Below, piece by piece: positions 1 to 64,000 of a stretch of 64,000 nucleotides of DNA. How positions within the stretch are numbered: the stretch's first letter is position 1; each line of letters opens with the position of its first letter. Location: positions 2,356,001-2,420,000 of the forward strand of contig NC_015160.1 in NCBI RefSeq assembly GCF_000190535.1, given 5' to 3'. The stretch is from Odoribacter splanchnicus DSM 20712 (GTDB lineage Bacteria; Bacteroidota; Bacteroidia; Bacteroidales; Marinifilaceae). Below the pieces are notes generated by a model, which did not search any database, was not told where the DNA came from, and was given only the letters and a program-made list of their open reading frames with translations. The position numbers and the translations under genes were made by a program.

Positions 1-73
1 TGTCAGCTAACTCTTTTACGTCTTTTACTGTCAGGTTAACTAATTCTTCTGCAAGTTTTTTCAAATCTGCCAT
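1..73 (-). CDS. rplL: 50S ribosomal protein L7/L12, N-terminal part (cut by window edge)
   Basis: Only the first 24 codons are present, beginning MADLKKLAEELVNLTVKDV, the typical N-terminal dimerisation segment of L7/L12 that binds the C-terminal helix of L10. The ATG is at 71-73 on the minus strand, 47 nt downstream of the rplJ stop, which is the standard L10-L12 order. L12 forms the ribosomal stalk that recruits translation GTPases such as the EF-Tu encoded nearby. The rest of the gene, and probably rpoB/rpoC, lies outside the window. Confidence 0.93.
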   Translation of the reverse strand, partial: MADLKKLAEELVNLTVKDVKELAD

Positions 74-120
74 TTCGATAAGTATTTAAAATGTTTTTAT
101 TCAAAAAATAATAATAATAT

Positions 121-639
121 TTATGCTCTATCTTCAAGAGTTTTAAGCACTCCGCCGATAGTATTCTTCCCTGATTCCAGGGCAGAGATAAGCTTCTGCA
201 TCGGTGATTGCAGCAACAGTACGATATCTCCCAGCAACTCTTCTTTCGATTTGATGCTAACCAGAGCGTCCAGTTGGTTTTCACCCACATAGGCACATTC
301 TTCCACGAAAGCAGCCTTCAATACAGGTTTGTCATGGTTCTTACGGAACTCTTTGATCAGTTTCGCAGGAGCATTACCTGTCTCAGACAGCATCACAGCG
401 CTAGAACCGGTCAAAGCACTATAAATTTCATTATAGTCAGCTTCCAAACCGTCCAAAGCAACACGCAACAAAGTGTTTTTTACCTGAATCAGTTTAATTC
501 CTGCTTTGAAGCAAGCTCTACGCAACTCTTGTGTCGCAGCTGCATCCAATTCAGAGATATCACTGATATAGATATGCTTGTGTGCTTTTATCTGCTCGGT
601 TAAATTGTCTATGATTACTTGTTTTTCTTCCCTTTTCAT
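121..639 (-). CDS. rplJ: 50S ribosomal protein L10
   Basis: This 172-aa protein is of normal length for L10 and begins MKREEKQVIIDNLTEQI. It has the conserved segment around TQELRRACFKAGIKLIQVKN (residues 36-55) of the L10 globular domain and a C-terminal helix that carries L12 dimers. L10 anchors the stalk to 23S rRNA. It starts 29 nt after rplA and is followed by rplL. There is little room between rplA and rplJ for a large autoregulatory leader, so any L10-L12 feedback site would have to lie within the coding or short intergenic sequence. Confidence 0.97.
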   Translation of the reverse strand: MKREEKQVIIDNLTEQIKAHKHIYISDISELDAAATQELRRACFKAGIKLIQVKNTLLRVALDGLEADYNEIYSALTGSSAVMLSETGNAPAKLIKEFRKNHDKPVLKAAFVEECAYVGENQLDALVSIKSKEELLGDIVLLLQSPMQKLISALESGKNTIGGVLKTLEDRA

Positions 640-668
640 TCTACAAATGGTCCTTTAAAGGTTAATAA

Positions 669-1364
669 TTAATCAAGTAATGACTTAAGGTCTAATTTAA
701 TACCGGGACTCATTGTACTTGACAGGAATACACTCTTCACATAAGTACCTTTTGCAGAAGAAGGTTTCAGTTTTTGGATCGTAGCCATAAATTCACGGGC
801 ATTATCCATAATCTTTTCTGCTTCAAAGTTTACTTTACCGATAGAAGTGTGTACGATACCAAATTTGTCAACTTTAAAATCAATTTTTCCCTGCTTAACC
901 TCTTTTACGGCTTTACCGATTTCCATGGTAACAGTACCGCTCTTCGGGTTTGGCATCAATCCACGCGGACCTAGGATTCGTCCTAAAGCACCAATTTTAC
1001 CCATGATGGCCGGCATAGTAATAATGATGTCGATATCAGTCCAACCTGATTTCAATTTTTCAATATACTCATCCAATCCAACATAGTCGGCACCGGCAGC
1101 TTTGGCTTCTTCAACCTTATCAGGGGTACAAAGTACCAATACTCTGATATCTTTACCGGTTCCATGGGGCAATGTAACGACACCGCGAACCATTTGATTG
1201 GCTTTACGCGGGTCTACACCCAGACGAACGTCTATGTCAACTGACGCATCAAACTTGGTAAAAGTAATTTCTTTCACCAGCTGAGCAGCTTCTTCAATGG
1301 TATAAGCTCTACCATCTTCGATCTTTTCTAAAGCTAACTTCTTATTTTTTGTCAGTTTACTCAT
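669..1364 (-). CDS. rplA: 50S ribosomal protein L1
   Basis: This 231-aa protein has the L1 signature [20 protein letters not shown] (about residues 126-145) and the usual two-domain layout. L1 binds 23S rRNA at the L1 stalk and helps release deacylated tRNA; in many bacteria it also represses its own L11-L1 operon by binding the mRNA. It lies 24 nt downstream of rplK in the normal order. No truncation or unusual residue is visible. Confidence 0.98.
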
Positions 1365-1388
1365 TACGTTTGAAGTATTACGAATTCA

Positions 1389-1826
1389 TTAAAAAGGTTT
1401 CTCACCATCGATGGTGATCCCCATACTTCTGGCAGTTCCAGCTACCATGCTCATTGCTTTTTCAATTTCAAAAGCATTCAAATCGCTCATTTTGCCTTCT
1501 GCAATTTCCTTTACTTTGTCCCAAGACAAAGAAGCCACCTTTTTACGGTTAGGTTCTGCAGAACCGGATTTGAGTTTTGCTGCTTCCAAAAGCTGAATAG
1601 CAACAGGGGGCTGTTTGGTAATGAAATCAAAAGATTTATCACCGTAAACCTGAATAATCACCGGAATGATCTTACCTGCCTGGTCCTGAGTTCTTGCATT
1701 GAATTGTTTGCAGAAGTCCATAATATTGACTCCTTTAGAACCTAAAGCAGGACCCACTGGAGGAGAAGGATTCGCGGCACCAGCTTTAATCTGTAGCTTG
1801 ATAAGAGCTTCAACTTCTTTTGCCAT
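1389..1826 (-). CDS. rplK: 50S ribosomal protein L11
   Basis: This 145-aa protein has the N-terminal signature [19 protein letters not shown], proline-rich and typical of L11, and a C-terminal rRNA-binding domain containing [11 protein letters not shown]11 sits at the GTPase-associated centre and is needed for RelA activation by stalled ribosomes. A 140-nt gap rich in degenerate AAAGTTTA-type repeats separates it from nusG; in other bacteria the leader before rplK is where L1 binds, but I cannot assign a specific L1 site here. Confidence 0.98.
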
Positions 1827-1966
1827 TTTTTTTAGAGTTTGAAAGTTTATAAAGTTATAAGGTTTATAAAGTTAATGAAAACTGCAGTGCTGCTTTAATC
1901 ACAACCAGAGCAGAACACACTTTAAGAACTTTAGAAACTTTAAAAACTTTAAGAACTAATATTTGT

Positions 1967-2515
1967 TTATTCTTTTTCTACCTGCATGAAACTCAATTCG
2001 AGTGGTGTCTGACGACCAAAAACCTTGACAATTACTTTCACCCGTTTTTTGTCATTGTTCACTTCCTCTATCACGCCGGTAAAACCGTTGAACGGACCGT
2101 CAGTAACTTTTACCGATTCGCCAACGACATAAGGTATGTTTATCTCCTCGGGCTGTTCCGACAGTTCATCTACTGTACCCAGAATCCGGTTGATTTCCGA
2201 TTGACGCATCGGCACCGGATCGCCCCCTTTAGTTTCCCCCAGGAAGCCTATCACGTTCGTGATATCACGAAGCATGTGGGGTATCTCACCGACAAGAGCC
2301 GCCTCTATCATTACATAACCGGGAAAAAAGTTCCGCTCTTTGCTGATCTTTTTACCGTTACGTACCTGATAAATTTTCTCGGTAGGTATCAAAACCTGTG
2401 AAACATAATCTTGCAGCCCTAGACTGGCAACTTCATTCTCGATGTACTCCTTTACCTTCTTCTCTTTCCCGCCGATCACACGAAGTACATACCATCTTTT
2501 TTTAATTTCTGCCAT
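1967..2515 (-). CDS. nusG: Transcription termination/antitermination factor NusG
   Basis: This 182-aa protein has an N-terminal NGN domain (KRWYVLRVIGGKEKKVKEYI, then FFPGYVMIEA) that contacts RNA polymerase, and a C-terminal KOW domain with GPFNGFTGVIEEV at about residues 140-152. NusG suppresses pausing, links to Rho and can couple transcription to ribosomes through S10. It follows secE with 13 nt between the genes, the usual secE-nusG pair. It is the general NusG rather than a UpxY-type specialised paralogue: the length and operon position are those of the housekeeping gene. Confidence 0.97.
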   Translation of the reverse strand: MAEIKKRWYVLRVIGGKEKKVKEYIENEVASLGLQDYVSQVLIPTEKIYQVRNGKKISKERNFFPGYVMIEAALVGEIPHMLRDITNVIGFLGETKGGDPVPMRQSEINRILGTVDELSEQPEEINIPYVVGESVKVTDGPFNGFTGVIEEVNNDKKRVKVIVKVFGRQTPLELSFMQVEKE

Positions 2516-2528
2516 GTAGTTCTGAAGA

Positions 2529-2720
2529 TTAATAAAACATACTATATATGAAATCCATAATGTGTCTGAACGAAAAGTCCATTACAAATATACCAATTGC
2601 AATAATGACGGAAGCTATCATTACTATGGTAGCACTGCTCTGGAGTTCAGACCATGATGGCCAGGAGACTTTATTGACCAGCTCGTTATAAACGTCTGCG
2701 AAATAAGCTTTTATTTTCAT
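2529..2720 (-). CDS. secE: Preprotein translocase subunit SecE
   Basis: This 63-aa protein is the short, single-membrane-segment form of SecE. It has an amphipathic N-terminal helix containing VYNELVNKVSWPSWSEL, the conserved SecE hinge motif, followed by one transmembrane helix at about residues 31-55. SecE clamps the SecY channel in the inner membrane. It sits between tRNA-Trp and nusG, the conserved order in many bacteria. Confidence 0.95.
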   Translation of the reverse strand: MKIKAYFADVYNELVNKVSWPSWSELQSSATIVMIASVIIAIGIFVMDFSFRHIMDFIYSMFY

Positions 2721-2793
2721 TTTAGATCTTCGATTGTAAATTTTAAATTGCCTGCAAATTTACAATTTAAAATTTAAAATTAAAACATTTCAG

Positions 2794-2866
2794 CACGGGA
2801 GGAGAGACTCGAACTCCCGACACCTGGTTTTGGAGACCAGTGCTCTACCAACTGAGCTACACCCGT
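2794..2866 (-). tRNA. tRNA-Trp (CCA anticodon)
   Basis: On the minus strand the 73 nt fold as a tRNA. The anticodon stem-loop has stem CTGGT/ACCAG and loop CTCCAAA, giving anticodon CCA (Trp). The T arm is GGGAG-TTCGAGT-CTCTC and the acceptor ACGGGTG/CTCCCGT has one internal T-T mismatch. The 3' CCA is not encoded. The gene lies between tuf and secE, a common place for tRNA-Trp, and is probably processed from the same transcript. Confidence 0.95.
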
Positions 2867-2998
2867 ATCTTTATTTCGGATTTTTAATTTACGATTTACG
2901 ATTATCCGGGGAACCGGTAACCGTAAACCGTAAAAATATCCTTCAGGATTCGGACTCCGATCGATACAAGTTTGCAGACCGGAATCACAAATCAGATA

Positions 2999-4186
2999 TT
3001 AACCAAGGATTTCAGTAATCTGACCGGCACCTACGGTACGTCCACCTTCACGGATAGCGAACCGAAGACCTACTGAACATGCTACCGGAGTCAACAATTC
3101 AACAGTAATTGTTACGTTATCTCCCGGCATTACCATTTCAGTTCCTTCCGGCAGAGTGATTTCACCGGTAACGTCCATCGTACGCAGATAGAACTGAGGC
3201 CTGTACTTGTTGTGGAACGGAGTGTGACGACCACCTTCTTCTTTTTTCAGAATATAAACCTCAGCTTTAAATTTGCTGTGCGGTTTAACTGAACCCGGTT
3301 TTGCCAGTACCATACCACGTTTGATTTCGTTTTTGTCGATACCACGCAGCAACAGACCAACGTTATCACCAGCTTCTCCTTCATCCAATAATTTACGGAA
3401 CATTTCAACTCCGGTACAAACGGTTTTCTTACCATCAGCACCCAGACCGATAATTTCCAATTCATCACCTACATGTACAACACCGGTTTCGATACGACCG
3501 GTAGCAACAGTACCACGACCGGTGATTGAGAATACGTCTTCAACCGGCATCAGGAACGGTTTTTCATTATCACGCGGAGGAAGTGGAATCCAGTTATCAA
3601 CAGCATCCATCAATTCCATTACTTTTTCTTCCCATTTAGCCTCGCCGTTCAATGCACCCAGTGCAGAACCTAAGATGATCGGAGTATTGTCACCGTCATA
3701 TTGATAGAAAGACAACAGTTCACGAACTTCCATTTCAACCAGTTCCAACATTTCAGGATCATCCACCATATCCACTTTATTCAGGAATACAACGATTCTC
3801 GGAACGTTTACCTGACGAGCCAAAAGAATGTGTTCACGGGTCTGAGGCATCGGACCATCAGTAGCAGCACAAACCAGGATAGCACCGTCCATCTGAGCAG
3901 CACCGGTAACCATGTTCTTTACATAGTCGGCGTGACCCGGACAGTCAACGTGAGCATAGTGACGGTTAGCGGTAGAATACTCAACGTGAGAAGTATTGAT
4001 GGTGATACCTCTTTCTTTTTCTTCCGGAGCGTTATCGATCTGATCGAATGATTTTACTTCTGAAAGACCTTTTTTTGCCAAAACGGTAGTGATAGCAGCA
4101 GTCAAAGTGGTTTTACCGTGGTCTACGTGACCGATAGTTCCAATATTTACGTGTGGTTTTGACCTGTCAAACTTTTCTTTAGCCAT
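2999..4186 (-). CDS. tuf: Translation elongation factor Tu
   Basis: This 395-aa protein is full length. It has all the GTPase motifs: G1 GHVDHGKTT (residues 19-27), G3 [12 protein letters not shown]4 NKVDM and G5 SAL, followed by domains 2 and 3. EF-Tu delivers aminoacyl-tRNA to the ribosome and is an abundant cytoplasmic protein. A strong promoter of the phylum's type is visible upstream (see 4310-4340). The tRNA-Trp, secE, nusG and ribosomal protein genes follow on the same strand. Confidence 0.98.
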
Positions 4187-4520
4187 GACTTAAAAACTTT
4201 TTATTATTAAACAATTTATCTCAAATAACTCTATATACAAACTAAAACTCATCAGGGGAATCAAAGACCTGCATACAACAAGCCTATTCAGCCCACTCTT
4301 TTGAGCGTGCAAATATAATTAAATAATTCTGTTCTACAAAATTATTTTCTTTAAAGTTGAATGTTTGTGTTTCAACTTTTTATCCGACTATCGGTTTCCG
4401 ACTCTCGCTCAGGTTTTACTCATCCGCCTCCAGCCTTTCCTCCCCTGCTTTTTTAACCTTCCCGCTTTTAGCTTTCCAGTCTTTAACCTTTAGCTTCTGA
4501 TCTTCTCGCCTTTAGTCTTT
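4187..4520. other. Intergenic region between tuf and hpf
   Basis: This 334-nt gap holds the tuf promoter (4310-4340), a short inverted repeat AAAGTTGAA/TTTCAACTTT near 4355-4380, and a pyrimidine-rich stretch at about 4430-4530 made of degenerate TTTAGCTTT/CTTTAACC words. No ORF with coding character was seen. The pyrimidine stretch lies just beyond the 3' end of hpf and resembles the word-repeats seen at other gene ends in this window. Confidence 0.7.
4310..4340 (-). promoter_or_regulatory. Promoter of tuf (Bacteroidetes -7/-33 type)
   Basis: On the minus strand the -7 box is TATATTTG (TAnnTTTG; plus-strand CAAATATA at 4310-4317) and the -33 box is TTTG (plus-strand CAAA at 4337-4340), separated by 19 nt. 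This is a full match to the primary sigma consensus of the phylum. Transcription would start near 4303, about 115 nt upstream of the tuf ATG. Confidence 0.8.
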
Positions 4521-4820
4521 TCAGCACTCTCTTTCTTTCTCTTTGATTTTCACCAATTGACGCTTTACTACATCATAAAGCTCATCGACTGCTTCCTCGA
4601 ATTTCTTTGCATTTTTCTTTGCAAAAACTTCTTGGCCTTTAACATTCAACAGCACTTCGACTACTTTATTTTCCAGATTGTCGTCTTTTTCCAGTTTCAA
4701 GGTAACTTCCGAACCGATAATTCCGTCGTGGTATTTATCTAATTTAGAAATTTTCTTCTGAATGAAATCTTCCAACTGAGAACTTGCTGAAAAACCAACC
4801 GCATTAATTTTAATTTCCAT
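4521..4820 (-). CDS. hpf: Ribosome hibernation promoting factor (short HPF/RaiA type)
   Basis: This 99-aa protein starts MEIKINAVGFSASSQLEDFI and shows the beta-alpha-beta-beta-beta-alpha pattern of the S30AE/HPF family (HDGIIGSEVTLKLEKD, then LLNVKGQEVFAKK). It lacks the C-terminal dimerisation domain of long HPF, so it is the short form. These proteins bind the decoding centre of idle ribosomes in stationary phase. It lies 19 nt downstream of the recombinase gene, in an apparent rpsU-xerC-hpf transcription unit. Confidence 0.9.
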   Translation of the reverse strand: MEIKINAVGFSASSQLEDFIQKKISKLDKYHDGIIGSEVTLKLEKDDNLENKVVEVLLNVKGQEVFAKKNAKKFEEAVDELYDVVKRQLVKIKEKEREC

Positions 4821-4839
4821 AGTACTTCCTCCTTAAATT

Positions 4840-5772
4840 TTAAGCCCGGGGATGAGCTTGGTTATAAACCTTTTTCAAACTCTCAAAAGAATTATGAGTA
4901 TAGATTTGAGTCGCTGCCAGTCCGGCATGGCCGAGTAATTCACGGATAGCCTCGATACAGGCTCCGTTATTCAACAGAGCCGTAGCAAAAGAATGCCGCA
5001 AAACATGCGGACTTCGTTTCTTCAACGAAGTGACTTCGCCCAGATATTTTACAGCTAAACGATAAATAAATTTATCGTATACCGGTTTTCCTTTATCCGT
5101 AACGAATACAAACTGATGTTTTTCACCTACCAGTTCTTCCCGCTTGTTCAGATAAATCCGGAGATCTCCGGCCAATTCCGGTAACATGGGAACAATCCGT
5201 TGTTTGTCTCCTTTCCCATTCACCCGGATCACCGCTCCCTCCAAATCGACATCTTCCAATTTCAATGCCACCAGTTCCGAGCGTCTCATTCCGGTATAAT
5301 AAGCCGTCATCAACACCATCCGATCACGGATATTTGCAAAATCCTTGTCGGAAGCGTGTTTATCCAACACCTCATCCATTTGATAATCGGGCACAAACAC
5401 CGGCAATCGCTTTCCCATTTTAGGTGCCACGACAATCTCCGTCGGATCTTCTGTCAACTTTCCCTCCCGTACCAGATAACGGAAATAAGTCCGTAAAGAA
5501 CTCAATTTACGCCTAACGGAACGGGCAGTCATCGGCCTCAGCTTTTCTTCACCGTCCACCCCGCCAATCTTCAACCCACCGGACATCAATCCCATTTCAA
5601 ACCGCCGGACCATCTTGGAAGTAATTTCCTCATCCTGCCGGATCAATTCCACTTTTTCACAGAACTCACGAAACTGATTCAAATCTTCTTTATAAGCTGT
5701 AATAGTAAGTGCTGAATAGCGCTTAATATTTTTCAAATAACTCAGAAATGAATCTATTTCCATACTCATCAT
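4840..5772 (-). CDS. xerC: Tyrosine recombinase XerC/XerD-type
   Basis: This protein of about 310 aa has an N-terminal SAM-like core-binding domain (MEIDSFLSYLKNIKRYSALT) and a catalytic domain with the complete tyrosine recombinase set: Arg in YTGMRRSEL, His-x-x-Arg in HVLRHSFATAL, His in LLGHAGL, and the nucleophile Tyr in TQIYTHNS. Xer proteins resolve chromosome dimers at dif near FtsK. Three in-frame ATGs occur at 5772, 5769 and 5763; the last (MEIDSF) fits the family best. Housekeeping context (rpsU, hpf) argues for a chromosomal Xer protein and not a phage integrase. Assignment as C rather than D is uncertain. Confidence 0.88.
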   Translation of the reverse strand: MMSMEIDSFLSYLKNIKRYSALTITAYKEDLNQFREFCEKVELIRQDEEITSKMVRRFEMGLMSGGLKIGGVDGEEKLRPMTARSVRRKLSSLRTYFRYLVREGKLTEDPTEIVVAPKMGKRLPVFVPDYQMDEVLDKHASDKDFANIRDRMVLMTAYYTGMRRSELVALKLEDVDLEGAVIRVNGKGDKQRIVPMLPELAGDLRIYLNKREELVGEKHQFVFVTDKGKPVYDKFIYRLAVKYLGEVTSLKKRSPHVLRHSFATALLNNGACIEAIRELLGHAGLAATQIYTHNSFESLKKVYNQAHPRA

Positions 5773-5830
5773 TCTTAAAACGAACCCAATTTAACACTTT
5801 CCTCCGGGAAAAACAAGCCCGGGAAGAAAA

Positions 5831-6022
5831 TTATTCTTCTGCCTGTTGCAAACTCTGCTTGTAGACAGCTTTGATCCGCTGGGCCCGGTTACGTACTGAT
5901 GGTTTTGTGAAAGCCTGACGATCTCTCAATTCTTTTACAATACCGGTTTTTTCGAATTTTCTCTTGAATTTCTTTAAGGCTCTCTCGATATTTTCGCCTT
6001 CTTTTAAAGGTACAATAATCAT
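5831..6022 (-). CDS. rpsU: 30S ribosomal protein S21
   Basis: This 63-aa basic protein starts MIIVPLKEGENIERALKKFK and contains KFEKTGIVKELRDRQ, typical of bS21. In Bacteroidia ribosomes, bS21 with bS18 and bS6 is known to help sequester the anti-Shine-Dalgarno end of 16S rRNA, which explains the weak use of Shine-Dalgarno sites in this group. The gene follows a foldable leader at 6050-6221 and precedes xerC. Confidence 0.95.
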   Translation of the reverse strand: MIIVPLKEGENIERALKKFKRKFEKTGIVKELRDRQAFTKPSVRNRAQRIKAVYKQSLQQAEE

Positions 6023-6049
6023 GATTTCTAATTTTTATAGTTTATAATA

Positions 6050-6221
6050 AACGCATTAAATAAAATAACAACAGGGTAACACCCTCCCATTACAACCTCC
6101 GGCTTAGTCTCTTCCTGAGGTCATTTTGTCTTCTATTTTCAGTTCTTTTCTACTTCATGGCAAGCACCGCTTGTCCGAATTTAAGCACCCCCTTCCAAAG
6201 TGGATTGATTTTTAATGCGTT
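6050..6221 (-). ncRNA. Candidate structured leader RNA upstream of rpsU
   Basis: On the minus strand a closing stem of 11 perfect pairs (6050-6060 with 6211-6221) encloses three hairpins: GGCAAGC-loop-GCTTGTC at 6159-6175, an arm ACCTC(C)GG/CC(T)GAGGT at 6095-6121 with one mismatch, and AGGGT-AAC-ACCCT at 6073-6085. This forms a four-way junction. It starts about 15 nt after the start site predicted from a -7 box at 6243-6250 and ends 28 nt before the rpsU start, so it reads as a 5' leader. The second arm pairs a GGAGG sequence. No known RNA family is recognised; control of rpsU is an inference. Confidence 0.5.
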
Positions 6222-6242
6222 AAACCTATTCAAAATGGACGG

Positions 6243-6250
6243 CAAAGATA
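6243..6250 (-). promoter_or_regulatory. -7 promoter element for rpsU-xerC-hpf
   Basis: The minus strand reads TATCTTTG (plus CAAAGATA), a full TAnnTTTG match, followed downstream by the structured leader and rpsU. The -33 region falls in an A-rich AAAAAGT repeat and has no clear TTTG. Confidence 0.5.
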
Positions 6251-6303
6251 AGGGAAAAAGTAAAAAGTAAAAAGTAAAAGGGAAAGAAAATTTACCCCGA
6301 TTT

Positions 6304-6990
6304 TTAAAATGCTTTCCACAAGGCCTGAAAATCTTTATACAAACCGTAACACACCAATTCGTCTTCCTCTTTCAACAGGTAATTGTCGGGAATAACCGTC
6401 ATCACCTCTTTAGTCAGTTTTTTCATTCCCAGTATATTTTTCACTTCGGCAGCCTGCTTCAAAGCAATCAGTTTTAAATGAAAATCCTCTTCGAGGTTCA
6501 TTCCGCTCAAAGGATAACCGGCACATTTCCGAGGCACTTTAAACTTAATCACATAATAGTCTTCGTCGACCCGGAACGACTCGGCATGAATACCCAAAGC
6601 CAGGAACTGTACAAATTCGCGGGCGGCATCTTTTTCAGGGGTCAGCACTTTGTCGATAGCGAAAGCTTCCAGTATCGCCTTATGCACCGAATCTATAGCC
6701 CGGGCAAAGATATGCTTCACTTTCTTTTGTTTCAGCAAAGCGACCACCCGTACAGAAGCCCCGAAATTTTCTCCGATAGCGACAATCACCACATCGATCT
6801 CTCGGAGTGGCAAAGTTTCCAGAGCCAGTTCATCCGTTGCATCCAACACAAAAGCCGTGGTAATCTTGTCTTTCAGATTATCCACCCGCCCTTCGTTCTG
6901 ATCGACACCGATGACTTCGTGTCCGATGGCCATCAACTCCTCGGCCAAACCTCCTCCGTAATTTCCCAAACCAATAACTATATATTTCAT
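6304..6990 (-). CDS. trkA: Potassium uptake regulatory subunit TrkA/KtrA (RCK protein)
   Basis: This 228-aa protein has one RCK unit. The N-terminal Rossmann fold starts MKYIVIGLGNYGGGLAEEL with an acidic residue in GVDQNEG at the end of strand 2 (nucleotide binding). A C-terminal TrkA_C domain follows from about residue 145. At one RCK per chain it resembles KtrA rather than the doubled E. coli TrkA. It acts at the cytoplasmic face of the channel, gating K+ flow on nucleotide binding. It is immediately downstream of trkH (33 nt) and surely works with it. Confidence 0.9.
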   Translation of the reverse strand: MKYIVIGLGNYGGGLAEELMAIGHEVIGVDQNEGRVDNLKDKITTAFVLDATDELALETLPLREIDVVIVAIGENFGASVRVVALLKQKKVKHIFARAIDSVHKAILEAFAIDKVLTPEKDAAREFVQFLALGIHAESFRVDEDYYVIKFKVPRKCAGYPLSGMNLEEDFHLKLIALKQAAEVKNILGMKKLTKEVMTVIPDNYLLKEEDELVCYGLYKDFQALWKAF

Positions 6991-7023
6991 ATGTATATCA
7001 TGTTAATACGACAACTCTCTTGC

Positions 7024-8850
7024 TTAGTTGATGATCAAATTATCATCCGGGTATTTATATTTGGTATGCTTCTGCGGAGGTACGAATCCCAATACGATCG
7101 TAATGACTCCCACCCGCCCGATAAACATCAGCAAGGATACGAATAATTTACCTGCTTCTCCTAAAGCCGGAGTCAGACCGAGACTCGACCCGACGGTACT
7201 CAAAGCCGAAGTACACTCGAAAACCAAGGCCAATAGCGAAGCATGCGGTTCGAGCACACTCAGGACAAATACACCCAGAAAAAGAATCATAAGGTACATC
7301 ACCAGGGTAGCATTGGAACGCCTGATCGAATCCACCGAAAGCTGCCGCCGGAACACCTCCACCCGGCTTTTTCCCCGGATCACAGCAAAAAGGCTCAATA
7401 CAGCGGCAGCAAAAGCATTCACTTTAACTCCGCCGGCAGTAGATTGGGCAGCCCCTCCGATAAACATTAAAAGCAACATCAGCAACAAACTCTGTAATGA
7501 AAAAGAGGTCAAACCGATACTCGTAAACCCGGCCGTACGGGGACAGGTCGCATTGAAAAAGGCCTGTACCCATTTATCCGGCATACTCATTCCCGCAAAA
7601 GCTCCGTTCCATTCGAACAGAAGAATCGCTATAGTCCCACCGGTCAATAAAATCAGCGTCGTCAACAAAACAATCTTAGTATTCAGATTATACAAATGCC
7701 GGATACGCTGTCTATCCCTTTTTCCTGTACGGATAAAATAAAACAAACGCTTCAGATGATAACCGGCGATATGCTTAAAATTCACCAAGATCGGAAAACC
7801 GATTCCTCCCAAAATAATCAATACGGAAATGGTTATATAGAGCAGATTATGGTGTTGCATGACCAAAGGATTACCGAGATTCTCCGATAAGGTCGAGAAA
7901 CCGGCATTACAAAAAGCCGAAATAGAATGAAAAGCAGCAAACACCATTTCCTGTTGCACCGTCATCCCCAAAGTACCGTGAATACTCAGGAACAAGACCA
8001 ACATCCCGGCTCCTTCTATCACTAAAGTGAAAAATAAAATATAAATCACCGTCGACAACAGAGACGACAAAGAATCGGAACTGATCATATCCCTTACCGC
8101 CAACTGATTATATACGGAAGTATTACCCATAAAAAACATGGCGAAGAAACAGGTGAGCGTCATTACTCCCAACCCACCGATCTGTATCAATATAATAATG
8201 ACCAACTGTCCCAAAGAAGTGAAAGTCGTCGCTACATCTACCGGTACCAAACCGGTCACACAAACAGCACTGGTGGACACAAACAAAGCATTTACCCACG
8301 AAATACCATCAACGGTACAACGAGGTAACATCAACAAACCGGTGCCGATACAAATAATAAGGAAGAAACTTCCGGCCAGAATCAGGGAGGGATTGGTCCG
8401 TTTTCCCAAGAGTCCGATCACCCCCGAAGATAAGCGCAATAAGGAAAGTAACAACAACAGAATCAGCTGAAAAATACGGTTGTTTAAAAATAACCAGAAA
8501 TATTTCAATGCCCCCGATTCCGGTTCGAAAAAAATGACGGGAATTAGAGTCAGATAAAGTAAAATATTCAATACCCATGTAAATGTCCGGTATTTCTTCA
8601 GCGTTTCCCGATACGCCAGCCCGATATGCATCGTGGTCTGAACCAGGAAAACGCCCCATACGGTCCGATACAATACACCGAGATCTGCCTCCGCTCCTTC
8701 CGAAATAATAAAGCCATGTTCATAGACGACACCGCCAATCAAGGCCAAGGCTGCCAGAAACGTGACAGCATCTATCCCACCCAACACTTTTTGCAGGTAA
8801 GGTTGTATCCATTTGTGCCGGTATAAAAAGGCTTTATGATATAATTTCAT
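7024..8850 (-). CDS. trkH: Potassium uptake membrane subunit TrkH/KtrB with N-terminal extension
   Basis: This 608-aa membrane protein contains the four pore-loop motifs of the TrkH/KtrB family: SAVCVTGL, FCNAGFSTL, CPRTAGFTSIG and STVGSSLG. The last three carry the filter glycine in recognisable context. The family core is usually about 450-480 aa; the first 155 residues or so are an extra block of about four membrane segments before the TrkH core starts near KRTNPSLILAGSFF. It imports K+ across the inner membrane with TrkA. The start follows the TPR gene by 2 nt, so the genes are translationally close. Confidence 0.9.
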   Translation of the reverse strand: MKLYHKAFLYRHKWIQPYLQKVLGGIDAVTFLAALALIGGVVYEHGFIISEGAEADLGVLYRTVWGVFLVQTTMHIGLAYRETLKKYRTFTWVLNILLYLTLIPVIFFEPESGALKYFWLFLNNRIFQLILLLLLSLLRLSSGVIGLLGKRTNPSLILAGSFFLIICIGTGLLMLPRCTVDGISWVNALFVSTSAVCVTGLVPVDVATTFTSLGQLVIIILIQIGGLGVMTLTCFFAMFFMGNTSVYNQLAVRDMISSDSLSSLLSTVIYILFFTLVIEGAGMLVLFLSIHGTLGMTVQQEMVFAAFHSISAFCNAGFSTLSENLGNPLVMQHHNLLYITISVLIILGGIGFPILVNFKHIAGYHLKRLFYFIRTGKRDRQRIRHLYNLNTKIVLLTTLILLTGGTIAILLFEWNGAFAGMSMPDKWVQAFFNATCPRTAGFTSIGLTSFSLQSLLLMLLLMFIGGAAQSTAGGVKVNAFAAAVLSLFAVIRGKSRVEVFRRQLSVDSIRRSNATLVMYLMILFLGVFVLSVLEPHASLLALVFECTSALSTVGSSLGLTPALGEAGKLFVSLLMFIGRVGVITIVLGFVPPQKHTKYKYPDDNLIIN

Positions 8851-8852
8851 AC

Positions 8853-9122
8853 CTAAGGATTGAACATATCTTTACAATAGTATCCCAAAATATTATTGAT
8901 CATAACCACATAATTCGCTGCCTTCCGGTGATCCGGATTCAGGCGGAGAACCGTATTGAATTTATTCAAGGCTTCCGTCATTTTTCCGTCGGCATACAAC
9001 AATTCTCCCAAGAGCAACCACTCCTCTTCATCTGCCGGATGTTTTCCGACCCATTCTTCCAGTAAGCGGACAGCTTCTGTCCGATTCCCTTTTTCGATCC
9101 ATTCCTGTATTTCTTTTCTCAT
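8853..9122 (-). CDS. Small tetratricopeptide-repeat protein
   Basis: This 89-aa protein has about two TPR units (WLLLGELLYADGKMTEALNK, then FNTVLRLNPDHRKAANYVVM). It has no signal peptide or membrane segment. It lies 31 nt downstream of the M23 peptidase and 2 nt before trkH. TPRs mediate protein contacts; no partner can be named from sequence, and the tight position suggests a shared transcript rather than a shared function. Confidence 0.8.
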   Translation of the reverse strand: MRKEIQEWIEKGNRTEAVRLLEEWVGKHPADEEEWLLLGELLYADGKMTEALNKFNTVLRLNPDHRKAANYVVMINNILGYYCKDMFNP

Positions 9123-9153
9123 AAATATGCTTCCAATTAATCCTTTTCTATAA

Positions 9154-10806
9154 TTATTTCTTTACTTTGACAAGGAGTTCATTTTTATTTCCGACCCGGT
9201 CTTCGACAATAACCTTCACTTCATTCACCTGACCGGAAACAAAAACCGGTTCTTTCAGACTGCAACGCATCAAATTATAGCGCGGATCATAGGAAAACAG
9301 GCACCACCGGCCATTTACCTCTCCCCGATAAGTTGCAATCCCTGAAAAATCATCTTTTATCTTAAATTTCAAAGAACCATCCGGAAATTTCCCTAAAAAA
9401 GAAATCACCGGCGGTTGCCGGTCTTCGGCTATCGTGTACCGGCTAAGATAGCCGATTTCCGCCACCAGGCCCTCTTCACTCCACTGAGTTGCAAGCGGGT
9501 ATTTCCTGCCGGCACGGTCCACCTCACAAATCAAAGCCTTCCGGTCAAATTCCCCGGCCACAGACAAACGGGCTTTCTTTAACAAAGGAACATCTTTTTC
9601 CGATAATACAAAAATATCCCTTCCGGAAACCGTATCTTTTTCTATTTTCATCCCTTTCGGCACCGAAGCCGACAAAGCTCCGGCCTCTAAATCCAGCGTA
9701 GCCCCGGACAAGTCCAGGCTATAGCTGCGATCATAGCGCAACACCTCCTGTTCTTCCTGCACAGGTGCCTCCTTGCCTTTCAGGGTCAACGTTACGGTTG
9801 CCCGGTTACCATTGATATCTTTCAGATCGATTTTCACCGGTACAATACTGTCTTCACCGACAGTAATCCATCCCTGATTCCGATTCTTCACCCCCATCAC
9901 CTGTCCCTGATAATTACCAAAACAACGATAAACCGTTTCCTTTTTCTTATAACAGTCAAAATCCTTTATTTCATTGATAAAACAAGTCTGATCAAAAGAA
10001 CAGGAATCCATCTGCATGGCAAAAAGCGTATCTTTTCCGGCCACTACTCCTAACCGATAAATTCCCAGTTTATTCCAGGAATCATTCATATAATCCGTAA
10101 CAAATACAGCAATACCTATTTTCCCTGCCGGAATATTCAACTGTCCGAGCGTATAACGGCCGTTCGCCGACTGTTTCAAAGCCACCCGCCTCACCAATCC
10201 GACACAACCCGAAGCCGATTCACGATACAGATAAACACCTCTCACCACCGGAATCCGGCTATCCCGGATCTTATAAAAAAGCAAAGGATTCAAGGTATGT
10301 TCAGAACGGGTATTCCTGACTTCGAAATGCAAGTGTGGTCCCCCGGAAGATCCGGTATTACCACTAAAAGCAATCGTATCTCCCTGATGAAAGATCAACT
10401 GCCTGTCCCTCACCTCTTCATCTATTTTAAAGCTTTCCTGCTCGTATTGAATTTGCCGGACAAGCGCTGTGATACGAGCGTTGAAACGTTGCAAATGTCC
10501 GTAAACCGTGGTCGTTCCATCCTCATGCTCCACATACAATGCCCGCCCATAGCCGGTAGGAGACACACTCACCCGGACAACTTTACCGTCTTTCACACAC
10601 ACGACGGGCAAGCCTTCCACCCCACCGGTCCGGATATCGATACCCGAATGAAAGTGAGTCGCCCTCAATTCTCCGAAATTTCCACTCAACAAAACAGGCC
10701 GATCGATCGGCTTTATCATGTCCTGGGCAAATATATTTAATGAAATCAAAGACAACCAATTAAACAAAAAATAACGAATAAATTTCCTATACCTCCTTTT
10801 TTCCAT
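9154..10806 (-). CDS. M23-family (LytM-like) peptidase, exported
   Basis: The preferred start is the ATG at 10804-10806 (MEKRRYRKFIRYFLF), giving 550 aa with a signal peptide ending near LNIFAQ; an upstream start at 10848 would precede the promoter. The peptidase domain is N-terminal, with metal ligands in HFHSGIDIRTGG and HLHFEVRNT and GHL between them, so an active endopeptidase is likely. The remaining 350 or so residues are beta-rich, Ig-like and without catalytic motifs. It probably cuts peptidoglycan cross-links in the periplasm. It is divergent from the zapA transcription unit. Confidence 0.88.
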   Translation of the reverse strand: MEKRRYRKFIRYFLFNWLSLISLNIFAQDMIKPIDRPVLLSGNFGELRATHFHSGIDIRTGGVEGLPVVCVKDGKVVRVSVSPTGYGRALYVEHEDGTTTVYGHLQRFNARITALVRQIQYEQESFKIDEEVRDRQLIFHQGDTIAFSGNTGSSGGPHLHFEVRNTRSEHTLNPLLFYKIRDSRIPVVRGVYLYRESASGCVGLVRRVALKQSANGRYTLGQLNIPAGKIGIAVFVTDYMNDSWNKLGIYRLGVVAGKDTLFAMQMDSCSFDQTCFINEIKDFDCYKKKETVYRCFGNYQGQVMGVKNRNQGWITVGEDSIVPVKIDLKDINGNRATVTLTLKGKEAPVQEEQEVLRYDRSYSLDLSGATLDLEAGALSASVPKGMKIEKDTVSGRDIFVLSEKDVPLLKKARLSVAGEFDRKALICEVDRAGRKYPLATQWSEEGLVAEIGYLSRYTIAEDRQPPVISFLGKFPDGSLKFKIKDDFSGIATYRGEVNGRWCLFSYDPRYNLMRCSLKEPVFVSGQVNEVKVIVEDRVGNKNELLVKVKK

Positions 10807-10833
10807 ATCAAAAAAAACACTAATTTTATGCTG

Positions 10834-10881
10834 CAAATATATCAACACTCTTGATAATTTAAAGAATAAATTTTATCTTTG
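10834..10881. promoter_or_regulatory. Divergent promoters for the M23/Trk and the zapA units
   Basis: Plus strand: -33 TTG at 10851-10853 and -7 TATCTTTG at 10874-10881, 20 nt apart, serving the coiled-coil gene at 10900. Minus strand: -7 TATATTTG (plus CAAATATA at 10834-10841) serving the M23 gene; its -33 is unclear. The plus-strand promoter is a good consensus match. Confidence 0.7.
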
Positions 10882-10899
10882 TCATGAAAAGATTGAGTT

Positions 10900-11190
10900 A
10901 TGGCAGCAAAACACGATGCCGTTATAAACGAGCTGAATTTTAAAATAGATAAATTAATAAAACTATATATATCCTCTCTGGAACAGAACAAAAGTCTGGA
11001 AAGCAAAATACAGGATTTGCAATCCGAGCTTGAAAACCTGCAAAGAGAGAACAAAGATTTAAACAATAAACTAAAAACAACCAGAGTGGCTAGTGCAATT
11101 TCGGAAGGGAACGGAAGTTATGAAGCGAAAATGCGAATCAACCAACTGGTGCGGGAGATAGATAAATGTATTGCTCTTTTGAATAATTAA
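10900..11190 (+). CDS. Small coiled-coil protein upstream of zapA
   Basis: This 96-aa protein is mostly helical with a heptad pattern from about residue 10 to 60 (SLEQNKSLESKIQDLQSELE), acidic-basic alternating and without membrane segments. It directly precedes zapA (2 nt gap) and shares its promoter. In size, coiled coil and position it looks like a divisome accessory factor comparable to ZapB, but I see no sequence motif that proves homology. Confidence 0.8.
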   Translation: MAAKHDAVINELNFKIDKLIKLYISSLEQNKSLESKIQDLQSELENLQRENKDLNNKLKTTRVASAISEGNGSYEAKMRINQLVREIDKCIALLNN

Positions 11191-11192
11191 TT

Positions 11193-11462
11193 ATGTCTGA
11201 AAAACGCAACATTAACTTAACTATTGCCGATATACCTCTGAATTTGAATATTTCAGCAGCAGATGAAGAGATCATCCGGAAAGCGGCAAAGGAAATTAAT
11301 GAACGTGTTTTAAAATATAAAACCGGAAATACAGAACCGGAGCCTTTTTATTTTTTAGCTTATGTTTCGCTGTTGCATACGATAAAAATGCTGCAACAAG
11401 AACAGAAGTTTAATGAAATAGAACAAATTAATTTGAAACTTGATGAATTCATCAAAGAGTAA
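11193..11462 (+). CDS. zapA: Cell division protein ZapA
   Basis: This 89-aa protein begins MSEKRNINLTIADIPLNLNI and matches the ZapA layout: a short beta hairpin (the IADIPLNL region) and a long helix that forms a tetrameric coiled coil. ZapA bundles FtsZ filaments at mid-cell. It is followed directly by a 6S RNA gene, an arrangement also known as zapA-ssrS in enterobacteria. Confidence 0.88.
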   Translation: MSEKRNINLTIADIPLNLNISAADEEIIRKAAKEINERVLKYKTGNTEPEPFYFLAYVSLLHTIKMLQQEQKFNEIEQINLKLDEFIKE

Positions 11463-11489
11463 GTATTTTTAGAGTTCTTTGAACATAGA

Positions 11490-11678
11490 TATTCCCGCAT
11501 TATTTCGACTTTAAGCGAAAAACTCAACACTCAAACAATTAGAGCAGACGCTTATATTTGCACAAGACAGGCCTCGACTCTTCGGAGTTCCTTCGGGACA
11601 GTGGAAGTCTGAATCAAATGGCAGCTCTACCCGTGTCATACAGGGGTTTTATTAAAAAGAAATAGTGCGGGATTTTTT
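11490..11678 (+). ncRNA. ssrS: 6S RNA
   Basis: The region of about 185 nt between zapA and rny has no ORF. Its ends pair: CCCGCATTATTT near 11494-11505 with AAATAGTGCGGG near 11660-11671, leaving one G-U, followed by a T-run at 11673-11679 that would terminate transcription. Inside are UUCG-capped hairpins (ACTC-TTCG-GAGT at about 11577-11588 and TCC-TTCG-GGA at about 11589-11598) and a long imperfect rod with a central open region, as in 6S RNA. 6S RNA binds the housekeeping RNA polymerase in stationary phase. The zapA-6S-rny position agrees with this call. The exact 5' end is uncertain. Confidence 0.75.
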
Positions 11679-11747
11679 TGTGCATTTACAAAAAGAGAAA
11701 ACAGTGTAACATTAAACTATATTATAAATTTAATTAATAACAGAAAT

Positions 11748-13286
11748 ATGACAATGACAACAATAATCGCAAGCGTGATAGCTTTGTTCGTCGGTATAGC
11801 GATCGGCTGGTTTATTATGAGATTAGCCATGAAATACCGGGCACAAAATATCATCAAAGAAGCTGAAGCTGAAGCAGAAGTGATCAAAAAGGATAAAATT
11901 CTTCAGGCTAAAGAAAAATTCTTACAGATCAAAGCCGAACATGAAAAACAGGCTGCTGCCAGAAATAATAAGCTGTTGATGGCCGAAAACAAGTTAAAAC
12001 AACAGGAAACCGATATTTCGCGCAAACTGGAAGAAATACAACGCAAAGGGAAAGAACTCCAAAGCCAGCAAAGCAACATAGAAGTACAAAAAGAATTGAT
12101 CGAAAAGAAAACGGCAGAATTGGACAAGATCAAAAAACAGCAAATCGAACAACTTGAAGCCATTTCAGGTATGTCCGGTGAGCAGGCAAAAGAAAAACTG
12201 ATCAACTCTCTGAAAGAAGAAGCAGAGGCAGAAGCCATCTCTTATGTCAACGAGATCATGGAGGAAGCTAAAATGACTGCCAATATGGAAGCTAAAAAGG
12301 TCGTGATAAAGACGATTCAGCGTGTAGCGACCGAAACAGCGACCGAAAATGCAGTCTCTATTTTCCACATCGATTCGGACGAAATCAAAGGCCGGATTAT
12401 CGGACGCGAAGGTCGTAATATCCGCGCACTCGAAGCTGCAACAGGAGTTGAAATCATCGTCGACGATACTCCTGAAGCGATCGTACTCTCGGGTTTCGAT
12501 CCGGTAAGAAGGGAAATTGCACGTCTGTCTTTACACCAGCTGGTAACAGACGGACGTATCCATCCTGCCCGCATCGAAGAGGTAGTGAATAAAGTGAAAA
12601 AACAAATCGAAGAAGAAATTATCGAAACCGGTAAGCGCACCACAATCGACTTAGGAGTCCACGGTTTACATCCCGAATTGATCCGTCTGATCGGTAAAAT
12701 GAAATATCGTTCTTCTTATGGTCAGAACCTATTGCAACATGCCCGTGAAACAGCTAATCTTTGTGCGATCATGGCAGCCGAACTGGGTCTGAATGTGAAG
12801 AAAGCCAAACGTGCCGGATTACTCCATGATATCGGTAAAGTGCCCGACGACGAGCCGGAATTACCACACGCTATTCTGGGTATGCAATTAGCTGAAAAAT
12901 ATAAAGAAAAACCGGATATCTGTAATGCTATCGGAGCCCACCACGAAGAAATCGAAATGACGACACTGATCGCACCTATCGTACAGGCTTGTGATGCGAT
13001 CTCAGGAGCTCGTCCGGGTGCACGTCGGGAAGTCGTCGAATCTTATATCAAACGCTTGAAAGATATGGAAGATCTGGCACTCTCGTACAATGGAGTTGTG
13101 AAGACCTATGCCATCCAAGCCGGACGGGAATTGAGAGTCGTTGTTGGGAGTGAAAAAATCTCGGATGCAGAAGCAGAAAAAATTTCATTCGATATCGCAA
13201 AACGAATCCAGGATGAAATGACTTACCCCGGACAGGTTAAAGTAACCGTCATCCGCGAAACCCGGGCAATCAACTATGCCAAATAG
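11748..13286 (+). CDS. rny: Ribonuclease Y
   Basis: This 512-aa protein has an N-terminal membrane anchor (residues 5-25), a long coiled coil rich in Lys/Glu (about 30-190), a KH RNA-binding domain ([19 protein letters not shown], about 215-235) and an HD domain with HARETANL and GLLHDIGK providing metal ligands. The length is normal. RNase Y is an endonuclease that starts mRNA decay at the membrane. It follows the 6S RNA gene; a rho-independent terminator lies 20 nt beyond the stop. Confidence 0.95.
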
Positions 13287-13308
13287 TTTAAGATTCATCT
13301 TTATAAAA

Positions 13309-13340
13309 AACAGCAGGCCCTACCCGGTCTGCTGTTTTTT
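13309..13340 (+). terminator. Rho-independent terminator after rny
   Basis: Stem AACAGCAGGCC/GGTCTGCTGTT (one G-T) closes a short loop and is followed by a T-run at 13335-13340. Confidence 0.85.
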
Positions 13341-13709
13341 ATTCCGTACTCCGGGGACGGACCTTTCGTCCCATTTTACTCCTTTTCTCGCTCAAAACAT
13401 GCTAAGTCGATATTGTAGTTGGAGAGTAGCAATGAAGCAAACGGACAAAGCGGTACCGTTTTCAGAACTTAAATCTCAGTGAGAGTAGAATCCATTTTCT
13501 ATTTCGTTTTTTGTGTCATCAGACCGGTTCACCCGGAATCGGAATAGAAAGAAAAAATAAACCTGGAATTAAATTAGTTTAGAAAGTTCATAAGGTTTAA
13601 AACTTATTCTATTCTAAACAAAAACGATGAGCATTCAGTTTTAACGTTGCTATCGCTACACGGCTACACCTTTTTACCGTAAAAGAAGGATTAGGCTGTC
13701 GCCCTTCCA
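13341..13709. other. Intergenic region between rny and the LruC gene
   Basis: No supportable gene was found. A composite hairpin lies at 13577-13619 (GTTTAGAA/TTCTAAAC outside, ATAAG/CTTAT inside). It may act as terminator for the converging minus-strand lipoprotein gene, but it lacks a long T-run on either strand. The rest is featureless; a 68-aa ORF that starts inside rny is not credible. Confidence 0.5.
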
Positions 13710-14657
13710 TTATTGCCAATCCCAGATCCGCTTAGTCGTCCCGGGGATTTTTTCATAATTGTATTTGTAGATCATTTTCTTGTCGGCATATTTCCCAAAA
13801 GTAACTACTTCCCCATTAATCCAACTTTTGAAATCCGGATAAGCTTCGAACAAAGAAATTTTTTCTTCGGCATAAGCAAACGTACCGTGACTGCCGTTCA
13901 GCCCATAAACGACCAGACCATAAGGCATCCCTTCCTCATTCAATAAATCATAGTCACTGTATTCAGCATCGGCATTTATTGCAAAATACCGATTATCATC
14001 TACTTCAATAAACCAGGCGATACTAGCATATTCATCTTTCCCTTTTTCCAATTCATGGTCGAGACGGCGTTCCAGGCTATAACAGACCGGTTGCAGATCG
14101 CTTTGTGTATTGATAAATCCTTTTTCACTACCGAACAAGTCTTTACGCACATCTTCCGAAATGATATGTTCGCTTTTATCATTACCGATCACACATCCCA
14201 GTTTGATCACCTTTTGGCTCCCTAAAGCAATCGGTTGAATATCGATCTGCAATTTATTCCAGGAATGCAAATTCCGAACATGGATAATCAAATCATTGTA
14301 ATCATAATCACCGGAACGGGTATCTTCGAACATAATCGCCTGCCAGGATTTATTATAAGCAATCTTAGCATCTGTATCGTTCAATACCTCATATTCGATC
14401 GAGATTTCATCACCGGTACTTCCCTTCGTCGATACTTTCATCCCTTTCGGGATTTGTATGGTCATCGGCTGAGTGACAATAGCGACAGTATCTTGCCCAT
14501 ACATCACATAGGTGGCACACCCCTCCTGAACCGGTACTTCAAAAGGCTCTGAAGTAACACAATTAGCAATCCGTTGTCCGCCATTATATAAACTTCCCGG
14601 ACGCGTACACGAGCTGATCAAAGCAATCCCCACCAATCCGAATAAAATTTTACTCAT
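13710..14657 (-). CDS. LruC-domain (DUF4842-like) lipoprotein
   Basis: The start at 14657 (MSKILFGLVGIALISSC) gives a 315-aa lipoprotein with a lipobox LISSC. The longer ORF start at 14717 would lie upstream of the -7 box TATCTTTG (plus CAAAGATA at 14688-14695), so it is unlikely. The family motif is DYDYNDLIIHVRNL at about residue 120-135, the acidic signature of LruC/DUF4842 domains found in Bacteroidetes surface proteins. It is probably anchored in the outer membrane. Its function is unknown, and it is not obviously part of the neighbouring efflux operon. Confidence 0.75.
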   Translation of the reverse strand: MSKILFGLVGIALISSCTRPGSLYNGGQRIANCVTSEPFEVPVQEGCATYVMYGQDTVAIVTQPMTIQIPKGMKVSTKGSTGDEISIEYEVLNDTDAKIAYNKSWQAIMFEDTRSGDYDYNDLIIHVRNLHSWNKLQIDIQPIALGSQKVIKLGCVIGNDKSEHIISEDVRKDLFGSEKGFINTQSDLQPVCYSLERRLDHELEKGKDEYASIAWFIEVDDNRYFAINADAEYSDYDLLNEEGMPYGLVVYGLNGSHGTFAYAEEKISLFEAYPDFKSWINGEVVTFGKYADKKMIYKYNYEKIPGTTKRIWDWQ

Positions 14658-14754
14658 TGTTTTCGATTTTAGGTCATTTATCTCCCCCAAAGATAGAACG
14701 ATTAAATCAAGATACACTTATAAAAAAAACGGATTGTTTTATACAAAACACCAA

Positions 14755-16014
14755 TCACACTCTTTCTAAAACCCGGACTATATCTGCAGAAGAAGGATTT
14801 TGGAATACTTTTAGACCAAAATAAGGAACTACCGCAAAAATATGATCGAAAACATCGGCCTGGATTTTCTCATAAGGCACCCAATCTTTCTCTCTGGAGA
14901 AGAAATACACCTCCAAAGGGATTCCTTTTTCGGTCGGTTGTAATTGCCGGACCATATACGTCAAATCAGAATTTACGACAGGTAAATTTTTCAGGTATAA
15001 TTCGAGATAAGCCCGGAAAACGCCCAGGTTTGTCTGGTGTACTCCATTGACCGGCACAGAATCGTCGATCCCCTGCTGCTGATTGTATTGTTGTACTTTC
15101 TGCTCGGTTTGCTCGATATATTCCTTTAAAATAACGATCTTTTTATATCTTTCCAGCATTTCCGGGGTACAGAAACAGACACTATTCACATCCAAATTGA
15201 CAGAACGTTTCACGCGACGTCCACCGGACTCCCGCATGCCCCTCCAGTTTTGAAACGAATCACTCACCAATGCATAAGGCGGGATCGTAATAATCGTATT
15301 GTCGAAATTACGGACTTTCACTGTATTCAGAGTCACTTCGATCACCGTACCGTCGGCATTGTATTTAGGCATCGTAATCCAATCCCCCGGGCGCAACATA
15401 TCATTGGCCGAAAGTTGCACTCCGGAAACAAGGCCCATGATACTATCCTTGAAAACCAACATTAAAATAGCAGCCGAAGCTCCCAAACCAGCCAAAAGAT
15501 GGATAGGAGATTTCTCGATCAATACAGCAATAATGCAAATCGAACCGACAAAAAACAAAGCGACCTGAATAATCTGGTAGACACCTTTCAGAGGCCGGTC
15601 ACGAAATACTTCTTTCTGTGTGGCCAACTGGAATATGACTCCCAGAAAAATGTTGATAAACCGCAAAGCAGCCGCTATAATATACACCATACACAGCTTT
15701 CGGATAAACGCCAGGGCATCCGATCCGTCGGGGAAAGCGATCGGCAAAAGTATATATACTACCACAGGCGGCAGGATGTGGCAGAAATTATTCATGACCC
15801 GATCGTTAAACAACAGATCGTCCCAGGTCACCTTTGTCTTTTGGGTAACCTTACGCACCAACCGTACAATCCCTTTCCTGCAAATCCAATCTGTCAGAAA
15901 AGCCAATACGGCTATCAATACAAGAACAATCAGGCGATTCAGATTAGTCATATAACTGAGATCGAGACCTAAAGACTCCAAAAAATAATACACCCACCGC
16001 GTAAATGTTTCCAT
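14755..16014 (-). CDS. MscS-family mechanosensitive channel (YbdG-like)
   Basis: This 419-aa inner-membrane protein has about five membrane segments. The last is the pore-lining helix GLGASAAILMLVFKDSIMG, the typical MscS TM3 pattern, followed by the beta domain (LRPGDWITMPKYNADGTVIE). The C-terminal domain is of the longer YbdG/MscM size class. It releases solutes under osmotic downshock. It starts 3 nt after the second RND gene ends, so it is part of the efflux operon transcript. Confidence 0.88.
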   Translation of the reverse strand: METFTRWVYYFLESLGLDLSYMTNLNRLIVLVLIAVLAFLTDWICRKGIVRLVRKVTQKTKVTWDDLLFNDRVMNNFCHILPPVVVYILLPIAFPDGSDALAFIRKLCMVYIIAAALRFINIFLGVIFQLATQKEVFRDRPLKGVYQIIQVALFFVGSICIIAVLIEKSPIHLLAGLGASAAILMLVFKDSIMGLVSGVQLSANDMLRPGDWITMPKYNADGTVIEVTLNTVKVRNFDNTIITIPPYALVSDSFQNWRGMRESGGRRVKRSVNLDVNSVCFCTPEMLERYKKIVILKEYIEQTEQKVQQYNQQQGIDDSVPVNGVHQTNLGVFRAYLELYLKNLPVVNSDLTYMVRQLQPTEKGIPLEVYFFSREKDWVPYEKIQADVFDHIFAVVPYFGLKVFQNPSSADIVRVLERV

Positions 16015-16017
16015 CGT

Positions 16018-19000
16018 CTATTCTCCTTTTTTTCTAACTAAATAATAATAACACAGAGGTACCCAATACAGACTGACCAGAGTACCGATCGTCATCCCGC
16101 TGATCATAGCTACCGCCAGCGGCCGCTGCAATTGGGAACCGATATCGTCACCCCATAAAAAAGGGATCAAAGCAAAAATAGTAGTCAAACTCGTCATCAG
16201 AATCGGCTTCAACCGCCTCACCCCACCTTCGTGAATGGCTTCCAGCAAAGGAAATCCCTGTTGTTGAAGCCGGATGATCGTATCGATCTTCAGAATCGAG
16301 TCGTTGATCACGATACCACTCATGACCACGATACCGATCATCGACATCAGATTCAGTGAGATCCCACAAATCCACAATGCCAGCAAAGTCATCGCCACAT
16401 CGATCGGAATCTCGATCAATACGATCAAAGGTAATGTCAACGATTCGAATTGACTGGCTAAAATAAAGTAGAGCATCAGCAAGGCCACGATTACGATCAT
16501 CAACATCTGCCAGAAAGTCTCATTCCCCTCGAAATAAGCCCCTCCGAAATGAGGATCCAGATTAGCTTTTACCGCTTCTGTCCTCACCGTCTTTATAATT
16601 TCTTGGATGCTATCTCCTGTATGGTAAACCTGAACAGGCACGACGACTCCTTCTTTTTTCCCGAAAATTTTCTTGTAATCGTATTCCATTGACAAATCGG
16701 TCAACGCAGCTACCGGAATATACTTCCTATCCGAATTAGACACATACACCTCGTTGAGAATATCCCGGATCGTATGTTCATTTTCAGTAATGACAATCGG
16801 AATATAAAGGTTCCCCGTATTCAATTTTCCGATACTGACCTTACTGATATTCTTTTCCAACGTATTCAGCAACACATTCTGATTCACTTTATACAACGCC
16901 AAACGTTCGGGCAAGATATGGACTACGATTCTTTCCTGTACGGCAGGCTTATTCAATTTCAGTCCGGGCATTTCCTCATTCAAATGGTCGATGAATGCAT
17001 TAATTTTCGATAGTTCCTCTATCTTGCGGGCAGATTCTCCCGAGAGGTAAATGATCAAAGGAGCATCTTCTCCCTTAAACAACTGTTCGAACAGATTTTC
17101 CACCTTCGCCGGTTCTACCCGGGCTTCCGGATAGTTTTTCTTAATATAAGCGGTTATATCCCCGACCAAAACTTTCAGGCTTTCATTATCGGTAGTTTTT
17201 ATATAAAACTCCGCCTCATTGATATTACCGTTATCCTCGGGATTCAGGAAAAACTGTTTTTCACCGATATGACAGGATATTTCAGTACAACGTCCCTTAA
17301 ACTGCCGGATAATATCCTGCACCCGGTTATAATTTTCATCGACATGAATACTATTGTTCCAGTCTGTCCGGATCAACATTTCATTGATTTCTACCGGAGG
17401 CATCCGTTCCACTTTAGTGAAAAAAGCCGTAGCAGCACCCAACAATACCAGCACAGCCACGATCAGCATGGTCTTATGGCGGTGATAGAACACAAAGTGA
17501 TAGACAATCGTATAGTACTTATCCAGATGCTTAAAACTGATCCGTTTGACGAAATTACTGATTTTTCCGTCTTCATGTGCTCTTTTAAAGAGAAGAAAAA
17601 AAATGACAGGGACAATCGTCAGCGAAACGATCAGCGAGACAAAAAGCCCGACACCTACAGCTACCGCCTGGTCATAGAACAAAGCCCCGGCAACTCCTCC
17701 CAGAAATATCAACGGCACAAATACCGCACAAGTCGTCAACACCGAAGACAACAGGGGACGGAAAATCTCGGCCGTACCGTCCGCACAAGCCACAAACAGC
17801 GAATCTCCCCGTTCCCTTCGCTGGTTGATATTATCGATGACGATAATCGAATTATCGATCATCATCCCCACCCCCATGATCAAACCGGACAGAGAAATGG
17901 TATTGATAGACAAACCGATCAACTGGAAAAACAGTACACTGATAACCACAGAAACCGGTATACTGATCCCGATAATCATCGGTGAACGGGCATCCCGCAA
18001 GAAAAACAGCATAATAAACACAGCCAGGATAATCCCCCATACTAAACTCTGCTGCAAATTCGTAATCGAGTAATTCAGTAAGGCAGCCTGATCCCGCGAT
18101 ACGGAAAATTCGATATCCGGATATTCTGTTTCAAAATTTTCCAGCATTTCACTGACTTTCTCTTTCATCTCCGACATCCGGGCACTCGATTGTTTGATCA
18201 CCGCCATACACAGGGATTGTTTTTCGCCATTCACGAACATCCCTCTCTTATCTCTCGGCCGTATGCCCACTTCGGCAATATCTTTCACCTGCATCAGACG
18301 CCCTTCGATATTCAGGTATACCTCCCGGACATCTTCGACCGACATCAGCTGACTGGTAAATTTTATATTATATTGGTAGTAACCGTCCCGGATCGACAAG
18401 CTTCCCGACACCCGGTTATTTTGATCGATAGCTTCTTTCAATTGGTCTTGGGTAATATTCAGACTCTTCATTTTGGCTTCATCGGGCAAGATATACATTT
18501 CGGGCTGATACATCCCGCTAATATCCACCATCGCGACATCCGGCAATTGCTCCAACCGCTTTTTCAAAACGGCATCGGCAAATTCGCAAAATTCCAGGAA
18601 TTTGATATCCGATTCCAATTTTTTTAAATTCAACTGAATATAAAATACAGGAATATCCGAAGTCGAAGCTTTAATAATCGTAGGCCGTTGCATCTCTTTA
18701 GGGAAGCTGTTCATCGCAGCATCCACTTTCTGATTGACCTCGATAAAAGCATAATCGATCGAAGTGCCGTATTCGAACTTCATGGTTATCGTTCCGCTCC
18801 CTTCCCTGGATTCGGAAGTAATGTCCGATAATGACGGAATCTGTTGCAGCTGCCCTCTCAGTAAGTTGGTGATACTGTTTTCCATTTCATTGACCGAGGC
18901 ATTATCCTGAGTATAATGTATACTGATCTCGGGAATATCTACATCCGGCATCAATGAAACCGGTAGCTGAAACATAGCCACTGCCCCCAATACCAAAAAG

Positions 19001-19053
19001 GCAATGGTGCTCATGATTACCGCGACGGGACGTTTGAGTAAAAAACCAATCAT
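16018..19053 (-). CDS. RND efflux pump inner-membrane subunit (second copy)
   Basis: This 1011-aa protein has the 12-segment RND layout with two large periplasmic loops. Family marks include VSLMPDVDIPEISI near the N-terminus, GVGMMIDNSIIVIDNI in TM4 (one proton-relay Asp) and MIGIVVMSGIVINDSILKI in TM10. It belongs to the AcrB/HAE-type branch. It follows another, non-identical RND gene (33 nt apart), so the pump may be a heterotrimer like MdtBC. No outer-membrane channel gene is nearby, so a TolC-type partner must come from elsewhere. The substrate is unknown. Confidence 0.93.
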   Translation of the reverse strand: MIGFLLKRPVAVIMSTIAFLVLGAVAMFQLPVSLMPDVDIPEISIHYTQDNASVNEMENSITNLLRGQLQQIPSLSDITSESREGSGTITMKFEYGTSIDYAFIEVNQKVDAAMNSFPKEMQRPTIIKASTSDIPVFYIQLNLKKLESDIKFLEFCEFADAVLKKRLEQLPDVAMVDISGMYQPEMYILPDEAKMKSLNITQDQLKEAIDQNNRVSGSLSIRDGYYQYNIKFTSQLMSVEDVREVYLNIEGRLMQVKDIAEVGIRPRDKRGMFVNGEKQSLCMAVIKQSSARMSEMKEKVSEMLENFETEYPDIEFSVSRDQAALLNYSITNLQQSLVWGIILAVFIMLFFLRDARSPMIIGISIPVSVVISVLFFQLIGLSINTISLSGLIMGVGMMIDNSIIVIDNINQRRERGDSLFVACADGTAEIFRPLLSSVLTTCAVFVPLIFLGGVAGALFYDQAVAVGVGLFVSLIVSLTIVPVIFFLLFKRAHEDGKISNFVKRISFKHLDKYYTIVYHFVFYHRHKTMLIVAVLVLLGAATAFFTKVERMPPVEINEMLIRTDWNNSIHVDENYNRVQDIIRQFKGRCTEISCHIGEKQFFLNPEDNGNINEAEFYIKTTDNESLKVLVGDITAYIKKNYPEARVEPAKVENLFEQLFKGEDAPLIIYLSGESARKIEELSKINAFIDHLNEEMPGLKLNKPAVQERIVVHILPERLALYKVNQNVLLNTLEKNISKVSIGKLNTGNLYIPIVITENEHTIRDILNEVYVSNSDRKYIPVAALTDLSMEYDYKKIFGKKEGVVVPVQVYHTGDSIQEIIKTVRTEAVKANLDPHFGGAYFEGNETFWQMLMIVIVALLMLYFILASQFESLTLPLIVLIEIPIDVAMTLLALWICGISLNLMSMIGIVVMSGIVINDSILKIDTIIRLQQQGFPLLEAIHEGGVRRLKPILMTSLTTIFALIPFLWGDDIGSQLQRPLAVAMISGMTIGTLVSLYWVPLCYYYLVRKKGE

Positions 19054-19086
19054 TTTCTTAATATTTAATGACCAAAAAGGAAAACA

Positions 19087-22000
19087 TCAATGCTTTATGA
19101 ATCCCCGTATCTTATTCAATTCAATATGACTTAACCATTTTCTTCCCCCTTCCTTCATCCCACTGTTTTTCCGTCTGCATCCCGCTTTATCTTCCTTACG
19201 CATAAAAAACAAAGGCAGATAAATCATCAACACCAATACAGAAAAAATAAGGCCACTCATCGTCCCGATCGCCAGGCTGATCCAAAAATCGGCCACGTTA
19301 CTTCCGATCAGGAAAGGGATAAATCCCAAAATTGTGGAAATAACCGTCAGCAGAATCGGAATAATTTTCGCATTCCAGGCACTCAAATAAGTTTGTAACC
19401 CTCTCGCTTTTCCCGCAATGATCTTATTATTATAATCGTTCTGAATATACAACACCGCATTCACCGATAATCCGCACATCAGGATAAAGGCCGCCAATCC
19501 CCCTTCGTTAAATACCAGCCCGAAACAGTAAAAACCCAAAAAACAGCCGATAAACGACAAAGGCACGATCAGCATTACGATCATCGCTTGCTTCAAGGAT
19601 TCGAGCAAGATGGCACAGATAAAATAAATTATACCGAATACCAATAAGATATACAGAATACGCCGATCGAACCCATTGCTCATCTTCCAGTATCCTCCCC
19701 AATAATCCCGGCCTTCCTTCACCCGGAAACCGATCGGCATACTCTGGTTCATTTCCTTCATCACTCTCTCTTTCACCTTATTCGACAACATATAATCCCC
19801 GATAAAATCATATTGTACCGATACATCGTATTCCTGATTCGTTTTCGTGATCTTATCGAACGTATCCTCATATTGGATTGTGCCGACGTCACTCAAACGG
19901 AAAGTGGCTTTATCGCCCTGTACCGGATAATTCTGCATCTCCCAGATACTGGTCTCCACCGTATTTTTGGGCCGGATAACAATAGAAGTCTGTTCGTTAT
20001 CGATATAAGCCGTAGTATACTCATCCCGGGCATAAGACAAACTCCTCAATCTCCACATAATATCATTGACATTCGAATTATTACGGGCCAGTTTAGCTTT
20101 ATCGACTTTCACCACAAACTCCCTCATTTTCTCGGGATTCCGGGCATTTCCGATATATAATTTCTTCACCCGGCGGTTTTCAGATAGCTTGTTCTTCAAG
20201 ACTTCGGCATACTTCATCACTTGCCGGTAATTATATCCCACCACCTTCAGCCCTTCACTGCGGTAACCGTCTCCCAGGCTATTGGAAAAACTCCTTCCGA
20301 CTCCGGAAATCTGTGAATCGGCATTCCCGATCGAATTACAATAACGCACCAACTCATTCTTCAGCCTCTCGGGGAAACCGGTCATCTCGGCTTCTTCTTT
20401 AAAGGTGATTTTCATTCTTCCCTCGTTAGCAGAACTGATACTCGTCGTAAAAAGGTCGACTTCTTGAAATCCGGAGACAAAATTTTCCACTTTCATAAAT
20501 GCCTCGTTCATTTGTTCCAGCGTCGCTCCATGCGGCATTGTCATCACTACACTCAGGGAGGTCCGGATACGGTCGTTATTGTCATTTTGCCTCCACTCCC
20601 CTTTTCCTCCTTCCACGAACAAGCGCAGGCTTCCTCCCAACAGCTTATCCATCCAGGGTCTGATCGTCAGAAACCATTCGCTGCTAAAGATTCGGTTATA
20701 GGTCTCGGCATACGACTTATCGCGGTCCACTGAAGAAGGAATCATAAATACAGGTAATCCGAATCCGAGAATAGCCAAAATCACCCATGCTTTCCTGAAT
20801 CTCCAGGTGAACCCGATAAACCGCTTGTATTTCCAGGTAAATTTTACAACTTTTCTCTTGCGGGCAACACGCACTCTGGCTTCTTTTTTCCGCAACGGTA
20901 TTTTTTCCATCAAAGCCGGTACAAAGAAAAGAGCTACAAACAACGATACGGACAAATTGACAATGATAACCGTAGTAAAATCCCACATATTCCGCATGAT
21001 CTCATTGTCCATGTTGAAAATGACGGTCAAAGCCCCCATCGTCGTCAGCGTCGCAGCCAGAATAGCCATAAATACTTTCCGGTCACGATGATGTCTGTAA
21101 TGATCGGCCATAACGATCACATTATCGATGATGATACCGAACGACACAGTTATCCCTGCCAGAGTATAAATATGGATTTCTACTTTCAGGAAATAATAGA
21201 AAACAAAAGCAATCAGCACATTAGCAGCTAAAGAAACGGCGATAATCAACAAATAGCGGAAATCCCGGCTCACCAGAAACACAAAAATCAGCAGAATCAA
21301 AATCGTCAATAAGGTCCGGAAAAGCGTCTGGTTCAATTCATCTTCCAGTTCCTTACTGGCATCATAAGCCATCTGCAAAGAATATTTTCCGCCGAAATCC
21401 TTTTCCAACAAATCCATCTTATCCCTGACTTTGGCCGAAAGGTCGATCACATTAGCATTCTTTTCTGCAAAAATATTGATATTCAACTGATTCAGACCAT
21501 TGATCCGGTAATAGGAGGAAGGAGACTTCTCCCGATAATCCAGGGTTGCGATATCTTTCAATAAAACAATCCGATCCCCCAGTGTCTTGATCGGCATATT
21601 CAGCATATCGATCTCATGACTCAGCGGATTACCCCGGAAAATAATATAAGCATATTCTTTGGCAGGAACGGTATCGATCAATACTTTTCCCCCATCCCGG
21701 CGCATATAATAATTGTTCAAAGCCGAGCGGATATCGGAAGCACTGATACCGATATTTTCAAGCACTTGCTGATCGTAAATCAGTACCCATTCCATGGGAA
21801 CAGCCCCGGTTACCGTCACACTTTCTATCCCCGGCATGGTAGAGACGATGTTCGAGATATTGTCTTCCGCAAAACGGGAGACATCCTGAGTAGTACCAGG
21901 CCCTGAAATACCGTAAGTCAATAAAAGCTGCCGTTCTTTTTTAGCTTCTTTACCGGAACTGTATTCTCCTCCACGTACTTCCGACACCTGTACTCCTTCC

Positions 22001-22341
22001 GGGAATCCGCTTTTCACCGAACGGACGACAGACCCCAGATACAGTTTAATGGCATCGATATTTTCTTCTTTATCGATAGAAAGCCTGATTGTTCCCCAGC
22101 CATTCCCGGTCTCCGAAACAATTTCCCGTAACCCTCTCGTCCGCGCCAAAGCCCCTTCCAATTTGGTCGTCACCTCCATTTCCAGTAATTCGGGGCCGGC
22201 ATTATCCCAAGAGAAAGATACCGACAAATCGTTCGAACGGGAAGAAGGGAGCAACTGCAAAGACAACACAGGAATCAGACTGATCCCTAAAAGCATCAGT
22301 ACGACAAAAATAGTATTGACAGAAAAAGCAGATAATTTCAC
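19087..22341 (-). CDS. RND efflux pump inner-membrane subunit (first copy)
   Basis: This 1084-aa RND protein has the N-terminal segment of the family (ISLIPVLSLQLLPSSRSNDL), a TM4 motif VSFGIIIDNVIVMADHY with one Asp, and TM10-11 with CGLSVNAVLYIQNDY. It is about 70 residues longer than its neighbour, mostly in a loop around residues 480-560 after the middle membrane block and a basic C-terminal tail. It is clearly a distinct paralogue rather than a recent duplication. It lies 23 nt after the adaptor gene in the same operon. Confidence 0.92.
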   Translation of the reverse strand: MKLSAFSVNTIFVVLMLLGISLIPVLSLQLLPSSRSNDLSVSFSWDNAGPELLEMEVTTKLEGALARTRGLREIVSETGNGWGTIRLSIDKEENIDAIKLYLGSVVRSVKSGFPEGVQVSEVRGGEYSSGKEAKKERQLLLTYGISGPGTTQDVSRFAEDNISNIVSTMPGIESVTVTGAVPMEWVLIYDQQVLENIGISASDIRSALNNYYMRRDGGKVLIDTVPAKEYAYIIFRGNPLSHEIDMLNMPIKTLGDRIVLLKDIATLDYREKSPSSYYRINGLNQLNINIFAEKNANVIDLSAKVRDKMDLLEKDFGGKYSLQMAYDASKELEDELNQTLFRTLLTILILLIFVFLVSRDFRYLLIIAVSLAANVLIAFVFYYFLKVEIHIYTLAGITVSFGIIIDNVIVMADHYRHHRDRKVFMAILAATLTTMGALTVIFNMDNEIMRNMWDFTTVIIVNLSVSLFVALFFVPALMEKIPLRKKEARVRVARKRKVVKFTWKYKRFIGFTWRFRKAWVILAILGFGLPVFMIPSSVDRDKSYAETYNRIFSSEWFLTIRPWMDKLLGGSLRLFVEGGKGEWRQNDNNDRIRTSLSVVMTMPHGATLEQMNEAFMKVENFVSGFQEVDLFTTSISSANEGRMKITFKEEAEMTGFPERLKNELVRYCNSIGNADSQISGVGRSFSNSLGDGYRSEGLKVVGYNYRQVMKYAEVLKNKLSENRRVKKLYIGNARNPEKMREFVVKVDKAKLARNNSNVNDIMWRLRSLSYARDEYTTAYIDNEQTSIVIRPKNTVETSIWEMQNYPVQGDKATFRLSDVGTIQYEDTFDKITKTNQEYDVSVQYDFIGDYMLSNKVKERVMKEMNQSMPIGFRVKEGRDYWGGYWKMSNGFDRRILYILLVFGIIYFICAILLESLKQAMIVMLIVPLSFIGCFLGFYCFGLVFNEGGLAAFILMCGLSVNAVLYIQNDYNNKIIAGKARGLQTYLSAWNAKIIPILLTVISTILGFIPFLIGSNVADFWISLAIGTMSGLIFSVLVLMIYLPLFFMRKEDKAGCRRKNSGMKEGGRKWLSHIELNKIRGFIKH

Positions 22342-22364
22342 CTTCCAAGTGTTTTCAGGAACTA

Positions 22365-23456
22365 CTACTCCTTTTTATTTATCAGCGTCACCTCACACTC
22401 GTGCGACAACCCCAGATTATTCTCGTAAATAGCCTCTTCCCCCTCTTTTAATCCCGATTCGATACACACTTCCCGGCTATTTTCAAATCCTGTTTCGACA
22501 TATTTCCATATAGCCCGGCCGTTCTCGTAGACAAACACGACTTTTCTCCCTTGCCGCGGCAACACCGCTGTTTTCGGGACGATCAATTTATCGGCGATTT
22601 GCCGTTTAGCCAATATACTGACATTCATTCCATCCACCAACACTGCTTCGGGATTATCGGTTGTAGCCCTGACTTTCACCATACCGTTTTCATCGATTTT
22701 CGGATTCACTTCAGTCACCGTGCCTTTCAGGGTAACTTTATCGTTTGCATAAGGCGTAATCTCTACTTCCATCCCTGCCTTCAAATGGGCGATCTCGGTT
22801 TCCAGTACGTTAAACACAATCTCCATGGTAGCATCGTCGATTACCGAACAAACCTCTTTATAGGCAGAGGACTGGTTGTATTCCTTCACCTCCAGATCGG
22901 CGATCACGCCGTCAAAAGGAGCATACACCGTGATGTTCGAATAATCGTACACCGCTTTTTCATATTCTTTAGCCGCAGAGGTATAACCGATCTGTAATTT
23001 GATATTTTCCAGCCGGGTTTTAGAGATTACACGTTCGTCCAGCGTATCTTCCAATGAATTTATCCCCTCATTCATCAGCCGTCCCCTCAATTCCAGCTTC
23101 GCTTTTTCCCAGCTCAGGCGGGCGGCTTCCAACTGCTGACCGGCTTTCAGTTCGTCCACGCTCACGATGGGATCTCCTTTTTTCACCCTTTCTCCATTTT
23201 TCACATGTACTTTCCTGACCACATCATTCGTGATAAAAGCCAAAACCGCTTTCCGACGGGCATTAACTTTGCCATTACTGACCAATTCCATTTCAAAGGG
23301 AGCCAGCCGGACTTTTGCTGCTTTCACCTCGATTTTGTCCTGTTTCTGGCTGATCCGGGCCAAATCTTTTTCTTCTTTTTTCTCCTCCTTCTTATTTCCA
23401 CAACCACCGACAAGCCCCAAGGCGAGCATTAATGCAAAAAAAGCGATTTTATTCAT
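22365..23456 (-). CDS. RND efflux periplasmic adaptor (membrane fusion) lipoprotein
   Basis: This 363-aa protein has a lipobox at GLVGGCGN, a Lys/Glu-rich linker, a barrel-sandwich (lipoyl) domain split around a short helical hairpin (VHVKNGERVKKGDPIVSVDE and then VYAPFDGVIADL) and a beta-barrel/membrane-proximal region. It connects the RND pump to an outer-membrane channel. It is the first gene of the adaptor-RND-RND-mscS unit. The short hairpin suggests it meets the outer-membrane partner without a long tip extension. Confidence 0.9.
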   Translation of the reverse strand: MNKIAFFALMLALGLVGGCGNKKEEKKEEKDLARISQKQDKIEVKAAKVRLAPFEMELVSNGKVNARRKAVLAFITNDVVRKVHVKNGERVKKGDPIVSVDELKAGQQLEAARLSWEKAKLELRGRLMNEGINSLEDTLDERVISKTRLENIKLQIGYTSAAKEYEKAVYDYSNITVYAPFDGVIADLEVKEYNQSSAYKEVCSVIDDATMEIVFNVLETEIAHLKAGMEVEITPYANDKVTLKGTVTEVNPKIDENGMVKVRATTDNPEAVLVDGMNVSILAKRQIADKLIVPKTAVLPRQGRKVVFVYENGRAIWKYVETGFENSREVCIESGLKEGEEAIYENNLGLSHECEVTLINKKE

Positions 23457-23582
23457 ATCTTTTCTTTAAAATATTGCGAAAGTATAATTAGTTGTAAATA
23501 TATTAAAACCTTACAATCTCCCTTCACTTTTCCCCTTCTTTTTCAATCCGAACGGTACTTTTTAACAAATTCTCTCTTTTTC

Positions 23583-25427
23583 CTATGGTTTCAGTCTTTC
23601 TTCCAATTCTGCTTTCATTTCTTTTACGGCATCCGACATCACTTTGGGTTCTTTCTGAATCACCTGCCGGGCCATATCACGGCCTTTCTCCGGTTGTCCG
23701 CTTTCGAAATACATTTTCGCCAATAAATAGAGGGGATATAAACGATGAGGCACCATATAGGAAGCCTGCTTAAAACAGGCTTCAGCCTGTCCGAAATGCT
23801 TCAAGGCTTCGGCGTCTTTCCCCATAATATTATAGAACATCGGATCGGCACTGAGCCGTGTACCTTCTGTCAGAATCCGAATCCCTTCCTCATATTGCCC
23901 GGTTTTCGACAAACACTGTCCATACTCGAAAAGAAATTTCGGCTGGTCTTTCAAAAAAGGATATAAATCCCGGTAATGATCTACCGTTTCCTCAAAAATA
24001 TCCATGCTGAAATAACGTTGTTCCTCTCCCCAACGGATATAAGCCTGCTTCCATTCCTCCTTATGCTCCGTCAATCGCCAGATAATACCTGCCATCAAGA
24101 GAGAAGCTCCCATGACAAACCATGCACCCACAGTCCTTTTTCGTTCCTCCGCAGGCAGTTTCCGGTCATCCAGCGTACCGGCAAGCGCCATAAACAGAAC
24201 GAATACAATCACCAAAGGAATCACACTCAACGGATAAGAAAAACAGGCGAACACCGAAAAGGCTGTCAGCCCTCCCAACACCGCTCCTTTCTCGGGACGG
24301 GAAGAATAGAGCAATTGCCGGACCGCCAACCCGACAGTCAATAAGAAAAGGATACTCCCGACAATCCCCAATTCCACCCCCAACTGCAAATATTCATTAA
24401 ACCCGTATTCCGGCGAGCCGGCCACCCACTCTTCTTGTTCCGAGGCTTCCTCCGTGGTAAAATAAGCAGCCTGCGCTTTCCCGAATGCACCGCCAAAATA
24501 GCCCAATCCACATCCCCCCCAAGGATTTTCGGCTATCGCCCGACCAGCGATTTTCCACATTAAACGGCGTCCATCGGCCGAATCTTTTTTCATCAGATAA
24601 AGTCCACTGAACAACAGCAACAGACACACCACACCGATACCCGCTACCCACCAAGCCTTTTTTCCCAGTTTTCGTCCCAGCTCTTTCAGCTGTTTCCTGA
24701 TCCGGTAATAAAATGCCGTTACCACCCCGCATCCGGCAACCGCCGCCAACCAGCTGCTCCGGCTCATTCCGGCCGGCAAAATAGACAAAATCAACAACAG
24801 TATCCCCCATACAAAGCCGGACTCCAACTTGTACCTCCACTCACCGACACTCTTTTGCCGACCGGGATACACCGATAAACAATAGAACAAAACGACCGGC
24901 AATACCATCACTAAAAATCCCGAATAAGGCCCCGGGTTAAAAAAAGATCCTGTCAGCCGGTAAAGCGAATGCCCCGAGGCGAACCAACCATACAATTGTC
25001 CGAACCCATAAATCGTCTCTACCAATCCCGCTCCCATGAGCGTCCACAACATCACCGTGACGGCATTCCGGCAAAGCGAAGAAAGCAGACGCAATAAAAA
25101 ATAAAGGATCACAAACAAAATCCATAATTCTGTCCGATAACCGACCATCCCATCCCCATAAACCGAACGCAGCAGGACATATCCCCCCAACAACAATACC
25201 CCCGCATCCGGCAGGCGAAAACGAAATTTTTTCCGAACGCACCAAGCCACTGCAATACCACACAAAACTTCTATCCAAATCACCCGATAGAAACCGAAAC
25301 GCACGGCCGTTACATGGCTTTCTGCCAGCTCACGATCACGATCGTACCAAAATACAAACAACAGTGCAGTCAACAAAAACACCACGATCCCTTTAGTTGT
25401 GGCAACCCACCGATTATCCGAAACCAT
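23583..25427 (-). CDS. O-antigen-ligase-like (Wzy_C) membrane protein with C-terminal TPRs
   Basis: This 614-aa protein has about 11 membrane segments. A Wzy_C-type core contains LTGSFFNPGPYSGFLVMVLP, MSRSSWLAAVAG and a large loop with NPWGGCGLGYFGG and YGFNEYLQLGVELG, the usual region of the catalytic Arg/His residues. From about residue 470 there are TPR-like units (FLFEYGQCLSKTGQYEEGI; LAKMYFESGQPEKG). Members transfer or polymerise glycans at the periplasmic face. No glycan gene cluster surrounds it, so the substrate is unclear. It is divergent from the SusC gene. Confidence 0.78.
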   Translation of the reverse strand: MVSDNRWVATTKGIVVFLLTALLFVFWYDRDRELAESHVTAVRFGFYRVIWIEVLCGIAVAWCVRKKFRFRLPDAGVLLLGGYVLLRSVYGDGMVGYRTELWILFVILYFLLRLLSSLCRNAVTVMLWTLMGAGLVETIYGFGQLYGWFASGHSLYRLTGSFFNPGPYSGFLVMVLPVVLFYCLSVYPGRQKSVGEWRYKLESGFVWGILLLILSILPAGMSRSSWLAAVAGCGVVTAFYYRIRKQLKELGRKLGKKAWWVAGIGVVCLLLLFSGLYLMKKDSADGRRLMWKIAGRAIAENPWGGCGLGYFGGAFGKAQAAYFTTEEASEQEEWVAGSPEYGFNEYLQLGVELGIVGSILFLLTVGLAVRQLLYSSRPEKGAVLGGLTAFSVFACFSYPLSVIPLVIVFVLFMALAGTLDDRKLPAEERKRTVGAWFVMGASLLMAGIIWRLTEHKEEWKQAYIRWGEEQRYFSMDIFEETVDHYRDLYPFLKDQPKFLFEYGQCLSKTGQYEEGIRILTEGTRLSADPMFYNIMGKDAEALKHFGQAEACFKQASYMVPHRLYPLYLLAKMYFESGQPEKGRDMARQVIQKEPKVMSDAVKEMKAELEERLKP

Positions 25428-25735
25428 CCGATTCTTTTAAAAATTAATATAGTGATCCCATATTCTGTTTCATCAAATAATCATAACGAATCAGAAAATA
25501 AGACAAATTTAAAGATTTTTCCGATATAAGCCGTTTTAATACACCATATATATAAAAAAATCGGAAATTATAATAGAATTCGGAGATACCCGTTGGGGAA
25601 ATATTCCACAAACCGGGGAATTATTACTCAGCTATCGCTTGTGTAATTAAAATGTAAATAATTGTTTCTCAGTTGTAAAATCTTGCAAAATCCGGTTGGC
25701 ATGTGTTTTATTGGATGCTATAGTATATTCAAAAA
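25428..25735. other. Divergent intergenic region before susC
   Basis: This AT-rich 308-nt region has no ORF. A minus-strand -7 match TAAATTTG (plus CAAATTTA at 25504-25511) could serve the ligase-like gene. I see no clear TAnnTTTG box for the SusC gene; the sequence TATAGTATATT at about 25719-25729 sits where a promoter would be expected. The regulator of the pair is not encoded nearby. Confidence 0.4.
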
Positions 25736-28700
25736 ATGGAAAATATGCACAATCTGAAAAAATTTAATATGAATAGAAAGTATAGAGTCCGGATACGATG
25801 CCTGACCTTTCTGGTAACTTTGTTCTGGCTGCCGCTTCATGCTCAGGAGGCCGGAAAAGAATTCCGGCCGGCCGGAGAACCGGTTTCTTATGCAGAAAAG
25901 GATAACCGGAAAAAATCTCCGGAACCGTTGGAAGACCAAAAGGATAAATTGAAAAAGCAGCGTATCATTACGGCCAAGGGACGAGTGACCGACGCTGCCG
26001 GAGAACCTTTGATCGGTGTAAATGTACTGATCAAAGAAAGCGGCACAGGGCAAGTGACCGATCTTAACGGCGAATTCAAATTACCGGATATCCGGTTCGG
26101 TTCCCCGTTACGCATCTCCTTTATCGGATACAAAACCCTCGAGGTCAATGCGCGGGAAAATATGCGCCTTACCTTGTATGAAGACCGGACAAAATTGGAT
26201 GAAGTAGTTATAGTAGGATATGGTTCACAAAAAAAGGCAAATCTCTCCGGAGCTGTTTCCTCGGTTAGCATCGATGCCTTGGCCGAGCGGCCAGTCACCA
26301 ATGCCGAGAATGCCCTGGCCGGATTGGCCTCAGGACTGACCGTAACCAATTCGGGGGGGAATACCCCGGGTTTCGAGACTTCTACGATCCGGATCCGGGG
26401 TGTCGGTACATTGAACAATGCCGATCCGCTCGTGGTGATCGATGGCGTAGCCGGTTGTGCTATCAGTGATATCAATCCCCAGGATATAAAAAACATTTCG
26501 ATACTGAAAGATGCCGCTTCGTCGGCCATCTACGGTTCGCGGGCTGCCAACGGAGTGATCCTGATTACCACAAAAACCGGATACGAAGGCAGTGCCAAAA
26601 TTACGTACAGCGGCAATTTCTCGTTTGAAAAGGTAGCTAAACGTTTGAATCTGGTCACCGACTATGCCGATTTTATGGAGATTCAGAATGCGGCTCTGAG
26701 TGCTAACGGGCAAGCCCCCCGTTTCTCCCAGACCTCCATCGACGCCTGGCGCAATGACAACGGAGCTAACCCCACCGTTTATCCCAATACCGACTGGCAG
26801 GATCATATTTACCGGAATCCGTCGGTGGTACAGAATCATAATCTTTCGGCTATCGGAGGAACGAAAACGGTACGTTATAACCTGTCTCTGGGCTATGTGA
26901 AAAATCCGGGTATCGTTTATAATACCGATTATGAGCGTTATCAATTGCGTTCGAATGTCGAAGTCGACATCAAACCCTGGATCACTGCCGGAATGAACAT
27001 CTTCGGTTATATGGATTCCAATAATCCGAATGCCGAAAATGCTACCAACGGAGGAGACGTGATATTCGGTTCGGGAGCATTGAATACGGTTCCCGGCATG
27101 ACGCTCTATGACCCTGAAACGGGTCTGTACGGAGGTGTGCAAAATCCGGAGGAAGAGAACGTCAGCAATTTTAATCCTTACCGGCGTATGTGGTTTTACA
27201 AAGAGGATTTTCCGATAAAAACCCGTCGTATTGTCCCCAAACTGTTTGCCCGTTTGTCACCGGTAGAAGGTTTGACCCTGAGTGCTTCGTTCACCTATAA
27301 CTCCTGGGAACGGAATGAAGAATATCAATTATGCGACAAAAATCTATATCGCTTTACACTGGATGGACCTGTACTGCTGCGGGAAGGTACGGTCCGTACT
27401 TATATCAACCGGTATAATCGTCGGAATACGTTCCGGACTTCGGATGTGACGGCACGCTATGAATGGAATGTCAGCAAACTGAATGCTTCTGCACTGGTTG
27501 GTATCAGTCAGGAATACAATAAACGGGAAGACGAACGGTTCAGGAAATACGATCTGGCCGACGATGCTCTGACCAGTATCAACGGGGGGAGTACCAACGG
27601 TGAGATTGAAGGAAACTATACAGAATGGGCCATGCGTTCATATTTCGGCCGGATAAACCTGTCGTGGGACGATAAATATCTACTGGAAGTAAACCTGCGG
27701 GCAGACGGTTCCTCCCGTTTTGCCCCCGATAAGCGCTGGGGATGGTTTCCTTCCGTATCCGCCGGTTGGAGCATTTCGGAAGAACCCTTCCTGAAAAAAG
27801 CTGCCGGTTGGCTGGATATGCTGAAACTGCGGGTTTCTTACGGTACACTCGGCAACAACGCCACATCGACTTTCTATATGTATCAGCCCCTCTATGCTTC
27901 AGCCAATTACGTACTGGGCAATGCGGTGGCCAGTGGCCTGGCACAGACCACCCTCGCCAATCCCAATCTCACCTGGGAGACGACGCACATGACCAATATC
28001 GGTCTGGATTACGGGTTGTTTGCCCATCGTTTAAGTGGTTCTGTGGATGTATTCAACAGGCTGACGACAGATATCCTGATTTCATTGCCGGCACCGTTAG
28101 AGCACGGCACTTCTGCTGTCCCCAACCAAAATGCCGGCAAGGTACGCAACCGGGGTATCGATTTCGATATCAGCTGGTTCGATCATATCGGCAGTATGAC
28201 CTATTCTCTTGGCTTCCACATGGGATATGTCCGCAATAAAGTGACCAAATTTCAGGGGGAAGTCCCTTCTATTAACGGCGTTTATAAATTGCAGGAAGGA
28301 AAACCCATCAATCAGTTATATGTCATGTCTGTGGACCGTATTGTCCGCGATCAGTCCGATCTGGACTATGTACAGTCTCTGGTCGATAAAAATCCGGACT
28401 ATTTCGCCACTTATCAAAGACCGGAATTGGGCGACTTCCTGTATGCAGATGCGAATCATGACGGGAATCTGGATGCCAACGACCGGATCGAGATCGGTAA
28501 CGGCAACTCCCCCTCATTTACTTTCGGCGGTAATATCGGTATTTCCTGGAAAGGATTCGATTTCAGTATGTTGCTCCAAGGGGTAGGAAAACACAAAGTC
28601 TATTATAACAACCAGGCATTCCGGTTTGTCACTGTCATGGGGCAATCCTTGAATAAAGATATTACCGACCATGCCTGGACACCTGAAAATCCTTACAATT

Positions 28701-28984
28701 CCAAATATCCCCGGCTCCGGAACAATGCCAACAGTAAAAACAACATTGCCAGCGATGCCTTGGTGTTTAACGCCTCTTATTTACGGTGTAAGAACATTCA
28801 GTTAGGATACACGCTTCCCAGCCATATTTCGGAGAAATTTTTTGTCGAAAATCTCAAAATATATACCAGTATCGACAACTTGTTTACCTTAACGGATTTC
28901 CCCGGTCTGGACCCGGAAATAGCCGCCGGCGTAGGTTATCCTCAGTTGAGGCAATATTCGGTTGGAATCAATGTCACATTTTAA
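25736..28984 (+). CDS. SusC-family TonB-dependent outer-membrane transporter
   Basis: This 1082-aa protein has a signal peptide ending near LFWLPLHAQ, a carboxypeptidase-like domain (GRVTDAAGEPLIGVNVLIKE, about residues 80-160), a plug domain with LDEVVIVGYGSQKKANLSGA and IRIRGVGTLNNADPLVVIDG, and a 22-strand barrel. There is no N-terminal STN signalling domain, so it is not of the anti-sigma-coupled type. A second ATG at 25769 (MNRKYR) may be the true start. It is paired with SusD (12 nt gap). It imports an oligosaccharide or peptide of unknown nature. Confidence 0.95.
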   Translation: MENMHNLKKFNMNRKYRVRIRCLTFLVTLFWLPLHAQEAGKEFRPAGEPVSYAEKDNRKKSPEPLEDQKDKLKKQRIITAKGRVTDAAGEPLIGVNVLIKESGTGQVTDLNGEFKLPDIRFGSPLRISFIGYKTLEVNARENMRLTLYEDRTKLDEVVIVGYGSQKKANLSGAVSSVSIDALAERPVTNAENALAGLASGLTVTNSGGNTPGFETSTIRIRGVGTLNNADPLVVIDGVAGCAISDINPQDIKNISILKDAASSAIYGSRAANGVILITTKTGYEGSAKITYSGNFSFEKVAKRLNLVTDYADFMEIQNAALSANGQAPRFSQTSIDAWRNDNGANPTVYPNTDWQDHIYRNPSVVQNHNLSAIGGTKTVRYNLSLGYVKNPGIVYNTDYERYQLRSNVEVDIKPWITAGMNIFGYMDSNNPNAENATNGGDVIFGSGALNTVPGMTLYDPETGLYGGVQNPEEENVSNFNPYRRMWFYKEDFPIKTRRIVPKLFARLSPVEGLTLSASFTYNSWERNEEYQLCDKNLYRFTLDGPVLLREGTVRTYINRYNRRNTFRTSDVTARYEWNVSKLNASALVGISQEYNKREDERFRKYDLADDALTSINGGSTNGEIEGNYTEWAMRSYFGRINLSWDDKYLLEVNLRADGSSRFAPDKRWGWFPSVSAGWSISEEPFLKKAAGWLDMLKLRVSYGTLGNNATSTFYMYQPLYASANYVLGNAVASGLAQTTLANPNLTWETTHMTNIGLDYGLFAHRLSGSVDVFNRLTTDILISLPAPLEHGTSAVPNQNAGKVRNRGIDFDISWFDHIGSMTYSLGFHMGYVRNKVTKFQGEVPSINGVYKLQEGKPINQLYVMSVDRIVRDQSDLDYVQSLVDKNPDYFATYQRPELGDFLYADANHDGNLDANDRIEIGNGNSPSFTFGGNIGISWKGFDFSMLLQGVGKHKVYYNNQAFRFVTVMGQSLNKDITDHAWTPENPYNSKYPRLRNNANSKNNIASDALVFNASYLRCKNIQLGYTLPSHISEKFFVENLKIYTSIDNLFTLTDFPGLDPEIAAGVGYPQLRQYSVGINVTF

Positions 28985-28996
28985 AATTCAGCACTA

Positions 28997-30742
28997 ATGA
29001 AAGGACACTATATTTTTTCCGCTCTTTTAGGTATAGGTTTATTACTCCAAGGGTGTGAAACGCTCGATTATACTCCTGCCGACCAATTGAACGACAAAAC
29101 GTTCTGGCGGACAGAGCAACATGCCAATCAGGCGGCCGTCGCTCTGTATGCTGCCATGAAAGCCGGCTGGGCTTTCGGACGCGACTTTACTTTCGATATG
29201 ATATCCGATATTGCGGACGGTACGTCTCCCCATGCCGGAATTGCCCGGGGTACCTCTTTTTCATCCGGTGACGCTTCTGTCCAGAACACCTGGCAATATC
29301 TCTACGAAGTAGTACACCGTTCGAATACGGTCATCCGGAATGTCTCCGCCATGGATATCGATGAAACAGTGAAAACACGTGTCATAGGCGAAGCCAAATT
29401 CCTGCGTGCCATGGCCTATTTCAGAATGCTCAATTGCTGGGGAGGAGTACCTTATTACGATGAGAGCTGTATCATCGAAGAGGAATTCGCCACCTTGTCC
29501 AACCCGCGCGAATCGGCAGAAACCATCCGCGGTCACATTCTCGACGACCTGACGGATGCCATCTCCAAACTTCCCGTAGCCTGGGAAACATCCGATTACG
29601 GGCGTGCCACGAAAGGGGCTGCCTACGCTTTGCGCGGGAAGGTATATCTTTACAACCGGGAGTGGAGCAAGGCCATTGCCGATTTTGAAGAAATCGTCTA
29701 CAACAAAACGAATAATTACGGCTATGAACTGCATCCGGATTACAATGAACTGTTCCGCTTGTACAACGGCAAACGCAGCAAAGAGATGATTTTCTCCATC
29801 CAGTCTCTGGACGGTAACGTGGCAGGGCACGGGCTGGAATTGTGCAGTTTTCTGGGCAATAAATCCACTATGCGCCTCATTGCCAGCAATTGTATCGTAC
29901 CTTCGACCCACCTGGTGGATATGTACGAGAACCTCGATGGCAGTCCGTTTAACTGGGACGATATCTTTCCGGGATTCAACGACGGTAGTCCGGAATTCCG
30001 GCGTGATGTCCTGAGTGTTGCGATAGATGACGGGAGTACAAAGATTACCGACTTATTGAATTGTGACACAACTAAAGTCCTCGACGCATACCGCAAGCGG
30101 GATCCCCGCCTGTGCCTGAATGTCATTACGCCTTATTCCCATTATCTGGGAACAGACGCCGGTTCGGTGCCGATGGATAAGCAGTTTGTGCTTCACAATC
30201 CCCAAAAAGGCGGTTCACCGATGGAAGCACAGGCCTTTATCCGGAATTCCGAAGGCTGGAATTCTTATTTCTGGCGTAAATTTATTCCCACCGGTAATCT
30301 TGACGGTTATTGGGGAGAATATACGCGGGTACCTTATGAATTTCCGTTGATCCGCCTGGGGGATGTACTGTTGATGCTGGCAGAGGCATATAACGAAGAG
30401 AACAGTTTAGACAAAGCCGTTACAGAACTCAACAAAGTACGCGACCGGGTGGGGATGCCGTCGTTGAACAATGGCAGCCCCTGGCTGGCTGTCAACAGCC
30501 AGGAAGAAATGCGGCAACGTATTCGTAACGAGCGGGCATATGAATTGCCGGCTGAGGGCCACCGTTATTGGGACCTGAGGCGTTGGGGTATCTATGGCCC
30601 GACAGTCAAAAATGCAACCGATATCTACGGCGATTTGATGTTTACACGTGAGTACCAGCCACGGCATGAGTTATGGCCTATCCCGCAGGTAGAACTGGAA
30701 CGGAATCCTAATCTTCAGCACGATCAGAATCCCGGATGGTAA
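28997..30742 (+). CDS. SusD-family surface substrate-binding lipoprotein
   Basis: This 581-aa lipoprotein has lipobox LLLQGCETLDYTPADQLND and the RagB/SusD helical TPR-like scaffold (GEAKFLRAMAYFRMLNCWGG at about residues 130-150) with the C-terminal LWPIPQVELERNPNLQHDQN signature. It forms a lid over the SusC barrel. No glycoside hydrolase, sulfatase or peptidase gene follows, so the pair stands alone and the ligand cannot be inferred. Confidence 0.95.
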   Translation: MKGHYIFSALLGIGLLLQGCETLDYTPADQLNDKTFWRTEQHANQAAVALYAAMKAGWAFGRDFTFDMISDIADGTSPHAGIARGTSFSSGDASVQNTWQYLYEVVHRSNTVIRNVSAMDIDETVKTRVIGEAKFLRAMAYFRMLNCWGGVPYYDESCIIEEEFATLSNPRESAETIRGHILDDLTDAISKLPVAWETSDYGRATKGAAYALRGKVYLYNREWSKAIADFEEIVYNKTNNYGYELHPDYNELFRLYNGKRSKEMIFSIQSLDGNVAGHGLELCSFLGNKSTMRLIASNCIVPSTHLVDMYENLDGSPFNWDDIFPGFNDGSPEFRRDVLSVAIDDGSTKITDLLNCDTTKVLDAYRKRDPRLCLNVITPYSHYLGTDAGSVPMDKQFVLHNPQKGGSPMEAQAFIRNSEGWNSYFWRKFIPTGNLDGYWGEYTRVPYEFPLIRLGDVLLMLAEAYNEENSLDKAVTELNKVRDRVGMPSLNNGSPWLAVNSQEEMRQRIRNERAYELPAEGHRYWDLRRWGIYGPTVKNATDIYGDLMFTREYQPRHELWPIPQVELERNPNLQHDQNPGW

Positions 30743-30752
30743 AATGAATGTA

Positions 30753-30806
30753 GGATTAAATGTTTGTATGAAAGGAGCCATCGTCTTTCATACAAACATT
30801 TAATCC
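30753..30806. terminator. Perfect 22-bp inverted repeat between converging units
   Basis: A stem of 22 perfect pairs (30753-30774 with 30785-30806) closes a 10-nt loop, starting 11 nt after the susD stop. It contains TTTGTATGAAAG and its complement. Neither side is followed by a T-run, so it may stop transcription from both directions by another mechanism or block 3' exonucleases. It lies between susD (plus) and the propeller operon (minus, ending at 30831). Confidence 0.6.
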
Positions 30807-30830
30807 GGCACACCGGCAGGAGAGAATAAA

Positions 30831-31862
30831 TTACAGTTTAAAGCGATAGATTATCGATTCATCGTCGATATACCTGACTCCATAAATGAAGTGTTTATCG
30901 ACACAAAAAGTGCTTATTGGAAAAGGTAATAAATATTTTTTTATTTTCTCACCTTTCCAATTAAAACAAAGAATTTCATTTGAAATAAATCCGGCTTTAT
31001 TAGCTTTCGCATAACTTTCTGCAGAATAAGTAAAACAAATCATTTCATCAGAAACAGCCATCTTCATCAGGCCGGCTATACTTTCATTTATTCTGATTCC
31101 ATAGCGTCCTGCTCTTTCACGAATAAGAGGGATGTGATTATATGGATTAAGAAATATACGATGGATATCTTTTCCTTCAATTTGATAAATCTCAAAAACA
31201 TCGGATGCTAAGGTTAAAATAACAAATTTATTCTGAATATCATTTGAACTAATTTTTGTTTGGTATACACTCCCTCTATATATTCCTTCCACTCCTTCAT
31301 AAGCAAAAGGATAATCGAAAAAACAACCGAGTATATTATTACTTGAATCAAGCAAACCAAAGTACCCTTCTTTAAACGATCCAACTGCAACTTTTACGTG
31401 ATTGATTACATCCATATGCCTGGGCCTAAAATCCACCGTATATGGATAAGCTTCTTTCTCTATATGGTAAGGAATTTTATTCTCAATCACATCAGAAATC
31501 GAAACATAATTTATTTCTTTCTGCATAGCATCCAAAAAAACCAATTTTGACCCACAAACCGTAAATCCAGTTCCTATTTGAAGATATTCACCAGGACCTC
31601 GTCCTCTTTTTCCTAATCTTTTTATGATCTTCTTCCCATTGACATCAATAAATGAAAAATGATATGTGTCATTCATATGCTTAGTTATCAAGACATTGTC
31701 CAAAATCGCCATATCAGTTATTCTATTAAAAACGTCATTCTTATCAGAATAAACACTGTCGTAGTCAGTGATTTCCTCGACAATATCGAAAACATCGATA
31801 TCTGAACGCTTGCATGCATCACAAATGATAAGAAATAGCAGGATTTTCAAAATATACTTCAT
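30831..31862 (-). CDS. 6-bladed beta-propeller lipoprotein (second of two)
   Basis: The start at 31862 (MKYILKILLFLIICDAC) gives a 343-aa lipoprotein; a longer ORF start at 31892 lacks a sensible leader. The body is beta-rich with repeated F/Y-D-x-x-G/N-K turns, such as HFSFIDVNGKKIIKRLGKRG followed by RGPGEYLQIG, a motif common in Bacteroidales 6-bladed propeller proteins. It is the last gene of the minus-strand cluster with NVEALA and DUF1573 proteins. Its biochemical role is unknown; it is probably surface or periplasmic. Confidence 0.7.
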   Translation of the reverse strand: MKYILKILLFLIICDACKRSDIDVFDIVEEITDYDSVYSDKNDVFNRITDMAILDNVLITKHMNDTYHFSFIDVNGKKIIKRLGKRGRGPGEYLQIGTGFTVCGSKLVFLDAMQKEINYVSISDVIENKIPYHIEKEAYPYTVDFRPRHMDVINHVKVAVGSFKEGYFGLLDSSNNILGCFFDYPFAYEGVEGIYRGSVYQTKISSNDIQNKFVILTLASDVFEIYQIEGKDIHRIFLNPYNHIPLIRERAGRYGIRINESIAGLMKMAVSDEMICFTYSAESYAKANKAGFISNEILCFNWKGEKIKKYLLPFPISTFCVDKHFIYGVRYIDDESIIYRFKL

Positions 31863-31906
31863 GATCGATTTTATAATTCGGTTTATTCTCATATGCTACG
31901 AGATTT

Positions 31907-33004
31907 TTATTTTTTCAAACGATAAAGAACAATGACCGGATTATCCGATTCTTTCACATTCAATCTTGCAGCTATATCTGGAGCCCATTGGGTAAAAATA
32001 TAAGCATTTTCCCAAGCAACGAAGTAACCGTCCGTATAAGTTAATGTTGAACCGAAGGGTACAAATATATCCTCTTCTTTATGCTTCGCTCCCGTAATTA
32101 CTTCTCCTGTTCTTCTATAGAAGTAAGCCTCCTGACTATAACCTTTACGTACAAAAACGAAATAAATAACATCATCCCCAGCAACGACCTCTGTAATAAT
32201 ACCGGTCTTCGATCTCAGATTTTTTATATTATGCTGTATGTAATCATTCCCCAAAACATATTTATCTTTCCCAAAATCGACATAAAAAGCAGGACAGAAA
32301 TGTCCCTTGTTAATCTGATAAATGGTATCACTCACTAAAGGAGAATAAGCCAATACTAAACTATCCACTCCATATCCAAATCCTCCTTCTGCGTAGCGGT
32401 TTAATGGACTTGCAGGCATAAATCCTTCCTTTATTCCCTCATCAAAATCATACCGGTAGTAATGACTGGCATCGCCTTTATTAAAAGAAGCACTTCCGAA
32501 AAAATAAAACCACCACTCACCGTTCTCCAAGGCAGCCTGAGCAGGAACCAACTTCGATTTCAGATTCCGGCTTTCGATGTAATTCCCTTCCAAATCGTAA
32601 TAATAAAATTTATACCAACCCGGAAATACCAACCGATCATTTTTCTTATCAATCAAAAACGCTTTATGAGAATTACAAACATTTAATTCTCCAGGTGCAC
32701 GGCCTATCGGAATCAATTTTTGGAATCTACCATTCCGGTCAAAAATATACAACCCTCCTGTAAATACAAAACAATAAAATTTTCCTTTATAATACTCCAT
32801 GCGTCGGAACATCGAAGCGTCAATCAAACATTCGTCCGTCGTTTCCAAAGGGATATAAATCGCAGTGTCCACGATTTCGCTCATCGTCATCCATACATCA
32901 TTAGCTATTTCAGGAACTTTAATTGTTACGACAGAAGGAACCTGTTGTTTTTGACAAGAAAAAATTAAAATTATCAACAATAATTGTAAAATTATTTTTA
33001 ACAT
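31907..33004 (-). CDS. 6-bladed beta-propeller lipoprotein (first of two)
   Basis: This 365-aa protein has lipobox LIFSCQK after a hydrophobic leader. Typical family segments are IVDTAIYIPLETTDECLID, LYIFDRNGRFQKLIPIGRAP and APGELN, as in BF-type 6-bladed propellers found beside NVEALA genes. It lies 77 nt downstream of the NVEALA gene and 44 nt before the second propeller; the two share fold and the RGPGE/RAPGE motif but little else, so they are old paralogues. Confidence 0.78.
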   Translation of the reverse strand: MLKIILQLLLIILIFSCQKQQVPSVVTIKVPEIANDVWMTMSEIVDTAIYIPLETTDECLIDASMFRRMEYYKGKFYCFVFTGGLYIFDRNGRFQKLIPIGRAPGELNVCNSHKAFLIDKKNDRLVFPGWYKFYYYDLEGNYIESRNLKSKLVPAQAALENGEWWFYFFGSASFNKGDASHYYRYDFDEGIKEGFMPASPLNRYAEGGFGYGVDSLVLAYSPLVSDTIYQINKGHFCPAFYVDFGKDKYVLGNDYIQHNIKNLRSKTGIITEVVAGDDVIYFVFVRKGYSQEAYFYRRTGEVITGAKHKEEDIFVPFGSTLTYTDGYFVAWENAYIFTQWAPDIAARLNVKESDNPVIVLYRLKK

Positions 33005-33081
33005 GTCTCACTAAATGAAAAAAGAAGCACCCAAAACATTTCAATAAATAAAATATTTTTGGCACATTCTTTTTATAATTA

Positions 33082-33375
33082 CTACAATTTATTATAACAA
33101 GGAGTAATAGCACAACCTCTTCCCTCAGACATACAAAAATCCATCTCACCAGGGGCCGTTTCATGTGTTACAGGATCTTTTATTACACATGATATAAGCG
33201 TACTTCCACGATCTGGACATTCTGTAAACCCATTATCCCCGCATTCACCTTGAGCCAATCCCTCTACTTCATAAAGAGTCACATTCATGATACCATCATT
33301 AAAGCCAGTCTCAACATTCAAAGCAAACACTGTTGCAAAAAATCCCAAAAAGACATAAATAATTTTTCTAAACAT
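33082..33375 (-). CDS. NVEALA-type Cys-rich small exported peptide
   Basis: From the ATG at 33375 (MFRKIIYVFLGFFATVFA) this is a 97-aa protein. The segment NVTLYEVEGLAQGE closely resembles the LANVEALAxGE motif of the Bacteroidales NVEALA family. It is followed by a Cys-rich tail (CGDNGFTECPDRGSTLISC, then CMSEGRGCAITPC) with seven cysteines that could form disulfides. A -7-like box TATTTTTG (plus CAAAAATA at 33412-33419) lies just upstream. NVEALA genes often adjoin 6-bladed propeller lipoproteins, as here. The function of the family is unknown. Confidence 0.72.
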   Translation of the reverse strand: MFRKIIYVFLGFFATVFALNVETGFNDGIMNVTLYEVEGLAQGECGDNGFTECPDRGSTLISCVIKDPVTHETAPGEMDFCMSEGRGCAITPCYNKL

Positions 33376-33460
33376 AACCATCATTTTTAATATAACACAA
33401 AATCATCTTTACAAAAATAAAGACAACACAATAATACACTCTCTAATATCAAGACTTTCT

Positions 33461-33895
33461 TCATCTATCATTAAGAACAATCCCCTTTAAATTCAGTCTC
33501 AATAATTGTGAGGATGTATTACACAATACCTCAATCGATTTCATAAACCGACCCAAAGAATTCGGTTCAAAAGTGACGAAAATCAACGTTTCTTCTCCGG
33601 GTTGTACCGGACGCTTTTCCCATCGAACTTCAGTACAGCCGCAAGAAGGCCGCACATCACGGATCAATAAGGGAACCTCGCCCGTATTACAGATCCGGAA
33701 AGAAATCTGTTTCTTTTCGCCATACCTCACAATATCCAGGTCGATAGTATCCCCTTCTATTCGAATAGTAGTCGGTGATGAATATAATAATTCAAACACT
33801 TCCGTAGAGTCTCCGAACAAGAACCAAAGTCCTGCAATACCAACCAAAGTAAGTGTTCCGATTATTAAAATCGATCGCATAGCACCACCTCTCAT
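33461..33895 (-). CDS. DUF1573 (ASH-like Ig fold) exported protein
   Basis: This 144-aa protein has an N-terminal membrane anchor or signal (residues 6-25) and one DUF1573 domain: ISFRICNTGEVPLLIRDVRP, PSCGCTEVRW, then PGEETLIFVTFEPNSLGRF. DUF1573 domains are periplasmic Ig-like modules that are very common in Bacteroidales. It starts 8 nt after the small upstream gene and precedes NVEALA, so it is part of the cluster. Its partner is not known. Confidence 0.82.
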   Translation of the reverse strand: MRGGAMRSILIIGTLTLVGIAGLWFLFGDSTEVFELLYSSPTTIRIEGDTIDLDIVRYGEKKQISFRICNTGEVPLLIRDVRPSCGCTEVRWEKRPVQPGEETLIFVTFEPNSLGRFMKSIEVLCNTSSQLLRLNLKGIVLNDR

Positions 33896-33903
33896 GTCAG
33901 TCT

Positions 33904-34251
33904 TTATTTATCGATTGGGATAAACACAGAAACATCGGGGTGATCTCCGGCCGGTAACCGTTTGCCATACCACCTTTGTTCGTCCGGAGCATAACAAAGG
34001 GCTATTAAATCGGTGTCCAGTCTATAGGATTCAAGGATTCCTCCTTGCCGGTCGAATACAATCAAATTACTGCAATACTGAAAAACATTTCCCGGTACTT
34101 CATCCGATCGGCCAAAATACAGGGTGGAGCCACACTCATCGGCAACCCCAATATCCATCATCCCGAAGCGATTTAATACCATTACCGGATCAGAATTCTG
34201 ATCCACACCCCAAAGGATAAAAAATAAACCGGTAAAAAATATTTTGCACAT
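33904..34251 (-). CDS. Small exported protein resembling the C-terminal part of a propeller protein
   Basis: The start at 34251 (MCKIFFTGLFFILWG) gives 115 aa with a leader peptide; the longer ORF from 34326 adds 25 residues without a leader. The end (LIVFDRQGGILESYRLDTDL, then ALCYAPDEQRWYG) resembles the last blade of Bacteroidales TolB-like propeller proteins. It may be a truncated propeller or a short relative. It lies 8 nt upstream of the DUF1573 gene and is the promoter-proximal gene of the cluster. Confidence 0.55.
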   Translation of the reverse strand: MCKIFFTGLFFILWGVDQNSDPVMVLNRFGMMDIGVADECGSTLYFGRSDEVPGNVFQYCSNLIVFDRQGGILESYRLDTDLIALCYAPDEQRWYGKRLPAGDHPDVSVFIPIDK

Positions 34252-34323
34252 ATCACATATTTTACTTAACTTTCCAAAACAAATTTCAGCATATTTTCTC
34301 AAACAACCTAATCGAAACAGTAG

Positions 34324-35181
34324 CAAAAAGCAGAATTCAATTTCCCCCTGATTTTATTTTTCAAACTAGCCCTGGAACGTATTCTTACTTCTATCCTGCT
34401 CTTTATCCTGATTATTTGTCTGACTTATCTTCTTTATCGGCTATTGAAAAATGAAAAAAAACTACGGGATAATCAAAAAGCATTTACGCATACTCTGGTC
34501 CATAACCTACGCCGGCCGATACTGAATATAAAATGCCAGTTGGAAAATCTTTTGTCCGACCAGCAGGACAAAACCGCCATCTCCCTGAACGAAACCTATA
34601 AACGATGTAAACAATGGACCGATAAAACTTTGGAAGATATCGAAAATCTACTGACCTTTTCTGTCGATGCCTACGGTCTGAAAGCCTGTATACAACCGAC
34701 CGATATCCGGGAATTGTTAACACAAATCACAACGGAATACAGGCAAAACAATAGCATCGGCAAACAAATCGATATACAAACAGAAATTTCTCCTACCGTC
34801 CCCCTTGCACAGGTCGATCCTTTACTTTTATATAGTGCCTTGGGAAACTTATTAGGAAATGCGATTAAATATTCAGGAACAAAAGTCCGTATTCGGATAG
34901 GTTGCCGCCGGGAGGCAAAAAAATGGATATTGACAGTACAAGACGATGGTTACGGCATACCACCCGAAGAACAAAAATTCATTTTTCAGGAATACAAACG
35001 GGGACAACGTTATAAAGGAGATAAACAACGGAAAGGATTCGGACTGGGACTCTGTTATGTGGCAGCAGTCGTAAAAGCCCACCACGGACATATTCAGGTG
35101 AACAGTGACGGAAAGCAGGGAACAGAATTTATCATCGAAATACCGCAGAGAAAAGCGAAAAGGCGAAAGGCTAGAAGCTAA
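34324..35181 (+). pseudogene. Histidine kinase, 5'-truncated remnant
   Basis: The reading frame is open from 34324 (after a TAG at 34321) but has no ATG before the kinase core. It encodes a membrane helix (LTSILLFILIICLTYLLYRL), a HisKA segment with phospho-acceptor His in THTLVHNLRRPILN, and an HATPase domain with NLLGNAIKYSG, DDGYGIPPEEQ and GFGLGLCYVAAVV. The periplasmic sensor and first membrane helix expected for this class are missing. A TTG at 34444 could start only a soluble kinase fragment. The last residues (KAKRRKARS) come from a purine-rich word repeat. It pairs with the split response regulator downstream. Confidence 0.7.
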
Positions 35182-35255
35182 AGGCTAGAAGCTAGAAGCG
35201 AAAAGCTAAAGGCTAGAGGCAAGAGGCGAAAAGAGGATAAGTTGGAGAAGAGGGG
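35159..35255 (+). repeat. Purine-rich degenerate word repeat
   Basis: A run of units such as AGGCTAGAAGCTAAA and GGCGAAA fills the kinase-regulator gap and enters the 3' end of the kinase frame. Similar runs, often followed by their complement, occur at 1910-1955, 4430-4530, 49250-49315, 51590-51670 and 57685-57805. Confidence 0.7.
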
Positions 35256-35279
35256 CTAACGATATAATAATGAAAGAAT

Positions 35280-35894
35280 ATGAGTGTGATACGGATTTTA
35301 TATGTAGAAGACGACCTCGATTTCGGGCGTATGACCAAGGTTTTCCTGGATCAGGCCGGCTTTCTGGTCGAATTGACGACAAATGTTGAAGAGGCCTGGA
35401 AGTTATTCCATACCCGAAGGCCGGATCTGTTATTGGTCGACCTGGACCTTGAAGGCAGCAAGAACGGAATCGACCTCATCCGGCAGATTATCACCGAAGT
35501 AAAACAGTATCCGGTTATCGTCTATAGTTCGCATACCGATCCGGCAACCGTGATCACCACCATTGAACTGGGAGTCATGGACCATATCGGTAAAGATACC
35601 GACCGCGAAGTCTTCCTGGCCAAACTCAGAAACATAGCCAAACGCAATTACTCCCAGACAGGTGAAAACCCGCGATATAAACTATCGGCCATCACCACTT
35701 ACAACCAGAGAAACGGAGTATTGACCATAGGAAACAAAAGTCATAAACTGAAAGGGAAAGATATGCGATTGCTGCAATTGCTGTGCCTGCACTTCAATGA
35801 ATGGGTATCGCCCAAGGAATTAAGTTTCGGTTTGTGGGGAATGGAAAAAAATATCGGGGAACTGAAAAGATACATCGGCCATCTCCACCAGTAA
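35280..35894 (+). pseudogene. OmpR-type response regulator, 5' part, split by a mobile element
   Basis: This 204-aa reading frame has a receiver domain (ILYVEDDLDFG, phospho-site Asp in LLVDLDLEGS, a Thr/Ser-type switch in VIVYSSHTD) and most of an OmpR-type winged helix (KGKDMRLLQLLC, VSPKELSFGLWG). It stops at RYIGHLHQ, whereas relatives continue for about 25 more residues. Those residues are encoded at 48230-48307 in the right frame (RQELSEDPALSI...GGYYKLQGE). Joining the pieces gives 227 aa, a normal length. Loss of the final wing should abolish DNA binding. Confidence 0.88.
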
Positions 35895-35895
35895 C
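35885..35895 (+). other. Left attachment site (attL core)
   Basis: CCACCAGTAAC at the point where the response-regulator frame leaves the chromosomal sequence; partner of 48229-48239. Confidence 0.65.
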
Positions 35896-36467
35896 CGAAA
35901 ATCGATTTGTATAGCACTATTTCTCAATAAGTTATATCTTTATTACGATGTTAGTCCCTTGAATAAGGTTTTCACAACTTTGCACCGTTCAACACAAGTT
36001 TGTGTCTTAGGTTCGATTTCTGCGTGCAAAGGTAGATATTTATTTGGAATTATCAATATTTCCAAGAACTTTTTTTGTATTTACTACTAAAAGTCTGTTT
36101 GAATTTTGTTCAGCATTCTTTTAGGAGTTGTTTTGAGGATTTTTCTCTGTATCATTAAGAAGAATTGCAGGCTATGTGACGGAAGGTTTTCAATATCCAT
36201 GAAGTATATAGAAAGAACTTTAGTCGAAATGTCAGGTATCAATTTTCCCAATAGATTGAATCGTAAAGGAGTATTTTTATCGAGCAATATGTATACTACA
36301 TAAACCCCACTGGTTTCGAAACGTGCAGCCACATTACAAATAGGGTAAATTTCAATAATGGATTGTTTTGATGAAAAAAACTCTTCAATATTAGACTTAC
36401 TGACATAGGGCTGTCATAGAAGACGCTATCTTTGTATCAAAAAGTATTCAACTTAATATTATAGAAT
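35896..36467. other. Left end region of the element
   Basis: This 570-nt stretch holds the left 16-bp repeat AGTCCCTTGAATAAGG (35953-35968), a dyad ACACAAGTTTGTGT (35992-36005) and a minus-strand -7 match (plus CAAAGGTA, 36027-36034). A minus-strand frame at 36087-36332 (GTG start, 81 aa, open further upstream to about 36410) reads VYVVYILLDKNTPLRFNLLG and may be coding or the remnant of a gene, but it lacks a recognisable family or ATG. Confidence 0.5.
36427..36434 (+). promoter_or_regulatory. -7 box of the S51/WYL operon
   Basis: TATCTTTG, a full TAnnTTTG match, 33 nt before the ATG at 36468. No strong -33 box is visible. Confidence 0.6.
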
Positions 36468-37094
36468 ATGAAAAGATTATTTTTATGCTCATCATTTGCT
36501 GATGTTGCTAATCTATTTGTCGATTGTGCCAAAGAAGATTTGCAAGGGAAAATTATAGCTTTTATACCAACTGCAAGCCTTACAGAACCAATACGGTTCT
36601 ATGTAAAAAAGGGGAAAAAGGCTTTAGAAGAAGCAGGAATGATTGTTGAAGAAGTCGAGATTACCCAACTGCCCAAAGAGGAAATATCTTCTATATTACA
36701 TAAATGCGATTATATCTACATAACAGGTGGAAATACATTTTTCCTTTTGCAAGAGTTAAAAAGAAAAGGTGTTGATAAAATTATATCTAAACAAGTGAAA
36801 TTGGGTAAACTGTATATTGGGGAATCTGCCGGAGCAATAATAGCCTCTCCCGATGCAGAATATATGAAAAGTGTGAATTTTGATCCAATAGAAAAGGCTC
36901 CTGAATTGAAAGACTGTACTTCTTTAGATTTGGTCGATTTTTATACGATTCCCCATTATGGAAATTTTCCATTCAAGAAAAAAGGTGAAAAGATAGTTCA
37001 ACTATATAATGAGAAGTTGCAGCTTATTCCTATAAGTAATAAACAAGCTGTTATTATTGAAGATTCAAATATTCAAATTAAAGATGCAAAATGA
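36468..37094 (+). CDS. S51-family (peptidase E-like) protein
   Basis: This 208-aa cytoplasmic protein has the S51/class I glutamine-amidotransferase-like fold. It has YIYITGGNTFFLLQEL at about residues 83-98 and the nucleophile elbow YIGESAGAIIASPD with Ser in GESAGA at about residue 123; a His occurs in TIPHYGNFP. S51 peptidase E cuts Asp-X dipeptides, but mobile-element relatives may have other roles. It overlaps the regulator gene by 4 nt (ATGA) and is visibly AT-rich, so it is probably recent cargo. Confidence 0.82.
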   Translation: MKRLFLCSSFADVANLFVDCAKEDLQGKIIAFIPTASLTEPIRFYVKKGKKALEEAGMIVEEVEITQLPKEEISSILHKCDYIYITGGNTFFLLQELKRKGVDKIISKQVKLGKLYIGESAGAIIASPDAEYMKSVNFDPIEKAPELKDCTSLDLVDFYTIPHYGNFPFKKKGEKIVQLYNEKLQLIPISNKQAVIIEDSNIQIKDAK

Positions 37095-38023
37095 ATAGAA
37101 TAGACCGTATTGCTGCTATATTGATTCAGTTACAATCGCACTCGTTAGTGAAAGCACAGCAAATTTCAGAACGTTTTAATATAAGCATTCGCACTGTATA
37201 TCGAGATATAAGAACATTGGAAGAGGCAGGCATTCCTATCATAGGAAATCCCGGTATTGGTTATTCACTTGCAGAAGGATTCAAATTATCTCCTCTAATG
37301 TTTACTCAAAAAGAGGCTTTGTCCTTTTTGATTGCAGAGAAATTAGTACATGAACTAACTGATTCAAATAGCAACGAACATTATAAGTCTGGAATAGAAA
37401 AGATTAGGTCTGTCATGCGTTTTGCAGACAAAAATATGTTAGAAACAATGGAAAAGTGCATGTCTGTATTGGATACTTATAAATCATCTACCTATAAACC
37501 TGATATTCTTTTACTTATTTTACAAAGTATATACCAAAAAAGAATTATTGAAATATCTTATTTGGGAAGTAATGCGTTAAGTGTTTCAGAACGAAAGATT
37601 GAAGCTGTTGGAATTTTCTTTTCGAGAACTAACTGGTATCTAATAGGCTTTTATCTTCCCAAAGAAACCTATCTTACATTTCGGATAGATAGAATTCAAA
37701 AAATGCACATTCTTAATGAATTACAATCACGGGAGCATCCGCCCTTGGAAAAATTCATACGCGAGTTTTATGACAAAGAAAAATTACATGAAATCGTTAT
37801 AAGAATAGAAAAGAATAAAACCTCCATAATGAATGATGATAAATATTATTACGGATTAACATCTGAGAAAGAGATAGGGGATATGTTTGAGCTTCATTTT
37901 CTAACATTTTCAATCAGTAAGTTTGCACATTGGTATCTGTCTTTTGCAGATAGTGCAACTATAATAAGACCAGATTCTTTAAAATATGAAGTTAAAAATA
38001 TTATCAATAACATTTCTATTTGA
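37091..38023 (+). CDS. HTH-WYL (YafY-type) transcriptional regulator
   Basis: This 310-aa protein has an N-terminal winged HTH of the HTH_11 type (RIAAILIQLQ, KAQQISERFNISIRTVYRDI at residues 20-40) and a WYL domain at about 140-220, in which the W-Y-L positions are in TNWYLIGFY with R/D in FRIDRIQKM. WYL domains sense ligands such as nucleotides or ssDNA and are frequent near defence genes. It is co-translated with the S51 gene and probably controls it. The C-terminal WCX region is present. Confidence 0.85.
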   Translation: MNRIDRIAAILIQLQSHSLVKAQQISERFNISIRTVYRDIRTLEEAGIPIIGNPGIGYSLAEGFKLSPLMFTQKEALSFLIAEKLVHELTDSNSNEHYKSGIEKIRSVMRFADKNMLETMEKCMSVLDTYKSSTYKPDILLLILQSIYQKRIIEISYLGSNALSVSERKIEAVGIFFSRTNWYLIGFYLPKETYLTFRIDRIQKMHILNELQSREHPPLEKFIREFYDKEKLHEIVIRIEKNKTSIMNDDKYYYGLTSEKEIGDMFELHFLTFSISKFAHWYLSFADSATIIRPDSLKYEVKNIINNISI

Positions 38024-38054
38024 TTGCTGTCAAATAGTATTTTTAATCGACTAA

Positions 38055-38667
38055 ATGAAAAAAATATTCGACCAAAGATTTTTCCGCTTATTGTCGGAAT
38101 GCTCACAACGTAAAGTGTCTGCATCTGAATTTGCAGAAGCTATCGAAGAATTGGCGACCCATGTAGCCGATTTCAGTATTACAGAACAAGATTATAGCAT
38201 TTTACTCCGCTATTTCTCTTTTGGTTTGCATCGTCTTAAATCATACCGTGTATGGTTTGAGCAGGAAAAAAATATCCTATTTGTATCTAATTGATGAAGC
38301 GATAGGGCTATTGAATACCGAAATACGCCTAATCGAATGGCGTATCAAGTACCCGGAACAGTTGCAGCAACGCACCAACAAACAAGCCCTTTCCCCTCTC
38401 TATCTCGCTGACAGAACCACTCTTATCAATATCATGGAAATAGTTAGCGGGTTGTTCCTTTCCCAAAAGATTGTGTATCAAAATGGCAAGCCTGTTTATT
38501 TAGTGGACTTGACGAAAGCCTTTGAATGGCTTTTCAATATCAAGATAGGTGACTGTTACCAAAAGCATGAGGACGTGATAAAACGAAAGCCGGGCAAGCT
38601 GACAGAGTTTCTTAATGGACTGGCAGAACTTATCAAAAAGGAACATGACAAGAAAGGATATAGATAA
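38055..38667 (+). pseudogene. RteC-like regulator, split by a frameshift
   Basis: Two overlapping frames (38055-38294 and 38221-38667) look like one protein of about 200 aa. The first gives SLLSECSQRKV-like helical sequence ending RVWFEQEKN; the second continues from YLIDEAIGLLNTEIRLIEW to a C-terminal part (DLTKAFEWLFNIKIGDCYQ) laid out like the winged-helix end of RteC. The switch lies at a run of seven A residues at 38266-38272. RteC activates excision genes in Bacteroides elements. It may be a mutation, a sequencing error or slippage; assignment to RteC is moderate. Confidence 0.55.
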
Positions 38668-38797
38668 TCAGTGACTTATGATTTATTTATAGGGGATTCC
38701 ATTAGTTCCCCCGTAATTTCTTTGCGCCCGATTTCTGAACTTTGCTTCATCAATCGATTGACAGACCATAATGTATAATCAGAAAAATGAAGCAATC

Positions 38798-39130
38798 ATG
38801 TATATAGAGAATGACGATTTCAGCGTATGGATGCAGAAGCTGTACGCCAAACTGGAAGAACTCTGCAAGGATGTACGGGTACTGCGCAATGCCGACAGGG
38901 TGCTGCCCGAAGATGACAACCTGCTGGATAATCAGGACTTGTGCCTGCTGTTCAAAGTAAGTATCAAGACCCTGCAACGCTACCGGGCTATCGGTGCGCT
39001 GCCGTACTTTACAATCAGCGGAAAAGTGTACTACAAGGCTTCCGATGTCCGGGAGTTCATCAAGGAGCGGTTCAGCGTCACCACGCTACGCCAGTTCGAG
39101 AAAGAACACTGCACGAAGAAAAAGAAGTGA
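38798..39130 (+). CDS. Small HTH (MerR/excisionase-like) protein
   Basis: From MYIENDDFSVWMQKLY (38798; an earlier ATG at 38771 is possible) this 110-aa protein has a coiled helix, then an HTH_17-type domain: LCLLFKVSIKTLQRYRAIGA, a wing and KVYYKASDVREFIKE. Such proteins bind element ends or promoters and may act as excisionase. It is a paralogue of the products at 44481 and 44773. Confidence 0.78.
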   Translation: MYIENDDFSVWMQKLYAKLEELCKDVRVLRNADRVLPEDDNLLDNQDLCLLFKVSIKTLQRYRAIGALPYFTISGKVYYKASDVREFIKERFSVTTLRQFEKEHCTKKKK

Positions 39131-39172
39131 ATTAAAAAGCCGGGGCGGTTCTGCTCCGGCTTCGCTTTGGGT

Positions 39173-39898
39173 TTATGGTTTGCCCAGCTTGTCGGCTTGC
39201 TCTCTTAGCTGCTCGGCTTGTTCGTTCAACAGCCTTGCCCGTTCCAACGCTTCCGCCTGTTTCCTGCTGCGGTATTCAAAGCCTTTCACCGAATCGGTCA
39301 GGCTTCGGATGAAAGCGTTGTCCCGTTCCCGGCTGAACTTCGTTTCCAGCAAATCAAGGCTGCTGCCGTCTGCCTTTCCTTTCATCAGGATATAGCGGTA
39401 TTTTATATCGTTGTCTTGTAACCGCTGCATTCTTTGTATAAACCGCACATTCAATGCAAGCGACACAAGACAAATGATTATCCCTGCTGAAAGAAGAAAG
39501 AACTTGGGTTTCAAATAGGGAGTTACCCGGTATATCAGTTTGTCATGCCATGAAACGGGCGTTGTTTCTCCGGTCGGTGTATCATCAGCCGGGAACAACA
39601 CCTTTAACCGCTCCTTGAAATATCGGTGCGAGGTCACGATAAGCCCCTTTATATCTTCAAGGTCTTGTTTTTGGTTCTCGGACTGCCCTTTTCCGATACT
39701 GCCGATTTGGTTTAGAATCTCCTGTACCGTGTTTTCATGAATGCCGGATTTGCCCTGCATATCCGAAATGCGCTGTTCGATAACGTCCAGTCGGTTAATC
39801 GTTTCCTCCCGGCTGGCTGGCGTTACCTGCTTCTCCTGCCGTTCTTTCAGTTCCGTAACCATAGAGAGAAGCCCCTCCAAAATTAAGTTATTTTCCAT
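39173..39898 (-). CDS. Coiled-coil single-membrane-segment protein of the mob operon
   Basis: This 241-aa protein has N-terminal and C-terminal coiled coils (LTDSVKGFEYRSRKQAEALE...) and one membrane segment at about residues 133-153 (FFLLSAGIIICLVSLALNV). It has no catalytic motif. It starts 4 nt downstream of the relaxase and is probably co-transcribed. Similar small membrane proteins accompany Bacteroides relaxases and may link the relaxosome to the conjugation pore, but I cannot name it. Confidence 0.7.
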   Translation of the reverse strand: MENNLILEGLLSMVTELKERQEKQVTPASREETINRLDVIEQRISDMQGKSGIHENTVQEILNQIGSIGKGQSENQKQDLEDIKGLIVTSHRYFKERLKVLFPADDTPTGETTPVSWHDKLIYRVTPYLKPKFFLLSAGIIICLVSLALNVRFIQRMQRLQDNDIKYRYILMKGKADGSSLDLLETKFSRERDNAFIRSLTDSVKGFEYRSRKQAEALERARLLNEQAEQLREQADKLGKP

Positions 39899-39902
39899 GT
39901 TC

Positions 39903-40826
39903 CTATAATTTTAAGTGTCGTTTCTTTTTCTTCTTTTTTCTTTCACCGGGATTGTCGGGCGTTTCATCAGCCGGAGAGGACGGGGCAGAGAACAGACCGC
40001 CCAAGCCTGCCAGCAGCGGACTGTCGGCTTTGCCCGGTGTCTGTGCTGGTTCCTGAACAGGTGCGGAAACTATCTGCCTATTGTTTCCGGCAGTGTTCAG
40101 CCCCGCATCCCCGAAACATTTGTCCAGTTTGGAGAAACTGAAACTGCGGTCTACCTCCGAACCTTTGAACGTGTATTCGCCTTTGGAAAAGGATATGCCC
40201 TGTATCTCGCTTGTCTGCCCCTTGTATTTGAACTGGATAGTAATACCCTTTTCCGCTAACCGCTCCTGTAACTGCTGCCAGTTCTTGGACTTCCCGGATT
40301 CATTTTTTACAGCGTTGTAAATCTCGTATTTGGATTTGTCCGGTTCTCTCAAACGGTGCTGCTTTACATGCTCCTTGCCTTTAGCGAAATAAAGTCCGTG
40401 TTTGGCTTTCAGCTTCTTGCATACCTGCTCGTTACGGTACATGTCGTTCCTGTCCGAAATGGTCTTGCCGTTGTTGTCTATGCGGTTGAACACGATATGC
40501 ACGTGCGGATGTTCCCGGTCTTGGTGTCGCACGATGATGTACTGCGTATCGGTGATTTTCATTTCACGCATGTACTCCTGTGCAAGCTGTACCATTTTCC
40601 CGTCTGTCAGCTTGGGTACGTCCACCGGGGAATAGCTTAGCGCAATATGTCCGACAGGCTTTTTCAGGTCGGGGTTCATCCCGGCTTGCAGAATGAAACT
40701 GTGTATGATGTCCCGATTGCTTTCCGCTAACACTCCCTCCGCATGAAGCAAGGCAGCCTGTTCCTTGCCGAGTACATAGTTCACGCAGCCTTTAAATCCG
40801 CTTCCCTTTTTTATTTTTCCAATCAT
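39903..40826 (-). CDS. Relaxase/mobilization nuclease
   Basis: This 307-aa protein has the relaxase fold: N-terminal GKIKKGSGFKGCVNYVLGKE, the metal-binding motif HQDREHPHVHIVFNRID (three His) at about residues 99-115, and GKTISDRNDMYRNE after it. It nicks oriT and is carried into the recipient. The C-terminal third is low complexity and ends in a Lys-rich tail. It overlaps the MobC-like gene by 35 nt, so translation is coupled. It belongs to the MobP-like PF03432 type used by Bacteroides mobilizable elements. Confidence 0.9.
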   Translation of the reverse strand: MIGKIKKGSGFKGCVNYVLGKEQAALLHAEGVLAESNRDIIHSFILQAGMNPDLKKPVGHIALSYSPVDVPKLTDGKMVQLAQEYMREMKITDTQYIIVRHQDREHPHVHIVFNRIDNNGKTISDRNDMYRNEQVCKKLKAKHGLYFAKGKEHVKQHRLREPDKSKYEIYNAVKNESGKSKNWQQLQERLAEKGITIQFKYKGQTSEIQGISFSKGEYTFKGSEVDRSFSFSKLDKCFGDAGLNTAGNNRQIVSAPVQEPAQTPGKADSPLLAGLGGLFSAPSSPADETPDNPGERKKKKKKRHLKL

Positions 40827-41175
40827 CCGACAGTTGGTTTATGATTTCGACAATCCTGTTCTTGAGTTTCACCAGTTCCACCGCTACCAGTGCGAATCCT
40901 CCGGCATTCGCCCGGTGCGCCAGCTGGTTGATGTTGTTGGCTTCGCCCGCCAGCTTGCGGATAGTGTCCGCATCCTGCCTGTTCAGCCGGGGCGTTACCT
41001 CTGCCGAAACGACCGCCTGCCGGACGTACTCGCTGAGGTGCAGCCCGGCTTCGGTGGCTCGCTTCCTGATTGCGTAGAACTGTAACTCGGTCAGTTTCGT
41101 GCTGACTACCCGGTTCTGCTTGTCTATCCGGCTTTTTGCCGGGCGACCTCCCGGTTTGTTCCTTATCCCTGTCAT
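40792..41175 (-). CDS. Relaxosome accessory protein (MobC-like)
   Basis: This 127-aa basic protein has an N-terminal ribbon-helix-helix-like part (RVVSTKLTELQFYAIRKRAT, then GLHLSEYVRQAVV) and a MobC domain (LAGEANNINQLAHRANAGGF, residues 76-95). It binds oriT and helps the relaxase open the strand. The candidate oriT hairpin lies 71 nt upstream. It overlaps the relaxase gene. Confidence 0.85.
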   Translation of the reverse strand: MTGIRNKPGGRPAKSRIDKQNRVVSTKLTELQFYAIRKRATEAGLHLSEYVRQAVVSAEVTPRLNRQDADTIRKLAGEANNINQLAHRANAGGFALVAVELVKLKNRIVEIINQLSDDWKNKKGKRI

Positions 41176-41245
41176 ACGTTTTTGCTTTTAGGTGGTATCT
41201 TAAAAATTGCGACCAACGGGAGAAATTTTCTTTGCTGTCAAGCAA

Positions 41246-41282
41246 AGCAAGGTGTTTCGGTCTACCGAAACATAACCTTGCT
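41246..41282. other. Candidate oriT hairpin
   Basis: AGCAAGG + TGTTTCGGT pairs with ACCGAAACA + (TAA bulge) + CCTTGCT around a 2-nt loop, 16 paired bases in total, preceded by a second small dyad TTTGCTGTCAAGCAAA (41231-41246). It lies in the 156-nt gap upstream of the MobC-like/relaxase genes, the usual place for oriT. Confidence 0.55.
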
Positions 41283-41331
41283 CTCCCTAATCACACAGCC
41301 TGCCGTCTGTTCATGCCGCCAGCCTTGCAGG

Positions 41332-42312
41332 TCACATCCTTAGCCCTCTCTTTCTTTTTTCACCCGGATTTTGTCTGTTATCCTGCTCCGGCTGGGGCTT
41401 GTCGGTAACTGTCAAGTCTTGGGATTGTTTCACTTTAAGGCTACGCAAATAGTCGTTCAGGTCATTGTGACCGCTGTACAGGTGTGATGCGTCACGTACA
41501 CGCCATTTGTATTCCTGCCTTATGGCTTCAACCGCTTTCCTGCCTGCCTCGTCATTGTCAAGCATACAATGTATATGCCCGTAATCAGCCAACGGATATA
41601 AGGCTTTATCCGTGTTGGCGGTGGAGTTCAGAATAACGTAGTCCTGCCAGTCGGTACAAGGCATATCCGGGCTTTTCTGTTGCCGGATAGTGAGGAATGA
41701 GAGGAAATCCAAAAAGCCCTCGAACACGAAACAGGTATCTCTCGGCTCTCCCTGCTGCCGTATATGGGTAATGTCTTTCGATGTGCTGCCCTTGAAACGG
41801 GGATTGCGAAGCTCGTAACCTCCTGAATCATTTTTGAATGCCAGCGCAAAATAAGGCTTTCCACCGATGCGGTAATACATTTCCTGCACGTATGGGGATG
41901 CCGTTCCGGGCGAAATCCCCCTTTCCTGCAAATAGCGTATGAGTGCCGGATTCTGTAACGGCTGTATTCTGCGTATCTCTATCGGGCTGGCTGCTTGCCT
42001 TTTCGTGTCCCTTTCGGGCAGGTCTTTCCCGTGAAAGGAAAAAGAGGCGGTGTTGCCCTGTTCCAGTCGGCAGATAGCACCGTAGGCATTGCATCCGTGC
42101 TGCTTCATCACAAGGTCGATGAGCGTCCCGCCCTCGCCAGTTCCGTAGTCACACCATAGATTGACGTTATAATCCACCTTGAAACTTGGCGTGTTGTCCT
42201 CCCGTAAGGGGCTGCGGTACATCCCGTAACTTCCTTTTTCCGTGACGGGCTGGATTCCAAAAGAGTTCAGGTAATCTTTGATACTGATATTGTTGGCTTC
42301 CTTATAGGTCAT
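41332..42312 (-). CDS. DNA primase-like protein (CHC2 zinc finger/Toprim)
   Basis: The start at 42312 (MTYKEANNISIKDYLNSFG) gives 326 aa; the longer frame adds an unlikely 37 residues. The N-terminal part follows the CHC2 zinc-finger pattern (MYRSPLREDNTPSFKVDYN, WCDYGTGEGGTLIDLV), with some metal ligands replaced. A C-terminal Toprim part has YVILNSTANTDKA and HCMLDNDEAGRKAVEAI. It probably primes element replication. The CHC2 zinc site looks incomplete, as is common in element-borne primases. Confidence 0.83.
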   Translation of the reverse strand: MTYKEANNISIKDYLNSFGIQPVTEKGSYGMYRSPLREDNTPSFKVDYNVNLWCDYGTGEGGTLIDLVMKQHGCNAYGAICRLEQGNTASFSFHGKDLPERDTKRQAASPIEIRRIQPLQNPALIRYLQERGISPGTASPYVQEMYYRIGGKPYFALAFKNDSGGYELRNPRFKGSTSKDITHIRQQGEPRDTCFVFEGFLDFLSFLTIRQQKSPDMPCTDWQDYVILNSTANTDKALYPLADYGHIHCMLDNDEAGRKAVEAIRQEYKWRVRDASHLYSGHNDLNDYLRSLKVKQSQDLTVTDKPQPEQDNRQNPGEKRKRGLRM

Positions 42313-42621
42313 GATTTTTATTTTTAAATTTAACGATAGTAATAATGAAGCAAGAAGCGAGTAAGAAGAAGCACGGGACACTACTACATCTATCTGTTTC
42401 TTTTTCAATGGTTTGTAGTACATGTAGTAACATAGTAATTATTTATCCTTTAAAAAAGGAATAAATATATCCTATATATTATATTGCCGTTTTTTCTTTT
42501 TCCCGGATTTTCCGAAAGTTTGGGATTCTATCTTACTTCATACTACATAATTGTTAAACTGTTGTTTATTAAATTGTTATCTATATCTCAAACAGTATGT
42601 AGAAGCTACTACATCCCGGTT

Positions 42622-43854
42622 TTACCCGTAATCATCCCCTGTACGGGAAGCCGAAACAGGCTTTATCCTGTACCCATATACGGGATAATAGTTGTTGTTT
42701 ATGCGCTTTTGCACCCGTTTGAAACCGATTTTCCGCAATGATTCCCCCAATCTTTTTTCGGATAACTGAACAGGGGATATATTGCGTAGGTGTGCGAGTA
42801 TCTGTGCGGTAGTCATGAAACAGTTCCTTTCCTCCTCTGCTGTCGGTTGTTCAAAGTATTGCATCAGCATTTCAAACTCGATTGTCTGCACCTCAAATTC
42901 CGCATTTGTCAGGTGCAGTTCTTCAATCTCCGCATCATTGAACCAATAGCGTACACCCTGACGGTACAGGTACATGATTTCGGAATAGACGTTATCCATG
43001 TGAATACTTTCTGCCGTGGGCTTGTCTATGTACAATACTTCAAAGGGCAAAAAACGCCTGCTGCCTGTCGGGTCGGTCAGGAACTCGTTGCCGTTCACCG
43101 AAGCCATGAAGCTGGCAAGGTGGGGGTATTCCTCTATGTAAACATCATACGGTCTGCGGTATTTCACTGCCGGGGTAGTGATAAGGTTCTTCAAGGCGTT
43201 CTCGTTCTGCTTGTTGAGTTCCTTTAGCTGGTCGTCAATGTTGATGAACAGGTATTCGGCTATCAGTGTCAGGATGTCTTTGCCCTGCGGGTCTATCTTC
43301 CCGGTAAACAGGTAATTCTTAAGCGGTGTCGGGCAAAGGTTGTCCAGCCACCACGATTTGAACTGTCCCTGCTTGTCCCCGGTCAATACCAGACAGGTAT
43401 GGTTCTGACATCCCGTGTCGTTCATCGCGTTGGCTACCACACCGATAAGCCATTTCGTGAAATATTCCTCCCATTTGCCGGGGTTGGCTACCTGTACCGT
43501 GTTCAGGAGTTTGCCGATATATCCGTGTTCGGCAGGATTCAGCAAGGGCAGGGCGTTGAAATACTCCTGTATGGGGTGAGCCTTTCTTGCGAAATCGCTT
43601 TCCAGTATCATGCGGATGTTGTCGGTAGAGGTGGAAATGTCAGCCGTTGCGTCCAGTCTGCGCCTGAAAGTGTTCAGGGCAAATTTTGTAACGGGCTGGT
43701 ACAAGTCCGCAGAACTTGCAGCCCGGTATTCCGTCCGGCTCTTTACGGTATTGAACCGGAAATCGTACAGGATGTTCAACAGGCTTTCGATGCGCTCGTT
43801 CTTAGACTGCCAGCCCTCGATATGCCGTGTATCATCACTTCTTTTCTTTTTCAT
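42622..43854 (-). CDS. VapE/VirE-like replication protein (SF3-type ATPase)
   Basis: The start at 43854 (MKKKRSDDTRHIEGWQSKNE) gives 410 aa. The ATPase core has LVLTGDKQGQFKSWWLDNL at about residues 153-171, where the usual GxGKT is GQFKS, so the glycine before Lys is missing. Downstream are FINIDDQLKELNK (Walker B-like), TPAVKYRRPYDVY and FMASVNGNEFLTDPTGSRRF, all typical of the VapE family. It acts with the primase on element replication. It overlaps the HTH gene at 43835 by 20 nt. Confidence 0.8.
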   Translation of the reverse strand: MKKKRSDDTRHIEGWQSKNERIESLLNILYDFRFNTVKSRTEYRAASSADLYQPVTKFALNTFRRRLDATADISTSTDNIRMILESDFARKAHPIQEYFNALPLLNPAEHGYIGKLLNTVQVANPGKWEEYFTKWLIGVVANAMNDTGCQNHTCLVLTGDKQGQFKSWWLDNLCPTPLKNYLFTGKIDPQGKDILTLIAEYLFINIDDQLKELNKQNENALKNLITTPAVKYRRPYDVYIEEYPHLASFMASVNGNEFLTDPTGSRRFLPFEVLYIDKPTAESIHMDNVYSEIMYLYRQGVRYWFNDAEIEELHLTNAEFEVQTIEFEMLMQYFEQPTAEEERNCFMTTAQILAHLRNISPVQLSEKRLGESLRKIGFKRVQKRINNNYYPVYGYRIKPVSASRTGDDYG

Positions 43855-44143
43855 CGGGAAGTCTGTTAGAAGCCGGGACATACTGCTGCTGCATCCACTT
43901 TTTGAGTTCCTCCATGTCGAAACGCAGGGTACGCCTACGCTTGACACACGGTATCATCCCCTTGCTGGCTAAGTGGTACAGGTAATTGACCGAATACCCG
44001 GTTATGCCGCTGGCAACGGATATTTTGACTAACACAGGCTCTTTTCCGTCCTGCCGTTCTTCGGGCTGTGCGCCCATGACCGGGGCAATCATCTTTTCGA
44101 TGTTCTCCAGCCGCTTGAAAATTTCTTCGAAAGGATTATTCAT
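43835..44143 (-). CDS. Small HTH (excisionase-like) protein at the head of the replication operon
   Basis: This 102-aa protein has an N-terminal helix (FEEIFKRLENIEKMIAPVMG) and an HTH_17 domain (VSSAVA-type: KISVASGITGYSVNYLYHLA, then RTLRFDMEELKKWMQQ). It is the first gene of the minus-strand primase/VapE operon and divergent from the regulator at 44481, with a repeat-rich region between. It may regulate that region or assist excision. Confidence 0.8.
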   Translation of the reverse strand: MNNPFEEIFKRLENIEKMIAPVMGAQPEERQDGKEPVLVKISVASGITGYSVNYLYHLASKGMIPCVKRRRTLRFDMEELKKWMQQQYVPASNRLPDEKEKK

Positions 44144-44480
44144 GAGTGCTTAATTTTTGAATTAGCACCACAAATAAAATAAGAAAAATCGGTAAAAAAC
44201 AAAGCGTCAGCCGTTTGGAATCGCTTTGCTGCGCTCTGCGCCAAATTAATGTCGGTAAATAGAAAACGGCTTTGTGTTCATTACCTTACTTATTTAGAAA
44301 GTGGGGGAAACCGGGATTTCTGTTCTCTTATTGTTTCTTTCCTGTTCGCTTGGGGCAGTGGTGGACATTTTCGGACACGTAAGGTCATTTGCGGACAGGA
44401 AGAAACAACCTGTCATTCAGTCTTATATATTTGCACCAGTGAAGAAAAACGGAGTATTGACAATAATAAATATATCGGTT
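44144..44480. promoter_or_regulatory. Repeat-rich divergent control region
   Basis: Direct repeats TCGGTAAA (44189-44196, 44252-44259), interlocking inverted pairs CAAAGCG/CGCTTTG (44200-44206, 44222-44228) and AGCCGTTT/AAACGGCT (44209-44216, 44264-44271), two 15-mers GGACATTTTCGGACA and GGTCATTTGCGGACA exactly 20 bp apart (44363-44377, 44383-44397), and ACAGG/CCTGT (44395-44413). A -7 box TATATTTG lies at 44426-44433, driving the gene at 44481. The region could be an operator set, a replication origin or both. Confidence 0.55.
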
Positions 44481-44768
44481 ATGGAAATAGTGACGATTGA
44501 AAAGAGAACCTTTGAACTTTGGAAACAGAGGTTTGAAAACTTTGTGGGGCGTGTGGATGCGCTCTGCGTACCTTTACGCAGGAAGCGTGACAAGTGGCTG
44601 GATAACTGCGAAACCTGCCGTTTGCTGAATGTTTCAGCCCGGACGATGCAGACTTACCGTGATACGGGAAAATTGCCTTATTCGCAGATAAACAATAAGA
44701 TTTACTACAAGGCTTCGGACGTGGAAACATTTCTGCTCAACCAAGTAAGGGACAATTCTAAAAAGTAG
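44481..44768 (+). CDS. Small HTH protein
   Basis: The start MEIVTIEKRTFELWKQRFEN at 44481 fits the -7 box at 44426-44433; a longer frame from 44301 runs through the promoter. This 95-aa protein has an HTH_17 domain (CRLLNVSARTMQTYRDTGKL, then KIYYKASDVETFL), a paralogue of those at 38798 and 44773. It is probably a regulator of the element and is co-transcribed with the next gene (4-nt gap). Confidence 0.8.
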   Translation: MEIVTIEKRTFELWKQRFENFVGRVDALCVPLRRKRDKWLDNCETCRLLNVSARTMQTYRDTGKLPYSQINNKIYYKASDVETFLLNQVRDNSKK

Positions 44769-44772
44769 GCAT

Positions 44773-45054
44773 ATGGATTTGATAACGAAAGATTCCGATA
44801 CTACACTGGTACTGTTTTCCTCCCTTGACAGGGTGCTGGAAAACGTGGAGTACGTGGTAATGAACTATCGCCCGGTATTGAACGGTGAACACTACCTGAC
44901 GGGCGAGGAAGTATGCGAGCGGCTTTGCATCAGCAAACGGACTTTGCAGGATTACAGGGACACGGGGCTGCTGGGGTACGTGCAGCTTCCGGGAAAAATC
45001 ATCTACCGGGAAAGTGACATCATGGATTTGTTGGAAAGGTTCTATCAGAAATGA
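44773..45054 (+). CDS. Small HTH protein
   Basis: This 93-aa protein has an N-terminal helix pair and the HTH_17 unit EEVCERLCISKRTLQDYRDT followed by GKIIYRESDIMDLLERF. It follows the gene at 44481 with a 4-nt gap. The three paralogues share the helix-turn-helix, wing and Y-x-S-D-[IV] end, which suggests related DNA sites. Confidence 0.8.
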   Translation: MDLITKDSDTTLVLFSSLDRVLENVEYVVMNYRPVLNGEHYLTGEEVCERLCISKRTLQDYRDTGLLGYVQLPGKIIYRESDIMDLLERFYQK

Positions 45055-45248
45055 AATCTTGAAAACATGGAATCTTGTTTTATTGCTGTCTTGCTTCCTT
45101 GAAAGATTGAAGTATTGAAATATAGCTGTCTTGTTTTCTATATTGTTTGGTTGAAAGCCTGCAATCACGGTTTCTTGAAAACTGTGTTGCGGGCTTTGAT
45201 TATTCAAAAGTTTAACCTTGTACTTCTAAATATATTTAATTGAATTTG

Positions 45249-45256
45249 TATCTTTG
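45249..45256 (+). promoter_or_regulatory. -7 box of the SEFIR gene
   Basis: TATCTTTG, a full TAnnTTTG match, 24 nt before the ATG at 45281. It decides that start over a frame beginning at 45254. Confidence 0.65.
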
Positions 45257-45280
45257 CTTCTATTTAACTTTGTAGTATTT

Positions 45281-46708
45281 ATGGGAAATTCAATCAAATT
45301 ATTTATTTCATATAGTTGGACTAACCAAGACCATGAAACTTGGGTGCTTAACCTTGCAAAAGAATTAGTCGAAAATGGAGTTCATGTTGTAATTGATAAA
45401 TGGGACTTGAAAGAAGGACAAGATTCCTATTCTTTTATGGAAAAAATGGTTAGTGATACAGAAATTCAAAAGGTTTTAATTATTTCTGATAAGAAATATG
45501 CAGATAAAGCGAATGGAAGAGATGGGGGCGTTGGTACTGAAACACAAATAATTTCTGCTGAAGTTTATAAAAATAGGCAACAAGAAAAATTTGTTGCTGC
45601 TGTCGTTGAACGAGATGAAACTGGTGAAGCTTATCTGCCAGTATATTACAAATCAAGAATCTATATAGATTTTTGTGAGCCAGAAAATTATGCAGATAGT
45701 TTTGAAAAATTACTTCGTTGGATATATGATAAACCTTTATACAAACGTCCTCCTATAGGGAAACAACCTGCATTTCTTAATGAAAGAGATGATATTGCTT
45801 TGGGAACCTCATTTCTATCTAAAAGGGTGCTATTGGGATTGAAAGAAGCAAAACCGTATGTAAATGGTGCAATTGAAGAGTATTTGGTTACCCTCTCAAC
45901 AAATATTGAAGCTTTGAGAATAGATTGTAAACCAGAAGAATATGACGATAAGCTGATTGAGAAAATAGATGCTTTTATACCTTATCGTAATGAATTTATT
46001 CAAATTTGCATTTCTGTTTGCCAATACTCTGATGATATAAAAATTGATAAATTCTATCATTTCTTTGAAAAATTAATACCTTATTTTAAAAAACATGGAA
46101 CTGGTAGCTTTTATGAACATGAGTTTGATGTCTTCAAGTTTATAGCTTATGAACTGTTTTTGTACTATGTCGCTATACTATTGAAATATGAAAAATTTAT
46201 AGATTTGGATGAGTTTTTAGATAAACAATATATGGGAAGTGAAGATAGTTATGGCTATGATGTAGAGGGGTATTTGATATTCTATAATTATTTGAAGTCA
46301 TTAGATTATAGAAATAGGCGGCTAAATTGCCGGAAATTGTCTTTGTTTGCAGATATAATAAAAGAAAGAGCAAAACATTTGAGTATTGATTTTTCTGATT
46401 TGATGCAAGCTGATTTTGTGCTTTTTTTGAGGGCGGAACATTTAATACACAATGATTGGAGAAAATGGTATCCTCAAACATTGATATATTCGGAATATAG
46501 AAGAAAACCAATGGAAATTTTTTTTAGAGCTCAATCTAAGAAATATTTTGAAAAAATGAAATGCGCTATTGGTTTTGATGATGTACAAGAATTAAAATCT
46601 TTTATAGAAGAATATTATACAGAAAAAAGGGAGATTCCAAGGTGGCAGCATTGTTCTTTCAGTCCTAAAGGATTGGCTAATAGTGATAATTTGTGTTCAA
46701 AAAGATAG
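45281..46708 (+). CDS. SEFIR-domain protein (candidate phage defence)
   Basis: This 475-aa protein has an N-terminal SEFIR (TIR-like) domain at about residues 4-150: KLFISYSWTNQDHETWVLNL, VVIDKWDLKEGQDSY and KYADKANGRDGGVGTETQII, all typical family blocks. Bacterial SEFIR proteins are known as single-gene anti-phage systems that deplete NAD on activation. The C-terminal 320 residues are helical, without a recognised domain, and may sense infection. The gene has its own promoter, is visibly AT-rich and sits next to the integrase, as cargo usually does. Confidence 0.82.
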   Translation: MGNSIKLFISYSWTNQDHETWVLNLAKELVENGVHVVIDKWDLKEGQDSYSFMEKMVSDTEIQKVLIISDKKYADKANGRDGGVGTETQIISAEVYKNRQQEKFVAAVVERDETGEAYLPVYYKSRIYIDFCEPENYADSFEKLLRWIYDKPLYKRPPIGKQPAFLNERDDIALGTSFLSKRVLLGLKEAKPYVNGAIEEYLVTLSTNIEALRIDCKPEEYDDKLIEKIDAFIPYRNEFIQICISVCQYSDDIKIDKFYHFFEKLIPYFKKHGTGSFYEHEFDVFKFIAYELFLYYVAILLKYEKFIDLDEFLDKQYMGSEDSYGYDVEGYLIFYNYLKSLDYRNRRLNCRKLSLFADIIKERAKHLSIDFSDLMQADFVLFLRAEHLIHNDWRKWYPQTLIYSEYRRKPMEIFFRAQSKKYFEKMKCAIGFDDVQELKSFIEEYYTEKREIPRWQHCSFSPKGLANSDNLCSKR

Positions 46709-46712
46709 AGGG

Positions 46713-46745
46713 GGGGAAGAAGATGAATAATAGTTCTTCTTCCCC
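46713..46745. terminator. Shared hairpin between the SEFIR gene and the integrase
   Basis: GGGGAAGAAGA (46713-46723) pairs perfectly with TCTTCTTCCCC (46735-46745). It lies between two converging genes and may stop both, but T-runs are short. Confidence 0.6.
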
Positions 46746-46754
46746 TTTGGATGT

Positions 46755-47981
46755 TTAGAGTGCAAGCTGTTCCTCGACGGCTTGCATATCCCTTAATATC
46801 GTTTGGTCTAACACCTTTGCATAATGTTGTGTCATTCGGGTGGATGAATGCCCCAGCATTTTAGCCACATTCGGCAGTGACACGTTGTTAGCCAGTGCGA
46901 TAACCGATGCGAAACTATGGCGGGCTGTGTGCGTGGTCAGGTTCTTTTTGATACCGCACAGGTCGGCAATCTCTTTCAGGTAGCTGTTCATCTTCTGATT
47001 GCAGGGAACGGGTAATAAAGTTCCTTTATCCATGCAGTAGGGGTTATCCTTGTACTTTTCAAGTATTTGTTTGGGAATGCTCAAAAGCGGGATGTTACAA
47101 AGGTTATTTGTCTTTTCACGGGGTTTCACTATCCACAGATTACCGTTGCCGTCCTCGGAAATATGTTCGGGGTGCAGATTATACACGTCTATGAATGCCA
47201 GCCCGGTATATACGCAAAAGATAAAAACATCCCGTACCAGTTCCAGCCGTTCAATCTTGAACTCTTTCTGCCATATCCGGTTTATCTCGGATTGGCTTAG
47301 GAACTGTTTGTTTACCTCTACCTCGTGAAACTTGATTCCGGCAAATGGGTTCTTTGTCAGCCACTCGTTGGCAATGGCAAGGTTTATCACTTTTTTGAAG
47401 CATTTCATGTACCGGATAACGGTATTTTGTGCGCAATGCTTTTCTGTCTTTAGGTATAAATCGAATTTACGCACCAGTTCCCCGTTTACCTCACGTAGTA
47501 GTATATCATCTATCTTGTAGTCACGTTTAACCAGTTCCATGAGATATTTAAGGCAGTTATCGTAACGTCTTACGGTGATGTCGGCATAGTCCGTCCCGAT
47601 TAGCTTCCGGCAGTTGTCGTTATGCTCCTTGAACACATTGTATAATGTCTTGAAAGTTTCGTCCTTTCCCTGATAGCGGTTCACTATGGCACGTGCGGAG
47701 ATAATCTTTCCCTCCAGTTCCAAGTCTTGGTAAATCTGATAGAATTTCACACGCAAGGCGTCAATGTAATGGTTAAGTTCTACGGAGTTTCGGTCTTTGC
47801 CTGTCGATTTCTCTTTTTCCTGCGACCAGAGTGGGACTTTTACGCTCCGCTTTAGTTGAAGTTCCACGTATAGGCGGTCATAAGTGACACGCACACGCAC
47901 GGGTGCTTCCCCGTTTTTTAACAGTTTGCTACGCTTGATGAAGAACAACACGCTGAATCTTTTTCTTTCCATACGGCTCAA
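46755..47981 (-). CDS. int: Element tyrosine recombinase (integrase)
   Basis: This 408-aa protein has an N-terminal arm-binding domain (RKRFSVLFFIKRSKLLKNGE), a SAM-like core-binding domain, and a catalytic domain with HTARHSFASVIALAN, MLGHSSTRMTQHY and the Tyr nucleophile in QHYAKV. The Arg I position reads YTGLAFIDVYNL, lacking the usual Arg, as in the IntDOT group of Bacteroides elements. A minus-strand -7 box TAACTTTG (plus CAAAGTTA, 47994-48001) lies just upstream. It should recognise the direct repeats and att cores described here. Confidence 0.93.
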   Translation of the reverse strand: MSRMERKRFSVLFFIKRSKLLKNGEAPVRVRVTYDRLYVELQLKRSVKVPLWSQEKEKSTGKDRNSVELNHYIDALRVKFYQIYQDLELEGKIISARAIVNRYQGKDETFKTLYNVFKEHNDNCRKLIGTDYADITVRRYDNCLKYLMELVKRDYKIDDILLREVNGELVRKFDLYLKTEKHCAQNTVIRYMKCFKKVINLAIANEWLTKNPFAGIKFHEVEVNKQFLSQSEINRIWQKEFKIERLELVRDVFIFCVYTGLAFIDVYNLHPEHISEDGNGNLWIVKPREKTNNLCNIPLLSIPKQILEKYKDNPYCMDKGTLLPVPCNQKMNSYLKEIADLCGIKKNLTTHTARHSFASVIALANNVSLPNVAKMLGHSSTRMTQHYAKVLDQTILRDMQAVEEQLAL

Positions 47982-48229
47982 TTTTTAATGATACAAAGTT
48001 AGGAAATCGAACCGAGAACCCTGTTATGTAAAATAGCGCAACAGACTGTAAAAGAATGAAGTAAATACCTCGCAGTGGAACATTTCGGGCTTTTGAAAAC
48101 AGTCCCTTGAATAAGGACGTATAGTTTGCTCTAATCCCACTAATTTTGCCTATTCTTGGAAAAGAAAAATCCCCGAATCTCTTTGAAATTCAGGGATTTA
48201 CATCGTTTTTCTTTCTTAAAAAGTGGTGC
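47982..48229. other. Right end region of the element
   Basis: It holds the integrase promoter (47994-48001), the right 16-bp repeat AGTCCCTTGAATAAGG (48101-48116) and a hairpin AAATCCCCGAAT/ATTCAGGGATTT (48168-48179, 48188-48199) that may insulate the element from outside transcription. There is no ORF. Confidence 0.65.
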
Positions 48230-48239
48230 CGCCAGGAAC
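48229..48239 (+). other. Right attachment site (attR core)
   Basis: CCGCCAGGAAC, matching attL at 9 of 11 positions; the response-regulator reading frame resumes here. Confidence 0.65.
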
Positions 48240-48307
48240 TGAGTGAAGATCCCGCGCTAAGCATCGAGAACAAACACGGGGGGTACTATAAGCTGCAAGG
48301 AGAATAA
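48230..48307 (+). pseudogene. 3' fragment of the split response regulator
   Basis: Twenty-five codons read RQELSEDPALSI...HGGYYKLQGE and a stop, the C-terminal wing of an OmpR-type response regulator. The frame is the continuation of the gene piece ending at 35894. It has no start of its own and is not a gene by itself. Confidence 0.88.
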
Positions 48308-48319
48308 AGAACCGGATTA

Positions 48320-48351
48320 TTTGGTTAATAAACCAAACATCGTTAAATTTG
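48320..48351 (+). promoter_or_regulatory. Promoter of the nucleoside phosphorylase gene
   Basis: -33 TTTG (48320-48323) and -7 TAAATTTG (48344-48351) are 20 nt apart, a full match to the phylum consensus, 29 nt before the ATG at 48381. Confidence 0.75.
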
Positions 48352-48380
48352 ACTGCGTTTAAAGCATAAAGAAAAACAAT

Positions 48381-49256
48381 ATGGCCTCTATAAAATCTTC
48401 AGAACTGATTACCAATGAGGACGGCAGTATTTTCCATCTGCATTTACTTCCGGAGGACCTTGCCGACGACATCATTCTGGTCGGTGACCCGGGACGGGTG
48501 GAAACCATCGCCTCCCATTTTCAACAAATCGAGTTGAAAAAAAGTAACCGCGAATTTTACACCATCACCGGCAGTTACCGGGGTCACCGGCTTTCCGTGA
48601 TTTCCACCGGTATCGGTCCGGATAATATCGATATCGTTATCAACGAATTGGATGCTCTGGCCCATATCGATTTGAAAACCAAAGAAATAAAAGCGATCGG
48701 CCGTACCCTGAATATCGTCCGTATCGGTACTTCCGGTTCGGTACAAGCCGACATTCCGGTAGATTCTTTTGTCATCTCGGAAAAAAGCATCGGCTGCGAC
48801 GGGGTATTGAGGTTTTATGCAAACAACGAATCGGTTTGCGACCATCCGTTCGAAGAAGCTTTTATCCGGCATTGCCGATGGACCCCCTCTGCAGCCCGCC
48901 CTTATGTAGTCAATGCCGATCCCGGATTAGCAGACCGCCTGTATGACGAAGAACACACCATCAAAGGAGTTACCCTGACAGCAGTCGGATTTTACGGCCC
49001 GCAAGGACGTGTCCTGCGTCTGCCGCTAGCCATGCCGGGAATCAACGACCGGATCACCGCTTTCCGCTACGAAGGCTACAAAGTGACCAACTATGAAATG
49101 GAAAGTGCAGCTATCACAGGCCTTTGTAACCTTTTGGGGCATCGGGCCGCCACCATCTGCCTGATCATCGCCAACCGGATAAACGGAGATGCCTCCGCCG
49201 ATTACCACAGCTATATGAATAAACTGATCCGCTATACCCTGGAAAAATTAAGCTAA
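48381..49256 (+). CDS. Nucleoside phosphorylase (uridine phosphorylase-like)
   Basis: This 291-aa protein has the PNP/UDP phosphorylase family signatures DIILVGDPGRVETIA (residues 29-43), ISTGIGPDNIDIVINELDAL (75-94) and the C-terminal NYEMESAAITGLCNLLGHRA with the substrate-contacting Glu-Met-Glu. It phosphorolyses a nucleoside to base and sugar phosphate in salvage. It has its own promoter just outside the mobile element. Uridine is likely but not proven. Confidence 0.87.
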   Translation: MASIKSSELITNEDGSIFHLHLLPEDLADDIILVGDPGRVETIASHFQQIELKKSNREFYTITGSYRGHRLSVISTGIGPDNIDIVINELDALAHIDLKTKEIKAIGRTLNIVRIGTSGSVQADIPVDSFVISEKSIGCDGVLRFYANNESVCDHPFEEAFIRHCRWTPSAARPYVVNADPGLADRLYDEEHTIKGVTLTAVGFYGPQGRVLRLPLAMPGINDRITAFRYEGYKVTNYEMESAAITGLCNLLGHRAATICLIIANRINGDASADYHSYMNKLIRYTLEKLS

Positions 49257-49317
49257 AAGCTATAGGCTATAAGCCTTTTGCTTTTAGTATTTAGCATTTC
49301 ATTTTTTACTTTATATT

Positions 49318-49803
49318 ATGATTCAACGTATTCAATCTCTTTTTTTGCTTTGTACAGCAATTGTGACCGGGCTGTTATTTTTTATGCCGGTTGCTTCCAT
49401 TGTAGTTCCGAATAATTTTACCTATGCGTTTTATACGACAAAAGTGGTACAGGCCGGAAGTCCGTGTGTATTCATCACCTGGAACTGGATGTCATTGATC
49501 CTGAATGCCCTTATTACCACATTGGCAGTAGTCACTATTTTCATTCATCACAAAAAATCCAAGACGGTGAAACCGACTCTATTTCTGCAATTGCGTCTTT
49601 GTATTGTCAATATTGTGCTTCAATTGGGGTTAATCGTCCTGATGTGGCTACAAGTGCGTCAACGTAGCAACGAACTCAATGCCGAATGGTTTGCCGATAT
49701 CAGTTTTATCTTTCCACTGATCGGTGTGATCTTCACGTGGCTGGCTATCCGGGGAATTGTGAAAGATATCACCTTACTGAAATCGTTCGACCGGATTCGG
49801 TAA
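49318..49803 (+). CDS. DUF4293 family membrane protein
   Basis: This 161-aa protein has four predicted membrane segments and begins MIQRIQSLFLLCTAIVTGLL, the conserved family start. DUF4293 proteins are found across Bacteroidetes and have no known role. A purine/pyrimidine word repeat fills the gap before the gene. Confidence 0.85.
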   Translation: MIQRIQSLFLLCTAIVTGLLFFMPVASIVVPNNFTYAFYTTKVVQAGSPCVFITWNWMSLILNALITTLAVVTIFIHHKKSKTVKPTLFLQLRLCIVNIVLQLGLIVLMWLQVRQRSNELNAEWFADISFIFPLIGVIFTWLAIRGIVKDITLLKSFDRIR

Positions 49804-49895
49804 ACGATACCGCTACAGCCCATAACAGCTGTAGTGGCCATTGGAAAACGGAAAATCTAAATCGTAAACTATAACATTTCCTTAATCTAAATCGT

Positions 49896-51590
49896 ATGTT
49901 CAAAATTTGTTGTGCTAGTTTATTTCTTATAGCGATAACTTTTATCAAAGTTTCTGCTTGTACTAATTTCTTACTCACCCGGGGAGCCACTCAGGACGGA
50001 TCGACGATGATCACCTATTCGGCCGACTCTCACGTATTGTATGGGGAACTTTATCATTGGCCTGCCGGTACCTGGCCTGCCGGAACGATGATGGATATCT
50101 ATGAATGGGATACCGGTAAATATATGGGTAAAATCCCGCAGGCTGCCCAGACTTACAACGTAATCGGTAATATGAACGAATATCAATTGGCTATCGGTGA
50201 AACGACATACGGCGGACGTAAAGAACTGGAAAGTCAGCCGGGAGCTATTATCGACTACGGAAGTCTGATCTATATCACCCTGCAACGCGCTAAAAATGCC
50301 CGGGAAGCCATTGTCGTGATGACCGATCTGGTAGAGCGATACGGTTATGCCAGTTCAGGCGAATCTTTCTCCATCAGTGATCCTGATGAAGTATGGATTC
50401 TCGAAATGATCGGTAAAGGCGAAGGCGAAAAAGGAGCGGTATGGGTGGCCCGGATGGTCCCCGACGGTTATGTTTGTGCACATGCCAACCAGGCACGGAT
50501 CACCACCTTCCCCCTGGAAGGAAAAACTTCCATTTCATCCGACCAGATGAAAAAAATCTATGATAAAGAAATTACAACGGTATATGCAAAAGATGTGATT
50601 TCTTTTGCCAAACAAAAAGGCCTTTATCCCCAGGACGGGAAAAATGCCGATTTCAGTTTTTCCGATACTTATGCTCCGGTAGATTTCAGTGGTGCCCGTG
50701 CCTGTGAAATCCGGGTATGGGCGTTCTTCAATGCTGTAAATCCCGATATGGCTCAGTACTGGAACTATGCCAAAGGGAAAATCGAACGTGACGGTAAAGG
50801 CTATGCGACAAACCGGATGCCCCTGTGGGTTAAACCGAACCGGAAAGTGGATGTACTGGAAGTCATGGATTTTATGCGTGATCACCTCGAAGGCACCGAA
50901 CTGGATATGAGTAAAGATCCGGGAGCCGGTCCCTACGAATGCCCTTACAGATGGCGGCCGATGAGTTTCGAAGTCGATGGTAAAGAATATGTTCACGAAC
51001 GGGCCACAGCCACCCAACAAACCGGTTTTACCTTTGTATCACAAAGCCGCAGTTGGTTGCCGGATGCAGTAGGCGGTATCCTTTGGTTCGGTGTTGACGA
51101 CGCTGCCAGTACCGTGTATTTCCCCATGTATTCCTGCTCCACCCGTGTTCCTCACGCTTATGCAGTCGGCAACGGCAGCATGATGGAATTCACCGATCAG
51201 GCAGCTTTCTGGGTTTTCAATCAGGTGACTAATTTCGCTTATACCCGTTATAATGCTATTCATCCGGAAATCCGGGAAAAACAAAAGGCTTTGGAATCCC
51301 AATACAAAACGTTTGTCGAAGGAATAGACTCCGGAGCTAAAGCACTATTCGACAAAGATCGTGCAGCAGCAATAGAATTCCTGACCGATTTCTCCTGCAA
51401 TACCGGTAACCACCTGGTAGACACCTGGAGAGATTTCTACGGTTATCTTTTCTGCCGCTATATGGATGGTAATATCAAAACTGCGGTCCCGGGCGAAAAA
51501 AATCCTAAAGTAGAACAACCGCAACTACCCGAATGGTACCTCCGCACCATCATCGAAAAGGCCGGAGACAAACTACAGGTCATCGAATAA
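49896..51590 (+). CDS. C69-family dipeptidase, exported
   Basis: This 564-aa protein has a signal peptide followed by ACTNFLLTRGATQDGSTMIT; the Cys at about residue 22 is the N-terminal nucleophile exposed after processing. Other family regions are YGYASSGESFSISDPDEVWI (residues 149-168) and ARMVPDGYVCAHANQARI. PepD-like C69 enzymes cut dipeptides, here probably in the periplasm to feed amino-acid uptake. Length is normal. The next gene converges on it across a word-repeat hairpin at 51590-51670. Confidence 0.9.
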   Translation: MFKICCASLFLIAITFIKVSACTNFLLTRGATQDGSTMITYSADSHVLYGELYHWPAGTWPAGTMMDIYEWDTGKYMGKIPQAAQTYNVIGNMNEYQLAIGETTYGGRKELESQPGAIIDYGSLIYITLQRAKNAREAIVVMTDLVERYGYASSGESFSISDPDEVWILEMIGKGEGEKGAVWVARMVPDGYVCAHANQARITTFPLEGKTSISSDQMKKIYDKEITTVYAKDVISFAKQKGLYPQDGKNADFSFSDTYAPVDFSGARACEIRVWAFFNAVNPDMAQYWNYAKGKIERDGKGYATNRMPLWVKPNRKVDVLEVMDFMRDHLEGTELDMSKDPGAGPYECPYRWRPMSFEVDGKEYVHERATATQQTGFTFVSQSRSWLPDAVGGILWFGVDDAASTVYFPMYSCSTRVPHAYAVGNGSMMEFTDQAAFWVFNQVTNFAYTRYNAIHPEIREKQKALESQYKTFVEGIDSGAKALFDKDRAAAIEFLTDFSCNTGNHLVDTWRDFYGYLFCRYMDGNIKTAVPGEKNPKVEQPQLPEWYLRTIIEKAGDKLQVIE

Positions 51591-51670
51591 AAGGAGGAAA
51601 GGTAAAAGGTATAAAGTATAAGGTAAAAGATGGATTTCTCTCCATTTTACCTTTTACTTTTTACCTTTCT
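51590..51670. terminator. Word-repeat hairpin between converging genes
   Basis: A purine run with GGTAAAAGGTATAAAG is followed by TTTACCTTTTACTTTTTACC; with ATGGA/TCCAT at the tip they pair imperfectly over 30 bp or so, a plausible two-way terminator. Confidence 0.55.
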
Positions 51671-52404
51671 TAGGGTAAGTATTCGGATTGGATATTTTTC
51701 ATCGCCGCAAAGAGGTTGCCTTTTACGTGGGGAGATAAAGCTTCCATCTGTCGGATAATTTCAGCTACGGCATGACGGTTCGTCGCTCGTTCATGAGGAC
51801 AATTCTTTTTCTGCTTTTTAAAATTCCGGTAGGCAGCATACCGGGTAGTTTCTTCATCGGTAAGATAGATAAAAGGACGGATCAGGGTAAACGTACGATC
51901 GAACATAGCCAACTTCGGTGGCATACTGGCAATCGTACCGTTAAACATCATACTCATCAGCAGACTCTCGATGGCATCGTCCCGGTGGTGTCCCAAGGCC
52001 AATTTATTACATCCGTATTCTTTCGCAATCCCGAACAAGGTCTTCCGGCGATTCCACGAACACACAAAACAGACCGGTTTACCGGAATCTTCTTTTACGG
52101 CAGTAGCAATCGTACGATGTATAAACTCTACTCCCAGCTGTTCACAAAATTGCCTTACATACTCACCGTCGACTTCGTAAGCGACATTTTCCACAGCAAT
52201 ATGAGCAGCCACAACCGTATAATTTTGTTTCGGATCACGGGCCCGCAATGCCAATACTTCCAATAAAGCCAAAGAATCCTTTCCTCCGGAGACTCCGACC
52301 AATATTCTATCACCCGGTTCGATCAGCTCATAATCATAAATGGCTTTTCCCGCCTTCCGGAAAAAATCCCGCATAAACAATTTTTCTTTCTTCTTGTCTT
52401 CCAT
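51670..52404 (-). CDS. ttcA: tRNA 2-thiocytidine synthetase TtcA
   Basis: This 244-aa PP-loop ATPase has the signature VGVSGGKDSLALLEVLALR (residues 36-54), the Cys pair in PVCFVCSWNRRKTLF (about 110-124) and a third Cys in KKNCPHERATNR, the ligands of the 4Fe-4S cluster. TtcA thiolates C32 of some tRNAs. It is slightly shorter than the E. coli enzyme but complete in motifs. It is the only minus-strand gene in this section and is divergent from pstS. Confidence 0.88.
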   Translation of the reverse strand: MEDKKKEKLFMRDFFRKAGKAIYDYELIEPGDRILVGVSGGKDSLALLEVLALRARDPKQNYTVVAAHIAVENVAYEVDGEYVRQFCEQLGVEFIHRTIATAVKEDSGKPVCFVCSWNRRKTLFGIAKEYGCNKLALGHHRDDAIESLLMSMMFNGTIASMPPKLAMFDRTFTLIRPFIYLTDEETTRYAAYRNFKKQKKNCPHERATNRHAVAEIIRQMEALSPHVKGNLFAAMKNIQSEYLP

Positions 52405-52546
52405 TTCGTTCGCTTACCAATAAAAACATATCGCCACAAAGTAAAAAGAAATTTCGCTCCCCGGCAATAGTCATCCGTACATTTACAGTAAGCTCTTCCA
52501 TCGTCCCGGATTACAATCCGGTTAAGTGGAATTTTATCCGAAATAC

Positions 52547-52603
52547 TGTAACAAAATCGTAATAATATTGTAACACTGGTGTAGCAACCACTTATTAATA
52601 TTG
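52547..52603 (+). promoter_or_regulatory. Pho boxes and promoter of the pst operon
   Basis: Four half sites sit exactly 11 bp apart: TGTAAC (52547), CGTAAT (52558), TGTAAC (52569), TGTAGC (52580), the direct-repeat geometry of PhoB sites. A -7-like TAATATTG (52596-52603) starts 10 bp after the last, a typical place for PhoB activation. The putative PhoB gene lies in this operon. Confidence 0.72.
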
Positions 52604-52630
52604 CATTGTAAAAAACTAATCGTCAAAGAC

Positions 52631-53689
52631 ATGAATAAGTTAATCATTATCGCATTAGCACTCAGCCTGGCAGCTTGTGGCCATTCAAAGAAGAAGACCT
52701 CGGACCACAAAAGTAATATAGATCTGACAGCAGCAGGAGCCACTTTCCCGCTCCCCTATTACAATCTGGCTTTTAAAACCTATAAAGATTCTACCGGGGT
52801 ATCGGTGACCTACGGCGGAATCGGCAGCGGTGGAGGTATACGCAGCCTGAAAGACCGGATCGTAGATTTTGCAGGCAGCGATGCTTATCTTTCTGAAGCA
52901 GAAATGGCGGAAATGCCGGCCCCGGTTGTACATATCCCGACTTGTATGGGTGCTGTCGTCATGGCTTACAACCTACCCGAAGTAAAAGAGCTGCAATTGA
53001 CAGGTGACATGATCGCCGACATCTTCCTAGGCAAAATCACCCGTTGGAACGATCCCCGTATTCAACAAGTAAATCCGGGAGTTACCCTTCCCGACAAAGC
53101 GGTCAGCCCGGTATATCGCTCCGACGGTAGTGGTACCACCTATGTCTTCAGTGATTACCTGACAAAGATCAGTGCTCCGTGGGCAGAAAATATCGGAACC
53201 GGAAAAGCATTGAAATGGCCGGTAGGTATTGCCGCCAAGGGAAATCCAGGCGTAGCCGGGACAATCAGTCAAACTCCGGGGGCGATCGGTTATATCGGTT
53301 CGGAATACGCTTTTGCCTTGAAAATACCGGTAGCCAAACTGCAAAACAAGGCCGGAAATTTTGTAGCCCCCACAACCGAAAGTATCTCTGCTGCCGCAGA
53401 TATCGAAATGCCGGCCGATACCCGCACCATGATCACCGACTCGCCGGTAGCCGATGCCTATCCGATCAGCTGCTTTACCTGGATTCTCCTTTATCAGGAA
53501 CAAGCCTATAAAAACCGGCCTGAACCCCTGGCCCAAGCTACGGTGGAGCTGCTGAATTGGTTAACGAATCCGGAAGCCCAGGATATAACGACAAAAGTAC
53601 ATTATTCTCCCCTGCCGGCTTCGACAGTGAAAAATGCCAAACAAATCCTGAAAACCATCACTTATAACGGTCAACCAATCCTAAAATAA
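52631..53689 (+). CDS. pstS: Phosphate ABC transporter substrate-binding lipoprotein PstS
   Basis: The start at 52631 (MNKLIIIALALSLAAC) gives a 352-aa lipoprotein with lipobox SLAAC; the frame upstream is not preceded by a leader. The PstS signature regions DLTAAGATFPLPYYNLAFK, YGGIGSGGGIRSLK and YRSDGSGTTYVFSDYL bind phosphate. It captures phosphate in the periplasm and is first in the pst operon behind Pho boxes. Confidence 0.93.
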   Translation: MNKLIIIALALSLAACGHSKKKTSDHKSNIDLTAAGATFPLPYYNLAFKTYKDSTGVSVTYGGIGSGGGIRSLKDRIVDFAGSDAYLSEAEMAEMPAPVVHIPTCMGAVVMAYNLPEVKELQLTGDMIADIFLGKITRWNDPRIQQVNPGVTLPDKAVSPVYRSDGSGTTYVFSDYLTKISAPWAENIGTGKALKWPVGIAAKGNPGVAGTISQTPGAIGYIGSEYAFALKIPVAKLQNKAGNFVAPTTESISAAADIEMPADTRTMITDSPVADAYPISCFTWILLYQEQAYKNRPEPLAQATVELLNWLTNPEAQDITTKVHYSPLPASTVKNAKQILKTITYNGQPILK

Positions 53690-53690
53690 T

Positions 53691-54542
53691 ATGCGTGATT
53701 ATATTTTCAAACGGCTGTTATTTCTCTGCTCTTTATTGGTTCTGCTGATTTGTGGGGGAATGGTCTATTCCCTCGTAAGCGGGGCAGTACCGGCCTTTGA
53801 AAAATTCGGATTCTTTCATTTCATTTCTTCCGTAGAATGGGATCCCCGGCCCGGTAATGAGCAATATGGCGCCTTGGCATTCATCACGGGAACCATTATG
53901 ACCTCATTTTTAGCCCTGGTATTTTGTATTCCGTTTTCTTTACCTGTGGCTTTATTCACCGGCGAATATTTCCGGGGTACCCGGGCAGCCACGATCATCG
54001 GTTCGGTCATCGACCTGCTGGCCGGTATCCCTTCGATTGTGTACGGTTTGTGGGGATTTTATACCCTCCGCCCCTTCATGGTCGATTTACAGCTGTCGGA
54101 ACAGGGGTTCGGCATATTCACCGCAGCGGTCGTATTAGCCGTCATGATCATCCCTTATGCCTCTTCACTGAGTGCCGAGTTTATCTCTATGGTTCCCAAA
54201 GAATTGAAAGAAGGGGCCTACAGCTTGGGAGGTACACGTCTGGATGTGATCCGGCGGGTGATTTTCCCGGTCGCAGGTTCCGGAATATTCGCCAGTTATA
54301 TCCTGGCCTTAGGAAGAGCATTGGGAGAGACGATGGCAGTCACGATGCTGATCGGCAATACCAATATCCTGCCTACGTCTTTCACTTCTACCGGCAACAC
54401 GATGGCCAGTGTCATCGCCAACCAGTTCGGAGAAGCCGACGGCCTGAAACTCAGTTCCCTGATCGCTATCGGTCTATTGCTATTCCTCATCACCGCTATC
54501 ATCAATTTCATCGGTAAGATGATTATGAAAAAATTAAGCTGA
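53691..54542 (+). CDS. pstC: Phosphate ABC transporter permease PstC
   Basis: This 283-aa membrane protein has six segments and the binding-protein-dependent permease motif EGAYSLGGTRLDVIRRVIFP (EAA loop) near residue 170-190. It starts 1 nt after pstS and forms the channel with PstA. The N-terminal ends with RDYIFKRLLFL. The protein is shorter than E. coli PstC (about 320 aa), as in many Bacteroidetes. Confidence 0.93.
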   Translation: MRDYIFKRLLFLCSLLVLLICGGMVYSLVSGAVPAFEKFGFFHFISSVEWDPRPGNEQYGALAFITGTIMTSFLALVFCIPFSLPVALFTGEYFRGTRAATIIGSVIDLLAGIPSIVYGLWGFYTLRPFMVDLQLSEQGFGIFTAAVVLAVMIIPYASSLSAEFISMVPKELKEGAYSLGGTRLDVIRRVIFPVAGSGIFASYILALGRALGETMAVTMLIGNTNILPTSFTSTGNTMASVIANQFGEADGLKLSSLIAIGLLLFLITAIINFIGKMIMKKLS

Positions 54543-54543
54543 C

Positions 54544-55425
54544 ATGATACAACGCCCTATTACATCTTATCATTCAGGCTGGCGCAAAGCCAAGGACAGG
54601 ATATTTTTCTGGCTGGTTTGCCTGTTCTCTGCTTTAACGGCCGTCCCGTTAGTAGTCATCATCTGGGAAGTGGTCCGGAAAGGATACAAACAGATCAACC
54701 TGAATTTCTTCACCGAGACAGCCCCCAGTACCCTGGATGCCATGTTAGCGAAAATCAACGGAGAAATCATTCCCGGAGGAATCGCCAATGGAATCACAGG
54801 CACATTACTTATGGTGGTACTGGCCTCCGTTATCGCTATCCCGACCGGTATTATGGGTGGAATTTACTTATCGGAAAAACCCAAAACCTTATTTTCTCAT
54901 GTGATCCGTTTTCTGACCGACCTCCTGCAAGGCACGCCGTCGATCGTCATCGGTATCATCGCTTATGCCTGGGTTGTCGTTCCTTTGAGTAGTTATTCCG
55001 CTTTGGCAGGTAGTGTCGCTCTGGCTATTATGATGTTACCCTTAATCATACGCTCGACAGAAGAGACCCTGAAACTTCTCCCGACAAGCCTCAAAGAAGC
55101 CGGTCTTGCGCTAGGAGCCTCCTATACGAGTGTTATCCTGAAAGTCCTGGTTCCCTCAGCTTTCGGCGGACTGTTCACCGGTACTTTACTAGCCGTGTCG
55201 AGAGTGATGGGCGAAACAGCCCCCCTGATGCTAACCGCCCTCGGTAGTACAGCGATCAACTGGGATATTCTGGATCCGACCAGTGCAGTCCCCTTGCTCA
55301 TCTGGGAATTTTATAACGACCCGAACCTGGCCGATATGATCTGGAGTTGTTCTTTATTTCTATTACTATTAATTCTGGTGATGAACATCATCGCTAAAAA
55401 TGTCGCCCGGAAATGGAAAATTTAA
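54544..55425 (+). CDS. pstA: Phosphate ABC transporter permease PstA
   Basis: This 293-aa permease has six membrane segments, GIYLSEKPKTLFSHVIRFL, a QGTPSIVIGIIAYAWVVVPL stretch and the EAA loop LKEAGLALGASYTSVILKV at about 180-198. It pairs with PstC to form the phosphate channel, starts 1 nt after pstC, and precedes pstB by 22 nt. Confidence 0.93.
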   Translation: MIQRPITSYHSGWRKAKDRIFFWLVCLFSALTAVPLVVIIWEVVRKGYKQINLNFFTETAPSTLDAMLAKINGEIIPGGIANGITGTLLMVVLASVIAIPTGIMGGIYLSEKPKTLFSHVIRFLTDLLQGTPSIVIGIIAYAWVVVPLSSYSALAGSVALAIMMLPLIIRSTEETLKLLPTSLKEAGLALGASYTSVILKVLVPSAFGGLFTGTLLAVSRVMGETAPLMLTALGSTAINWDILDPTSAVPLLIWEFYNDPNLADMIWSCSLFLLLLILVMNIIAKNVARKWKI

Positions 55426-55447
55426 TTTATAACAGTCCTACTACATC

Positions 55448-56215
55448 ATGCAAATAGATCATCCGATATTACAATTTAAAAATGTCAGTATTTCCTATAC
55501 TCCCGGGAAAAATGCCGTCAATCATGTCAATGCCGATATTAAAAAGAATCGGATCACAGCCATTATGGGGCCCTCGGGATGTGGCAAAAGTACCTTATTG
55601 CGTGCCATCAACCGCATGCACGAATTATATCCGGACATCAGGATCAGCGGAGAAATTCTGATGGACAACCGCAACATTTTAAAGATGAACCCCATGGAGG
55701 TCAGGCGTATGGCGGGCATGGTATTTCAGCGCCCTAATCCTTTTCCCACTATGAGTATTTTCGATAATGTGATCGCCGGTTACAAACTCAATGGCATCCG
55801 CCTGAAGAAAAAAGAAAAAGAAGAAATTGTAGAGACTTGTCTGACCAACGTCGGGCTGTGGAATGAAGTGAAAGACGCTCTGTTCAAGAAAGGCACTTTC
55901 TTATCAGGAGGTCAGCAACAGCGGCTATGCATTGCACGGGCCCTGGCCTTAAAACCGGAAGTATTACTGATGGACGAGCCGACCTCCGCCCTCGATCCTA
56001 TCGCCACCAACCGGATCGAAGAATTGTTACTCGAGCTGAAAAAAGAATTTACCATTATCATCGTCACCCACAACATGTCGCAAGCTGCCCGTATTTCAGA
56101 CTATTCGATGTTTATGTATCTCGGCGAACTGATCGAATACGACAAAACCCGGATTATGTTTACCAATCCCCGGGATAAACGGACCGAAGAATATCTGACC
56201 GGACAATTCGGATAA
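55448..56215 (+). CDS. pstB: Phosphate ABC transporter ATPase PstB
   Basis: This 255-aa protein has Walker A GPSGCGKSTLLRAINRM (residues 38-54), the ABC signature LSGGQQQRLCIARALAL and Walker B VLLMDEPTSALDP, with the His switch in VTHNMSQAARISD. It drives phosphate import and also participates in PhoR signalling. Length and motifs are normal. Confidence 0.96.
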   Translation: MQIDHPILQFKNVSISYTPGKNAVNHVNADIKKNRITAIMGPSGCGKSTLLRAINRMHELYPDIRISGEILMDNRNILKMNPMEVRRMAGMVFQRPNPFPTMSIFDNVIAGYKLNGIRLKKKEKEEIVETCLTNVGLWNEVKDALFKKGTFLSGGQQQRLCIARALALKPEVLLMDEPTSALDPIATNRIEELLLELKKEFTIIIVTHNMSQAARISDYSMFMYLGELIEYDKTRIMFTNPRDKRTEEYLTGQFG

Positions 56216-56249
56216 ACCGATGTAAAAAACAAAAAAAATAATTCCTATT

Positions 56250-56960
56250 ATGCCAACTTTAAAAGAAAAAGTATTCAGCCGGATAACCGAAGATTTTCAG
56301 GTATTAGCAAAGATTGTCATCCGCCAGCTGAATCTGACCAAGCAATTAATGGACGACAACCACAAAGAGGAGATATATACAGAGATCAACAATAACGAAC
56401 GGATCATCGACAGTATAGAGGTCAAAATCCGCAACGAAGTGATCAATATGATCGTGCTTTACAGTCCGCGGGCCACGAATCTGAGGATGATCATCTCTTA
56501 CTACGATATGACCGCTTATCTCGAACGGATCGGAGATCTGATTCTGAATGTTTCCCATTTCATGAAAAAAATAGCAGTCGACGACTGTCTGTTCACAACC
56601 TATAAAAAGGATTTACTAAAGATGCTCTCACTCACTGAAAGTATGACACAAAATGCTATATTTGCTTTTACATGTGAGGATATCCAGTTAGCGAAAGAAA
56701 CGATCGAGACGGATGACCAGGTCGACGAACTGCATCATTTTATCGGCCAGCATCTCCCGACACAATGTTTCGATAAGATATTATCGCAACAAGAAGTAAC
56801 GGATGCCCTATGCATCAACAGCATGGCCTATAACATCGAGCGGATCGGAGATAATGCGACCAATATTGCAGAAGCCGCTATTTACCTGATCGAAGGAAAG
56901 AATATCAAACATTGGCCGAAACCGGACGAAGACCTGCTACTGGCAGGAAGTGAAGGTTAA
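56250..56960 (+). CDS. phoU: Phosphate system regulator PhoU
   Basis: This 236-aa all-helical protein has two PhoU repeats. Metal-binding motif residues appear in YYDMTAYLERIGDLI (first repeat, about 94-108) and in NSMAYNIERIGDNATNIAE (second, about 190-208). PhoU signals from Pst to PhoR to switch the Pho response off. It follows pstB with a 34-nt gap. Confidence 0.92.
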   Translation: MPTLKEKVFSRITEDFQVLAKIVIRQLNLTKQLMDDNHKEEIYTEINNNERIIDSIEVKIRNEVINMIVLYSPRATNLRMIISYYDMTAYLERIGDLILNVSHFMKKIAVDDCLFTTYKKDLLKMLSLTESMTQNAIFAFTCEDIQLAKETIETDDQVDELHHFIGQHLPTQCFDKILSQQEVTDALCINSMAYNIERIGDNATNIAEAAIYLIEGKNIKHWPKPDEDLLLAGSEG

Positions 56961-56991
56961 AAAATGAGAAAAGAATAATGAACGATTTTGA

Positions 56992-57687
56992 ATGACAAAA
57001 TATATGGAACGGAATAAAATATTAGTAGTCGACGATGAAGAAGATTTATGTGAAATCCTTCAATTCAATCTGGAAAGTGAAGGTTTTGCAGTAGACATCG
57101 CAAATTCAGCCGAAGAAGCCTTAAAACTGCTGACCGATGAACATGAACTAATTCTACTGGATGTCATGATGGAAGGTATGTCCGGATTCAAAATGGCCGA
57201 AAAAGTCCGCAAAGAAATGCATATGAATACCCCGATCATCTTCCTGACCGCTAAGGATACCGAAAACGATATGTTGACCGGATTCAGTATCGGCGGAGAC
57301 GATTATATCGCCAAACCCTTCTCGATCAAAGAAGTTGCCGCCCGGGTAAAAGCAGTATTGAAAAGGGCCGGTAATATCGCACTACCGGAAAAAAAGAAAA
57401 CGATCGAAATCGGAGAACTCACTCTGGACCTCAACAGCAAGACCGTATACCTCAATGAGCAGCAGATCCTTTTAACCAAAAAAGAATTCGAAATACTCAG
57501 TATGATGGCCAAAGCTCCCAACCGGGTCTTTTCACGGGAAGATATTCTGGGCAAAGCCTGGCAAGAAGACGGCTATGTATTGGAGAGAACGGTAGACGTC
57601 CACATCACCCGGCTCAGAAAAAAACTCGGAGCTTTCGGTAAACATATCGCCAACCGTTCGGGGTACGGTTACTGCCTGGAATGCTGA
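56992..57687 (+). CDS. phoB: Phosphate response regulator (PhoB-like)
   Basis: This 231-aa protein has a receiver domain with acidic residues in ILVVDDEEDLC, phospho-Asp in LILLDVMMEGMSG, Thr in IIFLTAKDTE and Lys in AKPFSIKEV, then an OmpR winged helix (LTKKEFEILSMM, LERTVDVHITRLRKKLG). MERNKILVVDD at 57004 is an alternative start. Its expected sites are the Pho boxes in front of pstS. Unlike the split regulator at 35.3 kb, this one is intact. Confidence 0.9.
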   Translation: MTKYMERNKILVVDDEEDLCEILQFNLESEGFAVDIANSAEEALKLLTDEHELILLDVMMEGMSGFKMAEKVRKEMHMNTPIIFLTAKDTENDMLTGFSIGGDDYIAKPFSIKEVAARVKAVLKRAGNIALPEKKKTIEIGELTLDLNSKTVYLNEQQILLTKKEFEILSMMAKAPNRVFSREDILGKAWQEDGYVLERTVDVHITRLRKKLGAFGKHIANRSGYGYCLEC

Positions 57688-57808
57688 AAAGGCTAAAGGC
57701 TTTAAGCTAAAAGCCTTCAACTCCTGGTCCACAATTTTCAGCTTTCAGCCTTTAGCTTATAGCTTTTTTTTAGCTTTTTACCTTTAACCTTTTACTTTTT
57801 ACTTTTTT

Positions 57809-59569
57809 ATGCACTTTACTTATAAAAAGAAGATTTTCCTGTATTTTCTGATTGTATTTACCATATTTACAGTCATCATCGTTGCAGTGCAACAGAACAG
57901 GGAGAAAATGTATAAGTCAGAGAACTTCAAAGCCAGTCTCAATGCTTATGCAGAAATCATCGCCAACTATGTCGATAGTCACCGTCTGATCGCAGATAAA
58001 CGGCTGGATTCGTTAAATAATTTGCTTCCCTTACTCCCCCGAGGATTACGGGTAAGCATTATCGACCGCCAGGGAAAAGTGCTTTACGACAACGATATCG
58101 ACGAGGAAGAAACGGTAGAAAATCACTTGTCCCGACCGGAAATAGCACAAGCATTAACCCAAAGCAACGGTACGAATATTCGTAAATCGGAGACTACCGG
58201 TATCGATTATTATTACGATGCCCGCCTTTTCAACAACTATTTCGTACGGGTAGCTCTACCTTATACCGATCAGGTACAGAATATCCTGAAAGCTGACGAA
58301 ATCTTCACTTATTTCATTCTGCTCTTGTTTTTTACTACCCTGATTTCTTTGTTATATCTGGCAGATCGTTTCGGGAAAGCCGTATCCGGCCTGAACGAAT
58401 TTATCATCACGGCCGAACACAGCCAACCGGATTACGACAAAATCGATTTCCCCGATACCGAACTGGGAGAAATCGGTCATAAGATCGTCGACAACTACAA
58501 GATGCTGAAAAAGAGCAAAGATCAGCTCAATCAGGAAAGGGAAAAACTGTTACGCCACTTTCACCATTCCGATGAAGGTATTTGTATTTTCTCGGCAGAT
58601 CACAAAAAGATATATGCCAACACCCATTTCATCCAATATGTAAACACTATTTTAGACGAACCTACCTTTGATGTAGATCATATTTTCCAGGCACCTGAAT
58701 TCAAAGAAGCCGAATTTTTTCTGCAAAAGAACACACCGGTCAATCCTCAGGCCAAATCGATTCCGATCTGGCAAGGAAAAATTGCCAAAAACGGGAAACA
58801 TTTCGCTGTGAGGTTACTTATTTTCTACGACAACAGTTACGAAATTACTTTGAACAACGTCACCTCGGCAGAAAAAAACAGGCTGCTGAAACAAGAGATG
58901 ACCAATAATATCGCACACGAATTAAAAACTCCGGTCAGCAGTATCCGCGGCTACATCGAAACTATTCTCGAACAGGAACACCTGGAACCTGTCAAGCAGA
59001 AATTTTTCCTGGAGAGGGCTTATATTCAAATTCTTCGCTTATCCGAATTAATTCGCGACGTGGCTTTGATCACCAAGACCGAAGAAGCCTCCGACCTATT
59101 CGAGAAAGAAACGATCAATATCCGAACGACCATCGACGAAGTGACCACCGACCTGGAAGTATCCTTACAACACAATCACATCGTCGTTCACAATCATATC
59201 GGCCCGAAAGTTGAAATCGAAGGTAACCATACCCTACTTTATTCCATTTTCAGGAACCTGATCGACAATGCGATCAACTATGCCGGAGAAAATATCACGA
59301 TCGGTATCGACAATTATATGGAAGACAGCGAATTTTACTATTTTTCATTCTACGATACCGGCCGGGGAATCGAAGAAGAACACCTGGAACGTATTTTCGA
59401 CCGTTTCTACCGGGTGAATCAAGGCAGAAGCCGGAAAACGGGCGGATCGGGTCTGGGCCTCTCCATCGTAAAAAATGCCGTATTGTTTCACAAAGGCCAA
59501 ATCACGGCTAAGAACCGGAAAGACGGTGGATTAGAGTTCATTTTTTCTTTGAGAAAAAAATTATTTTAA
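57809..59569 (+). CDS. phoR: Phosphate sensor histidine kinase (PhoR-like)
   Basis: This 586-aa protein has two membrane segments (residues 9-28 and about 168-190) around a periplasmic domain, a HAMP-like linker, a PAS-like region (EGICIFSADHKKIYANTHFI, residues 260-279), HisKA with NNIAHELKTPVSSIRGYIE, and HATPase with NLIDNAINYAG, DTGRGIEEEH and GGSGLGLSIVKNAV. It phosphorylates the regulator just upstream. The gap before the gene is a word-repeat region. Confidence 0.92.
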   Translation: MHFTYKKKIFLYFLIVFTIFTVIIVAVQQNREKMYKSENFKASLNAYAEIIANYVDSHRLIADKRLDSLNNLLPLLPRGLRVSIIDRQGKVLYDNDIDEEETVENHLSRPEIAQALTQSNGTNIRKSETTGIDYYYDARLFNNYFVRVALPYTDQVQNILKADEIFTYFILLLFFTTLISLLYLADRFGKAVSGLNEFIITAEHSQPDYDKIDFPDTELGEIGHKIVDNYKMLKKSKDQLNQEREKLLRHFHHSDEGICIFSADHKKIYANTHFIQYVNTILDEPTFDVDHIFQAPEFKEAEFFLQKNTPVNPQAKSIPIWQGKIAKNGKHFAVRLLIFYDNSYEITLNNVTSAEKNRLLKQEMTNNIAHELKTPVSSIRGYIETILEQEHLEPVKQKFFLERAYIQILRLSELIRDVALITKTEEASDLFEKETINIRTTIDEVTTDLEVSLQHNHIVVHNHIGPKVEIEGNHTLLYSIFRNLIDNAINYAGENITIGIDNYMEDSEFYYFSFYDTGRGIEEEHLERIFDRFYRVNQGRSRKTGGSGLGLSIVKNAVLFHKGQITAKNRKDGGLEFIFSLRKKLF

Positions 59570-59637
59570 CTTTCAGGCCACGCAACCTTTTTAGTTAGTT
59601 TTCATCTTTATAACAGAAAACAACTAAAAATAAAAAC

Positions 59638-60306
59638 ATGAAAAATAAACATTTCAATCTAACTTCGGGGATCGTTCTTATCCTGATCCCCCTTGTTTTT
59701 TCCTTCACCGGTTGCAAGGATGATTATGAAACCTATTATGAAGGTTATGGCCTGGTCAGTAAATCAGGCGACGAAAAGTTTACCGTCAAGCTAGACGATG
59801 GTTATCTGCTCTATCCCCGGGAATATTACTTCAATCCTGAAAAACTGAACGACAGTACCCGTCTACGGATACGATTCAACATTCTGGAAGAACAGGATAC
59901 GAATTTATATGCCCGGATTGTCTATGCCGACACAATTCTGACCAAATCCATTCTTCCGTACGACGAAACGATTTTGGACAGTGTCGGAAACGCTCCGGTA
60001 AAGATCGTCAATTCCTGGTTCGCTCATGGATTCCTGAACTTTGAGTTTATGTTTGCTGCCCATCTGAATCCCAGTACAGGCAAAACACATATGGTAAATT
60101 TATTACAATGCCCCACCGAAGACGACCGTCTCATCTTCGAATTCCGGCACAATGATTTCGGAGATTCCCGGGATAAACTCTATTTCGGTACAGTTTCTTT
60201 CCCCATACAGAAGCTCACCGAAGGCTATGAAAAACCGATAAAAATGATCGTCAAATATAACGATTCGGCCAATACAACGCGCAGCATCGAACTGACTTAC
60301 AAGTAA
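59638..60306 (+). CDS. NigD-like lipoprotein
   Basis: This 222-aa protein has a lipobox at SFTGCKDD and a beta-rich body; segments DDGYLLYPREYYFNPEKL and RLRIRFNILEEQD match the NigD-like OB-fold family of Bacteroidales. Some NigD proteins accompany bacteriocin loci, but most have no known function. It follows phoR by 68 nt; it is unclear whether it is in the Pho unit. A strong terminator follows. Confidence 0.78.
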   Translation: MKNKHFNLTSGIVLILIPLVFSFTGCKDDYETYYEGYGLVSKSGDEKFTVKLDDGYLLYPREYYFNPEKLNDSTRLRIRFNILEEQDTNLYARIVYADTILTKSILPYDETILDSVGNAPVKIVNSWFAHGFLNFEFMFAAHLNPSTGKTHMVNLLQCPTEDDRLIFEFRHNDFGDSRDKLYFGTVSFPIQKLTEGYEKPIKMIVKYNDSANTTRSIELTYK

Positions 60307-60310
60307 TCGG

Positions 60311-60349
60311 AAAATCCCCAAAGATCGGTCATTGAACTTTGGGGATTTT
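60311..60349 (+). terminator. Rho-independent terminator
   Basis: AAAATCCCCAAAG (60311-60323) pairs perfectly with CTTTGGGGATTTT (60337-60349); the T-run continues with TTTT at 60351-60354. Confidence 0.85.
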
Positions 60350-60657
60350 CTTTTATCTATCAAAGTCTGAAAATCAGATTGACAATATTAGCCTCTTCTA
60401 AAAATTCATCTGAGTAGAAATACTGCTTGTCGAGAAAAAGCCAGGAGGTTTACCCTACGATAAAAGCAGGCAAAGAATCAAACGATCCTACCACAAAATA
60501 AAAATAAGACGATTTGTAACCTGACACTCAGAATTATAGTATCTTTCAAAAAAAAATCTCATTTATTATTCGCATTTTTAGAGTCAAAAATTTTGCAGTT
60601 AACAGAAAAAAAGCATACATTTGTACCCGCAAAAAGAAAGAGTTCTTTTACAATCAA
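60350..60657. promoter_or_regulatory. Gap with tRNA promoter
   Basis: The gap has no ORF. The tRNA promoter is -33 TTTTG (60591-60595) and -7 TACATTTG (60616-60623), 20 nt apart. The rest is featureless AT-rich sequence. Confidence 0.7.
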
Positions 60658-60739
60658 GGGCAGTTACCAGAGTGGCCAAATGGGGCTGACTGTAACTCAG
60701 CTGGCGTAGCCTTCGGTGGTTCGAATCCATCACTGCCCA
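60658..60739 (+). tRNA. tRNA-Tyr (GTA anticodon)
   Basis: The 82 nt fold with acceptor GGGCAGT/ACTGCCC, anticodon stem GCTGA/TCAGC with loop CTGTAAC (anticodon GTA), a long variable arm and T arm GGTGG-TTCGAAT-CCATC. The long variable arm is normal for tRNA-Tyr. CCA is not encoded. Confidence 0.95.
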
Positions 60740-60859
60740 CAAATTTTAAATTACAGCTATTAGAAATAGTTATTAGTTTAAAATTTGTTTATGCCTCCCC
60801 CCATTACGGATCGAAAAAGCATAGTGAGTCCGGCTAGTGTGTGAGGAACAATACATTTT

Positions 60860-60932
60860 GCGGAAATAGCTCAGTCGATAGAGCACTAGCCTTCCAAGCT
60901 GGGGGTCGCGGGTTTGAGTCCCGTTTTCCGCT
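60860..60932 (+). tRNA. tRNA-Gly (TCC anticodon)
   Basis: The 73 nt fold with acceptor GCGGAAA/TTTCCGC, anticodon stem CTAGC/GCTGG around CTTCCAA (anticodon TCC) and T arm GCGGG-TTTGAGT-CCCGT. It is 120 nt after tRNA-Tyr and followed by a terminator and an integrase gene. Confidence 0.95.
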
Positions 60933-60942
60933 CTCTGAATGA

Positions 60943-60970
60943 GGTAGTTACGAAAGTAGCTACCTTTTTT
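60943..60970 (+). terminator. Terminator after the tRNA genes
   Basis: GGTAGTTAC-gaaa-GTAGCTACC (one G-T) followed by TTTTTT. Confidence 0.85.
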
Positions 60971-61035
60971 ATTTTGTGGTTTTTCGTGGTTTGGGGCTGT
61001 CAACGTCAACCGAGACATCAACCATTTTTTTTAGT

Positions 61036-62253
61036 ATGAAAGCCTCTATTTCAGTTATTTGCTATAAATACAAGACACTATCAAACGGTGAAAGTCCATT
61101 AATGTTACGAATTCACAAAGACGGCAAAAGAAAACTGGTAAGCATCGGTTTATCCATTCATCCCCAACTTTGGGACTTTACCAAGAATGAACCTAAACCG
61201 AAATGTCCCAATAAAGACCTGATAAATAAAATCATTCTTGACAAGAAAGCCGAATACCAAAAAGAAATACTTGAACTTAATGCGGAGCAAAAAGACTATA
61301 CGGCATCGTCATTGGTTGAAAATAAAAAAGCGAAGTATGAACCTAAAACTGTTATCGATTTCTATAAGGAACTGATCCAAAACTTCAAAGATGCAGGAAA
61401 AACAGGAAATAAATCTATTTATACTAACTCATTAAACTCACTCAAAGCCTTTACGCACAATAAACTAAACATCTTATTCAGTGATATTGATGTTGATTGG
61501 CTGAAACGATATGAAAAATGGCAACGAAGTAACAAGAACAAAGAGACTACTATCAGTTTACAGTTCCGAACCTTGCGAAGTGCATATAATAAAGCAATAG
61601 AAGCCAAAGCAACATCCGCCAAATCTTATCCATTTAAAGCCTTTAACATCAACAGATTCAATACAAAGACAAGGAAACGTTCCCTATCTAAAGAAGAAAT
61701 CATGAGAATAATCACAACGGAAACAGTCAACGCAACCTATATACGTCAGCTAACCCGTGACATTTTCAAGTTTTCCTATTTATGTGCAGGCATCCCATTT
61801 GTAGATATTGCCAATCTGACAATGGAGAATATCAACCGACAAAATCTTTCCTATGTTCGACAGAAAACCCATGGTGAAGTGAAAGGAATAATCGGAAAAG
61901 AAGCAAAGGAAATCATTGATAAATATGCCTACCACCGGAAAAAAGCAGCTTATTTATTCCCGATCTTTGATGCAAGGGTTCATAAAACACCCCAACAAAA
62001 AGCCAACCGGATTCATAAGGTCTGTGCGCAAATTAATCGGGAGTTAAAAGAATTGGCACAGGAATTGGAGATCAGCGACAATCTGACAACCTATGTTGCA
62101 AGGCATTCATTTGCTACGATATTAAAACGTTCTGGTGTCGATATTGCTTTAATCAGTGAATTAATGGGGCACTCCGATTTGACTACCACACAAATCTATC
62201 TTGATAGTTTTGACGAGGAACAAATCAATACTGCCATGCAGCATCTTGTTTAA
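61036..62253 (+). CDS. Tyrosine recombinase (integrase) next to tRNA-Gly
   Basis: The start at 61036 (MKASISVICYKYKTLSNGES) gives 405 aa; the earlier frame start overlaps the terminator region. It has an arm-binding domain, a SAM-like domain (about residues 105-200) and a catalytic domain with VARHSFATILKRSG, ELMGHSDLTTTQIY and the Tyr in QIYLDSF. The Arg I region reads YLCAGIPFVDIANL, again without the usual Arg. Position 104 nt after tRNA-Gly suggests it inserted an island here. It is not similar enough to the other integrase to be a copy. Confidence 0.92.
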   Translation: MKASISVICYKYKTLSNGESPLMLRIHKDGKRKLVSIGLSIHPQLWDFTKNEPKPKCPNKDLINKIILDKKAEYQKEILELNAEQKDYTASSLVENKKAKYEPKTVIDFYKELIQNFKDAGKTGNKSIYTNSLNSLKAFTHNKLNILFSDIDVDWLKRYEKWQRSNKNKETTISLQFRTLRSAYNKAIEAKATSAKSYPFKAFNINRFNTKTRKRSLSKEEIMRIITTETVNATYIRQLTRDIFKFSYLCAGIPFVDIANLTMENINRQNLSYVRQKTHGEVKGIIGKEAKEIIDKYAYHRKKAAYLFPIFDARVHKTPQQKANRIHKVCAQINRELKELAQELEISDNLTTYVARHSFATILKRSGVDIALISELMGHSDLTTTQIYLDSFDEEQINTAMQHLV

Positions 62254-62258
62254 ATTTA

Positions 62259-62294
62259 GCCCTGAGTCTTTTTAGATTCGGGGCATTTTTTTTT
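62259..62294 (+). terminator. Terminator after the second integrase
   Basis: GCCCTGAGTC/GATTCGGGGC (two G-T pairs) followed by a T-run of nine, starting 6 nt after the integrase stop. Confidence 0.85.
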
Positions 62295-62316
62295 ATTTTT
62301 GGGAAAACAAAACTCC

Positions 62317-63342
62317 ATGGCAGCGGAAGAAGAATATCAACGAACTGGTTTTGAAGGAAAAGACCTGAAAGCTATAGATACCCTTTTACACACCTATTTC
62401 GATGCTTCGGGCTGGGAATTCAGTGAACTGATACAGGCGAATAGGAATTATTACATCAAACAAGGAGCATCTCCCCATCCCGATCAATATGAATTTTTCA
62501 AGGATAAAGATATAATAATCGACTATCCCATAGATTTATACACTAAATTGGAAGACTTTACCCGGAACGATGAATACCTGATTACCGATGACCGACAGGA
62601 TACCATTATCTGGTTATTACCTGATTTCTACAGCTACAATTTTGCCAGCAGTAAGTTATTCGAGGCAACCAATGATTATGGATTCTGGTATTTCTCGGAG
62701 TCCGTCCGGCCTGATATGCTCCGGTTATTTAGATCCATGCACGAATTATTTACAGCCCAAAAACCTTTCGATCAGTTGGGTGTTTCCTCCAAGCCTATAA
62801 AAATCGTATATGGTAATAAAGAAATAGCTCTGGATAATGAAGATAACTGGTTCTTTCAACACCTGAAAGAATACCTCGATACCTATTTAAAAGAGAAAAC
62901 CATTGAAGAGGTACATACAGAACTATCCCTATATAAAGCCAGGGTGGGAGCAAAATCCGATCATACCATCAACCGGATCATCACCCAGCTTTACCACTTC
63001 TTACAGGAAGAGACGCCTTACCATGATCCTCAGGGTAAGAAAACAGATAAAATCTGTACGTTCATCGCACGCTTTCTTTCGTTAATGGGCTATATCACGA
63101 TCCTCCCCGATGAAGAGGAATTTAATATCAGGCAGAAAGAACGGAAGAAATCAAAGATCCTGAGAGACTGGATCGCTACCATCCGCACAAAAATATCCGA
63201 TAATCTGAAGTGGGAAGAAACCAACGGAAAATTTAAAAGTGTCACCAACGAAATTCTTAGCCATAAGTCTTATAAGGAATATAATTCTGAAGGAGTGACT
63301 CTGGATACCCCGCTCAGTGAGTTATTCCCCAAATATTGGTAA
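62317..63342 (+). CDS. Unrecognised 341-aa protein of the second island
   Basis: The protein starts MAAEEEYQRTGFEGKDLKAI at the ATG at 62317 (an upstream TTG at 62299 is in the terminator T-run). It is soluble and rich in acidic and aromatic residues, with a beta-type part (IIDYPIDLYTKLEDFT) and a C-terminal helical part with a basic stretch (IRQKERKKSKILRDWI). I recognise no domain. It has no visible promoter of its own and follows a terminator, so it may depend on readthrough. It could be island cargo. Confidence 0.65.
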   Translation: MAAEEEYQRTGFEGKDLKAIDTLLHTYFDASGWEFSELIQANRNYYIKQGASPHPDQYEFFKDKDIIIDYPIDLYTKLEDFTRNDEYLITDDRQDTIIWLLPDFYSYNFASSKLFEATNDYGFWYFSESVRPDMLRLFRSMHELFTAQKPFDQLGVSSKPIKIVYGNKEIALDNEDNWFFQHLKEYLDTYLKEKTIEEVHTELSLYKARVGAKSDHTINRIITQLYHFLQEETPYHDPQGKKTDKICTFIARFLSLMGYITILPDEEEFNIRQKERKKSKILRDWIATIRTKISDNLKWEETNGKFKSVTNEILSHKSYKEYNSEGVTLDTPLSELFPKYW

Positions 63343-63685
63343 ATAAAAATTTCTACTCTGTTTTCTATCTAACCTATTGATTCTTATTACATAGGAAATA
63401 CCCCTTCAACTCCCGGAATTTCCTATTTTTAATCCTTTATTTCCCACCTTACTTTTGCATCGTAATCAAATGCAACTCCAGAGTTCTGATGGTTACATAG
63501 TTCATTGATCAATGACAAACCGATAACGAAGGCAGCTACAAATTGAGTCTTACAAGGTAGGACACTCCAAGAAAATAAATGGGAGAAAACAATTTGAGAG
63601 GCCGTAAGTTATCACCCCCGGAAGGAAAACTTGGCCAGTTGGAGCGGAAGGGGATATTTATTAACAAAACATTATTATAAATAAT
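63343..63685. promoter_or_regulatory. Leader-like region before the last gene
   Basis: A -7 match TACTTTTG (63450-63457) is followed by a 12-codon ORF (63470, MQLQSSDGYIVH) and other very short frames, then a hairpin GGCCgtAAGTT/AACTTGGCC (63600-63636) just before the gene at 63686. This resembles an attenuation-type leader. The rest shows no features. Confidence 0.4.
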
Positions 63686-64000
63686 ATGGAAATATTAAAT
63701 GATTGCAAGTTAAAAGCTGATAGCGAAAAAAATTTGTATACTGATGTAAAATTGAATACCATGAAAAATCTTACAAAAACCACAATTTTAACTGAAAGTA
63801 ATTCTAAACAAATGTTGAAGAAAGCATCTTCCGATATAAAATTATTAGATATGAATGAAGAGATAAAAAATATCCGAATCCTGAAAGCTGCCTGGCAAGA
63901 TAACGGTGAAGCTAAAGACGGCAACAAACATCTGAAACAATATCAAAAATCCCAAAAGGTTCTGAAAAAACTATTACGAACCCATCCTTTGACACTAAAA
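63686..64000 (+). CDS. Unknown protein, N-terminal part (cut by window edge)
   Basis: The frame is open from ATG 63686 to the end of the window (105 codons), beginning MEILNDCKLKADSEKNLYTD. It is Lys/Asn-rich, hydrophilic and helical in character (MNEEIKNIRILKAAWQDNGE). Composition is more AT-rich than the pst region. No family is recognised. It is probably part of the same island as the integrase at 61036. Confidence 0.6.
   Translation, partial: MEILNDCKLKADSEKNLYTDVKLNTMKNLTKTTILTESNSKQMLKKASSDIKLLDMNEEIKNIRILKAAWQDNGEAKDGNKHLKQYQKSQKVLKKLLRTHPLTLK

Follow-up and report, generated by a model that had tools for sequence, protein, structure and literature searches.

An NBU-Like Integrative Mobilizable Element Splits a Response-Regulator Gene of Odoribacter splanchnicus DSM 20712, Very Probably by Off-Target Insertion

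RESULTS

Analysis of a 64,000-nucleotide stretch of the Odoribacter splanchnicus DSM 20712 genome (the whole stretch is referred to as the window, and all positions are those of the window) revealed an OmpR-type response-regulator gene that is split by an element of 12,344 bp. The sequence at the coordinates of the split agrees with the initial annotation. The locus comprises the following features.

34330..35181, plus strand: histidine kinase remnant with the second transmembrane stretch and the dimerization and ATPase domains
35280..35894, plus strand: 5' part of the response-regulator gene, 204 aa, receiver and incomplete winged-helix domain
35885..35891, minus strand: attL core CTGGTGG, read on this strand as gtta-CTGGTGG-agatgg; left arm as in the Bacteroides nordii element (L141)
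35887..48230, no strand: integrative mobilizable-type element, placed by shared ends and flank joining
36468..37094, plus strand: peptidase S51 family protein (PF03575, 6.2e-49)
37091..38023, plus strand: HTH/WYL transcriptional regulator (Pfam)
38221..38667, plus strand: RteC-like protein (PF09357, 9.2e-07; partial, profile positions 142-216 of 219)
38771..39130, plus strand: HTH_17 protein (Pfam)
39173..39898, minus strand: protein without a Pfam or NCBIfam match
39903..40826, minus strand: MobA/VirD2-type relaxase (PF03432, 5.6e-36; NCBIfam relaxase models below cut-off)
40792..41175, minus strand: NikA/MobC-type mobilization accessory protein (Pfam)
41332..42423, minus strand: primase-like protein (Toprim_2)
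42622..43947, minus strand: VapE-like domain protein, presumably a helicase, as in its family
43835..44143, minus strand: HTH_17 protein
44301..44768, plus strand: HTH_17 protein, excisionase-like to judge from its domain
44773..45054, plus strand: HTH_17 protein, likewise probably excisionase-like
45254..46708, plus strand: cargo SEFIR/TIR-domain protein, putative bSEFIR defence type (PADLOC bSEFIR, 8.9e-118)
46755..47981, minus strand: tyrosine integrase (Arm-DNA-bind_5, Phage_int_SAM_5, Phage_integrase); relatives 87-99% identical adjoin tRNA-Phe
48229..48235, minus strand: attR core CTGGCGG, read on this strand as gttc-CTGGCGG-cacc
48231..48307, plus strand: 3' end of the regulator gene in the matching frame, with the recognition-helix end, the wing and the stop codon

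The 5' part of the regulator gene ends in RYIGHLHQ, and its stop codon is supplied by the element. Reading the two flanks as one gave an open gene of 227 aa, and the insertion therefore costs the regulator its last 23 amino acids. An in-frame split of a 227-aa gene had been proposed in the initial annotation, and an intact protein of the same length (P0001, a cluster of 854 members) agrees with it. P0001 and the joined flanks differ at two positions, 14 and 157, and have their last 40 residues (...RYIGHLRQELSEDPALSIENKHGGYYKLQGE) in common, so that the C terminus of P0001 ends exactly as the fragment at 48.23 kb predicts. The intact form of the regulator is known from proteins, not from empty-site DNA; pattern searches of IMG/VR for the empty site and for the kinase DNA gave 0 matches, and none of 12 candidate stretches was a relative. 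The initial annotation had also named a 204-aa form lacking the element as evidence that would count against it. Such a form was not found. Of the sequences read, one other protein, P0013, ends in HLHQ; it came with no DNA placement, and as half of it is glutamate dehydrogenase, it may be a chimera.

Comparison of the DNA-binding domains revealed a Trans_reg_C match at profile positions 3-39 of 77, below the cut-off, in the truncated regulator and at positions 5-76, above the cut-off, in P0001. The truncation point lies two residues short of the recognition-helix end, and the wing is gone. A regulator truncated in this way is not expected to bind DNA normally.

The kinase gene upstream of the regulator is also truncated, an observation absent from the initial annotation. 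The remnant is devoid of the sensor and the first transmembrane stretch, with about 172 N-terminal residues missing and a junction near 34327. Only residues 166-451 of the full form (P0020, 452 aa, a cluster of 804) were matched in the Odoribacter genome, two stops lie at the upstream edge, and no near-identical second copy of the N-terminal part was found elsewhere in the genome. The database also holds a sensor-only form (P0111, a cluster of 43) and a kinase-only form (P0021, a cluster of 81).

The two ends of the element carry cores that differ in one base, CTGGTGG in attL and CTGGCGG in attR (CCACCAG and CCGCCAG on the forward strand), a feature of secondary-site insertion. Both forward-strand cores begin with CC, so the limits were set at 35887-48230; they are exact only to within the core. 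The right end is backed independently by 18 loci with related integrases, which begin to align to the window at base 48238; the alignment of L043 begins 6 bases earlier and that of L068 3 bases later. Base 48238 lies 3 bases past the core, and the TTC found there is identical in tRNA-Phe and the regulator. The left end is the same as that of the B. nordii element, gattttcggtta-CTGGTGG. The mobilizable-type element of about 12.3 kb that was originally described is confirmed, as is the placing of its ends to within a few bases; both match those of related elements. The 11-base core given at that time shrinks to 7 bases, CTGGYGG when read on the opposite strand, the remainder being partial flanking similarity. 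The attP of the element, assembled from both ends, reads CGGTTA-CTGGTGG-CACCAC.

The tyrosine integrase encoded by the element has the arm-binding, SAM-like and catalytic domains, and the element also encodes a relaxase and an accessory mobilization protein. The PF03432, NikA-like and MobC matches exceeded the Pfam cut-offs; every score of the NCBIfam relaxase and MobA/MbpA models was under its own cut-off. No type IV secretion genes were detected in a Pfam scan of the 15 ORFs inside the element. With regard to a helper element for excision and mobilization, the TraG model TIGR03783 had no match in the genome, which says little, since 14 control genomes also gave none over the cut-off. Based on this gene content, the element is classified as an NBU-like integrative mobilizable element. 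It is not called a member of NBU1 or NBU2 because the Odoribacter copy occupies a protein gene; insertion at tRNA 3' ends is seen in its close relatives, not in this copy. The cargo includes a putative bSEFIR defence-type gene, as predicted from PF08357 (1.3e-18) and the bSEFIR model (residues 10-482, profile positions 35-384 of 412). Its slot, approximately 45197-46769, does not align to the elements of relatives, and a bSEFIR search of the open-licence literature gave no paper.

Searching for related integrases revealed 27 loci, 24 of which had a readable end (all except L052, L065 and L066). tRNA-Phe was adjoined by 18 of the 24. One further locus (L047) adjoins a partial copy of tRNA-Phe, with a whole tRNA-Phe lying 1.65 kb away, one (L061) adjoins another tRNA-like end, and four (L043, L048, L059 and L068) adjoin CTGGTGGCACCAC and no tRNA and were read as tandem insertions. 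None of the 24 was seen in a regulator gene, the flanks of the four tandem-like loci being unannotated. Of the 12,344 bases, 10,202 align with the B. nordii stretch compared, at 94.0% identity, and the B. nordii element has a whole tRNA-Phe at its right end. These comparisons indicate that the integrase family targets the 3' end of tRNA-Phe. This specificity applies to close relatives and not to the wider family, because several integrases of about 45-55% identity are located at other tRNAs. The view that the element typically uses regulator genes as its target in place of tRNA genes is therefore not upheld, and programmed targeting of regulators is rejected on account of the tRNA-Phe sites of the relatives.

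No second Odoribacter case was found; among the matches listed, the only other member of the genus (G004) has integrases of 51-52% identity, one of which (L088) sits at tRNA-Asp. For the second-closest integrase of the genome (L002/L077, 55% identity), considered as a possible similar off-target case, ARAGORN gave no tRNA, and no far end was present in the stretch examined. In IMG/VR, the left-end pattern of the element had 0 matches and the right-end pattern had one, also at tRNA-Phe. Four records of a plasmid collection matched partly, none covering 80% of the element.

Both tRNA-Phe genes of the host are whole and end in CAGGTGCTACCA. No integrase match lies beside either gene, so both are empty, and an occupied tRNA-Phe is ruled out as the cause of off-target insertion. 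The primary site is thus known, and it is altered in the host: the core reads CAGGTGC in the host tRNA-Phe, CTGGTGG at the sites of the relatives and CTGGCGG in the regulator. Within the genus Odoribacter, CAGGTG[C/A]TACCA was present in all 13 tRNA-Phe copies found by pattern (7 of 8 genomes). Over the 7-base core, the regulator site has one mismatch to attP and the host tRNA-Phe has two; over about 19 bases, the host tRNA-Phe is nearer (5/18 mismatches versus 9/19 for the regulator site), and it is therefore the core by itself that carries the explanation of site choice. The regulator site is not the uniquely best core match, as GTTCCTGGYGG occurs 7 times in the genome, the regulator site included.

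DISCUSSION

Because its close relatives, including the B. nordii element, sit at tRNA-Phe, the Odoribacter copy very probably occupies a secondary site that a tRNA-Phe-targeting element reached by off-target insertion. This reading draws on the element ends, the intact protein found elsewhere, the tRNA-Phe sites of the relatives, the host tRNA-Phe sequences and the kinase truncation. The tyrosine integrase of the element would normally recombine attP with the 3' end of a tRNA-Phe gene, whose last bases, CACCA, would then come from the element and keep the tRNA whole. The element would have arrived from a host with a CTGGTGG-type tRNA-Phe and, in Odoribacter, recombined into CTGGCGG on the non-coding strand of the regulator gene, presumably on account of its core. 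The crossover would span 7 bases, the single core mismatch being resolved to CTGGTGG at attL and CTGGCGG at attR. The element brings a TAA stop, which starts 6 bases past the last chromosomal base, so that the regulator stops two residues short of the recognition-helix end and lacks the wing. Under secondary-site insertion, the empty site of a close strain would read CATCTCCGCCAGGAACTG, and excision from the regulator site would probably be poor.

An alternative is that evolution has adapted the element to the conserved 3' terminus of response-regulator genes, so that a two-component system would be off during integration and on again after precise excision. The cut is indeed in frame and precise, the joined flanks are open, and the target encodes the HLRQ motif common to OmpR-type KdpE. 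However, with 18 of 24 readable relatives at tRNA-Phe and none seen in a regulator gene (four tandem-like flanks being unannotated), with the kinase sensor missing from the same genome and with ICEBs1 showing little or no excision at secondary sites in the portion of that study considered here (PMC3715440), this is very improbable. The regulator is truncated, as the initial annotation proposed, and the kinase is broken as a second lesion. Having lost its sensor half, the kinase would not be repaired by excision alone, which would therefore not restore the two-component system as had been supposed; this loss and the impaired excision of ICEBs1 make a reversible on/off switch unlikely. An even less credible scenario, which we consider negligible, is that no recombinase acted and the element came by homologous recombination or an assembly error, with coincidental end repeats. 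The repeats are indeed just 7 bases with one mismatch, but both ends agree with those that related elements have in other species, the genome forms a single contig, and the intact protein exists elsewhere.

Why the insertion was kept is a separate matter, compatible with secondary-site insertion. The two-component system may already have been dead or under selection for loss, so that the insertion survived at no cost; we regard this as a serious possibility with slightly less than even chances. In its favour, two neighbouring genes of the same genome are damaged, and P0111 and P0021 may mark further broken alleles, although they could be gene-calling or assembly artefacts. Against it, the largest clusters have full-length representatives, P0001 and P0020, which suggests that many strains retain the system.

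The insertion is a natural example of a known phenomenon, off-target integration. As far as the available part of PMC5704250 describes them, NBU1 targets tRNA-Leu and NBU2, listed with 11.1 kb, targets tRNA-Ser; both resemble the Odoribacter element in having a tyrosine integrase and a relaxase but no type IV secretion genes, and its close relatives in targeting a tRNA 3' end. They differ in that these relatives use tRNA-Phe and that the Odoribacter copy lies in a protein gene and carries the bSEFIR cargo. Like ICEBs1 of Bacillus subtilis, for which impaired excision from secondary sites is described in the part of the report used (PMC3715440), it is a tRNA-targeting element at another site, with a 7-bp crossover region in which a mismatch gives unlike left and right ends. 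Those secondary insertions were studied in the laboratory, whereas the Odoribacter case is a natural genome with a differing tRNA gene, and its element is of the mobilizable type, not self-conjugative. SGI1 of Salmonella, also mobilizable, used a second site, sodB-purR, without exception after deletion of the first and in 43% of wild-type transconjugants, and also forms tandem arrays at att sites; its second site is intergenic and its primary site is thdF, not a tRNA, according to the portion of that work drawn on here (PMC2297512). No report of an integrative element at a secondary site in a response-regulator gene was found in the open-licence literature, and such reports may exist outside it.

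NBU1 reportedly integrates nonspecifically in Escherichia coli (Shoemaker 1996, by its title), which would likewise be a Bacteroides element losing specificity in a foreign host, in that case a laboratory host. The difference in tRNA-Phe between genera offers a straightforward hypothesis, open to testing, for why tRNA-targeting elements miss their target when they change hosts. As a speculative extension, which we hold to be rather doubtful, the 3'-end difference of Odoribacter tRNA-Phe might be a host barrier: because CAGGTG[C/A] stands in place of CTGGTGG, tRNA-Phe elements coming from other Bacteroidales could not use the harmless tRNA-Phe site, would strike protein genes and would be trapped there. 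Arriving tRNA-Phe elements would then become gene-breaking mutagens, and the regulator site, which codes for the HLRQ motif of the recognition helix, would be one such trap. The locus provides a natural case, apparently in the sequenced type strain of O. splanchnicus, in which a mobile element specific for tRNA genes has broken a protein gene. Signalling work on this strain should take into account that both partners of one two-component system are damaged.

A mobilizable element splits an OmpR-type regulator gene in frame

Analysis of the host genome, one contig of 4,392,288 bp around the window, revealed the following arrangement (window coordinates).

34327-35181, kinase gene lacking its sensor half
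35280-35894, regulator gene ending in ...RYIGHLHQ
35887-48230, NBU-like element of 12,344 bp, its ends exact only to within the core
about 45197-46769, slot of variable cargo next to the integrase gene
48231-48307, remainder of the regulator coding sequence

When the two flanks were joined by script, a regulator of 227 aa was obtained. It differs at only 2 positions from P0001, a 227-aa protein in the database, and has the same C terminus; the 854 members of the P0001 cluster are not necessarily all full length. This result bears out the in-frame split, with the missing end at about 48.23 kb, proposed in the initial annotation. The ...HLHQ ending of the window was also found in P0013 (2 members), which may be a chimeric assembly because a glutamate dehydrogenase fragment makes up its N-terminal half.

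Read on the integrase strand, the sequence is gttc-CTGGCGG-caccac at the right end and gtta-CTGGTGG-agatgg at the left. Position 48238 is the common alignment start in 18 loci with related integrases; deviating starts were L043 (6 bases earlier) and L068 (3 bases later). The left end, gattttcggtta-CTGGTGG, is shared with a Bacteroides nordii element, in which caccac follows it.

The element encodes the integrase, a relaxase, a NikA/MobC protein, a Toprim primase, a VapE-like protein, four HTH_17 proteins, an RteC-like protein, a WYL regulator and a peptidase S51. The nearest known element types are NBU1 and NBU2 (PMC5704250). The TraG model TIGR03783 gave no match in the host genome. The cargo slot holds a gene predicted from its sequence to be of the bSEFIR defence type; it gave no alignment in the four relatives compared (L043, L046, L047 and L048), and relatives carry other genes or almost nothing there.

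Close relatives of the integrase use tRNA-Phe

Scanning of genome contigs for the integrase revealed 27 related loci, 24 of which had readable ends (all except L052, L065 and L066). A tRNA-Phe gene adjoins 18 of the 24 (anticodon GAA by ARAGORN where tested), one has an incomplete tRNA-Phe copy beside it, with a whole tRNA-Phe nearby, and one adjoins a different tRNA-like end. The other four lie at CTGGTGGCACCAC without a neighbouring tRNA and look like tandem insertions. Within the set of at least 87% identity (15 loci), 8 are directly at tRNA-Phe, 4 are tandem-like (L043, L047, L048 and L059) and 3 are unreadable.

Relatives at E <= 1e-100 were present in 36 of 393 sampled genomes of the order. 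ARAGORN analysis of 14 of those loci (L078-L091, of which L078-L080 are places already in the 27-locus scan) revealed tRNA-Phe at 4, another tRNA (Asp, Ser, Lys or Gln) at 6 and none in the stretch at 4; a motif scan of L078-L106 additionally placed L092 and L102 at tRNA-Phe. These counts indicate that tRNA-Phe is the target of close relatives and that the target varies at about 45-55% identity. They do not support insertion into a regulator gene instead of a tRNA, as first annotated, as the way in which this element works.

The family appears to stack in tandem via repeated CTGGTGGCACCAC ends (L047, L043, L048, L059 and L068). At L052 (Bacteroides fluxus), the integrase match begins only at residue 67, where DNA similarity to the window begins as well.

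The core would make the regulator site usable

Two intact tRNA-Phe genes are present in the host genome, and the integrase scan found no match beside either. Both end in GTTCGATTC-CAGGTGC-TACCA; the relatives' tRNA-Phe sites read GTTCGATTC-CTGGTGG-CACCA. A pattern search of 59 genomes (41 with a match; other 3' ends would escape the pattern) found 13 tRNA-Phe end copies in 7 of 8 Odoribacter genomes, all CAGGTGCTACCA or CAGGTGATACCA, and mixed ends at family level.

Compared with attP, the attachment site assembled from the element's two ends, the 7-base core has 1 mismatch at the regulator site and 2 at host tRNA-Phe. Over about 19 bases, however, the order reverses (9/19 and 5/18 mismatches, respectively), and GTTCCTGGYGG occurs 7 times in the host genome. 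The core therefore accounts for the usability of the regulator site, not for the choice of this particular site.

The Odoribacter insertion is a natural case of known secondary-site behaviour. For ICEBs1, PMC3715440 describes mismatched crossover ends at secondary sites, with excision at 4-15% of normal at four and undetectable at three. According to PMC2297512, SGI1 always goes to a second site if the first is deleted, and sometimes does so in the wild type.

A second integrase of this genome (L002/L077, about 1607.8-1609.2 kb; 55% identical) lies beside a tRNA-like end, CGAATCCCAGGCGGATCAC, at which ARAGORN called no tRNA; it could be another off-target insertion.

Both partners of the two-component system are damaged

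Pfam Trans_reg_C matched P0001 above cut-off (profile 5-76 of 77) and the window's regulator below it (3-39 only). The GHLRQ motif region is alignable with KdpE, an OmpR-type regulator of solved structure. An AlphaFold2 model of P0001 (6 sequences, mean pLDDT 82.1, pTM 0.56) placed a helix at 192-206 and strands at 213-217 and 221-225, so the stop after residue 204 would take away the final two helix residues and both wing strands. DNA binding by the regulator is presumably lost.

The kinase gene carries a second lesion. Only residues 166-451 of its database form P0020 (452 aa, cluster of 804) were matched in the host genome; two stop codons lie at the upstream border of the match, and the open frame starts at about 34330. 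No second near-identical copy of the N-terminal part was found in this genome. As both kinase and regulator are damaged, loss of the element would not by itself repair the system, and the restoration on departure initially envisaged is not supported.

An opposite-strand open reading frame (33904-34326) lies upstream of the shortened kinase gene, whose product ends in ...KAKRRKARS versus ...KAKD in P0020; imperfect 7/14/21-base repeats occupy 35151-35233, between the kinase and regulator genes. Two partial forms of the kinase that overlap in NEKKLRD are also in the database: P0111 is sensor-only (221 aa, 43 cluster members) and P0021 kinase-only (240 aa, 81 cluster members). They may be artefacts or point to a further insertion or frameshift in other strains.
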